Shown here piece after piece: positions 1 to 48,695 of a stretch of 48,695 nucleotides of DNA. The DNA is taken from the NCBI GenBank assembly GCA_947061115.1, contig CAMSMU010000003.1, forward strand, positions 1 to 48,695, written 5' to 3'. The translations under genes were made by a program, and so were the position numbers. Numbering within the stretch: the first letter of the stretch is position 1; every line of letters begins with the position of its first letter. The stretch comes from an uncultured Clostridium sp. (GTDB taxonomy: Bacteria > Bacillota > Clostridia > TANB77 > CAG-508). Under the pieces are notes generated by a model, which was not told the origin of the DNA, did no database searches, and worked only from the letters and a program-made list of their open reading frames with translations.

Positions 1-222
1 TTCACTATATATTATTTGCTTTAATAAATAGTTTGAAAGTACAGATGTACTTTCATTATTTTTTTCATTTCTATCTTCCAATATTTTTACATACAAATAA
101 ACTGCAATCATAGATTTATCAATAATTGTATATTTATCATTTATTGTTTGATAAATTTTAGAATTATAACTATCTATACTAGCTAGATATATTTTTAATA
201 TATCCTCTATTATGTCATTCAT
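1..222 (-). CDS. Hypothetical protein, partial (3' end beyond window)
   Basis: A reading frame opens with ATG at 222 behind a clean AAGGAG (233-228, 5 nt spacing) and stays open for all 74 codons to the window edge, so only the N-terminal part is visible. The protein is hydrophilic, rich in Asp, Ile, Lys, Tyr and Asn, and begins MNDIIEDILKIYLASIDSY. No family is recognised. A TTGAAA-18-TAAAAT promoter lies just upstream, so it is probably transcribed separately from the phosphotransferase-like gene that ends 82 nt before it. The coding call rests on the ribosome binding site and the open frame only. Confidence 0.6.
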   Translation of the reverse strand, partial: MNDIIEDILKIYLASIDSYNSKIYQTINDKYTIIDKSMIAVYLYVKILEDRNEKNNESTSVLSNYLLKQIIYSE

Positions 223-253
223 ATAAACTCCTTTATTCTTGTATATAGTTTAT

Positions 254-283
254 ATTTTAACATAATATTTATTTATTTTTCAA
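254..283 (-). promoter_or_regulatory. Probable sigma-A promoter for the partial gene
   Basis: TTGAAA (283-278), 18-nt spacer, TAAAAT (259-254), reading leftwards into the AAGGAG/ATG of the partial gene at 222. The spacing is good, but in such AT-rich DNA chance matches are common. Confidence 0.4.
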
Positions 284-303
284 TATTTATAGTGAAACTA
301 AAT

Positions 304-2718
304 TTATTCGATAATATATATTTTACCATTATACGCATCTAATTCTATAATCTGACCATCTTTTATTTCTTTAGTACCATTTATAGTCCCTACAATACAA
401 GGTACATTAAACTCTCTAGAAATTATAGCAGCATGACAGGTAATGCCACCTTCATCTGTTATAAATCCAGCTGATTTTTCCATTGCTGAAATATAGTCTG
501 GTGTAGTCATTGTCGCTACAATTATATCTCCTTTTTCAACTTTATAGATATCCTCATATTTATTTAAAACTTTTGCCGTCCCTGTTACTTTTCCCATGTT
601 TGCAATGCTTCCTGAAATTATTTTTTTATTGTTATTATTTTCATTACTATTTTTATATATTTTTGCGATTTCATTTTGTATTTTTATGCTTTCATCTCCA
701 AATACAGTTTGAACTTTTCCATCCATCCATATAATTGCAAATCCCTTTTTTCTATCTTCGAGTGTACTTTTAATTTTATCGTCCATGTTACCCTTATTTT
801 TTATAATTTGTAATATTTCTTTATCATTGAGCATTATTAAATCTTCATTTAGAATTTTCGTTCTATTTGAAATTTCCTTAAAGATTGTATGCTTTCCAAC
901 ATAAAATAAATGATCTGAGTATTCTGTTGTATATGTTCTTAAGAATATAAAATCTCTAATTGCTTTAATTAGTTTTATGGCTTTATTAGATAATTTATAT
1001 TTATTTATTACTTCTTGATATTGAATATCGTTGTTTTTCCTAACTCTAATTATATTTTCAATTTTTTCAAAAATATTAGTATTTACTAAATTATTTAATC
1101 TATCTAAGTAATCTTCTTTTGTAAAAGCTGTATCCTCAAATTCTAAAGGTCCTTTTATCCATGAGTATTTTAAAATATGTTTATTTAGTAATTCTTCTGA
1201 ATCATTTCCATTTTTAATTTCTAATGCTATCTTTAACAAATCTAAAGGTTCTTCACTATAAGAAAGTGGATAATAATTTGGGCATGTAGAAATATTTTTA
1301 AATATATTTTCAATTTCATTTTTATTGTATTTGTTTTCTGTTAGCTCTTTTTCTAATCTATTTACTAAATAATCTTCTGGTCTTGTCATTCCTGGTATAA
1401 AGCTTTTTATATATAGACTATTAAACTTTTCAAATTCTTCATCTAATTCTTCAAAACTTAATACTGTTAAGTCTTTATTTCTTATATAGGTTAAATATTC
1501 TTTGACGTTTTCTACTATATCAAACTCAATTTTTGCAAACTCTTCAAAAAAGTTAATATCCTCTTTAAAATATTTATCTAATTTAGAGCATAATACTTCA
1601 AAATCTATGTCTAACGAATATTCATCTCCGTTTAAACACATATAATTTTGAGTTATAAGTTCAAAGCCTAATAATTTTTCTTGATATTCTTTTAATGTTG
1701 CATATATTTCTGTATTTTCTACAAACCAGTTAAACTTTCTTGAAACATAAAAATTCCATTTTCCACATTCTGTTATTTTTTTTATTAAATTATTTCGCTT
1801 CAATGTAGTAATTGGCCTACATTGTAATACGTATATATTATCTTTTTCGATTCCATATTCTATATCTACTGGAAAACTATAAAAAGTTTCAATTTTTTTA
1901 ACTAATTTAGATAATTCTAAAATATTATCATCTTTAATTTTTTGTTCATTCCCATTAGAAATATTAACCCATTCGTTATTTTCTTGTATTTTTACTAATT
2001 TGCTCTCTTGTATTTTTATTTCTTTGGTCTTTATTGTATTATTTAATTTGTTTATATAGTATGTATCTGGTGTTACTTTACCAGATACGATTGCCTCTCC
2101 TAAACCATAAACTGATTCTATTATTATTTCATTTGTGTCATTACTAACTGGATTTATTGAGAATACTACACCAGATGAGTCACTTTGTATCATTTTTTGA
2201 ACTACTACAGCAACAGTAATATCTGATTTATCATTATTTTTTATTCTATAAAAAATTGCTCTTGGGCTAAAAATAGAAGTCCAACATTTTTTTATCGATT
2301 CAATTATATTTTCTTCATTTACATTTAAAAATGTTTCTAATTGCCCTGCCCATGCATGGTCTTTTCCATCTTCTGAAGTAGCTGATGACCTCACTGCAAC
2401 ATATTTGCAATTTAAATTTTTATAATTTTTTATAATCTCTCTTCTTATACTATCTGGTATTTCGCATTTATCAATAATTTGAATTATATCTTTTGAACTC
2501 TTATTTAAACTTTTTTCGTCTTTTATTTCACAGTTATTTATTATTTTCTGTATTTTGTCTTTAATATTATTTTGTATTAAAAATTCGTCAAAAATATCTG
2601 ACATGATTACATATCCATTTGGTATGTTAAATTTATTTTGATACATTTTTGCTAAAGATGCACCCTTTCCTCCTGCAAGATCTTCATCTGTAATATTTTT
2701 GAAAAATTTTATATTCAT
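304..2718 (-). CDS. PEP-utilising phosphotransferase, rifampicin phosphotransferase (RPH)-like
   Basis: About 804 aa when started at the ATG at 2718, which has AGGAG 6 nt upstream; an upstream in-frame ATG at 2757 lies inside the preceding gene and is disfavoured. Residues 1-310 are a PPDK/PEP-synthase ATP-grasp domain (LAGGKGASLAKM near the start, then VAVRSSATSEDG and AWAGQLETFLNV). A divergent all-alpha middle of about 400 residues follows. The last ~90 residues are the swivelling phosphohistidine domain, with GGITCHAAIISREF placing the catalytic His at about 762. The C-terminal PEP-binding TIM barrel of true PEP synthase is absent. That order and length match RPH enzymes, which phosphorylate rifamycins with ATP, but a different small substrate or protein is equally possible because the middle domain sets specificity. 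It is the last gene of a tight unit with the 138-aa gene (2-nt gap) and the HTH-HAD regulator. Confidence 0.8.
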   Translation of the reverse strand: MNIKFFKNITDEDLAGGKGASLAKMYQNKFNIPNGYVIMSDIFDEFLIQNNIKDKIQKIINNCEIKDEKSLNKSSKDIIQIIDKCEIPDSIRREIIKNYKNLNCKYVAVRSSATSEDGKDHAWAGQLETFLNVNEENIIESIKKCWTSIFSPRAIFYRIKNNDKSDITVAVVVQKMIQSDSSGVVFSINPVSNDTNEIIIESVYGLGEAIVSGKVTPDTYYINKLNNTIKTKEIKIQESKLVKIQENNEWVNISNGNEQKIKDDNILELSKLVKKIETFYSFPVDIEYGIEKDNIYVLQCRPITTLKRNNLIKKITECGKWNFYVSRKFNWFVENTEIYATLKEYQEKLLGFELITQNYMCLNGDEYSLDIDFEVLCSKLDKYFKEDINFFEEFAKIEFDIVENVKEYLTYIRNKDLTVLSFEELDEEFEKFNSLYIKSFIPGMTRPEDYLVNRLEKELTENKYNKNEIENIFKNISTCPNYYPLSYSEEPLDLLKIALEIKNGNDSEELLNKHILKYSWIKGPLEFEDTAFTKEDYLDRLNNLVNTNIFEKIENIIRVRKNNDIQYQEVINKYKLSNKAIKLIKAIRDFIFLRTYTTEYSDHLFYVGKHTIFKEISNRTKILNEDLIMLNDKEILQIIKNKGNMDDKIKSTLEDRKKGFAIIWMDGKVQTVFGDESIKIQNEIAKIYKNSNENNNNKKIISGSIANMGKVTGTAKVLNKYEDIYKVEKGDIIVATMTTPDYISAMEKSAGFITDEGGITCHAAIISREFNVPCIVGTINGTKEIKDGQIIELDAYNGKIYIIE

Positions 2719-2720
2719 AA

Positions 2721-3137
2721 TTACTCTCCTATTAAATCTAAAATTACGCTTTCCCAATTTTTTGTTGGCAATACTTTTATCTCTTTTTCTTCATCATTTA
2801 TATAATACTCATTAATTATATTTTCAAATTTTTTATCTTTTATTTCTTTTGCATTTCTTGAAGATAATTTTATTGATTTATTGTTAATTCCATTATTTAT
2901 TACTAATTCTTTAGTTTTAAAGGAAATAGATAAGTTGCAAATATCCTTTTGAACTAAATAATTAAAGTAACTCATAAATGTTGCTAACTCTATATTTGAC
3001 GCTTCCCCATAAAAAACCATATTAATATCTTTTCCTTTTTCTTCAATCTTCTTTAGGTTTTCTTTAAATATAATAATTTTATTTACATCCATAAATTTTT
3101 TACTATCATATTCAAACATTAATATATATTTTTTCAT
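2721..3137 (-). CDS. Hypothetical 138-aa protein, middle gene of HTH-HAD/RPH-like unit
   Basis: Soluble alpha/beta-looking protein with no signal peptide or membrane segment; begins MKKYILMFEYDSKKF. I do not recognise a family. Its ATG overlaps the stop of the HTH-HAD gene (ATGA) and a GGAGGG lies in the end of that gene, so translation is coupled. The following RPH-like gene starts 2 nt after its stop. The arrangement implies the three products act together; a role as substrate carrier, partner or sensor is only inference. It has few Cys or His, so a metal site is unlikely. Confidence 0.7.
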   Translation of the reverse strand: MKKYILMFEYDSKKFMDVNKIIIFKENLKKIEEKGKDINMVFYGEASNIELATFMSYFNYLVQKDICNLSISFKTKELVINNGINNKSIKLSSRNAKEIKDKKFENIINEYYINDEEKEIKVLPTKNWESVILDLIGE

Positions 3138-4177
3138 AGTTCTATCCCTCCATCTTCTCTTACTTTCATTCTAGAACTTAGTTTATCTATACAATCTGCA
3201 ATTCCGTCTGAATTTTCCCAATCACCAATAATAACATTCGAATCATATTCAGCTATTTTCCCAATATTTGATGGTGCTATAAATACTGTTTTTAAACCTA
3301 AATTTTTTATTTTTTCTTTATTTGCTGTATACATTTTCATATCTTCGTCTTGTGAATCACCACCAATGATTATAATTGGTACTTCATATTTTTCCTTCAA
3401 TTTATTGGATAATATCCAAACAACTTCTGATTTAGAATGTTTTTTTGGTTTTATGTCGCACTCTTTTCCATAACTATCATAATAATTTACAGTTTCTATA
3501 TCTTCACAATCAATTATTTTTTCAATTTCTTCACTGGCTTTTGCTAAATTCTCCCTAGTTATATCGTCAAATGTTACATTATAAAAACTTGTAACTTCTG
3601 GACTTATTTTTCCACCATACTCATTTACAATTTCTTCTATATAGCTTCTTTTTTCTAGTATTCTAGTATCCATTGTAAGTAGTTGACGGTTTTTATCTTT
3701 TTTTATAATAAATCCACAGTATTCTGCTACTGCTCCATCAAATAAATCCGGAAGCCCATAATTTTCTGCTAGTTCATAGAGCATTTTGTATTTACTTTCT
3801 GCTGATTCAAATGCAGAACCTGTAATCATTGTTATTTGTATCGTGCAATTACTTTTTTCTTGCATATGTATAATAGAATCAAAAAACTTTTTAACATTTT
3901 CTGCACCACCTTTTAATAATAAATCAGTAGTTCCAGAATAATCTAAAAATAGTGGTATAATTCTTTGTTTATCTATTTCTTTGTATTCTAATATATCCCC
4001 TGGCTGGCAATTTAAAGTTTTACATATTTCATTTAAAGTACTAAATCTAATTGCAGAAATACTACCATTCTTAATTTTTGATAAATTCACTGTAGAAATA
4101 CCTACTTCTTCTGCAAGTTTTGTAAGTGTATATCCCTTTTTCTTCATTATTTCATCTAGATTTGTAATAATAGACAT
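3134..4177 (-). CDS. HTH (Xre/Cro-type) regulator fused to a HAD-like domain
   Basis: 347 aa. Residues 1-65 form an Xre-type helix-turn-helix (TLTKLAEEVGISTVNLSKIK, then LNCQPGDILEY). Residues ~72-340 look like a Cof-type HAD hydrolase: motif I FLDYSGTTD (nucleophile Asp79), motif II around MITGS, a motif III lysine in KPKKHSKSEVVW, and motif IV GGDSQDEDM (Asp274). In motif I the usual second Asp (DxD, general acid/base) is Ser, as DYS; enzymes lacking that residue, such as phosphonatase and P-type ATPases, do different chemistry, so this domain may bind or slowly turn over a phospho-ligand and act as a sensor. It heads the operon under a consensus promoter with paired repeats suggesting autoregulation. 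Start ATG 4177 has AGGAGG. Confidence 0.8.
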   Translation of the reverse strand: MSIITNLDEIMKKKGYTLTKLAEEVGISTVNLSKIKNGSISAIRFSTLNEICKTLNCQPGDILEYKEIDKQRIIPLFLDYSGTTDLLLKGGAENVKKFFDSIIHMQEKSNCTIQITMITGSAFESAESKYKMLYELAENYGLPDLFDGAVAEYCGFIIKKDKNRQLLTMDTRILEKRSYIEEIVNEYGGKISPEVTSFYNVTFDDITRENLAKASEEIEKIIDCEDIETVNYYDSYGKECDIKPKKHSKSEVVWILSNKLKEKYEVPIIIIGGDSQDEDMKMYTANKEKIKNLGLKTVFIAPSNIGKIAEYDSNVIIGDWENSDGIADCIDKLSSRMKVREDGGIEL

Positions 4178-4201
4178 CTAATTACCTCCTATTTCATATT
4201 G

Positions 4202-4230
4202 ATTATATCACGTTTGATTATTTATGTCAA
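4202..4230 (-). promoter_or_regulatory. Consensus sigma-A promoter of the HTH-HAD operon
   Basis: TTGACA (4230-4225), exactly 17 nt, TATAAT (4207-4202), reading into the AGGAGG and ATG at 4177. The perfect hexamers mean a strong promoter that probably needs repression. Confidence 0.85.
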
Positions 4231-4237
4231 TTTATTA

Positions 4238-4272
4238 ATGTTTATCATTATATTACATATGTTTTTCATTAT
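4238..4272. repeat. Two 14-bp direct repeats, likely operators
   Basis: ATGTTTATCATTAT (4238-4251) and ATGTTTTTCATTAT (4259-4272) match at 13 of 14 positions and start 21 bp apart, two helical turns. They sit just upstream of the -35 box of the HTH-HAD operon. Same-face paired sites at this place suit binding of the dimeric Xre-type product of the first gene. Confidence 0.55.
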
Positions 4273-4382
4273 ATTTTCGTTATAAAATAATCATTAAATA
4301 TGCTTAATGGTGTTAAAAGTGTGTTAATACTTTAAATTAAGAAAATCGTAAGATTTTTTATACAATAAAAACCATTTTACTA

Positions 4383-4411
4383 TTGAATTATTATGTATTT
4401 AAATATATAAT
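4383..4411 (+). promoter_or_regulatory. Sigma-A promoter of hpf
   Basis: TTGAAT (4383-4388), 17-nt spacer, TATAAT (4406-4411); transcription would start near 4418, giving a short leader before the GGAGG at 4455. Confidence 0.75.
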
Positions 4412-4464
4412 ATAATTGCATTAGAAATAATTTTAGAGCATAATTTGCTCGAATGGAGGTTTTT

Positions 4465-4995
4465 ATGAATTTAAATATAACAGGAAAAGATTTTGAATTA
4501 ACAGATTCAATTAAAGCATATATAGCTGAAAAGGTTGGAAAACTTGAAAAATATTTTGGTAATGACTTTGATGCTGTAGCTACATTAAAGATAGAAGGTA
4601 ATAATCAAGTGGCTGAGATTAGAATTAATATATTAGGAGATACTTTTAAAGCAGCAACTGCAAGTAAAGATTTATATTCTTCTATTGATAAGGATATTGA
4701 AATATTAGAAGGACAAATTAGAAAAAGTAAAACAAAAAGAGATAAACAAAATATGGTTGAAACTATAAGAGTAAATAATCAAGTTACATCAGATAGTGTT
4801 GAAGAAGATGGAGTTATAATTAAAACAATATATTATAGTATAAAGCCACTTACACCTGAAGATGCTAAACTAATTTTAGAGGAAGATGTTAAAAATAAAT
4901 TTTTACCATTTATAAATGTAGAAACTAACAAAGTAAATGTTATATACAAATTAAAAGATGGAAAAAATTTCGGTATTTTAGAACCAGAAGCTTAA
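4465..4995 (+). CDS. hpf: Ribosome hibernation promoting factor, long form
   Basis: 176 aa from ATG 4465; GGAGG at 4455-4459 decides the start, since the in-frame ATG at 4453 overlaps that Shine-Dalgarno. Residues 1-95 are the S30AE/RaiA domain (MNLNITGKDFELTDSIKAYI, with KLEKYF). After a charged linker the C-terminal ~55 residues form the dimerisation domain of long HPFs (TIYYSIKPLTPEDAKLILEE). Long HPF binds the decoding region of the 30S subunit and joins two 70S ribosomes into inactive 100S dimers in stationary phase. Single gene with its own promoter and intrinsic terminator. Confidence 0.93.
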   Translation: MNLNITGKDFELTDSIKAYIAEKVGKLEKYFGNDFDAVATLKIEGNNQVAEIRINILGDTFKAATASKDLYSSIDKDIEILEGQIRKSKTKRDKQNMVETIRVNNQVTSDSVEEDGVIIKTIYYSIKPLTPEDAKLILEEDVKNKFLPFINVETNKVNVIYKLKDGKNFGILEPEA

Positions 4996-5006
4996 ATCTT
5001 TTTGTG

Positions 5007-5037
5007 CAGGTATTACTTAAGTAATACCTGTTTTTTT
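5007..5037 (+). terminator. Intrinsic terminator of hpf
   Basis: CAGGTATTAC (5007-5016), TTAA loop, GTAATACCTG (5021-5030), then seven T residues. Confidence 0.9.
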
Positions 5038-5093
5038 GTAATATAAAAATTACTTTTAATATGTAAGTTTATGTAAATTATGTCTTCTTTTTA

Positions 5094-5122
5094 TTGACAT
5101 ATAAGCATTTTTAGGATATAAT
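5094..5122 (+). promoter_or_regulatory. Consensus promoter for the RCRxPP small ORFs
   Basis: TTGACA (5094-5099), 17 nt, TATAAT (5117-5122). Both hexamers are perfect. The leader of about 60 nt ends in a CTCG-T7-CGAG hairpin directly against the GAGGAGGTGA Shine-Dalgarno of the first small ORF. Confidence 0.8.
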
Positions 5123-5191
5123 ATTTTTTAATGAGCATTTTGTTGCTTATGGTCACTATAAAACTCGTTTTTTTCGAGAGGAGGTGATTAA

Positions 5192-5380
5192 ATGTTGGTT
5201 GCATTAGTAATTTCTGCAATATTGTGTTCTTGTTTATATTTATTTGAGCAATGCTCAAATGAATTATTTATAAGCAAAAATGCTAAGGGTTACTATATTA
5301 TCCCAACAAATGTTGCAACATTTCTACTGATGTACCGGCGAATTATATGCCTGAGGTGTCGTAGCCCGCCCCATATATAA
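5192..5380 (+). CDS. Small membrane protein with C-terminal RCRSPP motif
   Basis: 62 aa, ATG at 5192 after GAGGAGGTGA. Residues 1-18 (MLVALVISAILCSCLYLF) form a hydrophobic, cysteine-containing segment that could be a membrane anchor or signal peptide. The tail is basic and ends CLRCRSPPHI. The next ORF has the same build: N-terminal hydrophobic Cys-rich helix and an RCRxPP motif, encoded with a synonymous Arg change (cgt versus aga), which favours selection at protein level. No family recognised. Candidates are a secreted or membrane peptide, a type I toxin-like peptide or a regulatory leader peptide; the sequence does not decide. Confidence 0.55.
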   Translation: MLVALVISAILCSCLYLFEQCSNELFISKNAKGYYIIPTNVATFLLMYRRIICLRCRSPPHI

Positions 5381-5427
5381 TATCTAACTGATAACCTTGA
5401 TTGTATACAAGGAAGGAGGTGATATTA

Positions 5428-5703
5428 TTGTATGGTGCATGCATTATGTTTGCAATTTGTGCAGTTTTATGCTTTGGGTTATGGTTTTTTCCCAGGTACC
5501 ATTCTACCAAAGGTCATTGTGCAACAAGCATAAGTGTAAGCCATGTATTTATTGGTTTATTACTTACTAATGAAGCTGTATTTGTGCAACAACCAATGCG
5601 CCGGGAGTTGAAGCACATAAGGTGTAGAGGTCCGCCCCAACATTTAAGCAGGAGTTTTTTCACTCCTGCTATTTTTATATTAACAAACATAAAACTAAAT
5701 TAA
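5428..5703 (+). CDS. Small membrane protein with RCRGPP motif, paralogue of preceding ORF
   Basis: AAGGAGGTGA at 5413-5422 points to a TTG start at 5428, giving MYGACIMFAICAVLCFGLWFF as a hydrophobic Cys-containing N-terminus and IRCRGPPQHL near the end, parallel to the 62-aa ORF upstream. The frame stays open to 5703 and so runs through an intrinsic terminator at 5647-5676; the last ~15 residues would be coded by the terminator, which is odd. An ATG at 5432 in another frame gives only a ~33-codon ORF without the shared motif. The 3' end is therefore uncertain. Transcribed with the first ORF from the promoter at 5094. Confidence 0.45.
   Translation: MYGACIMFAICAVLCFGLWFFPRYHSTKGHCATSISVSHVFIGLLLTNEAVFVQQPMRRELKHIRCRGPPQHLSRSFFTPAIFILTNIKLN
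5647..5676 (+). terminator. Intrinsic terminator after the RCRxPP ORFs
   Basis: AGCAGGAGT (5647-5655), 6-nt loop, ACTCCTGCT (5662-5670), then ATTTTTAT. Confidence 0.85.
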
Positions 5704-5761
5704 ATTATTTGACGTGAAAACAGATCACTCTTTATTCTTTCTATAGTCTTTCCATTCAAAC

Positions 5762-5787
5762 AAAAAAGACCTATGTAAGGTCCTTTT
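5762..5787 (-). terminator. Intrinsic terminator downstream of rpsT
   Basis: On the minus strand AAGGACC, 7-nt loop, GGTCTTTTTT; about 55 nt beyond the rpsT stop. It has short A/T runs on both sides and could work in both directions. Confidence 0.65.
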
Positions 5788-5842
5788 AATAACTTCGCGA
5801 AATTATTTTATGTGTTTATTTTTTGATTAAATAAACTTTAAT

Positions 5843-6277
5843 TTATTTTTCTTCTTTTTTTGCTGTTTTTTTAGTTGTAGTTGTTTTCTTTGTTGTTGTA
5901 GATTTTGCTGTAGTAGCTTTTTTAGTTGTAGTTTTCTTTACAGATTCCTTATTTTCATCTTTTACTGCTTCTACTTCTACTTTTTTTTCAGCTTTTTTTG
6001 CAGGAGCTTTTTTAGCTTCTACTTTAACAGCTAGTTTTTTTTCTAGTCTTGATTTTTTTCTAGAAGCCGCATTTTTTGAAATAACTCCTTTTGTGCAAGC
6101 ACTATCTATTTTCTTTTTAGCTTCAGATAGTAATTCTACTGCTTCTTTCTCTCCTTTGCTATTTGCAACTTCATATTTTTTTATAGCTGTTTTAGTTTCA
6201 GATTTTATCATATTATTTCTTTTTGTTTTCTTTTCTGTAACTCTAACTCTCTTTATAGCTGATTTAATATTTGGCAT
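5843..6277 (-). CDS. rpsT: Small ribosomal subunit protein bS20 with long Lys/Thr/Ala tail
   Basis: 144 aa from ATG 6277 ([17 protein letters not shown]), GGAGG 8 nt upstream; the in-frame codon at 6286 precedes that spacing and is rejected. Residues 1-~85 are a standard bS20 three-helix body that binds 16S rRNA early in 30S assembly, with the usual [16 protein letters not shown] ending. Residues ~88-144 are an added low-complexity tail, first Ala/Lys/Glu, then Thr/Lys blocks such as [15 protein letters not shown]. Typical bS20 is ~85-90 aa, so about 55 residues are extra. It has its own promoter and terminator. Confidence 0.95.
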
Positions 6278-6319
6278 GTTTTGCACCTCCCTTTAGTGTG
6301 TTAAACTATAACATATGCT

Positions 6320-6348
6320 ATTATAACACGATTTTTTCATTAGTGCAA
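6320..6348 (-). promoter_or_regulatory. Promoter of rpsT
   Basis: TTGCAC (6348-6343), 17 nt, TATAAT (6325-6320); leader of about 35 nt to the rpsT ATG. Confidence 0.75.
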
Positions 6349-6385
6349 GTAGTTCTTAATAAAATTTTTTCATTTTGCCTATATA

Positions 6386-7402
6386 TTAAACTTCATTTTT
6401 TATTTTTTCTAATTCTTTGTCTGTTAATCTTGTACATTTTTTTATTAATTCAATGTCTATATTGCTTTTTAGCATTTCTTTAATTATTTGATTTTTTTCT
6501 TCTAGTACCTGCTTTCTACCTATTTCTTCACCTATTTTTTGTCCTTCTTTTCTTGCTTCTCTTCTGTCCCTTCTCATTTCTCTTTTTAACGTTTCTGCTA
6601 ACATGGTTTTCCCTCCTTTTTTTAAATATTCTTTGCTTATTTCTTCTATTTTCTTTTCTCCTAATGTTTCTGCTAATATATTTATAGCATATTCTTCTAT
6701 TTTTGCTTTTTCTTCTTTTGTCAATTTACTTTTTAGTACCTTTTTGTATACTTGTTCTGTTTTTTCTTTGTTATTCGCCCTATCTAACAATATTATTTTA
6801 TATAATGCTCCCTCTTTTTCTAGCATTTCTTTTTCTTCATATTTATTTACATCTAATGCTTTATATTTACTAAAGCTTTCTTCTGTTACATCTTCTAGCT
6901 TTTCTTGAGTTTCTTCTATGCTTTCTTTTACTTTCCATTTTCCTCTTCCTGTATATAACACTATTGCCTTTATTAATGGGGTTTTATATTTCTTATTGCT
7001 ACTTTTACTGTTTTGTATATACTGGTTTATTATTTCTATTTTATATTCTACTATTCTTCTTGGCATATTATAATCTACTGTTGATTGATGCTCTATTAAG
7101 AAAAATACATCTTTTTCTTTCATTTTATATATAATGTCTGTTTCTCTATCTTTGAATTTTTTTGTTATATATCTGTTTGTATATAATTCTATATCTTCTG
7201 GTTTTAATTCGCTTTTTGTTCCTTTTAATCTGGCTACGTCATTAATAAAAAGGCAAGCTTCTTTTTTGTCTATCAATATATTTCTTATACTTATATCATG
7301 CTTTTTATGTACTATTTTATAATTTTCTAATAATTTGTCTATTTTTTTACAATTATTGTTATCTATTTTTAGGTAACATACTTTTTGCTCTATGTATTTC
7401 GT
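6386..7402 (-). CDS. Rpn/YhgA-type PD-(D/E)XK nuclease, apparent non-AUG start
   Basis: Rpn family recombination-promoting nuclease/putative transposase (PF04754-like). The nuclease core is seen as ETDIIYKMKEKDVFFLIEHQST followed by the PRRIVEY segment; the C-terminal ~90 residues are highly charged coiled coil. The first conventional start codon is TTG at 7276, but the frame is open upstream to 7402 (…YIEQKVCYLKIDNN…KKHDISIRNIL) and the only good Shine-Dalgarno, AAGGAGGT, lies 6 nt before an ACG codon at 7402. I therefore extend it to 7402 (about 338 aa). Either ACG is used, an ATG has mutated and the gene is weakened, or translation starts inside at 7276. These genes are usually mobile, multi-copy accessory genes. 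Confidence 0.75.
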   Translation of the reverse strand, partial: TKYIEQKVCYLKIDNNNCKKIDKLLENYKIVHKKHDISIRNILIDKKEACLFINDVARLKGTKSELKPEDIELYTNRYITKKFKDRETDIIYKMKEKDVFFLIEHQSTVDYNMPRRIVEYKIEIINQYIQNSKSSNKKYKTPLIKAIVLYTGRGKWKVKESIEETQEKLEDVTEESFSKYKALDVNKYEEKEMLEKEGALYKIILLDRANNKEKTEQVYKKVLKSKLTKEEKAKIEEYAINILAETLGEKKIEEISKEYLKKGGKTMLAETLKREMRRDRREARKEGQKIGEEIGRKQVLEEKNQIIKEMLKSNIDIELIKKCTRLTDKELEKIKNEV

Positions 7403-7416
7403 TTTTTACCTCCTTT

Positions 7417-7445
7417 ATTATACAATATTGATTATATTTCGTCAA
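7417..7445 (-). promoter_or_regulatory. Promoter of the Rpn-type gene, abutting its ribosome binding site
   Basis: TTGACG (7445-7440), 17 nt, TATAAT (7422-7417). The -10 box is followed at once by AAAGGAGG, so the expected start point would fall within the Shine-Dalgarno sequence. Confidence 0.6.
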
Positions 7446-7827
7446 TGAGATATTTTAAGAATTTAATTTTTTGAAATAACATTTTTTCCGCGATGCCATC
7501 ATCGCTCCTACGATTTCTTTGATAATTGCCTCTGTAATTATTTATTAATTTGGTTTGCGAGGTACTGATAGTCGCTTCTACGATCTTTTGATAGCCCCCT
7601 ACAATTTTGTTCTATTTAAAAATTTAAGATTTAATATATATGATTATATTACAAAAACATGCTAAAATCAACAAAAATCGTTCGTCAAATATCTACAAAA
7701 CTCGACATGTTTTTAAAATAATGTATCTATTCCTATTTTTAATAATTCGGTTTTTAATCTTTATAGTTTGTTTGTTTAATCAAATTCCATATCAATTTTG
7801 CATAACTTGTAATATTTCAATTATATA
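7446..7827. other. Gene-free stretch with degenerate dispersed repeat copies
   Basis: No frame here has a ribosome binding site or protein-like composition; the longest plus-strand frame (from 7640) looks like AT-rich noise. 7501-7523 and 7564-7608 hold related segments built on GTCGCTTCTACGATCTTTT, the second preceded by ACTGATA and followed by CCCCCTACAATTTT. The same words recur at 33856-33892. Confidence 0.5.
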
Positions 7828-7881
7828 AAAGAAGATACTAATTTAATTAGTTAGACTAACTTAATCAGTATCTTCTTTTTA
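7828..7881 (-). terminator. Long hairpin terminator of the SASP gene
   Basis: A stem of about 22 bp with few mismatches (AGAAGATACT… pairing with …AGTATCTTCT, 3-nt loop TAG near 7852), with T runs on both sides. It lies about 43 nt after the SASP stop. Confidence 0.75.
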
Positions 7882-7924
7882 TCTAATAATTATTTGTTAA
7901 TTCACAAAGTTAAGTTAAATTAAA

Positions 7925-8122
7925 CTATTTAGATAATTGAGATTCAGCTTGTTGAATCATTTTCTTAACCATTGTTCCACCTATTTTACCAGCATCTCTT
8001 GCAGATATGTTACCATTGTAACCTTCTTTTAAAGATACTCCAACTTCATTAGCTACTTCATATTTGAATTTGTTAAGAGCTTCTTTTGCTTCTGGAACTG
8101 CTTTATTGCTTGAACTTGCCAT
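7925..8122 (-). CDS. Alpha/beta-type small acid-soluble spore protein
   Basis: 65 aa. Coats and protects DNA in the dormant spore and supplies amino acids at germination. The N-terminal family signature is FKYEVANEVGVSL, where the germination protease GPR cleaves after the Glu-Val-Ala-Asn-type site, and the C-terminal signature is GNISARDAGKIGGTMVKKMI. ATG at 8122 follows AGGAGGTG. Monocistronic, with a strong terminator. Direct evidence, with spo0A, that the organism sporulates. Confidence 0.95.
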   Translation of the reverse strand: MASSSNKAVPEAKEALNKFKYEVANEVGVSLKEGYNGNISARDAGKIGGTMVKKMIQQAESQLSK

Positions 8123-8171
8123 TGTGTTTCACCTCCTAAAAGTTTAATTGAAAAGTTTAATTTCTTTTCAC

Positions 8172-8178
8172 TATTATG
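8172..8178 (-). promoter_or_regulatory. Possible sigma-G -10 box of the SASP gene
   Basis: CATAATA on the minus strand, about 50 nt before the SASP ATG, matches the sigma-F/G -10 consensus CATWMTA. The -35 region 18 nt upstream is only a partial match, so this is tentative. Confidence 0.4.
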
Positions 8179-8216
8179 ATGCTCATTTATTAAACTTTTA
8201 AACTGGTAATTTATGT

Positions 8217-9656
8217 CTATTTTTTTAGTTCTTCAATAAACATTTCATTTAACATTTTTGGATTTGCTTTTCCTTTTGTTTGTTTCATTGCTTGACCTAC
8301 TAAAAATCCTAAGGCTCTATCTTTTCCTGCTTTATAATCTAATATTGATTGTTCATTTTCTGATAAAACTTTTTTTACAACTTCTTTTATTTGTGATTCA
8401 TCAGAAATTTGTATCCATCCTTTTTCTTCTATAATATTACTTGGTTTTCTTGGATTTTCAAATAATTCATCTAATACTTTTTTTGCAATGCTAGAACTTA
8501 TTGTTCCTTTGTCTATTAATTCTACAAGTTCTGCTAAATTATCTGCTGTAAATGGAATTTGCTCAGGCTCTAATTCTTTTTCGTTTAAAATTTTTGCAAT
8601 ATCTGAGTTTAGCCAATTACATACTGCTTTGTAGTTTTTGCATACTCTTCCTGCATTTTCAAATAAATCTGATAAATGTTTTGAAGATGTTATAATATTA
8701 CTATCTTTTTCTGATAATCCTAATTCTTCTATATATCTTACTTTTCTTGATTCTGGCATTTCTGGTAAGCTTTTTCTTATATTTTCAATGTACTCATCAG
8801 ATAATTTTATTGCTACTAAGTCTGGTTCTGGAAAATATCTATAATCTTGAGCATTTTCTTTATCTCTCATTATAAATGTTTTTCCTTCTATATCGTCCCA
8901 TCTTAAGGTTTCTTGTTCTATTTTATTACCACTTTCAATTTCATCAATTTGCCTATCTTTTTCATATTCTATTGCTCTTGATATTGATTTAAATGAGTTC
9001 ATATTTTTCATTTCTGTACGAGTTCCAAATGGTTCATCTTTTTTATGTACAGAAACATTAACATCAGCTCTTAAAGATCCTTCTTGCATTTTACAATCTG
9101 ATACTTCTATATATTGCAAAATTGATTTTAATTTTTTTAAATATCTATCTGCTTCACTTGCTGACCTTATATCTGGCTCTGATACTATTTCTATTAGTGG
9201 TACACCAGCTCTATTTAAGTCTACTAAACTTCCTCCACCAAATTCATTATGATTTAGTTTTCCTGCATCTTCTTCTATATGTATTCTTAATATTCTAATC
9301 TTTTTAGCATTACCATTATCGTCTTCTATTTCAATATATCCATTGTTACATAATGGTTTATCGAATTGTGATATTTGATAAGATTTAGGTAAGTCTGGGT
9401 AGAAATAGTTTTTTCTATCATTTTTACTATCTTTAGAAATACTACAATTTGTTGCTAATCCTGCTTTTACTGCATACTCAACTACTTTTTCATTAAGTAC
9501 AGGTAGTGTTCCTGGAAGTGCCATACATATAGGGCAAGTTTGTGTATTTGGTTCTCCTCCAAAGTCTGTTTTACATGAACAGAATATTTTTGTTTTTGTA
9601 GATAACTCTGCATGTACTTCTAAACCTATAACTGTTTCATAACTTTCTGCTGCCAT
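8217..9656 (-). CDS. gatB: Asp-tRNA(Asn)/Glu-tRNA(Gln) amidotransferase subunit B
   Basis: 479 aa, full length. Kinase/transamidase subunit that activates the misacylated tRNA side chain with ATP before amidation. Seen: YETVIGLEVHAELST at the N-terminus, the zinc-site cysteines in CSCKTDFG and CPICMALPG, then the cradle domain, and a C-terminal GatB/YqeY tail ending with GFLVGQAMKQTKGKANPK. ATG 9656 with a GGAG upstream. It follows gatA by 17 nt and is the last gene of the gatC-tmk-gatA-gatB cluster. Together with gatA and gatC it supplies Gln-tRNA(Gln), Asn-tRNA(Asn) or both. Confidence 0.97.
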   Translation of the reverse strand: MAAESYETVIGLEVHAELSTKTKIFCSCKTDFGGEPNTQTCPICMALPGTLPVLNEKVVEYAVKAGLATNCSISKDSKNDRKNYFYPDLPKSYQISQFDKPLCNNGYIEIEDDNGNAKKIRILRIHIEEDAGKLNHNEFGGGSLVDLNRAGVPLIEIVSEPDIRSASEADRYLKKLKSILQYIEVSDCKMQEGSLRADVNVSVHKKDEPFGTRTEMKNMNSFKSISRAIEYEKDRQIDEIESGNKIEQETLRWDDIEGKTFIMRDKENAQDYRYFPEPDLVAIKLSDEYIENIRKSLPEMPESRKVRYIEELGLSEKDSNIITSSKHLSDLFENAGRVCKNYKAVCNWLNSDIAKILNEKELEPEQIPFTADNLAELVELIDKGTISSSIAKKVLDELFENPRKPSNIIEEKGWIQISDESQIKEVVKKVLSENEQSILDYKAGKDRALGFLVGQAMKQTKGKANPKMLNEMFIEELKK

Positions 9657-9673
9657 CTATTATCTCCTCTCAA

Positions 9674-11134
9674 TTAATTTTTAAATGTTGGTTTATAGTT
9701 TTCTCTAAATTTGATTTTTTGCTCAAATGTATATGCTGCATTTAATATTTTTTCTTCTTGAAATTTATTTCCTATTAACTGCATTCCTATTGGCATTCCT
9801 TTATTATCTACACCACAAGGAATAGATATTGCTGGAACACCTGCTATGTTTATAGATACAGTACATATATCTGCTAAATACATTTCTAATGGATTTTCAT
9901 TTTTTTCACCAATTTTAAATGCCGTTGTTGGTGCTACTGGTGTTAGTAAAACATCATATTTACTAAATGCATTGTCGAATTCTTTTTTTACATACGTTCT
10001 AACCTTTTGAGCTTTTTTATAATATGCATCATAATATCCAGAAGATAATACATATGTTCCTAATATTATTCTTCTTTTTACTTCATTTCCAAAGCTTTCT
10101 GTTCTAGAGTTTGTATATAATTCTTTTAGTGAATTAAATTCTCTTGCTCTATATCCATATCTTATTCCATCAAATCTTCCTAAATTTGAACTTGCTTCTG
10201 CACATGCGATTATATAATAAGCTGCTAGAGAATATGTTGATACATCTAAAGAACATTCTTCTACTGTTGCTCCTAATGATTTATATATTTCTGATGCTTC
10301 TAATAGTTTTTCCTTTACTTCTTTATTTATACCTTCGCCAAAAAACTCTTTAGGTATGCCTATTTTTAAACCTTTTACATCATTTTTTAAAGATTTTGTA
10401 TAATCTATTTTTTGAGTATTTGATGAAGTTGAGTCTTTTTCGTCATGTCCTGCAATTAAATTTAATAATATAGCATTATCTTTTACATCTTTTGTAATAG
10501 GGCCTATTTGATCTAATGATGATGCAAATGCTACTAATCCATATCTTGATACTAATCCATATGTAGGTTTTAGTCCTACCACTCCACAAAATGAAGCAGG
10601 CTCTCTTATTGATCCACCTGTATCACTTCCTAATGCCCATGGAACTAAATCTGCTGCAACTGCTGCTGCACTTCCTCCTGATGATCCCCCTGGTACAGTA
10701 TTTAGATCCCATGGATTTCTAGTAATTTTCATTGCTGAATTTTCAGTAGAACTTCCCATTGCAAATTCATCCATATTTAGTTTTCCTAAACTAAATATTT
10801 CTTCTTTATTTAGATTTTCAATTACTGTTGCATCATATGGAGATACAAAATTTTCTAGCATTTTAGATGCACATGTTGTTTTTACTCCTTTTGTACAAAG
10901 GTTATCTTTTATTCCTATTGGAATACCTGAATATTCACTTTTTCTACCCCTTTTATCTATTTCTTCTGCCTTTTCCTTAGCTGAATCTGTTGTTAATGTT
11001 ATAAATGCTTGTACATCTTTTTCTTTTTCATTTATTCTATCTATGTATGCATTAGTTATATCTAAAGATGTAAGTTCTTTTTTATCTAATTTTTCTTTTA
11101 GTTCGCTAACTGTAAGCCTTGTAATATCTGACAT
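9674..11134 (-). CDS. gatA: Asp-tRNA(Asn)/Glu-tRNA(Gln) amidotransferase subunit A
   Basis: 486 aa. Amidase-signature enzyme that releases ammonia from glutamine and channels it to GatB. The Ser-cisSer-Lys triad is visible: Lys in [14 protein letters not shown], the cis-Ser in [13 protein letters not shown], and the nucleophile in [16 protein letters not shown]. Length is normal. ATG 11134 follows GGAG; 17 nt separate it from tmk upstream. Confidence 0.97.
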
Positions 11135-11151
11135 CTACTTTCTCCTCTCAA

Positions 11152-11823
11152 TTAAAGATGTTTTTTTATCTCCGTATAAATTTCTTCACTTATATTTTCT
11201 ATAGTTCTTAAGTTCCCATTTTTTATGCATTCTACTATATACCAATTATACTTTTTAGCAACATCACATGCTGCATTATAACTATCTATAATATGATTTT
11301 TATCTCTTTCATGTATGTCTTTTTTTGCATTATGTGTAAATTTGTTTTCTCTATCTTTTATTAATTCTAATGCCTTTTCTGGTGGCATTTTTAAGAAAAA
11401 TACTTCTTTTGGAACAGGAAGTCCATATAAGTTAAATTCAAAATCCCAAAGCCAATTTAAAAATTTTTCTCTTTCTTCTTTATCTTTTATTTTTCCTGCT
11501 TGATGTACCATATTAGCAGTTGTATATCTATCTGCAAGTATTATTCCACCATTTTCATAATAACTTTTATATTGTGTTGTATATGTTGCATATCTATCTG
11601 CTGCATAAAATGTTGAAGCGATATATGGGCTAATCTCTTTTGCGTTTTCCCCAAATTCTCCAGATAAATACATTTTTACTAATGAAGATGAAGGACTATC
11701 ATAATTTGGAAAGCTTACTACTTTATAGTCTATATTATCTTTTGATAAATTTTCTTTTAATTTTTCAAATTGAGTTTGTTTTCCTGATCCATCTGTTCCA
11801 TCTATTACAAATATTTTTCCCAT
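11152..11823 (-). CDS. tmk: Thymidylate kinase family protein
   Basis: 223 aa. Phosphorylates dTMP to dTDP with ATP. P-loop GTDGSGKQT at residues 9-17, the DRY motif in ILADRYTTAN, and the substrate-contact region AADRYATYTTQYK. It resembles the longer Tmk type that some Clostridia carry instead of the ~205-aa form. It is inserted between gatC and gatA, with 15-18 nt gaps on both sides, so it is co-transcribed with the amidotransferase genes. Whether it is the only Tmk of the cell cannot be told here. Confidence 0.85.
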   Translation of the reverse strand: MGKIFVIDGTDGSGKQTQFEKLKENLSKDNIDYKVVSFPNYDSPSSSLVKMYLSGEFGENAKEISPYIASTFYAADRYATYTTQYKSYYENGGIILADRYTTANMVHQAGKIKDKEEREKFLNWLWDFEFNLYGLPVPKEVFFLKMPPEKALELIKDRENKFTHNAKKDIHERDKNHIIDSYNAACDVAKKYNWYIVECIKNGNLRTIENISEEIYTEIKKHL

Positions 11824-11838
11824 ATATTTCTCCTTTTA

Positions 11839-12126
11839 TTAATTTATTACTTTTGGTATTTTAAACATATTTCTTTCTTTTTCTGGTGCATTTTGTAATA
11901 ATAATTCATTATCTTCAAATACTTTTACTTCGTCTTTTCTAAATACATTTGTACTATCATTTGCTACTATTGTTTCTTCACAGTTATTTAAATCTACAGA
12001 ATTTAATACATCTGTATAATTTAGTATGTCTTCTAAATTATTTAAATATTTATCTATTTCTTCTTCTTTTATTTTTAAGTCTGCTAAATTTGCAATATGC
12101 AGTAATTCTTCTTTATTTACTTTCAC
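11839..12126 (-). CDS. gatC: Asp-tRNA(Asn)/Glu-tRNA(Gln) amidotransferase subunit C
   Basis: 95 aa. Small subunit that wraps around GatA and GatB and stabilises the complex. Typical N-terminus HIANLADLKIKEEEI followed by LEDILNYTDVLNSVD; the C-terminus has the usual short acidic segment. The start is GTG at 12126, 7 nt after AGGAGG. It begins the gat cluster, 65 nt after copA; a weak TATACT lies in that gap, so a separate promoter is possible. Confidence 0.93.
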   Translation of the reverse strand: MKVNKEELLHIANLADLKIKEEEIDKYLNNLEDILNYTDVLNSVDLNNCEETIVANDSTNVFRKDEVKVFEDNELLLQNAPEKERNMFKIPKVIN

Positions 12127-12191
12127 AAGTTACCTCCTTTTTTGCGTTATTAGTATATCATAAATTTTCATTTTTTACCATATTTAATATA

Positions 12192-14384
12192 TTATTTTAA
12201 AGAATATTTTAATCTTAAACTATTTAATGTTACTGTTACACTACTTATCGTCATTGCAAATGCTGCCATCATAGGGTTTATAGTTATATTTATAGGTAAT
12301 AACATTCCCATAGCTACTGGTAGCATACAAATATTATAGAAAAATGCCCAAAATAAATTTTGTTTTATATTTTTTATTGTTTTTTTACTTATATTGTTTA
12401 AGTCTTCAATTTTTGATAAGTCATCATTCATTAAAACAATATCACTACTATCCATTGCTATGTCTGTTCCACTTCCTACAGATAATCCTATATCTGCTTT
12501 TATTAGGCTAATACTATCATTTATTCCATCACCACACATCATAACCAATCCATCTTTTTTTAATTTTTCTATTTCATTTGCTTTATCTTTAGGTAAAACA
12601 TTTGCTATTACATTTTCTATTTCTAATGAATTTGCTATTGCTGTGGCAGTTTCTTTATTATCTCCTGTAAGCATTACAATATTTATATTTTTTTCTTTTA
12701 ATTTTTTTATTACCTCTTTTGCATTTTCTTTTATTGTATCTTTTACACCAATTAGTGCTAATAACTCATTTTGCTTTGCAATGTATAATATGCTGCATCC
12801 TTCTTTTTCTAGTGATAATTCATCTTTTTCTTTTATTTGGATATTATTTTCAAGCATTAATTTACTATTGCCTATTAAGTACCCTACATCTTCTAATTTT
12901 GCGCTTACACCATGTCCTGCAATATTTTTGAATTCTGTTACTTTTTCTAACTCAATGTTCTTTTCTTTTGCATTATTTACTATTCCTCTTGCAATTGGAT
13001 GTTCTGATTTTGATTCTATACTTGCTACTATCTTTAGCAAGTCATTTTCTTCTAATTTTGTATAATTGTATATTTTATATATATTTAATTTTCCTTTAGT
13101 TAAAGTACCTGTTTTATCAAAAACTATTGTTTTTACTTTATGTGCATTTTCTAAGCTTTCACTATTTTTTATTAAGATTCCCTTTCTACTAGCTTCTCCT
13201 GATGCTATGACTATTGAAAGTGGAGTAGCTAATCCTAAGCTACATGGACATGCTACTACTAAAATTGATATAAATATATTTATTGCAAATGAAGTTTCCT
13301 TTTCTATTAAAATCCATACTAATGCACTTATTATTGCTATTATCATTATTGCTGGTACAAAATATCCACTTATTTTATCTGCAATTTTTGCAATTGGAGC
13401 CTTTGTACTTGCTGTTTCTACTACAAGTTTTACTATTTCTGAAACTGTTGATTCTTTTCCTATTTTTTCTGCCCTATATGTTACTGTTCCCTCATAGTTT
13501 ATACTTCCAGCAATTACTTTATTTCCTTTTTCCTTTTTTGCTGGTATACTCTCTCCCGTTATAAATGATTCATCAATATGAGTAGTTCCTTCTAATATTT
13601 CTCCATCTACTGCAAATTTTTCTCCTGGTTTGCAAATTACAACATCTCCTTTTTCTATTTCATCAATTGTAACTTGCAATTCTTTACCATCTTTTATTAT
13701 AGTCGCATATTTAGGTGTTATCATCATAAGATCTTGTATTGCATCTTTTGTTTTATCTTTATTTCTATTTTCTATATACTTACCTATTCTTATAAAAAAT
13801 ATTATTATAACTACTGACTCATAATAAAGTTTGTGAACATATTCTTCATTTCCTTTAAAAATCATATATGTTCCAAATATGCTATAAATCATACTACTTA
13901 AAACTCCAATTCCAACTAATGTATCCATATTAGGAGTTTTATGAATTAAGTTTTTATATCCATTTTTTATTATGTCTTTACCCATAAAACATACTATTAG
14001 TGATAATACCAAAAGTGTGATAGCAAGTATTATTGAATTTTCTAAAATTGGAATTTGAGGCAAATTCACCATATGCCCCATTGATATATATAAAGTTATT
14101 ATAGATAATATAGTTAATATAATTAAATTATATTTTTGATTATTGTTCTTTTTTTCTTCTTTTTCAAAATTATCTATCCCTAAACTTTCAAAACCTGCTT
14201 TTTCTATAAATTTGTCAATTTGCTTTAAATCTAGTTTTTCTTCATCATATTGTATACTCGCATTATTCATTACTAGATTTACAGCTGCACTTGTTATTCC
14301 ATCCTGCCTATTTAAATATTTTTCCAATCCACTTGAACATGCACTGCAGGTCATTCCGCCTATTTTTAATAAAACTTTCTTCAT
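12192..14384 (-). CDS. copA: Copper-exporting P1B-type ATPase
   Basis: 730 aa. Pumps Cu(I) out of the cytoplasm. One N-terminal metal-binding domain with GMTCSACS (residues ~9-16), membrane helices from ~90, the actuator loop TGES, the CPC ion site in VACPCSLGLATP (~379-381), phosphorylated Asp in FDKTGTLTKG (~423), SEHPIA of the nucleotide domain, and GDGIND before two final membrane helices. Length is normal for a single-MBD CopA. It follows copZ by 25 nt, and copZ probably delivers copper to it. No CsoR/CopY regulator is visible nearby, which is unusual for a copper operon. Confidence 0.95.
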   Translation of the reverse strand: MKKVLLKIGGMTCSACSSGLEKYLNRQDGITSAAVNLVMNNASIQYDEEKLDLKQIDKFIEKAGFESLGIDNFEKEEKKNNNQKYNLIILTILSIITLYISMGHMVNLPQIPILENSIILAITLLVLSLIVCFMGKDIIKNGYKNLIHKTPNMDTLVGIGVLSSMIYSIFGTYMIFKGNEEYVHKLYYESVVIIIFFIRIGKYIENRNKDKTKDAIQDLMMITPKYATIIKDGKELQVTIDEIEKGDVVICKPGEKFAVDGEILEGTTHIDESFITGESIPAKKEKGNKVIAGSINYEGTVTYRAEKIGKESTVSEIVKLVVETASTKAPIAKIADKISGYFVPAIMIIAIISALVWILIEKETSFAINIFISILVVACPCSLGLATPLSIVIASGEASRKGILIKNSESLENAHKVKTIVFDKTGTLTKGKLNIYKIYNYTKLEENDLLKIVASIESKSEHPIARGIVNNAKEKNIELEKVTEFKNIAGHGVSAKLEDVGYLIGNSKLMLENNIQIKEKDELSLEKEGCSILYIAKQNELLALIGVKDTIKENAKEVIKKLKEKNINIVMLTGDNKETATAIANSLEIENVIANVLPKDKANEIEKLKKDGLVMMCGDGINDSISLIKADIGLSVGSGTDIAMDSSDIVLMNDDLSKIEDLNNISKKTIKNIKQNLFWAFFYNICMLPVAMGMLLPINITINPMMAAFAMTISSVTVTLNSLRLKYSLK

Positions 14385-14409
14385 ACTAATTTATTTCCTT
14401 TTTAATAAT

Positions 14410-14613
14410 TTAGTCTACTACTTCAAAACCTGCATCATTAATTGTTTCTTTAATTTTGTCCATTGTAACTATATTTTCATCGAAATCTATTTGTGCATTT
14501 TTTTCTTCTAAGCTAACTACTGCTTCTTTTACTCCTTCTAAACTATTAAGCACTTTTGTTAATCTAACTTTACATCCTTCACAATGCATTCCTTCAATAT
14601 TTATTTTTTTCAT
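14410..14613 (-). CDS. copZ: Copper chaperone, heavy-metal-associated domain protein
   Basis: 67 aa, a single ferredoxin-like HMA domain with the metal site MHCEGC at residues ~9-14 and a typical ending ETINDAGFEV. Carries Cu(I) to CopA. It sits between the NrdD-like gene (15 nt after its stop) and copA (25 nt before its start). Confidence 0.9.
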   Translation of the reverse strand: MKKINIEGMHCEGCKVRLTKVLNSLEGVKEAVVSLEEKNAQIDFDENIVTMDKIKETINDAGFEVVD

Positions 14614-14628
14614 AATCTTATTTCCTTT

Positions 14629-16725
14629 CTATATTTTATTGATTTTTGCAAAACCAATGTCTTTTTTATACATTTCTTTTATTATATCTTCTACATTTCC
14701 TTTTATGCATACTTCAGTTATATGACCTCCGTTTGTAAGCTCATGATATGGTGCTTCAATTTTTATTTTTGTTTCGCTATCATATTCTTTTGGTAATTCA
14801 AAAGATGGTGTATATTCTTCTTTATCTGTTACATCTTTTATTTTTCCAAATATTACTCTATCAACTTCCATAAATTCTTTTGCTATTTCTTTTGTTGTAT
14901 CTCCCGCTAAAGCAAAATTTAAATTATATTTTTTTGAAAACTCATCTACTTTGTTTTTCATTGTTTCAATTATTTTTATTCCTAATTCTTGTGATGCTTT
15001 ACTTTCTCCATGATTTTTACCTTTTAGAACTATTAAGCATTCATTTAGCCCTATAAACGATATTTTCATAATTCCTTGTTTTAATGCTTTTCTTACTTTA
15101 TCTTCATCTTTTAATTTTTCTGAATCGATCCAAACATTCTGTTTCATCAAAAATGGAAAATTGTATACTTTTTTATTTCCTTGTATTTCAAGTCTTTCTA
15201 GCAATTGGTCTTTTACAAGTTCTAATTTTTGATCTAATTCGTTAAAAAATTCTTCTAAATCTTGATGTTTAAGTGCTATTCTTGGTAAATTTATTGTTGT
15301 TGTAGATATTACTCCTCTACTAGAAACAATTTCTTTATCCTCATCTATATTATTATCTATTATTCTTGAACCATCACTTAAATATGCTACTTCTGTATTA
15401 TAATCTCCTACTTTATATTTTTGAATATTATATGTTGAATCTAAAAATGCAAATCGTATATTTTTGTTTTCTTCTGCTAATTTACATGCTTTTTTAAATA
15501 AATCATAATTTTTATCATTTTTATCATAGTTCACACCATTTTTTACTTTAAATACTGTAATTGGTGTAACTATTGATTTCTTGTTTCCTATTCCCTCATC
15601 TATGCATCTTAAGAAGTTTTCTGTAATCATTCGTCCTTCCATACTTGTATCTGTACCCAAATTAATAGCAGTATATTTGGAATTTAGATTGTCTGTACAT
15701 AAGCTATTTAGGTTATGCACAAAAGCTTCCATAGATTGGTATACTTGGTTGTTTGTTTTCTCTAAAGCACTTTTATATACAATTCTAAACATTCTCTTAA
15801 GTTCATCTGCATTTCTAGTGAATTTGTAAAATTCTTCTATGTTGAAATCTATTGTAGATAATTTATCAATTTCTCTCTCTATTCCATTGATTGCTATAAA
15901 TTTATCATAATCTGTATATTCTAATATGTCATAAATTGTTTGTCTAAATTGCTTTTTAAAAGATTTTAAAACTCCTGGTGCCATATAATAGTCAAATGCT
16001 GGAATTCCTTGCTCTCCTGATTGATCTTTTTGATTTCCAGATATAGCAATAACACTTAAAATCGAATATGTAAATATATTTTGTGGTTCTCTTACTACAC
16101 TACTTTCTGTTGAAAATCCATCTGTAAATAATTTTTCTAAATCTATTTGGCAACTCTCTGTTGTTCCAATTGGATAAAAATCTAAATTGTGAATATTAAT
16201 ATCTCCATTTTCATGACTATCTGCAAATTTTTTCTTTATTAGATATGATGTTGCAAATTCTTGGGATATTGTACTTCCATATGCTGACATAGTTTGCATT
16301 GCATTTTTATTATCTATTATTATTTCTGCATTTTCTTTTGTCTTAAGCCCTAACTTTTCTAATGCCTTTAAAAATTTATGTTTTCTTTTTTCATCAAAGA
16401 AAATTTCTCTTGATTGAGTTCTATTTTCCCTATACTCTGAAAAAGACTTATATACATCTTCATAACCATTTGCTTTAATTTCTTCTTCTATTAGATCTTG
16501 TATTTCTTCTATTTTTATTCTATCAGTTTTTAAATCTACAATTTTTTCTATAACTTTATTATATATTTTATTTATATCATCTTCACTATATTTTTTGCTT
16601 TCACTTTCTAGTTCTACGCTATCAAATCCTTTTTTTATTGCAATTGCTATCTTTGTTCCATCAAAATTAACTTTTTTTCCATCTCTTTTTACTACAATTA
16701 CTCTTGCTAAAATATCTTCTATCAT
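14629..16725 (-). CDS. Anaerobic ribonucleotide reductase (NrdD) paralogue lacking radical and active-site residues
   Basis: 698 aa. It aligns along most of its length with class III reductases: an ATP-cone at residues ~8-100 (VVKRDGKKVNFDGTKIAIAI), then DINIHNLDFYPIGTTESCQ, INLGTDTSMEGRM, TTTINLPRIAL and IEAPYHELTNGGHI. Compared with family sequences as I know them, catalytic points are changed: CCQ is SCQ (~190), HGGQ is SGEQ (~236), the HSRAGAQVPF block is CTDNLNSKY (~342), and the thiyl-radical GCR motif is SDGSR (~450). The protein stops right after GFAKINKI, where active enzymes continue into the four-Cys zinc site and glycyl-radical loop. No nrdG is in the window. It is probably a non-catalytic nucleotide-binding homologue. 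The frame is intact with AAGGA before the ATG, so it is not a simple pseudogene. Confidence 0.85.
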   Translation of the reverse strand: MIEDILARVIVVKRDGKKVNFDGTKIAIAIKKGFDSVELESESKKYSEDDINKIYNKVIEKIVDLKTDRIKIEEIQDLIEEEIKANGYEDVYKSFSEYRENRTQSREIFFDEKRKHKFLKALEKLGLKTKENAEIIIDNKNAMQTMSAYGSTISQEFATSYLIKKKFADSHENGDINIHNLDFYPIGTTESCQIDLEKLFTDGFSTESSVVREPQNIFTYSILSVIAISGNQKDQSGEQGIPAFDYYMAPGVLKSFKKQFRQTIYDILEYTDYDKFIAINGIEREIDKLSTIDFNIEEFYKFTRNADELKRMFRIVYKSALEKTNNQVYQSMEAFVHNLNSLCTDNLNSKYTAINLGTDTSMEGRMITENFLRCIDEGIGNKKSIVTPITVFKVKNGVNYDKNDKNYDLFKKACKLAEENKNIRFAFLDSTYNIQKYKVGDYNTEVAYLSDGSRIIDNNIDEDKEIVSSRGVISTTTINLPRIALKHQDLEEFFNELDQKLELVKDQLLERLEIQGNKKVYNFPFLMKQNVWIDSEKLKDEDKVRKALKQGIMKISFIGLNECLIVLKGKNHGESKASQELGIKIIETMKNKVDEFSKKYNLNFALAGDTTKEIAKEFMEVDRVIFGKIKDVTDKEEYTPSFELPKEYDSETKIKIEAPYHELTNGGHITEVCIKGNVEDIIKEMYKKDIGFAKINKI

Positions 16726-16742
16726 TTTGATTCCTTCCGATT

Positions 16743-16846
16743 TTCAACCAATGGGGACAACCATTTTTGGTTGAAAATTGCTAATTTTTCTAATCTTTAA
16801 TATTTAACTTATCTTCAACCAAAAATGACTGTCCCTCTTGGTTGAA
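16743..16846. repeat. 104-bp inverted-repeat element (MITE/REP-like)
   Basis: Two 33-bp arms, 16743-16775 and 16814-16846, are inverted repeats of each other at 29 of 33 positions, separated by 38 AT-rich nt. Each arm also begins TTCAACCAA and ends TTGGTTGAA, so each is itself palindromic at its ends. The element fills the entire gap from the deoA stop (16848) to the NrdD-like ribosome binding site and would fold as a long hairpin in a read-through transcript. Confidence 0.75.
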
Positions 16847-16847
16847 T

Positions 16848-18101
16848 TTAATCAATTACATATATTTCTTGGTTTTGCGTCTCTTTTGCTTTTGCTTCAT
16901 CATTTGAATGAATAAATCCTAACACTTCTCCTGTTTTTGCTGTATCTCCTACTTTTTTGTTAAATACAAAACCTACTTCTTTATCAATTTTATCTTCCTT
17001 TTTTGTCCTTCCTGCACCTAAATACACTGACATTTTTCCTATATTATATGCATCTAAATTTACGATTTTTCCTTGTTTTTTTGCTATTATTGGAACAACA
17101 TATTTTGACTTTTTTAATTTTTCTGTATTTTCTATATATGCAATGTTTCCTCCCTGATTAGCAACTAATTCTAAAAACTTTTTATATGCTTTACCATTTT
17201 TTATGTTTTCTAATATCTTTACTTTTCCATCTTCTAGTGTCTCTACTTTTCCTGCTAATAAAAGCATATTTGATCCTAAATTTGTTATTATGTCTTTTAT
17301 ATCTTCTGGCATTGTATTTCCTTTTAATACATCTACCGCTTCTATAACTTCTAACGTATTTCCAACACTATGGCCTACTGGCTCATTCATATCTGTTATT
17401 ATGCATACAGTTTCTTTTCCAGCGAGTTTTCCTATTTTAGTCATAAGTTCTGCTAGTTCTTTTGCTTCATTAATATTTTTCATGAATGCTCCACTACCAC
17501 ATGTAACATCTATTACAATTTTATTTGCTCCAGAGGCAATCTTTTTACTCATTATGCTAGATGCAATAAGAGGTATACTTTGTGTACAATTTATTGTATC
17601 TCTTAATGCATATAATTTCTTATCTGCAGGTGCTAAATTTAATGTTTGACCTATTAAACTAATACCTATATCTTTTACATTCTGTATAAACTCATCTACA
17701 TTTACTGATACATTGTAACCTGGTATAGATTCTAATTTATCTATAGTACCACCTGTAAATCCTAATCCTCTTCCAGACATTTTTGCCACTGGTATTCCTA
17801 ATGATGCAATAATTGGCATTAATATTAATGTTATTTTATCTCCTACTCCTCCAGTACTATGTTTATCTACAACTTCTCCTAATATAGATAAATCTAATAC
17901 ATCTCCTGAGTAGGCCATTGCAAGTGTTAAATCTGTTATTTCTCTTTCATTCATTCCATTAATATATATTGCCATTACTAATGCTGCTGCCTGATAATCT
18001 GTAATATTATCTTTAGTATACTGAGTTATAAAAAAGTCAATTTCTTCTTTTGTTAATTCTTGTTTATCTCTTTTCTTTGCTATTATATCTAAAATATTCA
18101 T
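16848..18101 (-). CDS. deoA: Pyrimidine-nucleoside/thymidine phosphorylase
   Basis: 417 aa. Phosphorolysis of thymidine (and perhaps uridine) to base and (deoxy)ribose-1-phosphate in nucleoside salvage. Family motifs: an N-terminal helical domain (ELTKEEIDFFI), the phosphate site KHSTGGVGDK (80-89), SGRGLGFTGGTIDKLESIPG, and the Arg/Ser substrate region LYALRDTINCTQSIPLIASSIMSKK. Slightly shorter than the usual ~433 aa. ATG 18101 with AGGAG. The inverted repeat just after its stop probably acts as terminator or attenuator before the NrdD-like gene. Whether it is of the Pdp or DeoA type is not clear from motifs alone. Confidence 0.92.
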   Translation of the reverse strand: MNILDIIAKKRDKQELTKEEIDFFITQYTKDNITDYQAAALVMAIYINGMNEREITDLTLAMAYSGDVLDLSILGEVVDKHSTGGVGDKITLILMPIIASLGIPVAKMSGRGLGFTGGTIDKLESIPGYNVSVNVDEFIQNVKDIGISLIGQTLNLAPADKKLYALRDTINCTQSIPLIASSIMSKKIASGANKIVIDVTCGSGAFMKNINEAKELAELMTKIGKLAGKETVCIITDMNEPVGHSVGNTLEVIEAVDVLKGNTMPEDIKDIITNLGSNMLLLAGKVETLEDGKVKILENIKNGKAYKKFLELVANQGGNIAYIENTEKLKKSKYVVPIIAKKQGKIVNLDAYNIGKMSVYLGAGRTKKEDKIDKEVGFVFNKKVGDTAKTGEVLGFIHSNDEAKAKETQNQEIYVID

Positions 18102-18120
18102 GTGTAAATGACTCCTATCA

Positions 18121-18149
18121 TTGATATTTTGTTTAATTTATTGTATAAT
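18121..18149 (+). promoter_or_regulatory. Promoter of the 37-aa membrane peptide
   Basis: TTGATA (18121-18126), 17 nt, TATAAT (18144-18149), divergent from deoA. Confidence 0.75.
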
Positions 18150-18179
18150 AATCATATTCTTGTAGAAGGAGGTAGCATA

Positions 18180-18293
18180 ATGCGGAAAGTGTTAAAAGTA
18201 GTCTTATTTGTAGCATTTATTGTTGTTGCAGCAATAACATGTGTCAAGCTTGCAGATGATGAGCATATCTATGATTATCTTGAAAATCTTTAA
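18180..18293 (+). CDS. 37-aa single-pass membrane peptide
   Basis: Starts at ATG 18180, which AAGGAGG (about 8 nt upstream) selects over the in-frame codon at 18108. Residues 1-6 are basic (MRKVLK), 7-22 hydrophobic (VVLFVAFIVVAAITCV), and the end acidic (LADDEHIYDYLENL). One inner-membrane helix, N-in by the positive-inside rule, or an uncleaved signal-like anchor. A consensus promoter and a terminator make it an independent transcription unit between two oppositely directed genes. No family recognised. Confidence 0.65.
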   Translation: MRKVLKVVLFVAFIVVAAITCVKLADDEHIYDYLENL

Positions 18294-18352
18294 ACGCATT
18301 GAGGCGTCGACCTTTTAGCGCCTTGAATTAAAACAGAGAAGGAGTATGTTAT

Positions 18353-18396
18353 TTAAGTCAAATGATATGCTCTTTCTTTGACTTAATTTATTTTTT
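18353..18396 (+). terminator. Intrinsic terminator between the 37-aa gene and rnhB
   Basis: TTAAGTCAAA (18353-18362) and TTTGACTTAA (18377-18386), then TTTATTTTTT. A smaller hairpin, AGGCG…CGCCT, precedes it at 18302-18323. The main stem could also terminate rnhB from the other side. Confidence 0.75.
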
Positions 18397-18399
18397 GTT

Positions 18400-19038
18400 T
18401 TAAACAAAATTTTTTATAAATGTTTTTCTATGTAATGGACATGGTCCATATTCTTTAATTGCTAATATATGTGCTTTAGTTCCATATCCTTTATGTTTTT
18501 CAAAACCATATACAGGATATACTTTATCCCATTCCTCCATTATCCTATCCCTTGTAACCTTTGCTATAATTGATGCTGCTGATATTGAATAACATGTTGC
18601 ATCACCTTTAATTATTGACTGATATTCTACTCCATAAGTATTTATTTCTCTTAGAGCATCTACTATAATTATGTCTGGTTTATTATTTAATTTTTCTATC
18701 ACTTGTCCTAATGCTAAATGTAGTCCTTTTTTAGTTGCATTTAATATGTTTAGTTCATCTATTTCTTCTTGAAATACAATCCCTACTCCATATGCTATTG
18801 CTGTTTCTAAAATTTGGTCATACAATACGTTTCTTCTTTTTTCTGTTACTTTTTTTGAGTCATTCATAAATTCTAATTTAGAATCTTTTGGCATAACTAC
18901 TGCACCTACAACAACTGGACCTGCAAGTGGTCCTCTACCTGCTTCATCAATACCGCAAATATATTTTAGTCCTTCTTTATATAAATTTTCTTCATATTTT
19001 TTTAAAAGATTTAATCTTTCCTCTTCTTTTTCTTTCAT
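18400..19038 (-). CDS. rnhB: Ribonuclease HII
   Basis: About 212 aa from ATG 19038, preceded by GGTGAT; an in-frame ATG at 19050 overlaps the upstream stop (TAATG) but has no Shine-Dalgarno of its own. Cleaves RNA-DNA hybrids and removes single ribonucleotides from DNA. Catalytic acidic residues lie in YICGIDEAGRGPLAGP (DEAGRG), IIIVDALRE, and the later SIIAKVTRDRIMEEW segment. The C-terminus KGYGTKAHILAIKEYGPCPLHRKTF is typical. Coupled to the prepilin-like gene upstream. Confidence 0.95.
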   Translation of the reverse strand: MKEKEEERLNLLKKYEENLYKEGLKYICGIDEAGRGPLAGPVVVGAVVMPKDSKLEFMNDSKKVTEKRRNVLYDQILETAIAYGVGIVFQEEIDELNILNATKKGLHLALGQVIEKLNNKPDIIIVDALREINTYGVEYQSIIKGDATCYSISAASIIAKVTRDRIMEEWDKVYPVYGFEKHKGYGTKAHILAIKEYGPCPLHRKTFIKNFV

Positions 19039-19049
19039 AATTATCACCA

Positions 19050-19505
19050 TTATTCTGATTTATATATTACCTCATTTGTTTCTATATCTGTATATCCTTT
19101 TGTTATAAATACATCATATGTTTCATAGTTTACAATATAATATGATTTTTTTTCATTCTTAACTTCTAGTCCCATACTTTCTAGATCTTCATCACTTAGT
19201 ACATAGTAATTTTCTTGTTTATCTTCTTCTATTAAATTTTTAGATAAAAATTCTGAAATAATATTGTCATCTTTCATTTCTGAAACTTTTTTTCCTTTTA
19301 AGCCATCTTTATTGTTATTAGCTTTACTAGTTTGTCCTAATACTTTACATTTACCTTGTATAAGTAACATATTTGCTTTAATGTCTACTACAGTATCACT
19401 TTTTATTTTACTTCTTATAAACTTGTATGCAAAAATGCATATTATTATTATTATTATACTAAGTAATATTATTTGTATTATCCCCATTCCTTTTTCTTCT
19501 CTCAT
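19050..19505 (-). CDS. Membrane-anchored hypothetical protein with prepilin-like N-terminus
   Basis: 151 aa. MREEKGMGIIQIILLSIIIIIICIFAYK gives a short basic leader, a Gly that could be a prepilin peptidase site, and one very hydrophobic helix; the rest is a soluble extracytoplasmic part ending in a beta-rich segment (YYIVNYETYDVFITKGY). The usual Glu at position +5 of mature pilins is missing. No specific family recognised. ATG 19505 follows AAAGGA. Its stop overlaps the rnhB start region. The gap 19506-19713 holds no feature I can support. Confidence 0.65.
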   Translation of the reverse strand: MREEKGMGIIQIILLSIIIIIICIFAYKFIRSKIKSDTVVDIKANMLLIQGKCKVLGQTSKANNNKDGLKGKKVSEMKDDNIISEFLSKNLIEEDKQENYYVLSDEDLESMGLEVKNEKKSYYIVNYETYDVFITKGYTDIETNEVIYKSE

Positions 19506-19713
19506 ATTTTATATCCTTTCTTTTAAAAGGCTGTCTTTTTTTATTTTTTTCAAGTATATATCAAATTTATTAAAAAATCAATTAAAACTGATAAAAAATA
19601 CGCCTCAAAATGTTAGATTTTTTCTAATATTTGAACCGCATTTAATTTTTATATTTTTCGATTTTATATAAAACAAAATAATAATTTTATTATCATGTCT
19701 AATAAAATTTAAA

Positions 19714-20790
19714 TTAACACTTTAAATATATTGAATAAAGTGTAATTTTAATCGTTTGGTTTGGTGTTAAAGTATTACAATAAAACCAACTAGCTAATCC
19801 TACCCAATTATCTCCTTTTATATTACTAATAGATGTTTTATCAATTGTTTTTATATCAAATATATAATCTTTTCCTCCCATTAATATATTATTTCTGTTT
19901 GGAGGTGAACCTTTGAAAATCCTTGATCTAAAATTGCAATTATTCCTATTAGGATTTGGAAATGAATATTCTATATATAGATCATTAAAATAAGTAATAT
20001 CTATTTTATTTTTTGTAGATATTAAGCCTATACTCCATCCCCCACCATTACCAGAACTTTGACGTGTTATTGAATGGCTAAAAACCATATTAGTAGAATT
20101 TTTTGAAATACTTACATTAGTATTATTCAATACATTATCTGGTGTAGGATCACAATCTTTAGCAATTATAAAACCTCCTGTTATATCTGTACTGTCATAT
20201 CCATCTTTATATAAATATAATGTGTCATTTATTTGAGCATATTCTTTTGATATTTTTTCTGTTTTATTTCCTGCTTTATCTATTGCTAATACATGCAAAT
20301 AATATTTGCCTTTTCCTGGTGCTCTTAATTCTATTGTTTCTGATTCTTCTTTAAATATGCCTCCTTTATATTTACTCTCATCTTCTCCTATTAAATCACA
20401 TTCTGTACTATATTCCCATATACACTTTTCAATATCTATTCCACTTTCATTATCTTTTAGTGTTACTGATAAACTAACTGGTTCATTTACCCATGCTGTA
20501 GTCTTAGACATTTTTCCTATTTCTACTGTTGGTGGTATTATATCTAAATCTTCTTTCTCAACTTTCATTTCATTTGCTAATTTGGCTAAGTCTTCCTTTT
20601 CTTTTTTCTCTGTTTCACTCCATTTTTCAGTAATATTTTTTGATCTTGACAGTAATCCTTTATTTCCAAATGCTAAATTTAATGTTATTCCTGCTAATAT
20701 TAGTAATACTATTATTATAACTACTAATACTATCATTGTTATTCCATTATTCAATTGATAAATTTTAGTATCTTTTTTAAATTTTTTCAT
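19714..20790 (-). CDS. Prepilin-like anchored surface protein with Ig-like domain
   Basis: About 358 aa from ATG 20790 (MKKFKKDTKIYQLNNG), chosen because the track to 20859 has no ribosome binding site while AAAGGA lies ~12 nt before 20790. After the basic leader, G then ITMIVLVVIIIVLLILAG is a class III signal-like helix without the +5 Glu. A charged helical stretch with SETEKKEKEDLAKL follows, then an Ig-like domain (PPTVEIG…WVNEPVSLSVTLKDNESGI…YYLHVLAIDKAGNKTE) and a C-terminal beta-rich domain with several Asn/Gly turns, possibly lectin- or jelly-roll-like. Likely displayed on the cell surface or part of a pseudopilus. Confidence 0.7.
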   Translation of the reverse strand: MKKFKKDTKIYQLNNGITMIVLVVIIIVLLILAGITLNLAFGNKGLLSRSKNITEKWSETEKKEKEDLAKLANEMKVEKEDLDIIPPTVEIGKMSKTTAWVNEPVSLSVTLKDNESGIDIEKCIWEYSTECDLIGEDESKYKGGIFKEESETIELRAPGKGKYYLHVLAIDKAGNKTEKISKEYAQINDTLYLYKDGYDSTDITGGFIIAKDCDPTPDNVLNNTNVSISKNSTNMVFSHSITRQSSGNGGGWSIGLISTKNKIDITYFNDLYIEYSFPNPNRNNCNFRSRIFKGSPPNRNNILMGGKDYIFDIKTIDKTSISNIKGDNWVGLASWFYCNTLTPNQTIKITLYSIYLKC

Positions 20791-20860
20791 TAGACTTTCT
20801 ATCCTTTCTATTACTCCAGTTAATATTCTGTAGATACAGTCATTTTGGATTAAAAACACA

Positions 20861-20902
20861 AAAAACTATGCCTTTTAGATATTACTAAAAGACATAGTTT
20901 TT
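20861..20902 (-). terminator. Intrinsic terminator upstream of the prepilin-like gene
   Basis: Minus strand: AAAAACTATG…CATAGTTTTTT, a ~17-bp stem with one mismatch around CTTTTAG/CTAAAAG and a T6 tail. It ends the transcript carrying the 34-aa gene and separates it from the gene at 20790. Confidence 0.8.
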
Positions 20903-20933
20903 CTATGTTTACATAATATTATTTTATTAAATC

Positions 20934-20987
20934 TTACGATATATATATATATATATATACAGTTCCAGGTGTTTTAGCGTTTTCCAT
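20934..20987 (-). CDS. Possible 17-codon ORF containing a TA tract
   Basis: ATG at 20987, about 10 nt after AAAAGGA, encodes MENAKTPGTVYIYIYIS. The Tyr-Ile repeats come from the dinucleotide tract at 20939-20959, where a 2-bp slip would change frame and tail. Lies between the 34-aa gene and the terminator. Very short; translation is unproven. Confidence 0.2.
   Translation of the reverse strand: MENAKTPGTVYIYIYIS
20939..20959. repeat. AT dinucleotide microsatellite, 21 nt
   Basis: An uninterrupted alternation of A and T over 21 nt, within a transcribed region between the 34-aa gene and its terminator. The rest of 20990-21110 holds no gene I can support. Confidence 0.8.
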
Positions 20988-21113
20988 TTGTTATTTTTCC
21001 TTTTAATTTTTTATATATTTTATCATATATTATATATTTTTTATATATTATGATTATTTATTTTTTGTATTAGTGTACTAATTCCCCATAACTAATTTGT
21101 GTAAATTTGTTAT

Positions 21114-21218
21114 TTATAATCTACCTAAAACTTGCACAAACTGATATAATAATGTAAATAGAATTGCTTGTACAAAAATTGAACTTACTACTAAGCCTAT
21201 AATAATTTTTTTACTCAT
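21114..21218 (-). CDS. 34-aa membrane peptide
   Basis: ATG 21218 sits 7 nt after a strong AGGAGGGGA and the frame closes at TAA (21116-21114). The peptide MSKKIIIGLVVSSIFVQAIL continues into FTLLYQFVQVLGRL: two Lys, a 20-residue hydrophobic helix, and a short tail ending in Arg. It starts 42 nt after uvrC and is probably co-transcribed with it or read from a weak local promoter. No family recognised; the size and build also suit a type I toxin-like or regulatory membrane peptide. Confidence 0.6.
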   Translation of the reverse strand: MSKKIIIGLVVSSIFVQAILFTLLYQFVQVLGRL

Positions 21219-21260
21219 ATTTCCCCTCCTATACTATATAAAGTATATTCATGGAAAGGT

Positions 21261-23072
21261 TTAATTATTACTTAATTCGTATTTTATTTTTCGTGCTAAT
21301 TCTTGATTTATACCTTTTACTTTCATTATTTCTTCAATATCTGCTTCTTTTATCTTTTGCACACTACCAAACTTTTTTAATAATAATGCTTTTTTTGTTG
21401 TTCCTATTCCATTTATATCATCTAATGCTGATTTTGTCATTGATTTATCTCTTAAAAACTTATGATATCCAATAGCTGTATCATGTACAGTATCCTGAAA
21501 TTGTGTTATTAGATTAAATAGTTCTTCTGAGATTTCTACCTCTTTTCTGTTTTCATCAATTAATGCTTTTGTCCTATGCTTATCACTTTTTATCATACCA
21601 AATACTCTTATATCTAATTTTTCATTGGTTGCATTTTCCACGTTTTTTATACCTTCAATTATTGCTCTTATTTGTGTAATTCCACCATCTGCAAAAATAA
21701 CATCTGGCAGACTTCCAAATCCATTATCTTTATTATTTATTGAATGTTTTAGCCTTCTTTTAACTACCTCTTCCATACATTTTGGATCATCTTGGGATAC
21801 TACAGTTTTTATCCTAAATTTCCTTGATAAATTCTTTTTTATTACTCCATCTATCATTACACACATGCCAGCTACCATATATGTTCCTGAAATATTTGAA
21901 ATATCAAAACATTCTATTCTTCTAGGTAATCTATCTAACTTTAGTGCTTCCTTCATGTCAACTATAATATGTTGGTTACTCTTTTTCTTATTCTTCAAGG
22001 TAATTTCTGCATTATTTTCCGCCATTTCTACTAATTTTAATTTTTCACCTTTTTGTGGTACCTTTATTTCAACTTTTCTTTCTGCCATCTGTGTAAGCCA
22101 TAATTCTATTAATTCTCTATCTTCTATGTCTTCTTTTATCATTATCTTATTTGGTAAAAACGATTTTCCTACATAATACTGTTTTATAAAATCTGATATA
22201 ATTTGTTTATCTTCTTCGTCATTTAATCCTTTTAAAAAGTAATGTTCTCTATCTATCATTTTACTACTTCTTATATAAAATATTTCTATGCATATTTCAT
22301 ATTCATCTCTATAAATACCTATTACATCTATATCATTTTCAGATATATTAGAAACTTTTTGTCTTTGTGATATTCTTTCTACTGCACTTATTTGATCTCT
22401 TATTTCTGCTGCCTTTTCATATTCCATATTTTTTGATGCTTGATCCATCTTTTTTTCTAATTCTTTTTTTACGGAATCTGTTTTTCCTTCTAGAATAGAA
22501 ATAATTTGCTTTATTTGATTATTATACTCTTCTTTGGATATATAGTTCATACAAGGTGCTGAGCATTTTTTTATATGATAATTTAAGCAAGCTCTATCTT
22601 TATATTTAAAATTTTTACATTGTCTTATTTTAAATTTGGATTTAATAAAATCTATCATTTCTCTAGCAGCCCCTGAATTTGGATATGGTCCAAAATATCT
22701 AGCACCATCATTTAAAATCTTTCTTGTAATATATGCATCTGGATAGTCTGCCTTTGTGTTTATTTTTATATATGGATATGTTTTATCATCTTTAAGTAGT
22801 ACGTTAAATTTAGGCATATTCTTTTTTATTAGATTACATTCTAATACTAAAGCTTCTGCCTCATTATCGCAAACAATATATTCAAAATGGTCTATTAATG
22901 ATACCATATTTTGAATTCTTTGTGTTTTATTATTTTTTCTAAAATATTGTGTTACTCTCTTTTTTAAAGAAATAGCTTTGCCCACATATATAATTGTATC
23001 TTTTTTATCATGCATTATATATACCCCTGGTTTATTTGGCAATTTCTTTAACTCTTCTTCTATATTAAACAT
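21261..23072 (-). CDS. uvrC: Excinuclease ABC subunit C
   Basis: 603 aa, full length. Makes the two incisions in nucleotide excision repair after UvrAB damage recognition. N-terminal GIY-YIG nuclease (KPGVYIMHDKKDTIIYVGKA) for the 3' cut, a Cys-containing middle (CLNYHIKKCSAPC), a UVR motif (MDQASKNMEYEKAAEIRDQI) that binds UvrB, the RNase H-like nuclease (RIECFDISNISGTYMVAGM, then PDVIFADGGITQI) for the 5' cut, and C-terminal helix-hairpin-helix motifs (LDDINGIGTTKKALLLKKFG). ATG 23072 with a weak AGGT upstream. Confidence 0.96.
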   Translation of the reverse strand: MFNIEEELKKLPNKPGVYIMHDKKDTIIYVGKAISLKKRVTQYFRKNNKTQRIQNMVSLIDHFEYIVCDNEAEALVLECNLIKKNMPKFNVLLKDDKTYPYIKINTKADYPDAYITRKILNDGARYFGPYPNSGAAREMIDFIKSKFKIRQCKNFKYKDRACLNYHIKKCSAPCMNYISKEEYNNQIKQIISILEGKTDSVKKELEKKMDQASKNMEYEKAAEIRDQISAVERISQRQKVSNISENDIDVIGIYRDEYEICIEIFYIRSSKMIDREHYFLKGLNDEEDKQIISDFIKQYYVGKSFLPNKIMIKEDIEDRELIELWLTQMAERKVEIKVPQKGEKLKLVEMAENNAEITLKNKKKSNQHIIVDMKEALKLDRLPRRIECFDISNISGTYMVAGMCVMIDGVIKKNLSRKFRIKTVVSQDDPKCMEEVVKRRLKHSINNKDNGFGSLPDVIFADGGITQIRAIIEGIKNVENATNEKLDIRVFGMIKSDKHRTKALIDENRKEVEISEELFNLITQFQDTVHDTAIGYHKFLRDKSMTKSALDDINGIGTTKKALLLKKFGSVQKIKEADIEEIMKVKGINQELARKIKYELSNN

Positions 23073-23268
23073 TTTTTCTTACCTACATCTATTAATATAA
23101 CATAAATTGAACAAATACACAAGATTTGTCTATTTCTTCTAATATTAATTGTTGCATTACATTTATTAAAATATTCTTATAATTTTAAAAATACTTGTAA
23201 CTTTTTATTAAATATTATATATTATATAGTAGTTCACATAGAATGTTAATTTAAAATATATTATATAT

Positions 23269-23420
23269 ATTAGCGCCAGGGCAGTTTTTCTGCTAACGAG
23301 GTTAGAGTGAATCGAAATGATCGGCGGATACTCTATGACACACTATTGTCAATAGATATTATTAAAAAGCATTAGTGATAGTGTAACAAAGTAATATCAG
23401 TAGTCTTTGTGAATTAAATA
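23269..23420 (+). ncRNA. glmS self-cleaving ribozyme/riboswitch
   Basis: Conserved core words in the right order: TAGCGCCAGGGCAG (cleavage just before GCGCC, near 23273), AACGAGG, the ATCGAAATGATCGGCGGAT segment, then the P3/P4 region with CACACTAT pairing to ATAGTGTAA. It ends ~25 nt before the glmS ribosome binding site. Glucosamine-6-phosphate acts as coenzyme for self-cleavage, after which the downstream mRNA is degraded, giving feedback control. The 3' boundary is approximate. Confidence 0.93.
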
Positions 23421-23445
23421 CTTTTTATAGGAGGTCTATTCATAT

Positions 23446-25260
23446 ATGTGTGGAATAGTAGGTTATATTGGTACTAAAAAGGCTGTACCAGTGCTTATTA
23501 AGGGATTGCTTTCTCTTGAGTACAGAGGTTATGATTCTTCTGGAATTTGTGTATTAGATAATAATACATTGGATATAGTTAAGGATAAAGGTAGAGTTAA
23601 AAATCTTGAGAACCATCCTGAACTTTCAAATTTAGTTGGAAATATAGGTGTTGCCCATACTAGATGGGCAACACATGGTGTTCCTTCAAAAGAAAATGCT
23701 CATCCTCATTTAGATAATACAAAAACTTTTGCTGTTGTTCATAATGGTATTATTGAAAATTATTCAGAAATTAAACGTTTCTTAGAAAATAATGGGTATA
23801 CTTTAATATCTCAAACTGATACAGAAGTTATTCCAAATTTAATTTCTTATTATTACAGCAAAATAAATAATGTCATGAAGGCTATTACTCTTGCTTTAAA
23901 AGATCTAAAAGGTAGCTATGCTCTTGAAATTATTACTCCCCTTTTAAAAGATTCTATTATTATTGCAAGAAAAGATAGTCCTTTAGTTGTGGGAATTGGT
24001 AATACTGAAAACTACATTGCATCAGACATTCCAGCAATTTTAGAGTTTACAAATAAATTTTATTTTTTAGAAGATAATGAATTAGCTATGATAACTAAAG
24101 ATAAAGTTGATTTTTTTGATATTGATTTAAATAATTTGACTAAAGAAATTAAAAATATTGATTGGGATGTAAATAGTAGCGAAAAAAATGGTTATGAAGA
24201 CTATATGCTTAAGGAAATATATGAACAACCTAAAGCTATAGCTGAAACAATAGGATCAAGATTAAATATTAATGAAAAATGCCATTTTGATGACTTAAAT
24301 ATAGATTTAGCTGACATTAATAAAATATATATTATTGCATGTGGTACAGCAATGCATTCAGGTTTAGCAACTAAATATACTTTTGAACATTTTTGTAATT
24401 TGCCAGTAGAAGTAGATGCTGCATCAGAATTTAGATACAGAAATCCATTAATAGATGAACACACTTTTTGTATTTTTGTAAGTCAATCTGGTGAAACTGC
24501 TGATACTATCGCTGCTCTAAAATTAGCAAAAAATCTTAACTCTAAAACCTTAGCTATTGTTAATGTTATTGGTAGTTCTTTAACTAGAATTGCAGATTAT
24601 ACTATTTATACACATGCTGGTCCAGAAATTGCTGTTGCATCAACTAAAGCATATACTTGTCAAGTTGTCATTTTAAATATTCTTGCTGTATATTTTGCTG
24701 AGTTATTAGGATTAAATTCAAAAGAATTAGAAGATTTTAAAGAGGAAATATTAAACCTCCCTGAAAAGACAAAATTAGTATTGGGAAATACAGATATTAT
24801 TAAGAATTTTGCTAATAAAGTATATTCACAAAAAGATATTTTCTTTATAGGTAGAAATATTGATTATCCAGTATGTATGGAGGGCTCTTTAAAATTAAAA
24901 GAAATATCTTATATACATTCTGAGGCATACCCAGCTGGAGAACTTAAACATGGTCCTATTGCTTTAATTGAAGATGGAGTGACAGTAATTGGTATTGCTA
25001 CAAATAAAAATTTATTAGGCAAAACTATAAGTAATATAGAAGAGGTTATAACAAGAGGAGCTAATGTTATGATGCTTAGTAATCAAAATTTACCTAATAT
25101 AAATATTAGTTGTAATATAAGTATACCTGAATGTAACTCATTCCTTTCTCCTATATTATCAATAATTCCACTACAATTATTTGCATACTATATTGCTAAA
25201 TATAAAAATCTCGATGTTGATAAACCAAGAAATTTAGCTAAATCTGTTACTGTTGAATAA
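23446..25260 (+). CDS. glmS: Glutamine-fructose-6-phosphate aminotransferase (isomerising)
   Basis: 604 aa. Makes glucosamine-6-phosphate from fructose-6-phosphate and glutamine, the first step to UDP-GlcNAc for the cell wall. Catalytic Cys2 in MCGIVGYIG, glutaminase motifs HTRWATHG and HNGIIENY, two SIS sugar-isomerase domains (CGTAMHSGLATKY, SQSGETADTIAAL, STKAYTCQ), and the terminal DKPRNLAKSVTVE. ATG 23446 after AGGAGG. Regulated by the ribozyme in its leader. Confidence 0.97.
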   Translation: MCGIVGYIGTKKAVPVLIKGLLSLEYRGYDSSGICVLDNNTLDIVKDKGRVKNLENHPELSNLVGNIGVAHTRWATHGVPSKENAHPHLDNTKTFAVVHNGIIENYSEIKRFLENNGYTLISQTDTEVIPNLISYYYSKINNVMKAITLALKDLKGSYALEIITPLLKDSIIIARKDSPLVVGIGNTENYIASDIPAILEFTNKFYFLEDNELAMITKDKVDFFDIDLNNLTKEIKNIDWDVNSSEKNGYEDYMLKEIYEQPKAIAETIGSRLNINEKCHFDDLNIDLADINKIYIIACGTAMHSGLATKYTFEHFCNLPVEVDAASEFRYRNPLIDEHTFCIFVSQSGETADTIAALKLAKNLNSKTLAIVNVIGSSLTRIADYTIYTHAGPEIAVASTKAYTCQVVILNILAVYFAELLGLNSKELEDFKEEILNLPEKTKLVLGNTDIIKNFANKVYSQKDIFFIGRNIDYPVCMEGSLKLKEISYIHSEAYPAGELKHGPIALIEDGVTVIGIATNKNLLGKTISNIEEVITRGANVMMLSNQNLPNINISCNISIPECNSFLSPILSIIPLQLFAYYIAKYKNLDVDKPRNLAKSVTVE

Positions 25261-25273
25261 TAATTAAATTCAT

Positions 25274-25303
25274 AAAGACCTTCACTAGATAGTGAAGGTC
25301 TTT
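25274..25303. terminator. Bidirectional terminator between glmS and the minus-strand 116-aa gene
   Basis: AAAGACCTTCACT (25274-25286), AGAT loop, AGTGAAGGTCTTT (25291-25303). It lies 14 nt after the glmS stop and 35 nt beyond the stop of the convergent gene; T runs are short on both sides. Confidence 0.75.
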
Positions 25304-25337
25304 ATATTAAGAATATCTTTCTTAAGTTATCGCTATT

Positions 25338-25688
25338 CTATTTTGATAATCTAATTTCTTTCTCCATCCATGATGGTATTGGATTTTTAGTGCCTAATGT
25401 ATACATCAGACAAATTTTTACCTTAGAATCATTTTTATAATAACAGTATATTTTGTTATATAATTCTTCTGTCAGTAATCCTGTTCCTATCATAGATATA
25501 ATAATGGAACTATAGTCTTCTGATGTAGCCATCATTTCGTCAATTAACTCATCAAAATTTTCTGTGCTTTCTGCTCTGTATAACATGCGGGCTAAACTCT
25601 CTTTTTCTAATTCAGATTTAGGAAGCCGTCTTATTGTTATTTCCTTCGCATAACAGCAATCGTTACACTTAAAAAGCATTTCTTTCAT
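25338..25688 (-). CDS. Hypothetical 116-aa protein with Cys-rich N-terminus
   Basis: Start set at ATG 25688, with AAAGGAG ~11 nt upstream, rather than 25721. The N-terminus MKEMLFKCNDCCYAKE has CxxCC, which could bind a metal; the middle is helical and acidic (ESTENFDELIDEMMATSEDY), and a CYYKNDSKVKICLMY segment follows. No membrane segment. I do not recognise the family. It has its own promoter and an elaborate structured leader, suggesting regulated expression. Confidence 0.6.
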   Translation of the reverse strand: MKEMLFKCNDCCYAKEITIRRLPKSELEKESLARMLYRAESTENFDELIDEMMATSEDYSSIIISMIGTGLLTEELYNKIYCYYKNDSKVKICLMYTLGTKNPIPSWMEKEIRLSK

Positions 25689-25774
25689 ATTACCAAATCT
25701 CCTTTCAAAATTATTTAACAACTGGAGACATGGTAGAAGTCTCCAATTGCAGTTGAAGACTCTAAGTCTTTGTT
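25689..25774 (-). promoter_or_regulatory. Structured 5' leader of the 116-aa gene
   Basis: From the expected start near 25774 the leader contains AAGACT-TAG-AGTCTT (hairpin) and then CAACTG…GGAGAC-loop-GTCTCC-AGTTG, a two-part stem in which both outer and inner arms pair. The second stem ends ~20 nt before the ribosome binding site. No T run follows, so translational or stability control is more likely than attenuation. Confidence 0.5.
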
Positions 25775-25780
25775 AAATTT

Positions 25781-25809
25781 ACTATATCACTTTATAAAGA
25801 TATAGTCAA
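25781..25809 (-). promoter_or_regulatory. Promoter of the 116-aa gene
   Basis: TTGACT (25809-25804), 17 nt, TATAGT (25786-25781). Confidence 0.7.
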
Positions 25810-25829
25810 TTTTTTATACGTTATTATAT

Positions 25830-25913
25830 AAAATACGAGGGTAGCTATAGCTACCCCCGCGTTTTTTGTAAGGCTCCTCACCTTACGGTTCACGTATGTA
25901 ATTCCCCAATTAC
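25830..25913 (-). ncRNA. Candidate small structured RNA (~80 nt)
   Basis: No ORF. Downstream of a TTGCAT-17-TATAAT promoter the RNA would contain three consecutive hairpins: GTAATT-GGGG-AATTAC, GTAAGG…CCTTAC, and a strong stem around GGGGGTAGC-TATA-GCTACCC followed by TCGTATTTTAT. The last stem also has a T6 tract on the plus side (CCGCGTTTTTTG) and may terminate in both directions. No known riboswitch class recognised. Confidence 0.45.
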
Positions 25914-25919
25914 AATTTT

Positions 25920-25948
25920 ATTATATCACATTACTTTACATAATGCAA
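25920..25948 (-). promoter_or_regulatory. Promoter of the minus-strand candidate sRNA
   Basis: TTGCAT (25948-25943), 17 nt, TATAAT (25925-25920). Confidence 0.55.
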
Positions 25949-26006
25949 TACTTTTTTCCAAATTTTTTATAATTTATTATTCTTTATTTCATTTTCTCAA
26001 AACTAT

Positions 26007-26035
26007 TTGACATTTATTTGTGAGCCGTGTATAAT
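26007..26035 (+). promoter_or_regulatory. Consensus promoter of the plus-strand sRNA
   Basis: TTGACA (26007-26012), exactly 17 nt, TATAAT (26030-26035). Both hexamers are perfect; no ORF follows before a terminator 85 nt downstream. Confidence 0.85.
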
Positions 26036-26041
26036 AAAAGT

Positions 26042-26120
26042 AGGAAATAAAGAATCCACGTAAGTGGTTGCCGAAAGAGTTATAACCATTCCCTCGTCAA
26101 AGCAGAATGGTTATTTTTTT
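26042..26120 (+). ncRNA. Candidate small RNA, possible type I antitoxin
   Basis: About 79 nt between a perfect promoter and an intrinsic terminator. It has a first hairpin CCAC-GTAA-GTGG (26056-26067, GNRA-type loop), then CCGAAAGAG, then the terminator stem. No start codon with a ribosome binding site. Its 3' end meets the stop of a convergent gene for a 38-aa hydrophobic peptide at 26119, so the peptide mRNA, which has no terminator of its own before this point, would be antisense to the RNA. Confidence 0.65.
26082..26120 (+). terminator. Terminator of the plus-strand sRNA
   Basis: ATAACCATTC (26082-26091), 13-nt loop, GAATGGTTAT (26105-26114), then a T7 tract. Confidence 0.88.
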
Positions 26121-26235
26121 ATTGCCTATATAGTAAAAAACAAATGATGATTAATAAGGCAATATTTATGATAGTTATTCCTACTAATCCATAGAATAGT
26201 AGGTTAGTAATTTCTAATAACGCTATTTCTACCAT
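26119..26235 (-). CDS. 38-aa hydrophobic peptide, candidate type I toxin
   Basis: ATG 26235, 6 nt after AAAAGGAGGTGG; TAA at 26121-26119. The peptide starts MVEIALLEITNLLFYGLVGI and ends TIINIALLIIICFLLYRQ: acidic short N-terminus, about 25 hydrophobic residues, basic end. This matches the build of the BsrG/TxpA-like Firmicutes type I toxins, which are 30-60-aa membrane peptides with an antisense RNA overlapping the 3' end. The mRNA leader is ~108 nt and can mask the Shine-Dalgarno. The toxin role is inferred from architecture, not from recognised homology. Confidence 0.6.
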   Translation of the reverse strand: MVEIALLEITNLLFYGLVGITIINIALLIIICFLLYRQ

Positions 26236-26240
26236 ATTAA

Positions 26241-26312
26241 CCACCTCCTTTTGTTACATTCTCACAACTAAAAGTTGTGGCATAATATGTATTCATCTAA
26301 AGTAAAAGGTGG
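26241..26312 (-). promoter_or_regulatory. Shine-Dalgarno masking elements in the 38-aa gene leader
   Basis: Near the 5' end of the mRNA, CCACCTTTT (26312-26304) is complementary to the AAAAGG and GGTGG parts of the ribosome binding site (26252-26241), with a 3-nt bulge. Between them CACAACT-TTT-AGTTGTG (26279-26263) forms a perfect 7-bp hairpin that would bring the two parts together. Confidence 0.55.
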
Positions 26313-26349
26313 CAACTCACTCCGCTTATTCTTTTTTCCTACATTTACC

Positions 26350-26378
26350 ATTATAATGCATTTTCGTTTATTTGTATA
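26350..26378 (-). promoter_or_regulatory. Promoter of the 38-aa peptide gene
   Basis: TATACA (26378-26373), 17 nt, TATAAT (26355-26350); the -35 matches TTGACA at four of six positions. Confidence 0.55.
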
Positions 26379-26443
26379 GCGAACAAATTAATTTTTTGTA
26401 ATTATTTTAAAATGATGATTTCTATAATCAACTTTAATCATAA

Positions 26444-26491
26444 AAACACCTCTTATTTATTAATTTTCTAATCAATAAATAAAAGGTGTTT
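26444..26491 (-). terminator. Terminator downstream of spo0A
   Basis: AAACACCT…AGGTGTTT with further TTATTTATT/AATAAATAA pairing, about 20 bp in all; minus-strand tail GTTTTTATG. Lies ~100 nt after the spo0A stop; the 26492-26594 stretch holds nothing else I can support. Confidence 0.7.
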
Positions 26492-26594
26492 ATTGGTTTT
26501 TACTTATTATCTTTATTGGTCTAAAAAAGTATTTATTGGTTTATAAATATAATTTTTTTATTTTTTAATCTCTGTATTTCTTGTTATTACTATA

Positions 26595-27413
26595 CTATGC
26601 TGATTTTAGTTCTAATCTTAATTTATCTGCTATCATTGCGATAAATTCTGAATTTGTTGGCTTTCCTTTAGTTGCTGATACTGTGTATCCAAATATATTT
26701 TCTGTTACTTTTGGATCTCCTCTACCCCACGCTACTTCTATTGCATGGCGTATTGCTCTTTCTACTCTAGAAGGTGTTGTTCCATATTTAGTTGCAATAT
26801 CTGGATATAATTGTTTTGTTATTTGATTAATCATTTCTATATTATTTACTGACATTATTATTGCTTCTCGCAAAAATTGATATCCTTTTATATGTGCTGG
26901 AACTCCAACTTCATGAATAACATTTGTTACAGCTGCCTCTAAATTTCCTTTCTTGTTTTCTTCTGTTCCCTTTACTGTTATATATGGTGATTTTATTTCT
27001 CTATTTAAACTAATATCATTAATTCTTTCTGGATTCTCTGTTTTTATTTCTTTTATTCTTTGTGTTAATATAGAAATATCAAATGGTTTTACTATATAAT
27101 AGTCTGCTCCTAATACTATTGCTTTTTGCGTAATTTTGTCCTGCCCAACAGCTGATATCATAATTTTTGTTGGATTATTTTCTAGTTTAGATTTATTTAA
27201 TTTCTCTAGAACACCTATTCCATCTAAATTTGGCATTATTACATCTAGTAATACTACATCTGGTTTTAGTCTTACTATATCTGAATATGCCTCTTCTCCA
27301 TCTCTTGAAATTTTTATTATTTCCATACTTTCATCATTACTTAAATAATTTTTTAATGTCATACCAAATTCATAGTTATCATCTGCTATTAAAATTCTTA
27401 TTTTGTCATTCAC
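26595..27413 (-). CDS. spo0A: Sporulation master response regulator Spo0A
   Basis: 272 aa. Phosphorylated Spo0A switches the cell into sporulation by binding 0A boxes. Receiver domain 1-~120: acidic pair Asp11/Asp12 (LIADDNYEF), phospho-acceptor Asp57 ([10 protein letters not shown]), switch residue in MISAVG, conserved Lys in YIVKPFD. The C-terminal DNA-binding domain is typical ([20 protein letters not shown], then [18 protein letters not shown]). The start is GTG 27413, 8 nt after AGGAGG. A TTGAAT-17-TATAAT promoter lies upstream, and an AGTCGAAAAA at 27566-27557 resembles a 0A box at most positions, hinting at autoregulation. Confidence 0.97.
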
Positions 27414-27459
27414 TTAAAATACCTCCTAAATTTAATCATCTGTAAAATTTTACCATATG

Positions 27460-27488
27460 ATTATATAAAGTTTTTAAAAATTATTCAA
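27460..27488 (-). promoter_or_regulatory. Promoter of spo0A
   Basis: TTGAAT (27488-27483), 17 nt, TATAAT (27465-27460), about 45 nt before the GTG start. Confidence 0.6.
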
Positions 27489-27608
27489 TAGTTTTTTCCA
27501 ATTTTTTGCAATTATTTCTATAAACCTTTATTTTTGGCGATATTTTTCGTGTGTCTTTTTTCGACTTTTTTCATACTATATTATAATTATATAATATATG
27601 TTGTTCCT

Positions 27609-28202
27609 CTAAATTATGATATTTTCCTCCTCTATATTCACATTCAAAATTTCGACATTACTTAATCCTAATTCTAATTTCTTGTCTATGTTTGACTCTA
27701 AAGTTACTATTATGTTTACTTTATAATCTAACTTTACTATATTAATTCCTATTTTTTTACATATATATTCTAAGTTCTTTAAATTATTATAAGATATTTC
27801 TACTGAATATCTTATCCCATATTCTTTATCTATTATTTCTGCTTTTTCTAGTGTTTTTTTTCCTGCATCTGTATATGCCCTTACTAATCCTCCTGTTCCT
27901 AATAATATTCCTCCAAAGTATCTTGTTACTACTATTAATATATTATTTAAATTATTATTTTTTATCAATTTTAATAATGGTGCTCCTGCTGTTCCAGAAG
28001 GTTCACCATCATCACTAAACTTTTCTATATCATTTACTATATACGCATAACAATTATGTTTTGAATCATAAAATTTTTTTCTAATTTCTAATATTTTATC
28101 TTCTGCTTCCTTTTTACTACTAACATAAAAAGCATTTGCTATAAATCTTGACTTTTTTTCTATTATTTCTGCACTTACATTACTACTTATTGTTTTAAAC
28201 AT
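27609..28202 (-). CDS. yigZ: YigZ/IMPACT family protein
   Basis: 197 aa. N-terminal UPF0029/IMPACT domain with the signature EPSGTAGAPLLKLI followed by VTRYFGGILLGTGGLVRAY, and a C-terminal ferredoxin-like DUF1949 domain. The molecular function is not settled in the family. It begins 4 nt after the flavoprotein stop, so translation is probably coupled, and it ends the WG-PLP enzyme-flavoprotein-yigZ operon. Confidence 0.92.
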   Translation of the reverse strand: MFKTISSNVSAEIIEKKSRFIANAFYVSSKKEAEDKILEIRKKFYDSKHNCYAYIVNDIEKFSDDGEPSGTAGAPLLKLIKNNNLNNILIVVTRYFGGILLGTGGLVRAYTDAGKKTLEKAEIIDKEYGIRYSVEISYNNLKNLEYICKKIGINIVKLDYKVNIIVTLESNIDKKLELGLSNVEILNVNIEEENIII

Positions 28203-28206
28203 TCTT

Positions 28207-29421
28207 TTAATCTAATCCTGCAGTGTATCCTGTTGAATATGCTATTTGTAAGTTGAATCCTCCTGTATATGCATCTACATCAATTATCTCTCCTGCAAAA
28301 TATAGTCCTTTCACTAATTTTGATTCCATTGTTTTTGGATTTATTTCCTTTATATTAATTCCTCCTGATGTTATTATTGCTTCCTCAATTGGTCTAAACT
28401 TGGATATATTTACTTCAAAATTTTTAAGTAATTTCACTAATTTCCTTCTTTCTTCTTTCGTAACATCATTTATTTTTTTATCTATACCCATCTTTCTGGC
28501 TATTACAGGTATCATTTTTTTTGGTAATAATTTATCTAAACTATTTTTGAACTCTTTGTTCTTACAGATTTCAAAGTCTCTTAATATTCTTTCATCTAAT
28601 TTTTCTTCTGATAATGCTGGTTTTAGGTCTATTACTAATTTAATGTTTTTCATGTCTCCTTTTACTAGATGTGCTGAACTACTTAATATAACAGGTCCTG
28701 ACACTCCAAAATGCGTAAATAACATTTCTCCAAAATCATTATATATTTCTTTATTATCTTTTATTAATTTAATTTTCACATTTTTTAAACTGAGTCCCTG
28801 TAGTTTTTTGCAAGTTTCCAAATCTGATTCTTCTGCTACTAATGGTACTAATGATGGTTTTATTTCTGTTATTGTATGTCCTAATTCTTTAACCATTATA
28901 TACCCATCTCCTGTAGAACCTGTTGTAGGATAGCTTTTTCCACCTGTTGCTAAAATTACTTTATCTGCTTTATATTCTCTATTATTTGCTAAAACTCCTA
29001 TTATTTTATTATCTTTAACTATTATCTTATCTACTTTTGTGTTTTTAATTATATTTATATTAAGTTTTTTCATTTTTTGCATAAGAGCATTTAATACATC
29101 ATGTGCTTTATCTGTTATTGGGAAAACTCTATTTCCTCTCTCTTCTTTAGTCTTTAATCCTTCACCCTCTAAAAGATCAATTATATCTTTATTATTAAAA
29201 TTATTTATAGCACTATATAAGAATCTACCATTTGTGGGTATATTTTTAATAAATTCTTCTATTGGTAAACTGCTAGTTATATTACATCTACCTTTGCCCG
29301 TAATACATAGCTTTTTACCTAAAGAGTCCATTTTTTCAATTATTGTTACATCATTATTTTTAGCACTACTTATTGCTGCGAGTATTCCTGCTGGTCCACC
29401 ACCTATGACAATTACTTTCAT
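28207..29421 (-). CDS. HI0933/BaiN-type FAD-dependent oxidoreductase
   Basis: 404 aa. Flavoprotein with Rossmann GGGPAGILAA at residues 7-16, the family signature KKLCITGKGRCNIT at ~36-49, a second nucleotide motif LATGGKSYPTTGSTGDGY, and the C-terminal GLYFAGEIIDVDAYTGGFNLQIA. The YhiN/HI0933 group is conserved but mostly uncharacterised; one member (BaiN) has been linked to bile acid metabolism, but this cannot be assumed here. Between the PLP enzyme (15-nt gap) and yigZ (4 nt). Confidence 0.9.
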   Translation of the reverse strand: MKVIVIGGGPAGILAAISSAKNNDVTIIEKMDSLGKKLCITGKGRCNITSSLPIEEFIKNIPTNGRFLYSAINNFNNKDIIDLLEGEGLKTKEERGNRVFPITDKAHDVLNALMQKMKKLNINIIKNTKVDKIIVKDNKIIGVLANNREYKADKVILATGGKSYPTTGSTGDGYIMVKELGHTITEIKPSLVPLVAEESDLETCKKLQGLSLKNVKIKLIKDNKEIYNDFGEMLFTHFGVSGPVILSSSAHLVKGDMKNIKLVIDLKPALSEEKLDERILRDFEICKNKEFKNSLDKLLPKKMIPVIARKMGIDKKINDVTKEERRKLVKLLKNFEVNISKFRPIEEAIITSGGINIKEINPKTMESKLVKGLYFAGEIIDVDAYTGGFNLQIAYSTGYTAGLD

Positions 29422-29436
29422 ATTTAGTTTTCCTTT

Positions 29437-30684
29437 CTAATCTACCATATTACTAATTGCTTTCATTAATCCTAATTTTCCATATTCATACGTTAATCCA
29501 CCTTGTTGAAATGCAATATATGGTGGTCTTAATGGTGCATCACAACTTAATTCTATAGATGATCCCTGTGTAAATGCTCCTGCTGCCATAATTACTTGAT
29601 CTTCATATCCTGGCATGTCTCCTGGAACTGGTATAGAATTAGAATCTATTGGTGATCCCATTTGTATACCTTGACAATATTTTATTAACTTTTCTCTATC
29701 ATTAAATTCTATAGTTTGTACAATATCTGATCTTGTTTCATCAAAATTAGGATCTACTTTATAACCTAATTCTTGCATTATTCTACTTGTTAAAACTGCT
29801 GTTTTTAAACTACTTGCTACTACACTTGGTGCCATAAATAGACCTTGCAATATTTTTTTGTTCATTCCAAGTGATGGACCTACTTCTTTTCCTTCTCCTG
29901 GTAATGTTAATCTTTGTGATACTAAGTTTATAAGATCTTTTTTTCCTACAACATATGCTCCATTTGGTGCTATTCCACCGCCTAAATTTTTTATAAGTGA
30001 ACCTACTAATATATCTGCTCCTAATTCACTTGGTTCTATTTTATTAGTAAATTCTCCATAGCAATTATCTACCATAATAATTACTTCATTATTTACCTTT
30101 TTTATTTCACTAATTACTTTTTTTATTTTTTCTAGACTTAAACTTTTTCTTAAAGCATATCCTCTTGAACGTTGTATTTCAATAAGTTTAATATCTTTTT
30201 TCTGTACTCTATTTACAATTGCATCATAATTAAAATCATTATTTATTAGATCAATTTGTTCATATTTTACTCCAAATGCTTTTAGTGAACTACTATTTTC
30301 TCTTAAACCTATAACTTCATCCATAGTATCATAAGGTTTTCCACTAATGCTTAACATTGTATCTCCTGGTCTTAATAATCCAAAAAATGTTACATTTAGT
30401 GCATGTGATGCAGATATGAATTGTCCCCTTACTAAACTATCTTCTGTATTAAATATTTGACTGTATATTTTTTCTATAGTATCTCTGCCAATATCGTCAT
30501 ATCCATAACCAGTAGTTTCATTAAAATGTACTTCTGATACATTATTATCATGAAATGCTTTTAATACTTTAAGAGAATTATATTCACATATTTCTTGTAT
30601 TTTTGAAAACTCTTCTTTTACTTCTTCTTCACATTTATTTGTTAAATTAATTACTTTTTCTTTTATTCCATATTTATTATACAT
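29437..30684 (-). CDS. Methionine gamma-lyase-like PLP enzyme (aluminium resistance family)
   Basis: 415 aa. Fold type I PLP protein of the PF06838/YnbB group, usually annotated as methionine gamma-lyase family or aluminium resistance protein. Seen: ETTGYGYDDIGRDTIEKIY at ~57-75, the phosphate-binding segment around GQFISASHALNVTFFG, the cofactor aspartate in VDNCYGEF, and the Schiff-base lysine in GSLIKNLGGGIAPNGAY. Physiological substrate not known for most members. The start is 3 nt after the WG-protein stop. Confidence 0.88.
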   Translation of the reverse strand: MYNKYGIKEKVINLTNKCEEEVKEEFSKIQEICEYNSLKVLKAFHDNNVSEVHFNETTGYGYDDIGRDTIEKIYSQIFNTEDSLVRGQFISASHALNVTFFGLLRPGDTMLSISGKPYDTMDEVIGLRENSSSLKAFGVKYEQIDLINNDFNYDAIVNRVQKKDIKLIEIQRSRGYALRKSLSLEKIKKVISEIKKVNNEVIIMVDNCYGEFTNKIEPSELGADILVGSLIKNLGGGIAPNGAYVVGKKDLINLVSQRLTLPGEGKEVGPSLGMNKKILQGLFMAPSVVASSLKTAVLTSRIMQELGYKVDPNFDETRSDIVQTIEFNDREKLIKYCQGIQMGSPIDSNSIPVPGDMPGYEDQVIMAAGAFTQGSSIELSCDAPLRPPYIAFQQGGLTYEYGKLGLMKAISNMVD

Positions 30685-30687
30685 TTT

Positions 30688-32406
30688 TTATTCCCCACTA
30701 TAAACTATAATTCCTGCTTGACTATTTGTTTTATAATAACTATTTAAAAACATAACATCTAACCATGAAATTGTATATTGTTTATTAGATGTTAGTTTTC
30801 CATCTAAATTTACTATTTGCCATTTTCCATCTTTTTTAACTCCTGCAACATTTACATTCTGCTCTGTTACCATATCAAATTCACATGGAACAATTATATT
30901 TCCACTAGAATTTGCTAATCCCCATTTTCCATTATTTTTTACTGCATATATTTGGTTATTTGGATATAATTGCTTATATGTTTTTTCTTTTCCTGTTAAG
31001 TCATAGTATCTTACATCATTTTCAGAATATAGTTTTATATATTCATCCCTTTTTGATATATATGCATTTTCTAATCCTTCATGAATATTCATATTTTCAT
31101 CAATTATATCTGTTCTATTTGTGGCAATATCGATTGCTTGAATTACATTTGTTTTATCTATTTTTTGCATTGCACTATATTTTAATTCTACAATTATCTT
31201 ACCATCACTATCTATTATTCCAGTCTCACCATTTTTTGTTACTATGAAATAATTGTCTTCTAAGTGTTCTATATAAGTATAAGTTTCTCTTAACTTTTTA
31301 TTGTTATTACTATCTACAATATTGTATTTATTATCTTTATTTATTATTATTGCATAATTATCATTTACTTTATTGTAACTAATTATATCTGTGTCAAGCT
31401 TCTTTCCTTCTGCATCAAATATTATTATCTCTTCTCCTTTTTGAGCCTCAATATGTTTTCCTCCTACTATTATATTATCATAATCTATTGGAATGATGTT
31501 GTCTCCTTCTATATTTATGGCTCCATATGTTTTATCTTTTTTTACTATTAGCAAATTATTATTTTTATCAAAATTTATATCCGTATATTCGCTTTTAATT
31601 ATCTCTTTTCCGTTTTTTATTAAACCATATCTACCATTATTTGAGACAATTAAATATACATCCTTGCCTTCCAACTCAGTAATTCTACTAATTTCATTAT
31701 ATAATGTTTCTAATATTATTTTTCCTTTTCTATTTGCATATCCGAATCTGTATCCATCATCAGTTTTTATTCTTAATACAAATCCAGCATTTTCATATTT
31801 TTCTTCTTCATCATAATACCCATCTGAAATTATAGTGTCATATTCAGGTTCTATAATAGTAGTTCCTTTTATATTTATTACTCCAAATTTTCCATTCTTT
31901 TCTACTTTTAAATTTCCTTCTTTATAGTCAATATTAGTAATAGAGTCATAAATATTTTCTGTTATTTTATTTCCTTCTAAGTCTATTATTCCATATAGCC
32001 CATCTTGTTTATATTTTAATACTGATTTTTCATATGGAACATTACTTGCTATAAGATTTATGCTAATTGCTTCTACATTATCATATTGTTCATATTTTTT
32101 GCTTCCATTACTATCTAAAGCAATAAAATTTTTTCCATCATCAGATACTATAAATATCGGCATTGTTGGGTTAGGTATGTCTACTGAATTATATTTAGCT
32201 TCTATAATTAAATTTCCTTCTTTATCTATTACCCCATATTTTCCATTTTGTTGCAATTTATAATATTGTATTTGTTCATCAGAAATTTCTAATAATTTGT
32301 ATTCATATTTTTTATTATTTGTAACTACAAATATACCTACAATAATTAATACTATAGCAATTATTGTAAGTGGAATTATAAAAACTTTTTTATTCTTTTT
32401 TCTCAT
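30688..32406 (-). CDS. WG-repeat protein with N-terminal membrane anchor
   Basis: 572 aa. Residues 1-8 are basic and 9-30 form one transmembrane helix; the rest is outside and made of about ten WG/KWG beta repeats, for example NGKYGVIDKEGNLIIEAKY, DGLYGIIDLEGNKI, NGKFGVINIKGTTIIEPEY and NGKWGLANSSGNIIVPCEF. The repeats form a propeller- or solenoid-like surface probably used for binding; ligand unknown. First gene of the operon that continues to yigZ. The 32407-32600 gap is AT-rich, with no supported feature. Confidence 0.85.
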   Translation of the reverse strand: MRKKNKKVFIIPLTIIAIVLIIVGIFVVTNNKKYEYKLLEISDEQIQYYKLQQNGKYGVIDKEGNLIIEAKYNSVDIPNPTMPIFIVSDDGKNFIALDSNGSKKYEQYDNVEAISINLIASNVPYEKSVLKYKQDGLYGIIDLEGNKITENIYDSITNIDYKEGNLKVEKNGKFGVINIKGTTIIEPEYDTIISDGYYDEEEKYENAGFVLRIKTDDGYRFGYANRKGKIILETLYNEISRITELEGKDVYLIVSNNGRYGLIKNGKEIIKSEYTDINFDKNNNLLIVKKDKTYGAINIEGDNIIPIDYDNIIVGGKHIEAQKGEEIIIFDAEGKKLDTDIISYNKVNDNYAIIINKDNKYNIVDSNNNKKLRETYTYIEHLEDNYFIVTKNGETGIIDSDGKIIVELKYSAMQKIDKTNVIQAIDIATNRTDIIDENMNIHEGLENAYISKRDEYIKLYSENDVRYYDLTGKEKTYKQLYPNNQIYAVKNNGKWGLANSSGNIIVPCEFDMVTEQNVNVAGVKKDGKWQIVNLDGKLTSNKQYTISWLDVMFLNSYYKTNSQAGIIVYSGE

Positions 32407-32600
32407 TAATTAACTTCTCCTTAATCACTATTTTTAACTAGTATTTATTATATATTCGCTAACTTGATATGTCAATAAAGATTAATTTTAAGTTTCAGTA
32501 TTTTTTAATATTATTGTTAGCCTTATAATAGAGATTTATATCATATATTTTTGTAGTATTAAAAATAACATTATTAATATTAATATTTTTGCTTTTTTCT

Positions 32601-33185
32601 TCATTGTTCTCCTTTTAGTTCAGATACAACACATCTTCTCATATTATTCATATCTTTTACATATGTAATTAATACTAAACTATCTTTATTATTCTTAGTT
32701 TTATATTCTTTTGATGCATATTTTTCTTCATTATCTATTATGATATTTTCTATAACTTGATATTTATATTCTTTATCATTTAGTATGTATATTATTTCAT
32801 CACCTATTTCTAATTCTTTTAGATTAGCAAAGTAATTTTTGTGTTCTCCTGTATTATATGCTTTAAGTGCAATATTTCCATATATTAAATTAGAAGTAGT
32901 ATAATGACCTACATATTGATTTATAATTTCATGTTCAGTACCTGCTTTTATTTGTGCATTTAAATTCAATTTTTCAATATATATTTTCCATGTAGTTATA
33001 TTATCAAGTGTTATATCATTTTGATTTAAGTTATTTGTAATATTTTCTTCATTATTTATATTTTCATATATTTGATTATTTTGTTTTAGACTTAAAATTT
33101 TGAGAAAACTAATTATTATGAAAAATATTATTAAAGATACAAAAAAAGATAAAATGTTTATATTTCTTTTATTATAATTTATCAT
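32601..33185 (-). CDS. Sortase-like protein lacking catalytic His and Cys
   Basis: 194 aa: basic start, one membrane helix (12-29), a low-complexity linker, then a sortase fold (WKIYIEKLNLNAQIKAGTE, VGHYTTSNLIYGNIAL, NYFANLKELEIGDEIIYI, SLVLITYVKDMNNMRRCVV). In sortases the first catalytic residue is the His of AHN after GN; here it is Tyr110 (LKAYN). The Cys of LITC is Tyr175 (LITY). The Arg of the R-C-V segment is kept (183/184). With both nucleophile and His gone, it cannot be a standard transpeptidase. The start ATG has no clear Shine-Dalgarno. Neighbouring wall genes suggest a retained structural or decoy role, or early decay. Confidence 0.8.
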   Translation of the reverse strand: MINYNKRNINILSFFVSLIIFFIIISFLKILSLKQNNQIYENINNEENITNNLNQNDITLDNITTWKIYIEKLNLNAQIKAGTEHEIINQYVGHYTTSNLIYGNIALKAYNTGEHKNYFANLKELEIGDEIIYILNDKEYKYQVIENIIIDNEEKYASKEYKTKNNKDSLVLITYVKDMNNMRRCVVSELKGEQ

Positions 33186-33286
33186 ATAAACATTTTACCA
33201 TTTTTTAACATTGTTGTAAATAAGTTTTCATCGACAAAACACGACATTTTTAGTCCTTTAAAATTGCATAATTCTCATTATATTGT

Positions 33287-33786
33287 TTATCTATCTTCAA
33301 ATCTTAGAGTCACATATCCGTAATATCTTACTCCATCTTTTACTAATTCAAACAATGTTGGTATGTCTTTTATTTTGTTTTCCAAAAGTTTATAACTTTC
33401 TTCACTTCCATTTCCTAAATTATAATTTAAATAACCTACTATACTAGAATCATACAAAGTACTATATTACAGATGCTATATCATATCTATTACCTTCAAC
33501 TGTTATAAAAGCTCCTTCAAATTTAGTTTTCTTATCATCTTCAACATCTCTTAGGACTACATCAAACAAATCAATATCAACATAATATAAAGATATATTA
33601 GATACTTCTACTGATTTTTTTATTTATTTCCTGTTAAAACAGCTTCTACAATAAATGCATATACTCCATTTTCTTTTGCTACATATGTATAAGATATTCT
33701 GATGTTATATCATTATTACCTTGTGAAATAGCATAATTTACCACTTCTTCAAAACTTTTAAAACGCTGGCCTGTTAGTTGTGACAT
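33287..33786 (-). pseudogene. Frameshifted remnant of a ~165-aa protein
   Basis: Four segments in shifting minus-strand frames join into one protein: MSQLTGQRFKSFEEVVNYAI, then SYTYVAKENGVYAFIVEAVL, then VEVSNISLYYVDIDLFDVVL and KFEGAFITVEGNRYDIASVI, then STLYDSSIVGYLNYNLGNG ending VTLRFEDR. At least three frame breaks or stops (near 33690, 33630 and 33470) separate them. Codon use and protein-like sequence continue across the breaks, so this is a recently broken gene. Function unrecognised. The rest of the 33186-33916 gap holds only the repeat at 33856. Confidence 0.7.
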
Positions 33787-33855
33787 CTCAACAATACATA
33801 GTTTCTTTATTTTATCATACGTTTTATAATTTTTCTATATATTTTTCTTTTAATT

Positions 33856-33892
33856 GGGCGACTGATAGTCGCCCCCTACAATCTTTTTGGGG
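33856..33892. repeat. Dispersed GC-rich repeat copy
   Basis: GGGCGACTGATAGTCGCCCC is a near-perfect palindrome in otherwise AT-rich DNA, followed by CTACAATCTTTTTGGGG. ACTGATAGTCGC and CTACRATCTTTT are shared with the degenerate copies at 7501-7608. It lies just upstream of the frameshifted pseudogene and 24 nt downstream of the M15-like gene. Confidence 0.7.
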
Positions 33893-33916
33893 AAAAGAAA
33901 CTGTCACTCTATCCCA

Positions 33917-34597
33917 CTAATCTATTGTTGTTGATGTTCTGCCTTTGCCTATTACACTTTCTAAAAGTGATCTCCATGTATTACATCCTACAATTCCATC
34001 TACTGAAAGACCTACTACTCTTTGGTAACTTCGTACTGCATTTATTGTTTGATTTCCAAATACACCATCTAATCCTCCTGTTTTATATCCTAATGTATTT
34101 AGACAGTCTTGTGCTATTAATACATATGATCCTCTTGATCCACTTCTAATTATTGGGAACCCCCCTGTTGAGCAAGCTGGATTTCCTCTTCTTTTATCAA
34201 AATGCACCCATGTAGGAGTTAAACTTTTAGGTTCTACATAACTCCATACATTTGAGTTTAATGCACTTGTATATAACTGTGCTCTTCTTGCTACAGATAA
34301 TGTTTGCCCTGCATCAAAAGCTAATCCCGCATAATGTTGTGAAAATGTAGAATGTCCTCCCTCATATGGTCTCCTAAATGCATATCCTACTGGTATTGGA
34401 CCTCCAAATGCATATCTTTGACTATTCCATGCTAGCATACATCTTTTTTCTGTCCACAAAGTTTGACTATTGCTTGATCCTCTGAACTCTCTAACTGTCA
34501 ATGTACGATTTGTAACATATGGCATAGCCTCTCTTTCTCCCCTATAGTATGTTTCCATTCTATTTGTATCATTATTATATACTTTAATTTTTGCCAT
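33917..34597 (-). CDS. M15-like peptidase domain plus peptidoglycan-binding domain
   Basis: 226 aa. The N-terminal ~140 residues carry the zinc-ligand motif SxHxxGxAxD as SQHYAGLAFD (86-95) and a later WVHFD with His132, as in M15 D,D-carboxypeptidase/endopeptidase-type enzymes; the ExxH glutamate position is Thr129, closer to M15_3-type proteins. Residues ~155-215 are a PG_binding_1 domain (GSRGSYVLIAQDCLNTLGY, VDGIVGCNTW). No signal peptide, so it may act in the mother cell, forespore or after lysis (endolysin-like). ATG 34597 follows AGGAGG. Confidence 0.75.
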   Translation of the reverse strand: MAKIKVYNNDTNRMETYYRGEREAMPYVTNRTLTVREFRGSSNSQTLWTEKRCMLAWNSQRYAFGGPIPVGYAFRRPYEGGHSTFSQHYAGLAFDAGQTLSVARRAQLYTSALNSNVWSYVEPKSLTPTWVHFDKRRGNPACSTGGFPIIRSGSRGSYVLIAQDCLNTLGYKTGGLDGVFGNQTINAVRSYQRVVGLSVDGIVGCNTWRSLLESVIGKGRTSTTID

Positions 34598-34659
34598 AAT
34601 ACCTCCTTATTAAAATAATTGCTATATAATAATGTATGTTATTTTTTTTATTTTGTGAA

Positions 34660-35886
34660 TTATCTTGATATTCTTAAGCATTGTCCTGGATATATTAGAT
34701 TTGGATTCTGTATTCTATTTAACATTACTATATTTGAAATTGTTGTATTATATCTTCTTGAAATTGAGTATAACGTATCTCCTTTAACTACTTTATAGCA
34801 CATATGTCCTAAATCATTTTCCATTCCTGATGTCCTAATAATTAATCTTTGGCCTACATATATTAAATTTACATTTTTTATTCCATTCATTCTTGCAATA
34901 TTGTTTACTGTAGTTCCATATTTTATGGCTATTTTGCTTAACGTATCTCCTCTTTTTACTATATATACTACATCTCTTATTGGATCATCTCCTCCAGACC
35001 CTGAAGAAGTTATTGGTACTCGCAAAGTTTCTCCTGCAAATATAAGATTCGGATTTTGAATATTATTTATTCTTACTAATTCTGCTACTGTTGTTCCATA
35101 ATCTAAAGCTATTCCGCTTAATGTATCTCCCCACACTATTCTTATTGTTTTATATCTTTCTGATGGTCCGTCTGTATCTGGTATTATCGTACTTCCGCCA
35201 CCACTTCCATTTACAAATATTCCTTCTGTAAATCTATTTCTATCTACATATCCTTCTATTCCACTCACAGTTCCTTGATCAGTATATTGCCATCCAACAT
35301 ATGTGTTCCATTTACCATTACTTTCTGGTCTTGATACTCCATATTCTGCTACCCAAAGTGGATAATTTAAAATTTCTCCATCCCATATAGTTCTTGCTGT
35401 ATATGTATTACTATACACAACTACTGGTTTATTTGTAATTTGCTCTAACCTTTTTATAAAAGCCAAACCTATTGTATTTATTTGATTATTTGATAAATTT
35501 CCAAATTCCTCAAAGTCCATTGCTAATAAACAATCTATCTCTTTTCCTGATATTTTTGATGCAAAGAATTGAGCCTCTGCTTCTGCCTCTGGTATGCTTC
35601 TAGCCATCACATAATGATAAAAACCTATTTTTAGTCCATTTGCTTTTGCGTTTTCATAACTTGATTCAAAATTAGGTGATATGTAATTTGTTCCTTCTGT
35701 TGCTTTTATATATACTATTTGTATACCATCATTTGCTACATCATTAAAATTAATATTTCCTTGCCAACTACTTATATCTATCCCTTGATAAATCTGCTCT
35801 CCTGACGGTTCTATCGCTTTTGCTTCTGATATTGTTATTTGTAAAATTATAAATATCATTAAAGTTATTGTTATTATTTTTTTCAA
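34660..35886 (-). CDS. Secreted GH25 muramidase with three LysM domains
   Basis: 408 aa, TTG start at 35886 after AAGGAGG. Signal peptide 1-~24 ([20 protein letters not shown]…AKA). GH25 lysozyme domain ~32-220 with the catalytic-site motifs [27 protein letters not shown] and WQYTDQG. Three LysM repeats then bind peptidoglycan ([45 protein letters not shown]). Cleaves the MurNAc-GlcNAc bond; likely in wall turnover, mother-cell lysis or germination. Confidence 0.93.
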
Positions 35887-36008
35887 ATTTTTTCCTCCTT
35901 GTTTATATATTTTATTAACTGTAAACTATTTTTGTTAACTATATGTTTGTATATATTTTAAAATTTTGGATAAAATATATTTATATTTGAGACGAAAGGA
36001 AGGATATT

Positions 36009-36197
36009 ATGGCTAATTTAAGCAAAGTAGAGTTACAAAATTTAAGACATTTTATTAGTTCTAGTGATACTTGTTATGCTAAATTAAATCAATATGCAAA
36101 TGCTGCTGTTGATCCACAAATCAAACAGCTTTTTACTAAAGCTGCTCAAGATAATTTAAATACAAAACAAACTTTAATGACTTTTTTAGAAAATTAG
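36009..36197 (+). CDS. Small CotF-associated spore protein
   Basis: 62 aa (MANLSKVELQNLRHFISSSD…), all helical, with KLNQYANAAVDPQIKQLF resembling the four-helix ferritin-like pattern of spore coat CotF proteins. ATG 36009 after GGAAGGA. The next gene starts 9 nt after its stop and is a clear CotF-type protein, so the pair probably forms one coat component split in two. A mother-cell sigma factor promoter would be expected, but I cannot define one with confidence. Confidence 0.7.
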   Translation: MANLSKVELQNLRHFISSSDTCYAKLNQYANAAVDPQIKQLFTKAAQDNLNTKQTLMTFLEN

Positions 36198-36206
36198 GAG
36201 GGTTAT

Positions 36207-36449
36207 ATGGACGAAAAAACAATGGTCAATGATGTACTAGAGAGTACAAAATCTGGTTTGTCTGGATACCAAACAGCTATATCTGAAACTGAAAATATGC
36301 AACTTAGACAAACTTTGCAACAACTTAGAGATGGAAATGAAAGTTTTCAATATGAACTTTTTAAAGTTGCAAAGTCAAAGGGATATTATACTCCTGCTGA
36401 TCCAGCTGATCAAAGTGAAATTCAAAAAATCAAAAATGAATTAAACTAA
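36207..36449 (+). CDS. CotF-family spore coat protein
   Basis: 80 aa. MDEKTMVNDVLESTKSGLSG, then ETENMQLRQTLQQLRDGNES and YELFKVAKSKGYYTPA follow the spore coat protein F domain (PF07875): a short helical bundle of the outer spore layers. AGGAGG precedes the ATG. In an operon with the 62-aa gene and closed by a terminator. Confidence 0.88.
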   Translation: MDEKTMVNDVLESTKSGLSGYQTAISETENMQLRQTLQQLRDGNESFQYELFKVAKSKGYYTPADPADQSEIQKIKNELN

Positions 36450-36450
36450 A

Positions 36451-36476
36451 AAGAAGCGTTACCGCTTCTTTTTTAT
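36451..36476. terminator. Terminator shared by the CotF pair and the giant adhesin gene
   Basis: AAGAAGCG (36451-36458), TTAC, CGCTTCTT (36463-36470), T-rich on the plus side. The adhesin stop at 36473 overlaps it, so the two convergent units end on the same hairpin. Confidence 0.85.
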
Positions 36477-39400
36477 AATACATATCTTCTTATTAGTACA
36501 ACTCCTAATGCTATTATATCTGCAAATAATATTCCTATTACTACATATGATTTTACATTCTCTCCACCAGTTATTATTGATAACAATACTGTTGACCAAC
36601 TATCATTGTTATTACTTACTTCCTCAATGCCATATTTATTAGTTGCCTTTGTTAATGTTGCTTTATTTTCTTTAGCTCCTATATTTTCTGATCCATTTTT
36701 CCATCTTAGTACTATATCTATATCTGCGTATTCTCCAGGTTCTAATAAATTTTTCTCTAATTTGTTGGTTTTTATTATTCCATTTACTTCCTTCCAGTTC
36801 TTATTTTCATTTTTTATAAATTCTAGTCCTTCTGGAATTATATCTTCTATCTCTGTTGCATATCCTGATACTTTTCCTACATTTATTACTCTTATTGTAT
36901 AAACAAATTTTATTACTGTACTTTCTATTCTTTTATTGTTTAAGTCTACTTTCATTATTTTGCTTAGTTCTTTATTTGGATCTATTTGAGTTAACTTTAT
37001 CTTTTGTTTATTGTCCTCTAATAATATTATTTTACTTGTCCATTTTTGTATTTTTAAATCAAATGTAGCATATTCTGTTTTTAAATCATATATTTGTATC
37101 CCATCTGTTTCTATTACCTCAATTTTTGCTTCTATTTTTTCATATTGTTCTGGTAATTTTGTACTTTCTACTGTATATTTTCCTGGTGGTAAATTAGTTA
37201 TTATATTTTCTATGTCATCATCATCTTTTATCTCATATTTTGTTACTTCATTTCCATCCTCATCTTTTATTACAAGTTCTCCTTCTTCTACTTTGTCGCC
37301 TTTTTGATCTGTTATTTCAAATTTTACTTTTGTGTAGTCTTGCTTTAATATTATTTCTTGCCATTTTTCTGTATCTATTATTTCAAATTTCAATTTTTCT
37401 GTTTTTACATATCCCTTTTCTTTTGGTGCTTCTATTTCCTCTAAATAATATTCTCCTATTGGTAATTTTGTAATTTCATTTCCAATTTCTGAACTTACTA
37501 TATTATCTATTATTGTGTTTCCGTTTAAGTCCGTTATTCTTAGTATTGCTCCTTCTACTGGTTCTTCTGTCTTTCCGTCTATAACATGTATTTTTACTTT
37601 TATATAATCATTTTCAAATATCACTTTTCTATGTATTGTGTTCCCTTCTGATATGTTATATTTAGCATCTATACTCTTTATTTCATTATTTTTTAAATAT
37701 CCATCTTTTATATTTATTTCTTTTATTTCATATTCTCCTAGTGGCAAATCAATATCAAAACTTGTTTTCCCTTCTTCATCTGTTGTTTCTAACTTAATAA
37801 ATTCTCCTGATTCTATTATTGTTTCTCCAAATTTGTTTTTTATATCTGCACTTGCATAAATTCCATATTTTGTTCCTTCTATTGCATTTCCATCTTTGTC
37901 TTTATTTTCTATATCAACTTTTACCTTTTGTCTTTCTTTTATTATGTCTTTATTGATCCATACTATTGGTGTTCTTTGAGCTTCTTTTTTCCATTCGTCT
38001 TTTTCAATTTTTTCATTATTTACACCATAGTTATAATCTACATCTATGTTTTCCTTTATTGGTAAAAATCCATCTATTGTGTTCATTTCTTTGATATAGT
38101 ATTTTCCTATTTCTATATTTTCAAAATATACAACGCCATTTTCATTTGTTATTCCTTCTCTTATTAACTCATCTTTCGCATATCTTATAGTTCCACTGTT
38201 ATCTTGTGTATATATGTCCTCTCTTGCATATAATGCAAATTCCACTTCATTTACTGCCATTTTTTCATATTTTATTTCTGCTCTTTCAAAGTTTATTTTT
38301 TGAATAGTTTGGATGTATTCTCCTTGCACATTTAATTTTACTGTTGCTAATTGTTCTCTGTTTTCTTCTTTTAATACTACTACATTATTTTCAACAAAAT
38401 TGTCTACATAGTATAATTGATTTGTACCTATTTCAAATTTTACATTTGGAATTGAATCTAGCTTTAGTTCTCCGTTTTCACTATATCCTTCCTCACCTTT
38501 TATTGTATATCCATCTGCTATTTCTATTTGTTTTAACTCATATTTTCCAACTTTTAAAGTCATTGGACTTATATATATTCCATCTTTTTCTACTTTAAAT
38601 GGATTAGTTTTCGTTCCTATTCTTCTTTTTCCATTATTATATGTTACGAGTTCTTTTGTTTCTGTATTTTCAATTATAAACTTTGTTCCCTCTTTTAGTA
38701 CGTTCTGTTTTGTATTTGCATCAGTAAAATATATTTTTACCTTACTTTCAAAATTTGGATCACAAACATATTTCATTTTTTGTAGTTCTCTTGAATCTGT
38801 CTCTACTTTTATTTCAAATGGTTTTACTGCTTCATAATTGTTTGGTACACTTGTCTCTATTAATACATATTCACCATATGGTAATTCTGGACTTTTTATA
38901 TATCCATCTTCATTACTAAATAACTCTTCTACTATTTTATTTTCACGACCTTCATAGTAAGTAGCTGTTTCTTCTTTTTCTACATTATATGGATAATATA
39001 CATCTTTTCCCTGTGGTAAAAATTGCATATTTTCTTCTGTCCTATTTTCTATTTTAAAATAATAATCTATTAAGTCTTCTAATATATATGTTCCATTTGA
39101 ATTTGCTTTTATAGTTATATTTATATCTTGTTTTGCAGTTTCATCATTTAGGGTATATGTTCCATCTAAATTTTTACTTATTTTTCCTTCTGTTACTATT
39201 TTTAGCTTTGATACTAAATATACTTTAAACCCTGCCTTTTCTAGAGGAGCCATATTGTCTTGTCCTAATTTCACAATTTGAAAGCCTTGTTTTATTACTG
39301 TTTTTTGTATTATTAAATTTTTTGTTATCTTTTCTATTTCTTCTCCTTGATAGCTAAAATCTATTTCAAATTCTGTTTCATTTATTTTATATCCTTTACT

Positions 39401-42400
39401 TGTTTCAATTTCTTTTATAAAGTATTCACCACATTTTAGATCATTTACTTTAAACCTTCCTTCACTATCAGTTGTAACTGTCTTTATCAATTCACCTTCT
39501 TTATATAATATTCCTGGTTCTCCCTCATATCGTGTTGTTTCACCATCTGAATGATTTATTTGTTTTCTAGCATATATTCCAAATTTTGCTCCTTCTAATG
39601 TTGCGTCTCCTTGTCCAATATTCTTTTTACTTTCTGAGTCTATTACTTGTATATTTATTTCTGTTTCTACTGGTTTGCTCTTTATTTTTCCTTCTTCATT
39701 ATTAAATATTTCTATTGTTCCTTCATTTTCTATGTCTTGATCACTATATTTACCATTTTTTAATATTTCTAACATATTTATATCATAGGTTCTTTTCTCT
39801 TTTGTTCCTGGTGCATAATCTCCATAATATCCATTTGCTGCTGTTTGTTCTATTATTCTATATTTTCCCTCATTTATATTTGTATAATACATCCATTCTT
39901 CGATTAAGTACGTTTTATCTTCTTGTCTAACTAACTTGACAATATCGTCTCTTGTGTAACTTAAATATTCTTCATATTGCATACTATTTTTATTCCATTG
40001 GTATATTTTATACAATGCATTGTTACCTATTTCTTTGTTAGTTTCTTTATCTATATTGTGAAATTTAACTTTTAATTTATATGGTTCATTCTCTATTACT
40101 CCTGGTATTTCTCCTAACTTATCTGGTTTGCTTTCATAATTTACTTTATATTCTGAATTATTGTAGTCTGGAATTATTGTGTAATCTTCTGTTCTTAGCT
40201 CATTTATTTTAAATTCCATATAAAAGACATTATTTTTATAATTTTCTTCTGTTTTAGTTTCTTCTATTCTGTATTTTCCTTGTGTTACACTATTCCATTC
40301 ATAATACCCTGTTTCATAATATCCATCTTTATCTGAATCTGATATTTTTTCTTTTTCTACATATTTATTTCCATTCCATTCATATAGTGTAAACTCTGCT
40401 CCTGTAATATTTTCTTTTGTTATACTATTTATTTTTTTAAGCTTTATATTAGCTTTTGGCATTTGGTATTCTGCTGTAAAATTCTTTTCTGTTTTTGTCA
40501 ATTCTCCTAAATTAATATTTGTGTTTTCTCCTTTATATGATCTTAGATTTCCTGTTAAATTTATACTACTACTATACTCTTTTAATTGACTTACAGTTCC
40601 ATATACTTCTATTACTACTTTATCTTTTGCTTTTGATATTTTATTTTCGCCAAAATCAATAATTAACTCATTATTATTTAGACTATATTCTGTTATAGCA
40701 TTTTTCTCTCCTAAACTATTTATATAAAATATTTTTAATGTATTAGTATCTAATATTATATCTTTATCTATTTTAAAAGTAATTATTCCATTATTTAGTC
40801 CCAATTCTCGATAGTTATCATCACTTGTACTTTGTATGCTAGCATTTATTTTCACTTTTCCATTTTTTAAATATCTATTCTCATATGTATCTATTGGTGT
40901 ATATGTTATATCTGACAAATATGACGGAAGTATTAACTCATTTGTAATTGTGTATCTATTTACTGTTGTTTTATATCCTGTTACCTCATTTTGGCTTACT
41001 TTATATTCATATGGATTACCTGTTGTTGTATCATATGTTTGTAAGTTATTATAATTAAATGTTCCATTTTCTCCTACTAATACAGGATCTGGTAAAGTAT
41101 TTACTGCTCCTGTGGTTGGAGTTCTTGATAATGTAACTTGCACATTATTTGGTCTTGCCAAATATTTATTATTTTGATCATTCCATATTACATTTCCACT
41201 TATGTTATGAGTTATTAAATTCCATGTTGCAGTTAGACTAGAGTTCTCATAACCCATTGTAAATTTTTTTCCATTTAGTAAGCTTCCTCTTCCAGTTAAA
41301 TTCCAACCTTCAAAACTATATCCATATCTTGTAGGATTTTCAATTGTTTTTGTATCAGTGTATTGTATTGTAAAATTTTTATTATCTGTGCTTTCTTCCC
41401 ATATTCCTCCATTTGGATTAATACTTAAATTATAATTATTTTTACTCCATATAGCATTTAATGTTATATTTCCCCCATTAACTGTTGTTAAATTTTTAAC
41501 TTTTTGTCCATTTGTGTAAGTATTAGTTCCATCTGTCCATCCAACAAATGTACACCCCGTTTTAGTAAATCCATTTGTTGCCAAATTAGATTCAACATTA
41601 TATGTATGATTTGTACGATTTGTTGTACCTGTTCCTCCATTTGCATTATATGTAACATTATATGTGTTTGGCTCTTCATGGCCATTACATTTATATCTAT
41701 ATACATAATGTGTATGTCCATTCCATACGAATCCATCTGCTGAATCTCCCCAAATTGCATTTCCAGAAGAATCATAACCTAAAAGACCTGTACTTCTTTT
41801 ATTATTAATAGCACAATCGAATGTTGGATATAATCCTCTACTATTTAAACCTTCTCCACTAAGCTTATTATATCCAAGAAAGTAGTGATAAAATGATCCT
41901 TTTGGATAAGCTGTTCCACCTGAACTACCAGGAAAATTGACTCCTTCAAAACCATAAGTATTTTCTCCAAACATCCATCTATAATACATAACTCCTTTTA
42001 AGTATTTTCCATTTATATTTTGAGTACAATCTGGAATAGATGATTTAAAATAATATATCCTCATATCCTTTTTTACTCTAAAGTTTTTATATCCTGGTAC
42101 TTGATTTGCTGTTGCTACAAATCTACTTCCTTCATAATGGCCATACATATATTCACCTGAAATTGTCCATGTTCCACCATCAGTAGTTGGAAAAGTATAG
42201 CTTCTTACTGTATCATCAGAATTATATGTTCTGCCATCTGTTATAACATCATGATATAGATAGTGATAGCAATATCTACCTTTTGAATCTTGTGCCAAAT
42301 TATTACAGTTTGAAATAGTTTGTCCATAATTTGTCCAATTACCATTATTATGATATACCAAATGATATCCAGGTGTCACTGCTTCAACAACTGGAATGAA

Positions 42401-42484
42401 TTTTGACATAGCTAATACCAAAAATGCCATTAATATAATTACTAATATTATTTTTTTCTTAGATCTAACTACTTTGTTTCTCAT
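36473..42484 (-). CDS. Giant cell-surface adhesin with InlB-type and SpaA/prealbumin repeats
   Basis: 2003 aa. Signal peptide at 1-~37 (KKKIILVIILMAFLVLAMS). An N-terminal ~230-residue domain of Trp, Tyr and Gly-rich sequence is not recognised. Two InlB/Listeria-Bacteroides-type repeats lie at ~275-425 (YNVTYNANGGTGTT, then YSFEGWNLTG). A Cna-B domain follows (~430-515, ISGNVIWNDQNNKYL). About nine SpaA-like prealbumin domains then run to ~1800 (GAEFTLYEW, GAKFGIYARK, GTKYGIYASAD with ends such as GKYRIEET and GEYFIKEI), which often carry Lys-Asn isopeptide bonds. Next comes a DUF11-like domain (~1830-1950) and a C-terminal LSIITGGE, hydrophobic helix and RR. That tail looks like a divergent sorting signal, not LPxTG. 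Likely mediates attachment. Confidence 0.9.
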   Translation of the reverse strand: MRNKVVRSKKKIILVIILMAFLVLAMSKFIPVVEAVTPGYHLVYHNNGNWTNYGQTISNCNNLAQDSKGRYCYHYLYHDVITDGRTYNSDDTVRSYTFPTTDGGTWTISGEYMYGHYEGSRFVATANQVPGYKNFRVKKDMRIYYFKSSIPDCTQNINGKYLKGVMYYRWMFGENTYGFEGVNFPGSSGGTAYPKGSFYHYFLGYNKLSGEGLNSRGLYPTFDCAINNKRSTGLLGYDSSGNAIWGDSADGFVWNGHTHYVYRYKCNGHEEPNTYNVTYNANGGTGTTNRTNHTYNVESNLATNGFTKTGCTFVGWTDGTNTYTNGQKVKNLTTVNGGNITLNAIWSKNNYNLSINPNGGIWEESTDNKNFTIQYTDTKTIENPTRYGYSFEGWNLTGRGSLLNGKKFTMGYENSSLTATWNLITHNISGNVIWNDQNNKYLARPNNVQVTLSRTPTTGAVNTLPDPVLVGENGTFNYNNLQTYDTTTGNPYEYKVSQNEVTGYKTTVNRYTITNELILPSYLSDITYTPIDTYENRYLKNGKVKINASIQSTSDDNYRELGLNNGIITFKIDKDIILDTNTLKIFYINSLGEKNAITEYSLNNNELIIDFGENKISKAKDKVVIEVYGTVSQLKEYSSSINLTGNLRSYKGENTNINLGELTKTEKNFTAEYQMPKANIKLKKINSITKENITGAEFTLYEWNGNKYVEKEKISDSDKDGYYETGYYEWNSVTQGKYRIEETKTEENYKNNVFYMEFKINELRTEDYTIIPDYNNSEYKVNYESKPDKLGEIPGVIENEPYKLKVKFHNIDKETNKEIGNNALYKIYQWNKNSMQYEEYLSYTRDDIVKLVRQEDKTYLIEEWMYYTNINEGKYRIIEQTAANGYYGDYAPGTKEKRTYDINMLEILKNGKYSDQDIENEGTIEIFNNEEGKIKSKPVETEINIQVIDSESKKNIGQGDATLEGAKFGIYARKQINHSDGETTRYEGEPGILYKEGELIKTVTTDSEGRFKVNDLKCGEYFIKEIETSKGYKINETEFEIDFSYQGEEIEKITKNLIIQKTVIKQGFQIVKLGQDNMAPLEKAGFKVYLVSKLKIVTEGKISKNLDGTYTLNDETAKQDINITIKANSNGTYILEDLIDYYFKIENRTEENMQFLPQGKDVYYPYNVEKEETATYYEGRENKIVEELFSNEDGYIKSPELPYGEYVLIETSVPNNYEAVKPFEIKVETDSRELQKMKYVCDPNFESKVKIYFTDANTKQNVLKEGTKFIIENTETKELVTYNNGKRRIGTKTNPFKVEKDGIYISPMTLKVGKYELKQIEIADGYTIKGEEGYSENGELKLDSIPNVKFEIGTNQLYYVDNFVENNVVVLKEENREQLATVKLNVQGEYIQTIQKINFERAEIKYEKMAVNEVEFALYAREDIYTQDNSGTIRYAKDELIREGITNENGVVYFENIEIGKYYIKEMNTIDGFLPIKENIDVDYNYGVNNEKIEKDEWKKEAQRTPIVWINKDIIKERQKVKVDIENKDKDGNAIEGTKYGIYASADIKNKFGETIIESGEFIKLETTDEEGKTSFDIDLPLGEYEIKEINIKDGYLKNNEIKSIDAKYNISEGNTIHRKVIFENDYIKVKIHVIDGKTEEPVEGAILRITDLNGNTIIDNIVSSEIGNEITKLPIGEYYLEEIEAPKEKGYVKTEKLKFEIIDTEKWQEIILKQDYTKVKFEITDQKGDKVEEGELVIKDEDGNEVTKYEIKDDDDIENIITNLPPGKYTVESTKLPEQYEKIEAKIEVIETDGIQIYDLKTEYATFDLKIQKWTSKIILLEDNKQKIKLTQIDPNKELSKIMKVDLNNKRIESTVIKFVYTIRVINVGKVSGYATEIEDIIPEGLEFIKNENKNWKEVNGIIKTNKLEKNLLEPGEYADIDIVLRWKNGSENIGAKENKATLTKATNKYGIEEVSNNNDSWSTVLLSIITGGENVKSYVVIGILFADIIALGVVLIRRYVL

Positions 42485-42760
42485 ATGATATACCCTTTCT
42501 TATATTTCATACTTTAATTTATATAAATATTATTATTATATTATTTTATTTACTATATTTTTAATTGTAAAGAGTTCAATATTATAGTTTCTTTTAACTA
42601 TATACGGAAACACTTTATATGCATAATGTTAAATCTTTATTACATTTTTGTTATTTATTAGTAACTTCGATATTATTAACAGCTATATCTCTATTATCCG
42701 TAGATATTATAAGTTTTCTCCTATTGTAAACAAAAGGTACGATTGATAATCACCCATACA
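42485..42760. other. AT-rich gap upstream of the adhesin gene
   Basis: Very AT-rich. It must hold the adhesin promoter, but I see no hexamer pair that stands out. No ORF with a ribosome binding site. Confidence 0.5.
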
Positions 42761-42790
42761 AAAATAACCTCTTTCATAGAGGTTATTTTT
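42761..42790 (-). terminator. Terminator of the M23 peptidase gene
   Basis: ATAACCTCT, TTCAT region, AGAGGTTAT with A and T runs on both sides; 23 nt beyond the M23 stop. Confidence 0.85.
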
Positions 42791-42812
42791 ATCATATCAT
42801 TTTAATTTTATT

Positions 42813-43808
42813 TTAGTATATATAGTTTTGTGGGTTTACTGCTCTTCCATTATATCTTATTTCAAAATGTAGATGGTTACCTGTTGATATACCTGTTGAT
42901 CCAACTGCTGCTATAACTTGTCCTTGTGATACTGTTTGTCCACTACTTACATATACTGCACTACAATGTCCATATAATATACTTACTGAACTTGTTGATT
43001 TTATCATAACTACATTTCCATATCCTGAATATCCATTTGTGTTAGATCCATAACCTGCAAATACTACTTTTCCTCCTGCTGATGCTTTTATTGCTGTTCC
43101 TTTTGGTGCTGATATATCTAATCCTTTATGGTTGTCCCTTGATCTTATTCCAAATCTTGAACTTATTGTTCCTGATATTGGTTTTACCAATGAAATACCT
43201 AAATCTGTTGTTACACTTGGTCCTGTATATCCTGCTTGTGGTATTGTAGTATTATTTTCAGCTACTACAATAGTCTTTTTATATAATTCTGATACACATG
43301 TATCTACATCTTTATATTCTGCTTCACTTGTAGCATATTTTTCTACTATACCTAATTTATCTGCATTTGAACTTTCTTTTTCTTTTAATTTATTTACTGC
43401 TGATTCTGCATCTGCAAACTCTTTGACATATGCCTTTTCTTCATCGTTTTCTGTTATTACATAATATTTATAGTATTTTTCTCCAGATGAAGTAACCTTT
43501 TCAAATATTTCATCATCATTTGTTTCAATTCCATTTTTTAATAGGCAAGCTGTATATTCTGGCATATCTTTTACTTCTACAAAAGCTACTCCATCTTTAT
43601 CTCCAGAATTTATATAATCATTAATCTTTTTTTGTAACTCAACTTTGTTTTGTGTATATCCTACTATCTCTCCATTTAATGTTACACTATATGTTTGTTT
43701 ATATGTAATTTTAATTATACCTAATATTAATGTAGCTGATATAATCAAAAGTATTAACATTTTCACTAACTTTCTAGTTCCCACTACTATTTTCTTTAGA
43801 TTATTAAT
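42813..43808 (-). CDS. Membrane-anchored M23 (LytM-type) peptidase
   Basis: The conventional start would be GTG 43784 (323 aa), but the only strong Shine-Dalgarno, AAAGGAGGGG (43825-43815), points 8 nt downstream to an in-frame ATT at 43808 (or ATC at 43811), adding (M)NNLKKIVV. I extend to 43808, with the start uncertain. One membrane helix (MLILLIISATLILGI) is followed by a helical region, then the C-terminal M23 domain: SRFGIRSRDNHKGLDI (zinc His and Asp) and STGISTGNHLHFEIRYNG (HxH). Cleaves peptide cross-bridges in the wall; SpoIIQ-like function is possible but not shown. Confidence 0.88.
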   Translation of the reverse strand: MNNLKKIVVGTRKLVKMLILLIISATLILGIIKITYKQTYSVTLNGEIVGYTQNKVELQKKINDYINSGDKDGVAFVEVKDMPEYTACLLKNGIETNDDEIFEKVTSSGEKYYKYYVITENDEEKAYVKEFADAESAVNKLKEKESSNADKLGIVEKYATSEAEYKDVDTCVSELYKKTIVVAENNTTIPQAGYTGPSVTTDLGISLVKPISGTISSRFGIRSRDNHKGLDISAPKGTAIKASAGGKVVFAGYGSNTNGYSGYGNVVMIKSTSSVSILYGHCSAVYVSSGQTVSQGQVIAAVGSTGISTGNHLHFEIRYNGRAVNPQNYIY

Positions 43809-43932
43809 GATGCTCCCCTCCTTTTGTTTTATTGTATATTTTATATCACATTAATTTATTTTTGTCTAGTGTTACAAATTGGCAAAAAACTCTATCCGTA
43901 GTTGTTTCTTACTATATAGCTATTAATTTTTT

Positions 43933-45819
43933 TTATTTTCTTATAACTAACTTATCAAATTTATTGTTTATGTAATCTTCTAATTTTTTCATAAAAATTT
44001 CTGCTTTTATTTCTCTTTTTGCTACCATATCTAATCCCTTTTCCCAACTAGCTGTTAGTTTTGGATTTAATATATCTGGCATTGATAATTTAACTATGTC
44101 ATATATGTACTCGCCTTTTTTCGTTGGTGTTATTATCTGAGTTTTATTGTTAATAGCTATGTATTTTATTTTATCTAGTTTTTTTATAATTTCCGCTCTT
44201 GTTGCACTTGTTCCTATACCTGCTCCTTTTATTTGTTCTCTAAGTTCCTCCTCTTCTATAAGTTTTCCTGCATTCTCCATCGCAAGTATAATTGATCCAG
44301 AATTATATCTAGTAGGTGGTACTGTTTCTGATTCTTTAATATTGTAATTATTTACTATTAGTCTTTCGCCCTTTTTCACATTAATGCTTTCCACATTTTG
44401 TTCTTCTGTTGTGGATTTTTTTAATATATCTAGATAACCTGTTTTTACACATGTTTTTGTGCTTGCATAAAACTTCTCTCCTGCTACATCTACTGTTATA
44501 TTCATCTTATTAAATTCTGCTGGTGGATAAAATATTGCTAAAAATCTTTTTACTATAAGTTTATATATGTTCTTTTGCAAATCTGGTAATGAATTTATAT
44601 TTTCATATCCCTTTCCTGTTGGTATTATTGCATAGTGATCTGTTATTTTACTGTCATTTATATATTTTGTTTTAATTAGATTTGTAGAATACTTTTCTTC
44701 CTTCATCTGCTTTATATATCCTTGTACTTCTTCATCTTTAAAACCTAATGCAATACCATTTAAATTTTGGTTAATTACTTTTGCTACTGCACTTGATAAT
44801 ACTCTTGCATCTGTTCTTGGATATGTTACTAATTTTTTCTCATACAGATTTTGTATTATTTCTAGTGTTTCATCAGGCTTAATCTTAAATAATTTTGTAC
44901 ATTGATTTTGTATCTCTGCTAAATTAAATAATAATGGTGCATTTTCTTTTTGCTTTGATTTTTTAACTTCTTCTACAATTGCTTCTTTATCTTTTAGTGT
45001 TAATATAAAATCCTTTGCATCATTTTCTTTTTTAAAACCTGTGTCATTATATAATTTTGGTGATTCAAAATTAATTGATGTTTCTGATACTTTCCATTCT
45101 GCACTAAGTGATGTGAAATCTCCCACAATTTTATAAAATGGTGTTTTTATAAAATTTCTAATTTCTCTTTCTCTTTCTACTACCATTCCTAATACACATG
45201 TCATAACTCTGCCTACTGATATTGATGCTTTTTCTTCATTTATCTCTTTTGCAAGTCTTCTTCCATAAATTATTGATAGCATTCTAGAAAAATTAATTCC
45301 TATAAGATAGTCCTCTTTTGCTCTTAAATATGCACTATCTGATAAACTATCATATTCTGTAGAACTTTTAGCTTCATCTATTCCCCTTTTTATTTCTTCT
45401 TCTGTTTGTGAATCTATCCAAACCCTTTTCATCTTAGCTCTTGGATTTGGTTTTGCCATCATAAATACTAATCTCTGTATATATTCTCCTTCCCTTCCAG
45501 AGTCTCCAGCATTATATATTTCATCAATATCTTCTCTTTGTAGTAATGTTTTTATAATATTAAATTGATTTTCCACTGCTGGTATTATTTCATATTTCCA
45601 CTCTTTTGGTATAAATGGTAATGTATCTAATCTCCAAAGTTTAAGATTTTCATCATACTTTTCTGGATAGCTCATAGTAACAAGATGTCCAACACACCAT
45701 GTTATTATCCATTCATCTGATTCTAAATATCCATTTTTTCTATTCGTAGTAATTTTAAGTGCCTTTGCAAATTCCATTGCAACAGATGGCTTTTCTGTTA
45801 TTAATAATCTCTTTCCCAT
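43933..45819 (-). CDS. topB: DNA topoisomerase III (type IA)
   Basis: 628 aa. Relaxes negative supercoils and decatenates DNA through single-strand passage. TOPRIM domain at the start (LLITEKPSVAMEFAKAL, then NAGDSGREGEYIQR), catalytic Tyr in LVTYPRTDARVLSS, and ATRAEIIKKL. The C-terminal zinc fingers found in some family members are absent. The acidic motif reads DSGREGE instead of DxDREGE, as in the shorter topoisomerases common in Firmicutes and their mobile elements. GAGGA precedes the ATG. Single gene, with no neighbouring conjugation genes. Confidence 0.93.
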   Translation of the reverse strand: MGKRLLITEKPSVAMEFAKALKITTNRKNGYLESDEWIITWCVGHLVTMSYPEKYDENLKLWRLDTLPFIPKEWKYEIIPAVENQFNIIKTLLQREDIDEIYNAGDSGREGEYIQRLVFMMAKPNPRAKMKRVWIDSQTEEEIKRGIDEAKSSTEYDSLSDSAYLRAKEDYLIGINFSRMLSIIYGRRLAKEINEEKASISVGRVMTCVLGMVVEREREIRNFIKTPFYKIVGDFTSLSAEWKVSETSINFESPKLYNDTGFKKENDAKDFILTLKDKEAIVEEVKKSKQKENAPLLFNLAEIQNQCTKLFKIKPDETLEIIQNLYEKKLVTYPRTDARVLSSAVAKVINQNLNGIALGFKDEEVQGYIKQMKEEKYSTNLIKTKYINDSKITDHYAIIPTGKGYENINSLPDLQKNIYKLIVKRFLAIFYPPAEFNKMNITVDVAGEKFYASTKTCVKTGYLDILKKSTTEEQNVESINVKKGERLIVNNYNIKESETVPPTRYNSGSIILAMENAGKLIEEEELREQIKGAGIGTSATRAEIIKKLDKIKYIAINNKTQIITPTKKGEYIYDIVKLSMPDILNPKLTASWEKGLDMVAKREIKAEIFMKKLEDYINNKFDKLVIRK

Positions 45820-45917
45820 AGTTTCCTCTAGATATAATTTATATCACAATATATTGCTAGTGTCAAAATTTTTATTTTATTATCATTTTTTGTCTATGGA
45901 AATTATTAGTAAATTAG

Positions 45918-45946
45918 TTTACATATTTATTTTTTTGTGTTATAAT
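45918..45946 (+). promoter_or_regulatory. Promoter of the 78-aa orphan gene
   Basis: TTTACA (45918-45923), 17 nt, TATAAT (45941-45946). The leader then has TGCAAT…ATTGCA and TTGAGC-TCTT-GCTCAA hairpins before the AAAGGAGG. Confidence 0.75.
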
Positions 45947-46012
45947 GCAATATGTAAACAATTGCATTAATTGAGCTCTTGCTCAACAACACATTCAAAG
46001 GAGGATGCAAAC

Positions 46013-46249
46013 ATGCGAAAAGTTGAAGATTGCATCAATCGTAAATTGAAGCATTTATTTGGAGAGGTTGTATTTCTTGTTATTGGTCCTTTAGATGACT
46101 CTTTTAAAAAGGAATATGAAGCAAAAGGTTGGAGAATTGAGTTGATTCCCAGCTTAAGACAAACATTGTATATTCTTACAAATAACCCCGATCTTGACAT
46201 TGATGCAGTAAAAGATTACGATTTCGTTGTTTACTCTACAGACTCATAA
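46013..46249 (+). CDS. Hypothetical 78-aa protein
   Basis: ATG 46013 selected by AAAGGAGG about 9 nt upstream; the frame is open further back to 45971 but without a ribosome binding site. MRKVEDCINRKLKHLFGEVVFLVIGPL continues into a mixed alpha/beta small protein ending DYDFVVYSTDS. Soluble, with no recognised motif. Complete transcription unit with promoter, folded leader and terminator. Confidence 0.6.
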   Translation: MRKVEDCINRKLKHLFGEVVFLVIGPLDDSFKKEYEAKGWRIELIPSLRQTLYILTNNPDLDIDAVKDYDFVVYSTDS

Positions 46250-46263
46250 AAATATGAGGCGGA

Positions 46264-46296
46264 CTGCTACCAAACTAGTTTTGGTAGCAGTTTTGT
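46264..46296 (+). terminator. Terminator of the 78-aa gene
   Basis: CTGCTACCAAA (46264-46274), loop, TTTGGTAGCAG (46280-46290), TTTTG. Confidence 0.85.
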
Positions 46297-46345
46297 TATA
46301 TTTAAGAAAGTTCCTCAGACATTTTATCTAATTTACATAAAAATG

Positions 46346-46374
46346 TTGATTTTTTTAAATTTATGTGCTATAAT
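46346..46374 (+). promoter_or_regulatory. Promoter of the 103-aa gene
   Basis: TTGATT (46346-46351), 17 nt, TATAAT (46369-46374). Confidence 0.7.
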
Positions 46375-46412
46375 TAATTTATTATTAATTAATCAAATAG
46401 GAGATTTGATAT

Positions 46413-46724
46413 ATGAATACACAAACTGGAATAATATCAAGAATTGGTAATTTTTTTAATAAATTTATGATTTTAGTAGAGGAACCTGATGTTGAATCAC
46501 CAGATACTATTTCTGGTATGGCAGAAAGTTTAGTACAAAGTAATAATTCTGAACTTTCTAAAGATGAGATAGAGGCTATTCTTAATGAAGGATTAAAAGA
46601 ACCAGAAATAAGTAAACCAAAAGATAATAAAAGTATTAACAAATATGGAAGTCAAATGGAAAAAACCTCATCAATTGAACATAGAGAACAAGAACATGAA
46701 ATAGATGATGATAGAGATAGATAA
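46413..46724 (+). CDS. Hypothetical 103-aa acidic protein
   Basis: ATG 46413 after AGGAG. The first ~22 residues (MNTQTGIISRIGNFFNKFMI) are amphipathic and may touch the membrane; the rest is hydrophilic and probably disordered, with SKDEIEAILNEGLKEPEIS, which resembles a short docking helix, and a tail of Glu, Asp, Arg and His. No family recognised. Own promoter and terminator. Confidence 0.65.
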   Translation: MNTQTGIISRIGNFFNKFMILVEEPDVESPDTISGMAESLVQSNNSELSKDEIEAILNEGLKEPEISKPKDNKSINKYGSQMEKTSSIEHREQEHEIDDDRDR

Positions 46725-46726
46725 AG

Positions 46727-46752
46727 ATAATCCAGAAATGGATTATTTTTTT
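46727..46752 (+). terminator. Terminator of the 103-aa gene
   Basis: ATAATCC (46727-46733), AGAAAT, GGATTAT (46740-46746), then T run. Confidence 0.85.
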
Positions 46753-46819
46753 ATAAGTACTTGAAAAATACTGTAAATTATAATATTATGTTTGTATGAT
46801 AAAAAAAGAGGATAAAACT

Positions 46820-47539
46820 ATGCAAAAGAAAAATAATGAAAAAGGTATTACCATATTAGTATTAGCTATTACAATTGTAATCTTAGTCTTAATAACTGTG
46901 CCTATTGTTGTTAATACTAATGAAATTGGTGAATTACAAAGTTATACATATTTTAAAGCAGATATAGACAGATTAAGAGAATCTATAGAAGTTGCATATT
47001 TAAATGTAACAGATCTTAGTTCTATAGGTACTGAATACACTAAAAATATGGATTTTCTAGCTAAAACTCAAAACGGACAAAATGTTAAAAATCCAAACGA
47101 TGGAAATAAATATTATATTATTAATTTATATAATTTAAATAAACATTTGGATGCACAAATACAACTTAATTATGGTAGAGGTAATAAAATTACCAGTGAA
47201 GATACAACAGATATATATATAATTAATGAGCAATCTAGAACAATTTATTATGTTAAAGGTATTGAATATAAAGAAGTTACTTATTATAGATTACCTGAAG
47301 AATTTACAGAAGTTACAAGTTTATATACAGTTTCATATGATGCAAATGGTGGTATTAACGCCCCTCAAATGGAATCAGTTGAAGCGACTGGAAATGCTAC
47401 AGTAACAATTAAATCCGCTCCAACTAAATCTGGTCATACTTTTGCTGGATGGAAAGAAGAAGGAACTAATAATATTTTTAATGTTGGTGCTACTTACACT
47501 GTAAAAAAATCAACAAGATTTATTGCTCAGTGGAATTAA
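46820..47539 (+). CDS. Prepilin-like surface protein with C-terminal InlB-type repeat
   Basis: 239 aa from ATG 46820 (MQKKNNEKGITILVLAITIV); GAGGA at 46808 selects it over 46796. Leader with Lys, Gly at the potential prepilin cleavage site, one hydrophobic helix lacking the +5 Glu, a ~140-residue pilin-like or unknown domain, then a single InlB B-type repeat at the end (YTVSYDANGGINAPQ, HTFAGWKEEGTNNIF, TRFIAQWN). The pattern parallels the two prepilin-like genes at 19050-20790. Exposed on the cell surface. No pilus assembly genes in the window. Confidence 0.75.
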   Translation: MQKKNNEKGITILVLAITIVILVLITVPIVVNTNEIGELQSYTYFKADIDRLRESIEVAYLNVTDLSSIGTEYTKNMDFLAKTQNGQNVKNPNDGNKYYIINLYNLNKHLDAQIQLNYGRGNKITSEDTTDIYIINEQSRTIYYVKGIEYKEVTYYRLPEEFTEVTSLYTVSYDANGGINAPQMESVEATGNATVTIKSAPTKSGHTFAGWKEEGTNNIFNVGATYTVKKSTRFIAQWN

Positions 47540-47551
47540 TGTAAACATTAA

Positions 47552-47580
47552 AACAACCTTAATTTTAAGGTTGTTTTTGT
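47552..47580 (+). terminator. Terminator between the prepilin-like gene and the methylase gene
   Basis: AACAACCTTAA, TT, TTAAGGTTGTT, TTT. Symmetric enough to serve the convergent minus-strand methylase gene too. Confidence 0.85.
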
Positions 47581-47604
47581 TATTAATACATTAACTTTGT
47601 TCTA

Positions 47605-48695
47605 CTATTCTAATGGTTTTATTGTTTTTTCTATGTATTCAATTTCTTTTGAGCTTATATTATACTTTTTGCATAGTTGTTTATTTATTTTTACAATATC
47701 TGCATTCCAATTAATATCTGAATTTTTAGAAAAATCTTGCATTGGTACAAATTTGTAAACTTTACTTGGTGCTCCCTGTGTTATTTTTAATGCTTTAACC
47801 AGTATTCTGAAGAATTTTGTTTGCATGTATTTAACAAAATTTTTAGCCTCCTCTTTTGTATTAAAAGCAGAATACAAATATGATTGAGAACATACAGAAT
47901 TTTTATCTGCAATTTCAGGCTTTCCTAAAATATATGGATCATTTCCTGAACCTGCATTTGCTGGTATAAATACTTTATATTTATTAATATCTTTTACATT
48001 TTTCTTTATATCTGATTTTTTTACATATTTAAGTTGTCTTTTTTGTTTGTCTATATAAAATAGTAAAGTATTATGCTCCTTGCTTTTATCTTCATATACA
48101 TTTATAGTGTATTTTTTTCCTGATATAGGATTTGACCCTATTCCAAACGGTGTATCATTTGAAATTATTGAGTCTACTGACAAATTCATACTATCACTAT
48201 TTATAACTTTATTTACAATAGATGAAATTTGTGGTTCTCTTATAAGTATGTTAAGTTCACTTAAGTCTCTAACTGATATTTCCTTTGTATCATCTTGATA
48301 TAATGTATAATTGCAGTCTCCTTTATAGTTTTTGTTAATTAAGTAATAGCATACTCCTCCTTTTATCTCTACACTTTCAAATATTTCTGATGCATCAGTG
48401 TAAACAACCATTTTCTCTATGCTTTTATTATTAAGCATATCTTTTCTAAACTCTCCAACTAAATTTTCTCTACCAGCAGAAAACCATCTTGATGGAATAA
48501 TTAATGAAATATATGTTGGATCCAATTTTTTTGCAATATTTGCAAAATACTGAAAAATGAGTGCGTCATTATTTCCACCTGATCCCCCTTTTTGTTGATA
48601 TGGAGGATTTCCTATTACAACGTCAAACTTCATCTTATCTTGTCCTTCCATTGATAATATATCTTCTTTCAATTCAATATCTGAAAAATTTTCAT
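47605..48695 (-). CDS. Eco57I-type DNA methyltransferase/restriction-modification enzyme, partial (5' end beyond window)
   Basis: The frame is open to the window edge; the first in-frame start-like codon (TTG 48672) is internal because …ENFSDIELKEDIL precedes it. The visible ~363 residues start just before the adenine-methylase catalytic motif IV, FDVVIGNPPYQ, followed by SLIIPSRWFSAGREN and a TaqI/Eco57I-like specificity region (VCYYLINKNYKG, KVFIPANAGSG, GKPEIADKNSVCSQSYL). N6-adenine methylation of a specific site is expected. The AdoMet-binding motif I, and any nuclease domain, would lie outside the window, so type IIG versus orphan methylase is open. Confidence 0.88.
   Translation of the reverse strand, partial: ENFSDIELKEDILSMEGQDKMKFDVVIGNPPYQQKGGSGGNNDALIFQYFANIAKKLDPTYISLIIPSRWFSAGRENLVGEFRKDMLNNKSIEKMVVYTDASEIFESVEIKGGVCYYLINKNYKGDCNYTLYQDDTKEISVRDLSELNILIREPQISSIVNKVINSDSMNLSVDSIISNDTPFGIGSNPISGKKYTINVYEDKSKEHNTLLFYIDKQKRQLKYVKKSDIKKNVKDINKYKVFIPANAGSGNDPYILGKPEIADKNSVCSQSYLYSAFNTKEEAKNFVKYMQTKFFRILVKALKITQGAPSKVYKFVPMQDFSKNSDINWNADIVKINKQLCKKYNISSKEIEYIEKTIKPLE

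Follow-up and report, generated by a model that had tools for sequence, protein, structure and literature searches.

Whether a short hydrophobic peptide and the small RNA gene convergent with it form a type I toxin–antitoxin (TA) module, and how such an RNA would control the peptide, are the questions raised by positions 26007–26378 of the window, i.e., the whole 48,695-nt stretch of DNA analyzed here. The initial annotation had proposed a type I TA locus from the letters alone. Comparison with the 77 distinct full-length relatives that were gathered showed that this segment is a conserved module, and every testable hallmark named in that proposal was found to be conserved across the family. 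Judged at the level of sequence, the cassette is therefore very probably a type I TA module, with the peptide as its presumed toxin.

The plus-strand RNA had been described as having a perfect TTGACA-17-TATAAT promoter. This promoter (26007–26035, + strand; TTGACA at 26007–26012 and TATAAT at 26030–26035) is the sole 12/12 match within 25–27.5 kb of the window, and it is present in all 77 distinct cassettes, matching at 12/12 positions in 63 and at 11/12 in 14, with a spacer of 17 nt in 75. An antitoxin RNA of about 80 nt (26040–26120, + strand) is predicted, and a covariance model, R1, was built for this antisense RNA. On the other strand, sequence matching indicated a weaker promoter for the peptide mRNA (TATACA-17-TATAAT, 26350–26378, − strand), which in the 77 cassettes usually reaches 8–10/12 and is far weaker than the antisense promoter. 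A leader of ~108 nt is predicted between this promoter and the ORF, and the predicted 3′ tail of the mRNA (26040–26121, − strand) is complementary to the antitoxin RNA. The full-length predicted mRNA folds far better than its shuffled versions (z −5.2), and the antisense RNA alone folds modestly better than shuffles (z −1.6). Moreover, the stop codon of the peptide overlaps the T-run of the antitoxin RNA, and this convergent 3′ overlap, which was part of the original description, is conserved across the family.

The intrinsic terminator annotated for the plus-strand RNA was likewise recovered. The RNA ends in a stem, ATAACCATTC...GAATGGTTAT, followed by a T-run, and the hairpin (26082–26120, + strand), in which AAAGCAGAA is conserved on the 3′ side, is backed by two-sided compensatory changes at 6/7 stem pairs among 36 sequences. 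The stem is always palindromic, and the mRNA side also carries a T-run in many relatives, although by no means in all; the terminator may therefore act partly in both directions. In the window, the sequence after the stem on the mRNA side (ATAACTC) is poor. An Rfam search of the window returned a glmS riboswitch only (23261–23408, 78.5 bits); this ribozyme/riboswitch lies ahead of a 604-aa ORF (23446–25260), presumably glmS.

The ORF on the minus strand (26119–26235) encodes the 38-aa hydrophobic peptide MVEIALLEITNLLFYGLVGITIINIALLIIICFLLYRQ. It is intact in nearly all copies of the cassette, and its changes fall mostly at codon position 3, with a pooled dN/dS of 0.54 despite the added RNA constraint. 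The window peptide is thus under purifying selection, and a small hydrophobic peptide is conserved throughout the family. In one copy (G057:C11; L023/L051/L177), the peptide is frameshifted while its antisense RNA is intact. The window peptide ends in LLYRQ and has no charged C-terminal tail, and none of the aligned peptides contains proline. The initial annotation had not recognized the peptide, and it proved to be absent from curated families: no Pfam or NCBIfam match was found at E up to 1 and no PADLOC family, and a PHROGs search with the window peptide type only gave nothing convincing.

Other peptides were found through antisense-RNA matches that had no recognizable window-type peptide beside them. 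A second peptide family, MVKVILFFIISFMLSLTLNVALATVLYKNWVDKQLHK (MVKVILFF...YKNWVDKQLHK; loci L142–L154, L185–L188, L203 and L215–L217), shares the antisense RNA and the leader and has a charged C-terminal tail, and further types, such as METILLQIIYLLFFGLVGITIIAIALIIALVVILSK and MIEFLAYILLALYISIVINIALLVTIATILNNKE, occur in the same RNA frame. Searches with some of these other types yielded no Pfam, NCBIfam or PADLOC family. The swapped peptides may be distant relatives; an N-[IV]-A-L stretch is common to several of them.

A search for the peptide and the RNA in related Clostridia, as suggested initially, found peptide homologs in 73/195 genomes of the same family and cassette DNA in 118/195. 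R1 matched 186/287 genomes of the order, with up to eight copies per genome, but gave no match in the 298 genomes taken from elsewhere in the phylum; in the window's own genome (1.29 Mb, 76% complete), it detected a single copy. In addition, scanning 85,000 species genomes gave at least 80 loci, and those among the matches listed were all from uncultured Clostridia, Clostridiaceae, Clostridium or Eubacteriales MAGs, many of them gut-derived. Tandem cassettes lie within a few kb of each other, some with differing peptide types (L033/L099 in G118:C5; L126), and the search of viral contigs confirmed no relative. The peptide gene and the convergent small RNA, its probable silencer, make up a previously undescribed family with hundreds of members within a single order of uncultured gut Clostridia.

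The cassette of the window is located between a 127-aa ORF (25338–25721, − strand), for which no significant Pfam or NCBIfam match was found, and spo0A (26595–27413), directly downstream of spo0A and in the same direction. A long hairpin of 20 pairs lies between spo0A and the cassette (26444–26491); on the minus strand T comes after it, and it is likely the spo0A terminator. Reading of the loci by hand showed co-directional cassettes ≤450 nt downstream of spo0A in at least 13 genomes of 10 genera, that of the window included (G000, G048, G054, G062, G064, G069, G082, G085, G091, G099, G189, G192 and G034), for which we estimate a chance expectation of well under one genome. In genus mates of the window, the cassette was absent from the spo0A loci that were compared. 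The window's own genome also encodes a second Spo0A-C-like protein (G000 contig C13, 7564–8328), for which a single 331-aa frame was matched in two stretches.

A further feature concerns the 5′ ends of the two RNAs. Over its first ~33 nt, GUAGGAAAUAAAGAAUCCACGUAAGUGGUUGCC (26040–26072, + strand), the antisense RNA nearly copies the corresponding stretch of the peptide mRNA, GUAGGAAAAAAGAAUAAGCGGAGUGAGUUGCC (26311–26342, − strand). The two arms have the same sense, and hence form an inverted repeat in the DNA. Consequently, the last ~33 nt of the mRNA 3′ tail, if transcribed, would be the complement of the antitoxin as well as of the 5′ end of the same mRNA; in the window, the 5′ arm of the mRNA was computed to form 29 bp with its own tail (−38.3 kcal/mol). 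On an mRNA ending at the shared terminator stem, this tail would never be made. The initial annotation overlooked these inverted repeats, which give both RNAs one 5′ sequence, as well as the exchange of peptides, the spread across the order and the linkage to spo0A.

The arms co-vary across loci. GUUGCC, GUUUGCC and GUUUUGCC change in step in both RNAs, and rare forms, e.g., GUAGAAAUAAGAA, AUAGGAAAAGGAAA and AUAGAAAAUGUGAA, are common to both RNAs of a locus (L043, L061, L030, L007, L018, L101 and L084). Furthermore, mRNA arms were predicted to pair better with their own tails than with swapped ones (−35.4 vs. −29.2 kcal/mol; 0/20,000 permutations), and the same test on disjoint nearest-neighbour pairs, which are approximately independent only, gave p = 0.009. 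The possibility that the inverted repeats are the ends of a mobile element was rejected, as conservation extends beyond the repeats to both promoters.

The predicted pairing bears on the translation start. The initial annotation had noted a very strong ribosome binding site; the Shine–Dalgarno (SD) sequence AAGGAGGUGG (26241–26250, − strand), with AAGGAGGTGG located 5 nt ahead of ATG, is strong but masked, and both properties are conserved across the family. The two leader elements described there were also present: the sequence complementary to the ribosome binding site, CCACCTTTT, and the closing hairpin CCACAACTTTTAGTTGTGAG. The anti-SD was placed at 26304–26313 (GCCACCUUUU, − strand) and the leader hairpin at 26261–26280 (CCACAACUUUUAGUUGUGAG, − strand). 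GGUGG of the SD has a possible pairing partner inside the leader, GUUGCCACC, of which a part, GUUGCC, is also the inner end of the 5′–3′ pairing. Structure prediction, another step that had been proposed, placed the SD under a mask of ~10 kcal/mol in every state.

Thermodynamic, rather than co-transcriptional, folding was then used to compare these states. When the tail was blocked where the 5′ arm of the antitoxin would bind, the predicted opening energy of the SD increased in 42/48 relatives, by a mean of +1.9 kcal/mol (p = 2.5e-8), whereas control blocks did not raise it (−0.1 for part of the terminator and −2.1 for 42 nt of the ORF). Meanwhile, the computed SD:CCACC pairing rose in the window type from 0.12 to 0.34, in subfamily T1b from 0.39 to 0.98 and, for the second peptide family, from 0.55 to 0.96. 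The switch is small in the window's own copy and subfamily (10.0 to 10.7 kcal/mol). Direct pairing of the antitoxin with the translation start was also considered and rejected, as it did not differ from that of shuffled RNAs (z −0.3; 2/40 below −2).

These predictions suggest the following mechanism. The weak minus-strand promoter would produce the mRNA for the 38-aa membrane peptide, and the strong plus-strand promoter an antitoxin RNA of ~80 nt that overlaps the 3′ end of this mRNA and imitates, in its first ~33 nt, the mRNA's own first ~33 nt. In a free full-length mRNA, the 5′ arm would lie on the 3′ tail and hold part of the anti-SD GUUGCCACC. The antitoxin would occupy the tail and evict the 5′ arm, and the released GUUGCCACC would close on GGUGG; the long duplex of the two RNAs would be a substrate of RNase III, and decay would follow. 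We give this displacement switch an even chance. The more extended proposal, that the antitoxin mimics the 5′ end of its target and vies with it for the 3′ tail, that the evicted arm is a translational lock and that several toxin peptides across the order share one exchangeable RNA frame, is put forward tentatively, at somewhat less than that.

In its predicted working, the cassette resembles the convergent type I systems of Gram-positive bacteria, and the features of the class can be read from its DNA: a small hydrophobic peptide ORF with translation signals and coding constraint, and an overlapping antisense RNA gene with its own promoter and terminator. In Bacillus subtilis, bsrG/SR4 and txpA/RatA are likewise convergent with 3′ overlap, encode hydrophobic toxins of ~38–59 aa and mask the ribosome binding site in the leader by a few GC pairs. 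SR4 binds at the 3′ end of bsrG mRNA, whereupon the helix that sequesters the SD grows from 4 to 8 bp (PMC6562991), a tightening from the 3′ end that resembles the proposed displacement. However, SR4 is longer than the cassette antitoxin, and for neither system is the antitoxin described as copying the 5′ end of the mRNA; judged by Pfam and NCBIfam models (E up to 1), the window peptide does not fall in the TxpA/BsrG toxin family. Similarly, par/Fst of pAD1 (Enterococcus) has convergent promoters, a short antitoxin, an SD in a leader helix and, in each RNA, a repeat at the 5′ end (PMC7472228). Its RNAs also share a bidirectional terminator, a role that the palindromic stem of the cassette may partly have. 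Its repeats are direct, so that the two RNAs are complementary, whereas those of the cassette are inverted and the RNAs are alike, and the PXXXG(C) motif of the Fst toxin is absent from the cassette peptides. Clostridioides difficile CD2517.1-RCd8 and its relatives also pair a small hydrophobic peptide with a convergent overlapping antisense RNA (PMC6563280). Many of these toxins, of 34–59 aa with charged ends (lysine-rich in phage homologs), are found in prophages, in contrast to the cassette with its lack of confirmed viral relatives; their lysine-rich C-terminus is missing from the window peptide, although the second peptide family ends in YKNWVDKQLHK.

The same 5′–3′ pairing could also have the opposite effect. 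Refolding of an inactive into an active mRNA through 5′–3′ pairing is described for Gram-negative systems, whereas a review of B. subtilis systems reports other solutions (PMC6562991). The main rival to displacement is a type I TA module in which, as in hok/Sok and aapA1/IsoA1 (PMC6733600; PMC8167048), the pairing would render the full-length mRNA stable and inert, 3′ trimming would activate it and the antitoxin would catch the activated form. The pairing itself, predicted here with co-variation, and those precedents speak for it. We nevertheless regard it as unlikely, because in thermodynamic folding the SD becomes less accessible once the tail is lost or covered, the reverse of activation. 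In addition, the antisense RNAs of hok and aapA1 cover the 5′ region, whereas that of the cassette lies over the 3′ tail, the very stretch with which the 5′ end would pair, so that trimming would also remove the antisense target.

Another explanation dispenses with the pairing: an ordinary convergent module controlled by RNase III decay in the manner of txpA/RatA, whose arms are an inverted DNA repeat kept alike by gene conversion and have no regulatory role. In an automated count with noisy block edges, transitions between the arms that fit wobble pairing were as frequent as those that do not (22:23), and co-variation is equal on the opposite strand; pairing on the mRNA strand is therefore not proven, and both observations suit this explanation. 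Conversion, however, would give identity, and the middle of the arms (GCGGAGUG vs. CACGUAAGUG) is not identical, still pairs and co-varies (44/6/3/22, p = 1e-10, with phylogeny not fully removed). Pairing is also stronger on the mRNA strand in 54/62, though one ancestral difference may explain this, and we consider this ordinary module with converted arms improbable. A slighter chance still is given to the view that the peptide is not a toxin but a small membrane regulator or a stress peptide, with the antisense RNA limiting its production. The charged C-terminal tail that many type I toxins have is missing from the window peptide, whose gene is chromosomal and adjoins spo0A, as this view would have it, but such a tail is present in the second peptide family. 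Furthermore, the patchy, multi-copy occurrence, the swapping of peptide types under one antitoxin frame and the frameshifted copy beside an intact antisense RNA form the pattern of a TA module rather than that of a housekeeping peptide.

Taken together, a new chromosomal type I TA family with displacement control is the best overall explanation of these data, and we hold it to be reasonably probable. An order-wide TA family of uncultured gut Clostridia would thus be added to those represented in Pfam, NCBIfam, PHROGs, PADLOC and Rfam, from which, as used here, it is absent. The strong natural co-variation of its arms makes 5′–3′ control in a toxin mRNA of Bacillota directly testable in B. subtilis. 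Moreover, the recurrent adjacency to spo0A raises the question of whether these modules protect the sporulation regulator from loss.
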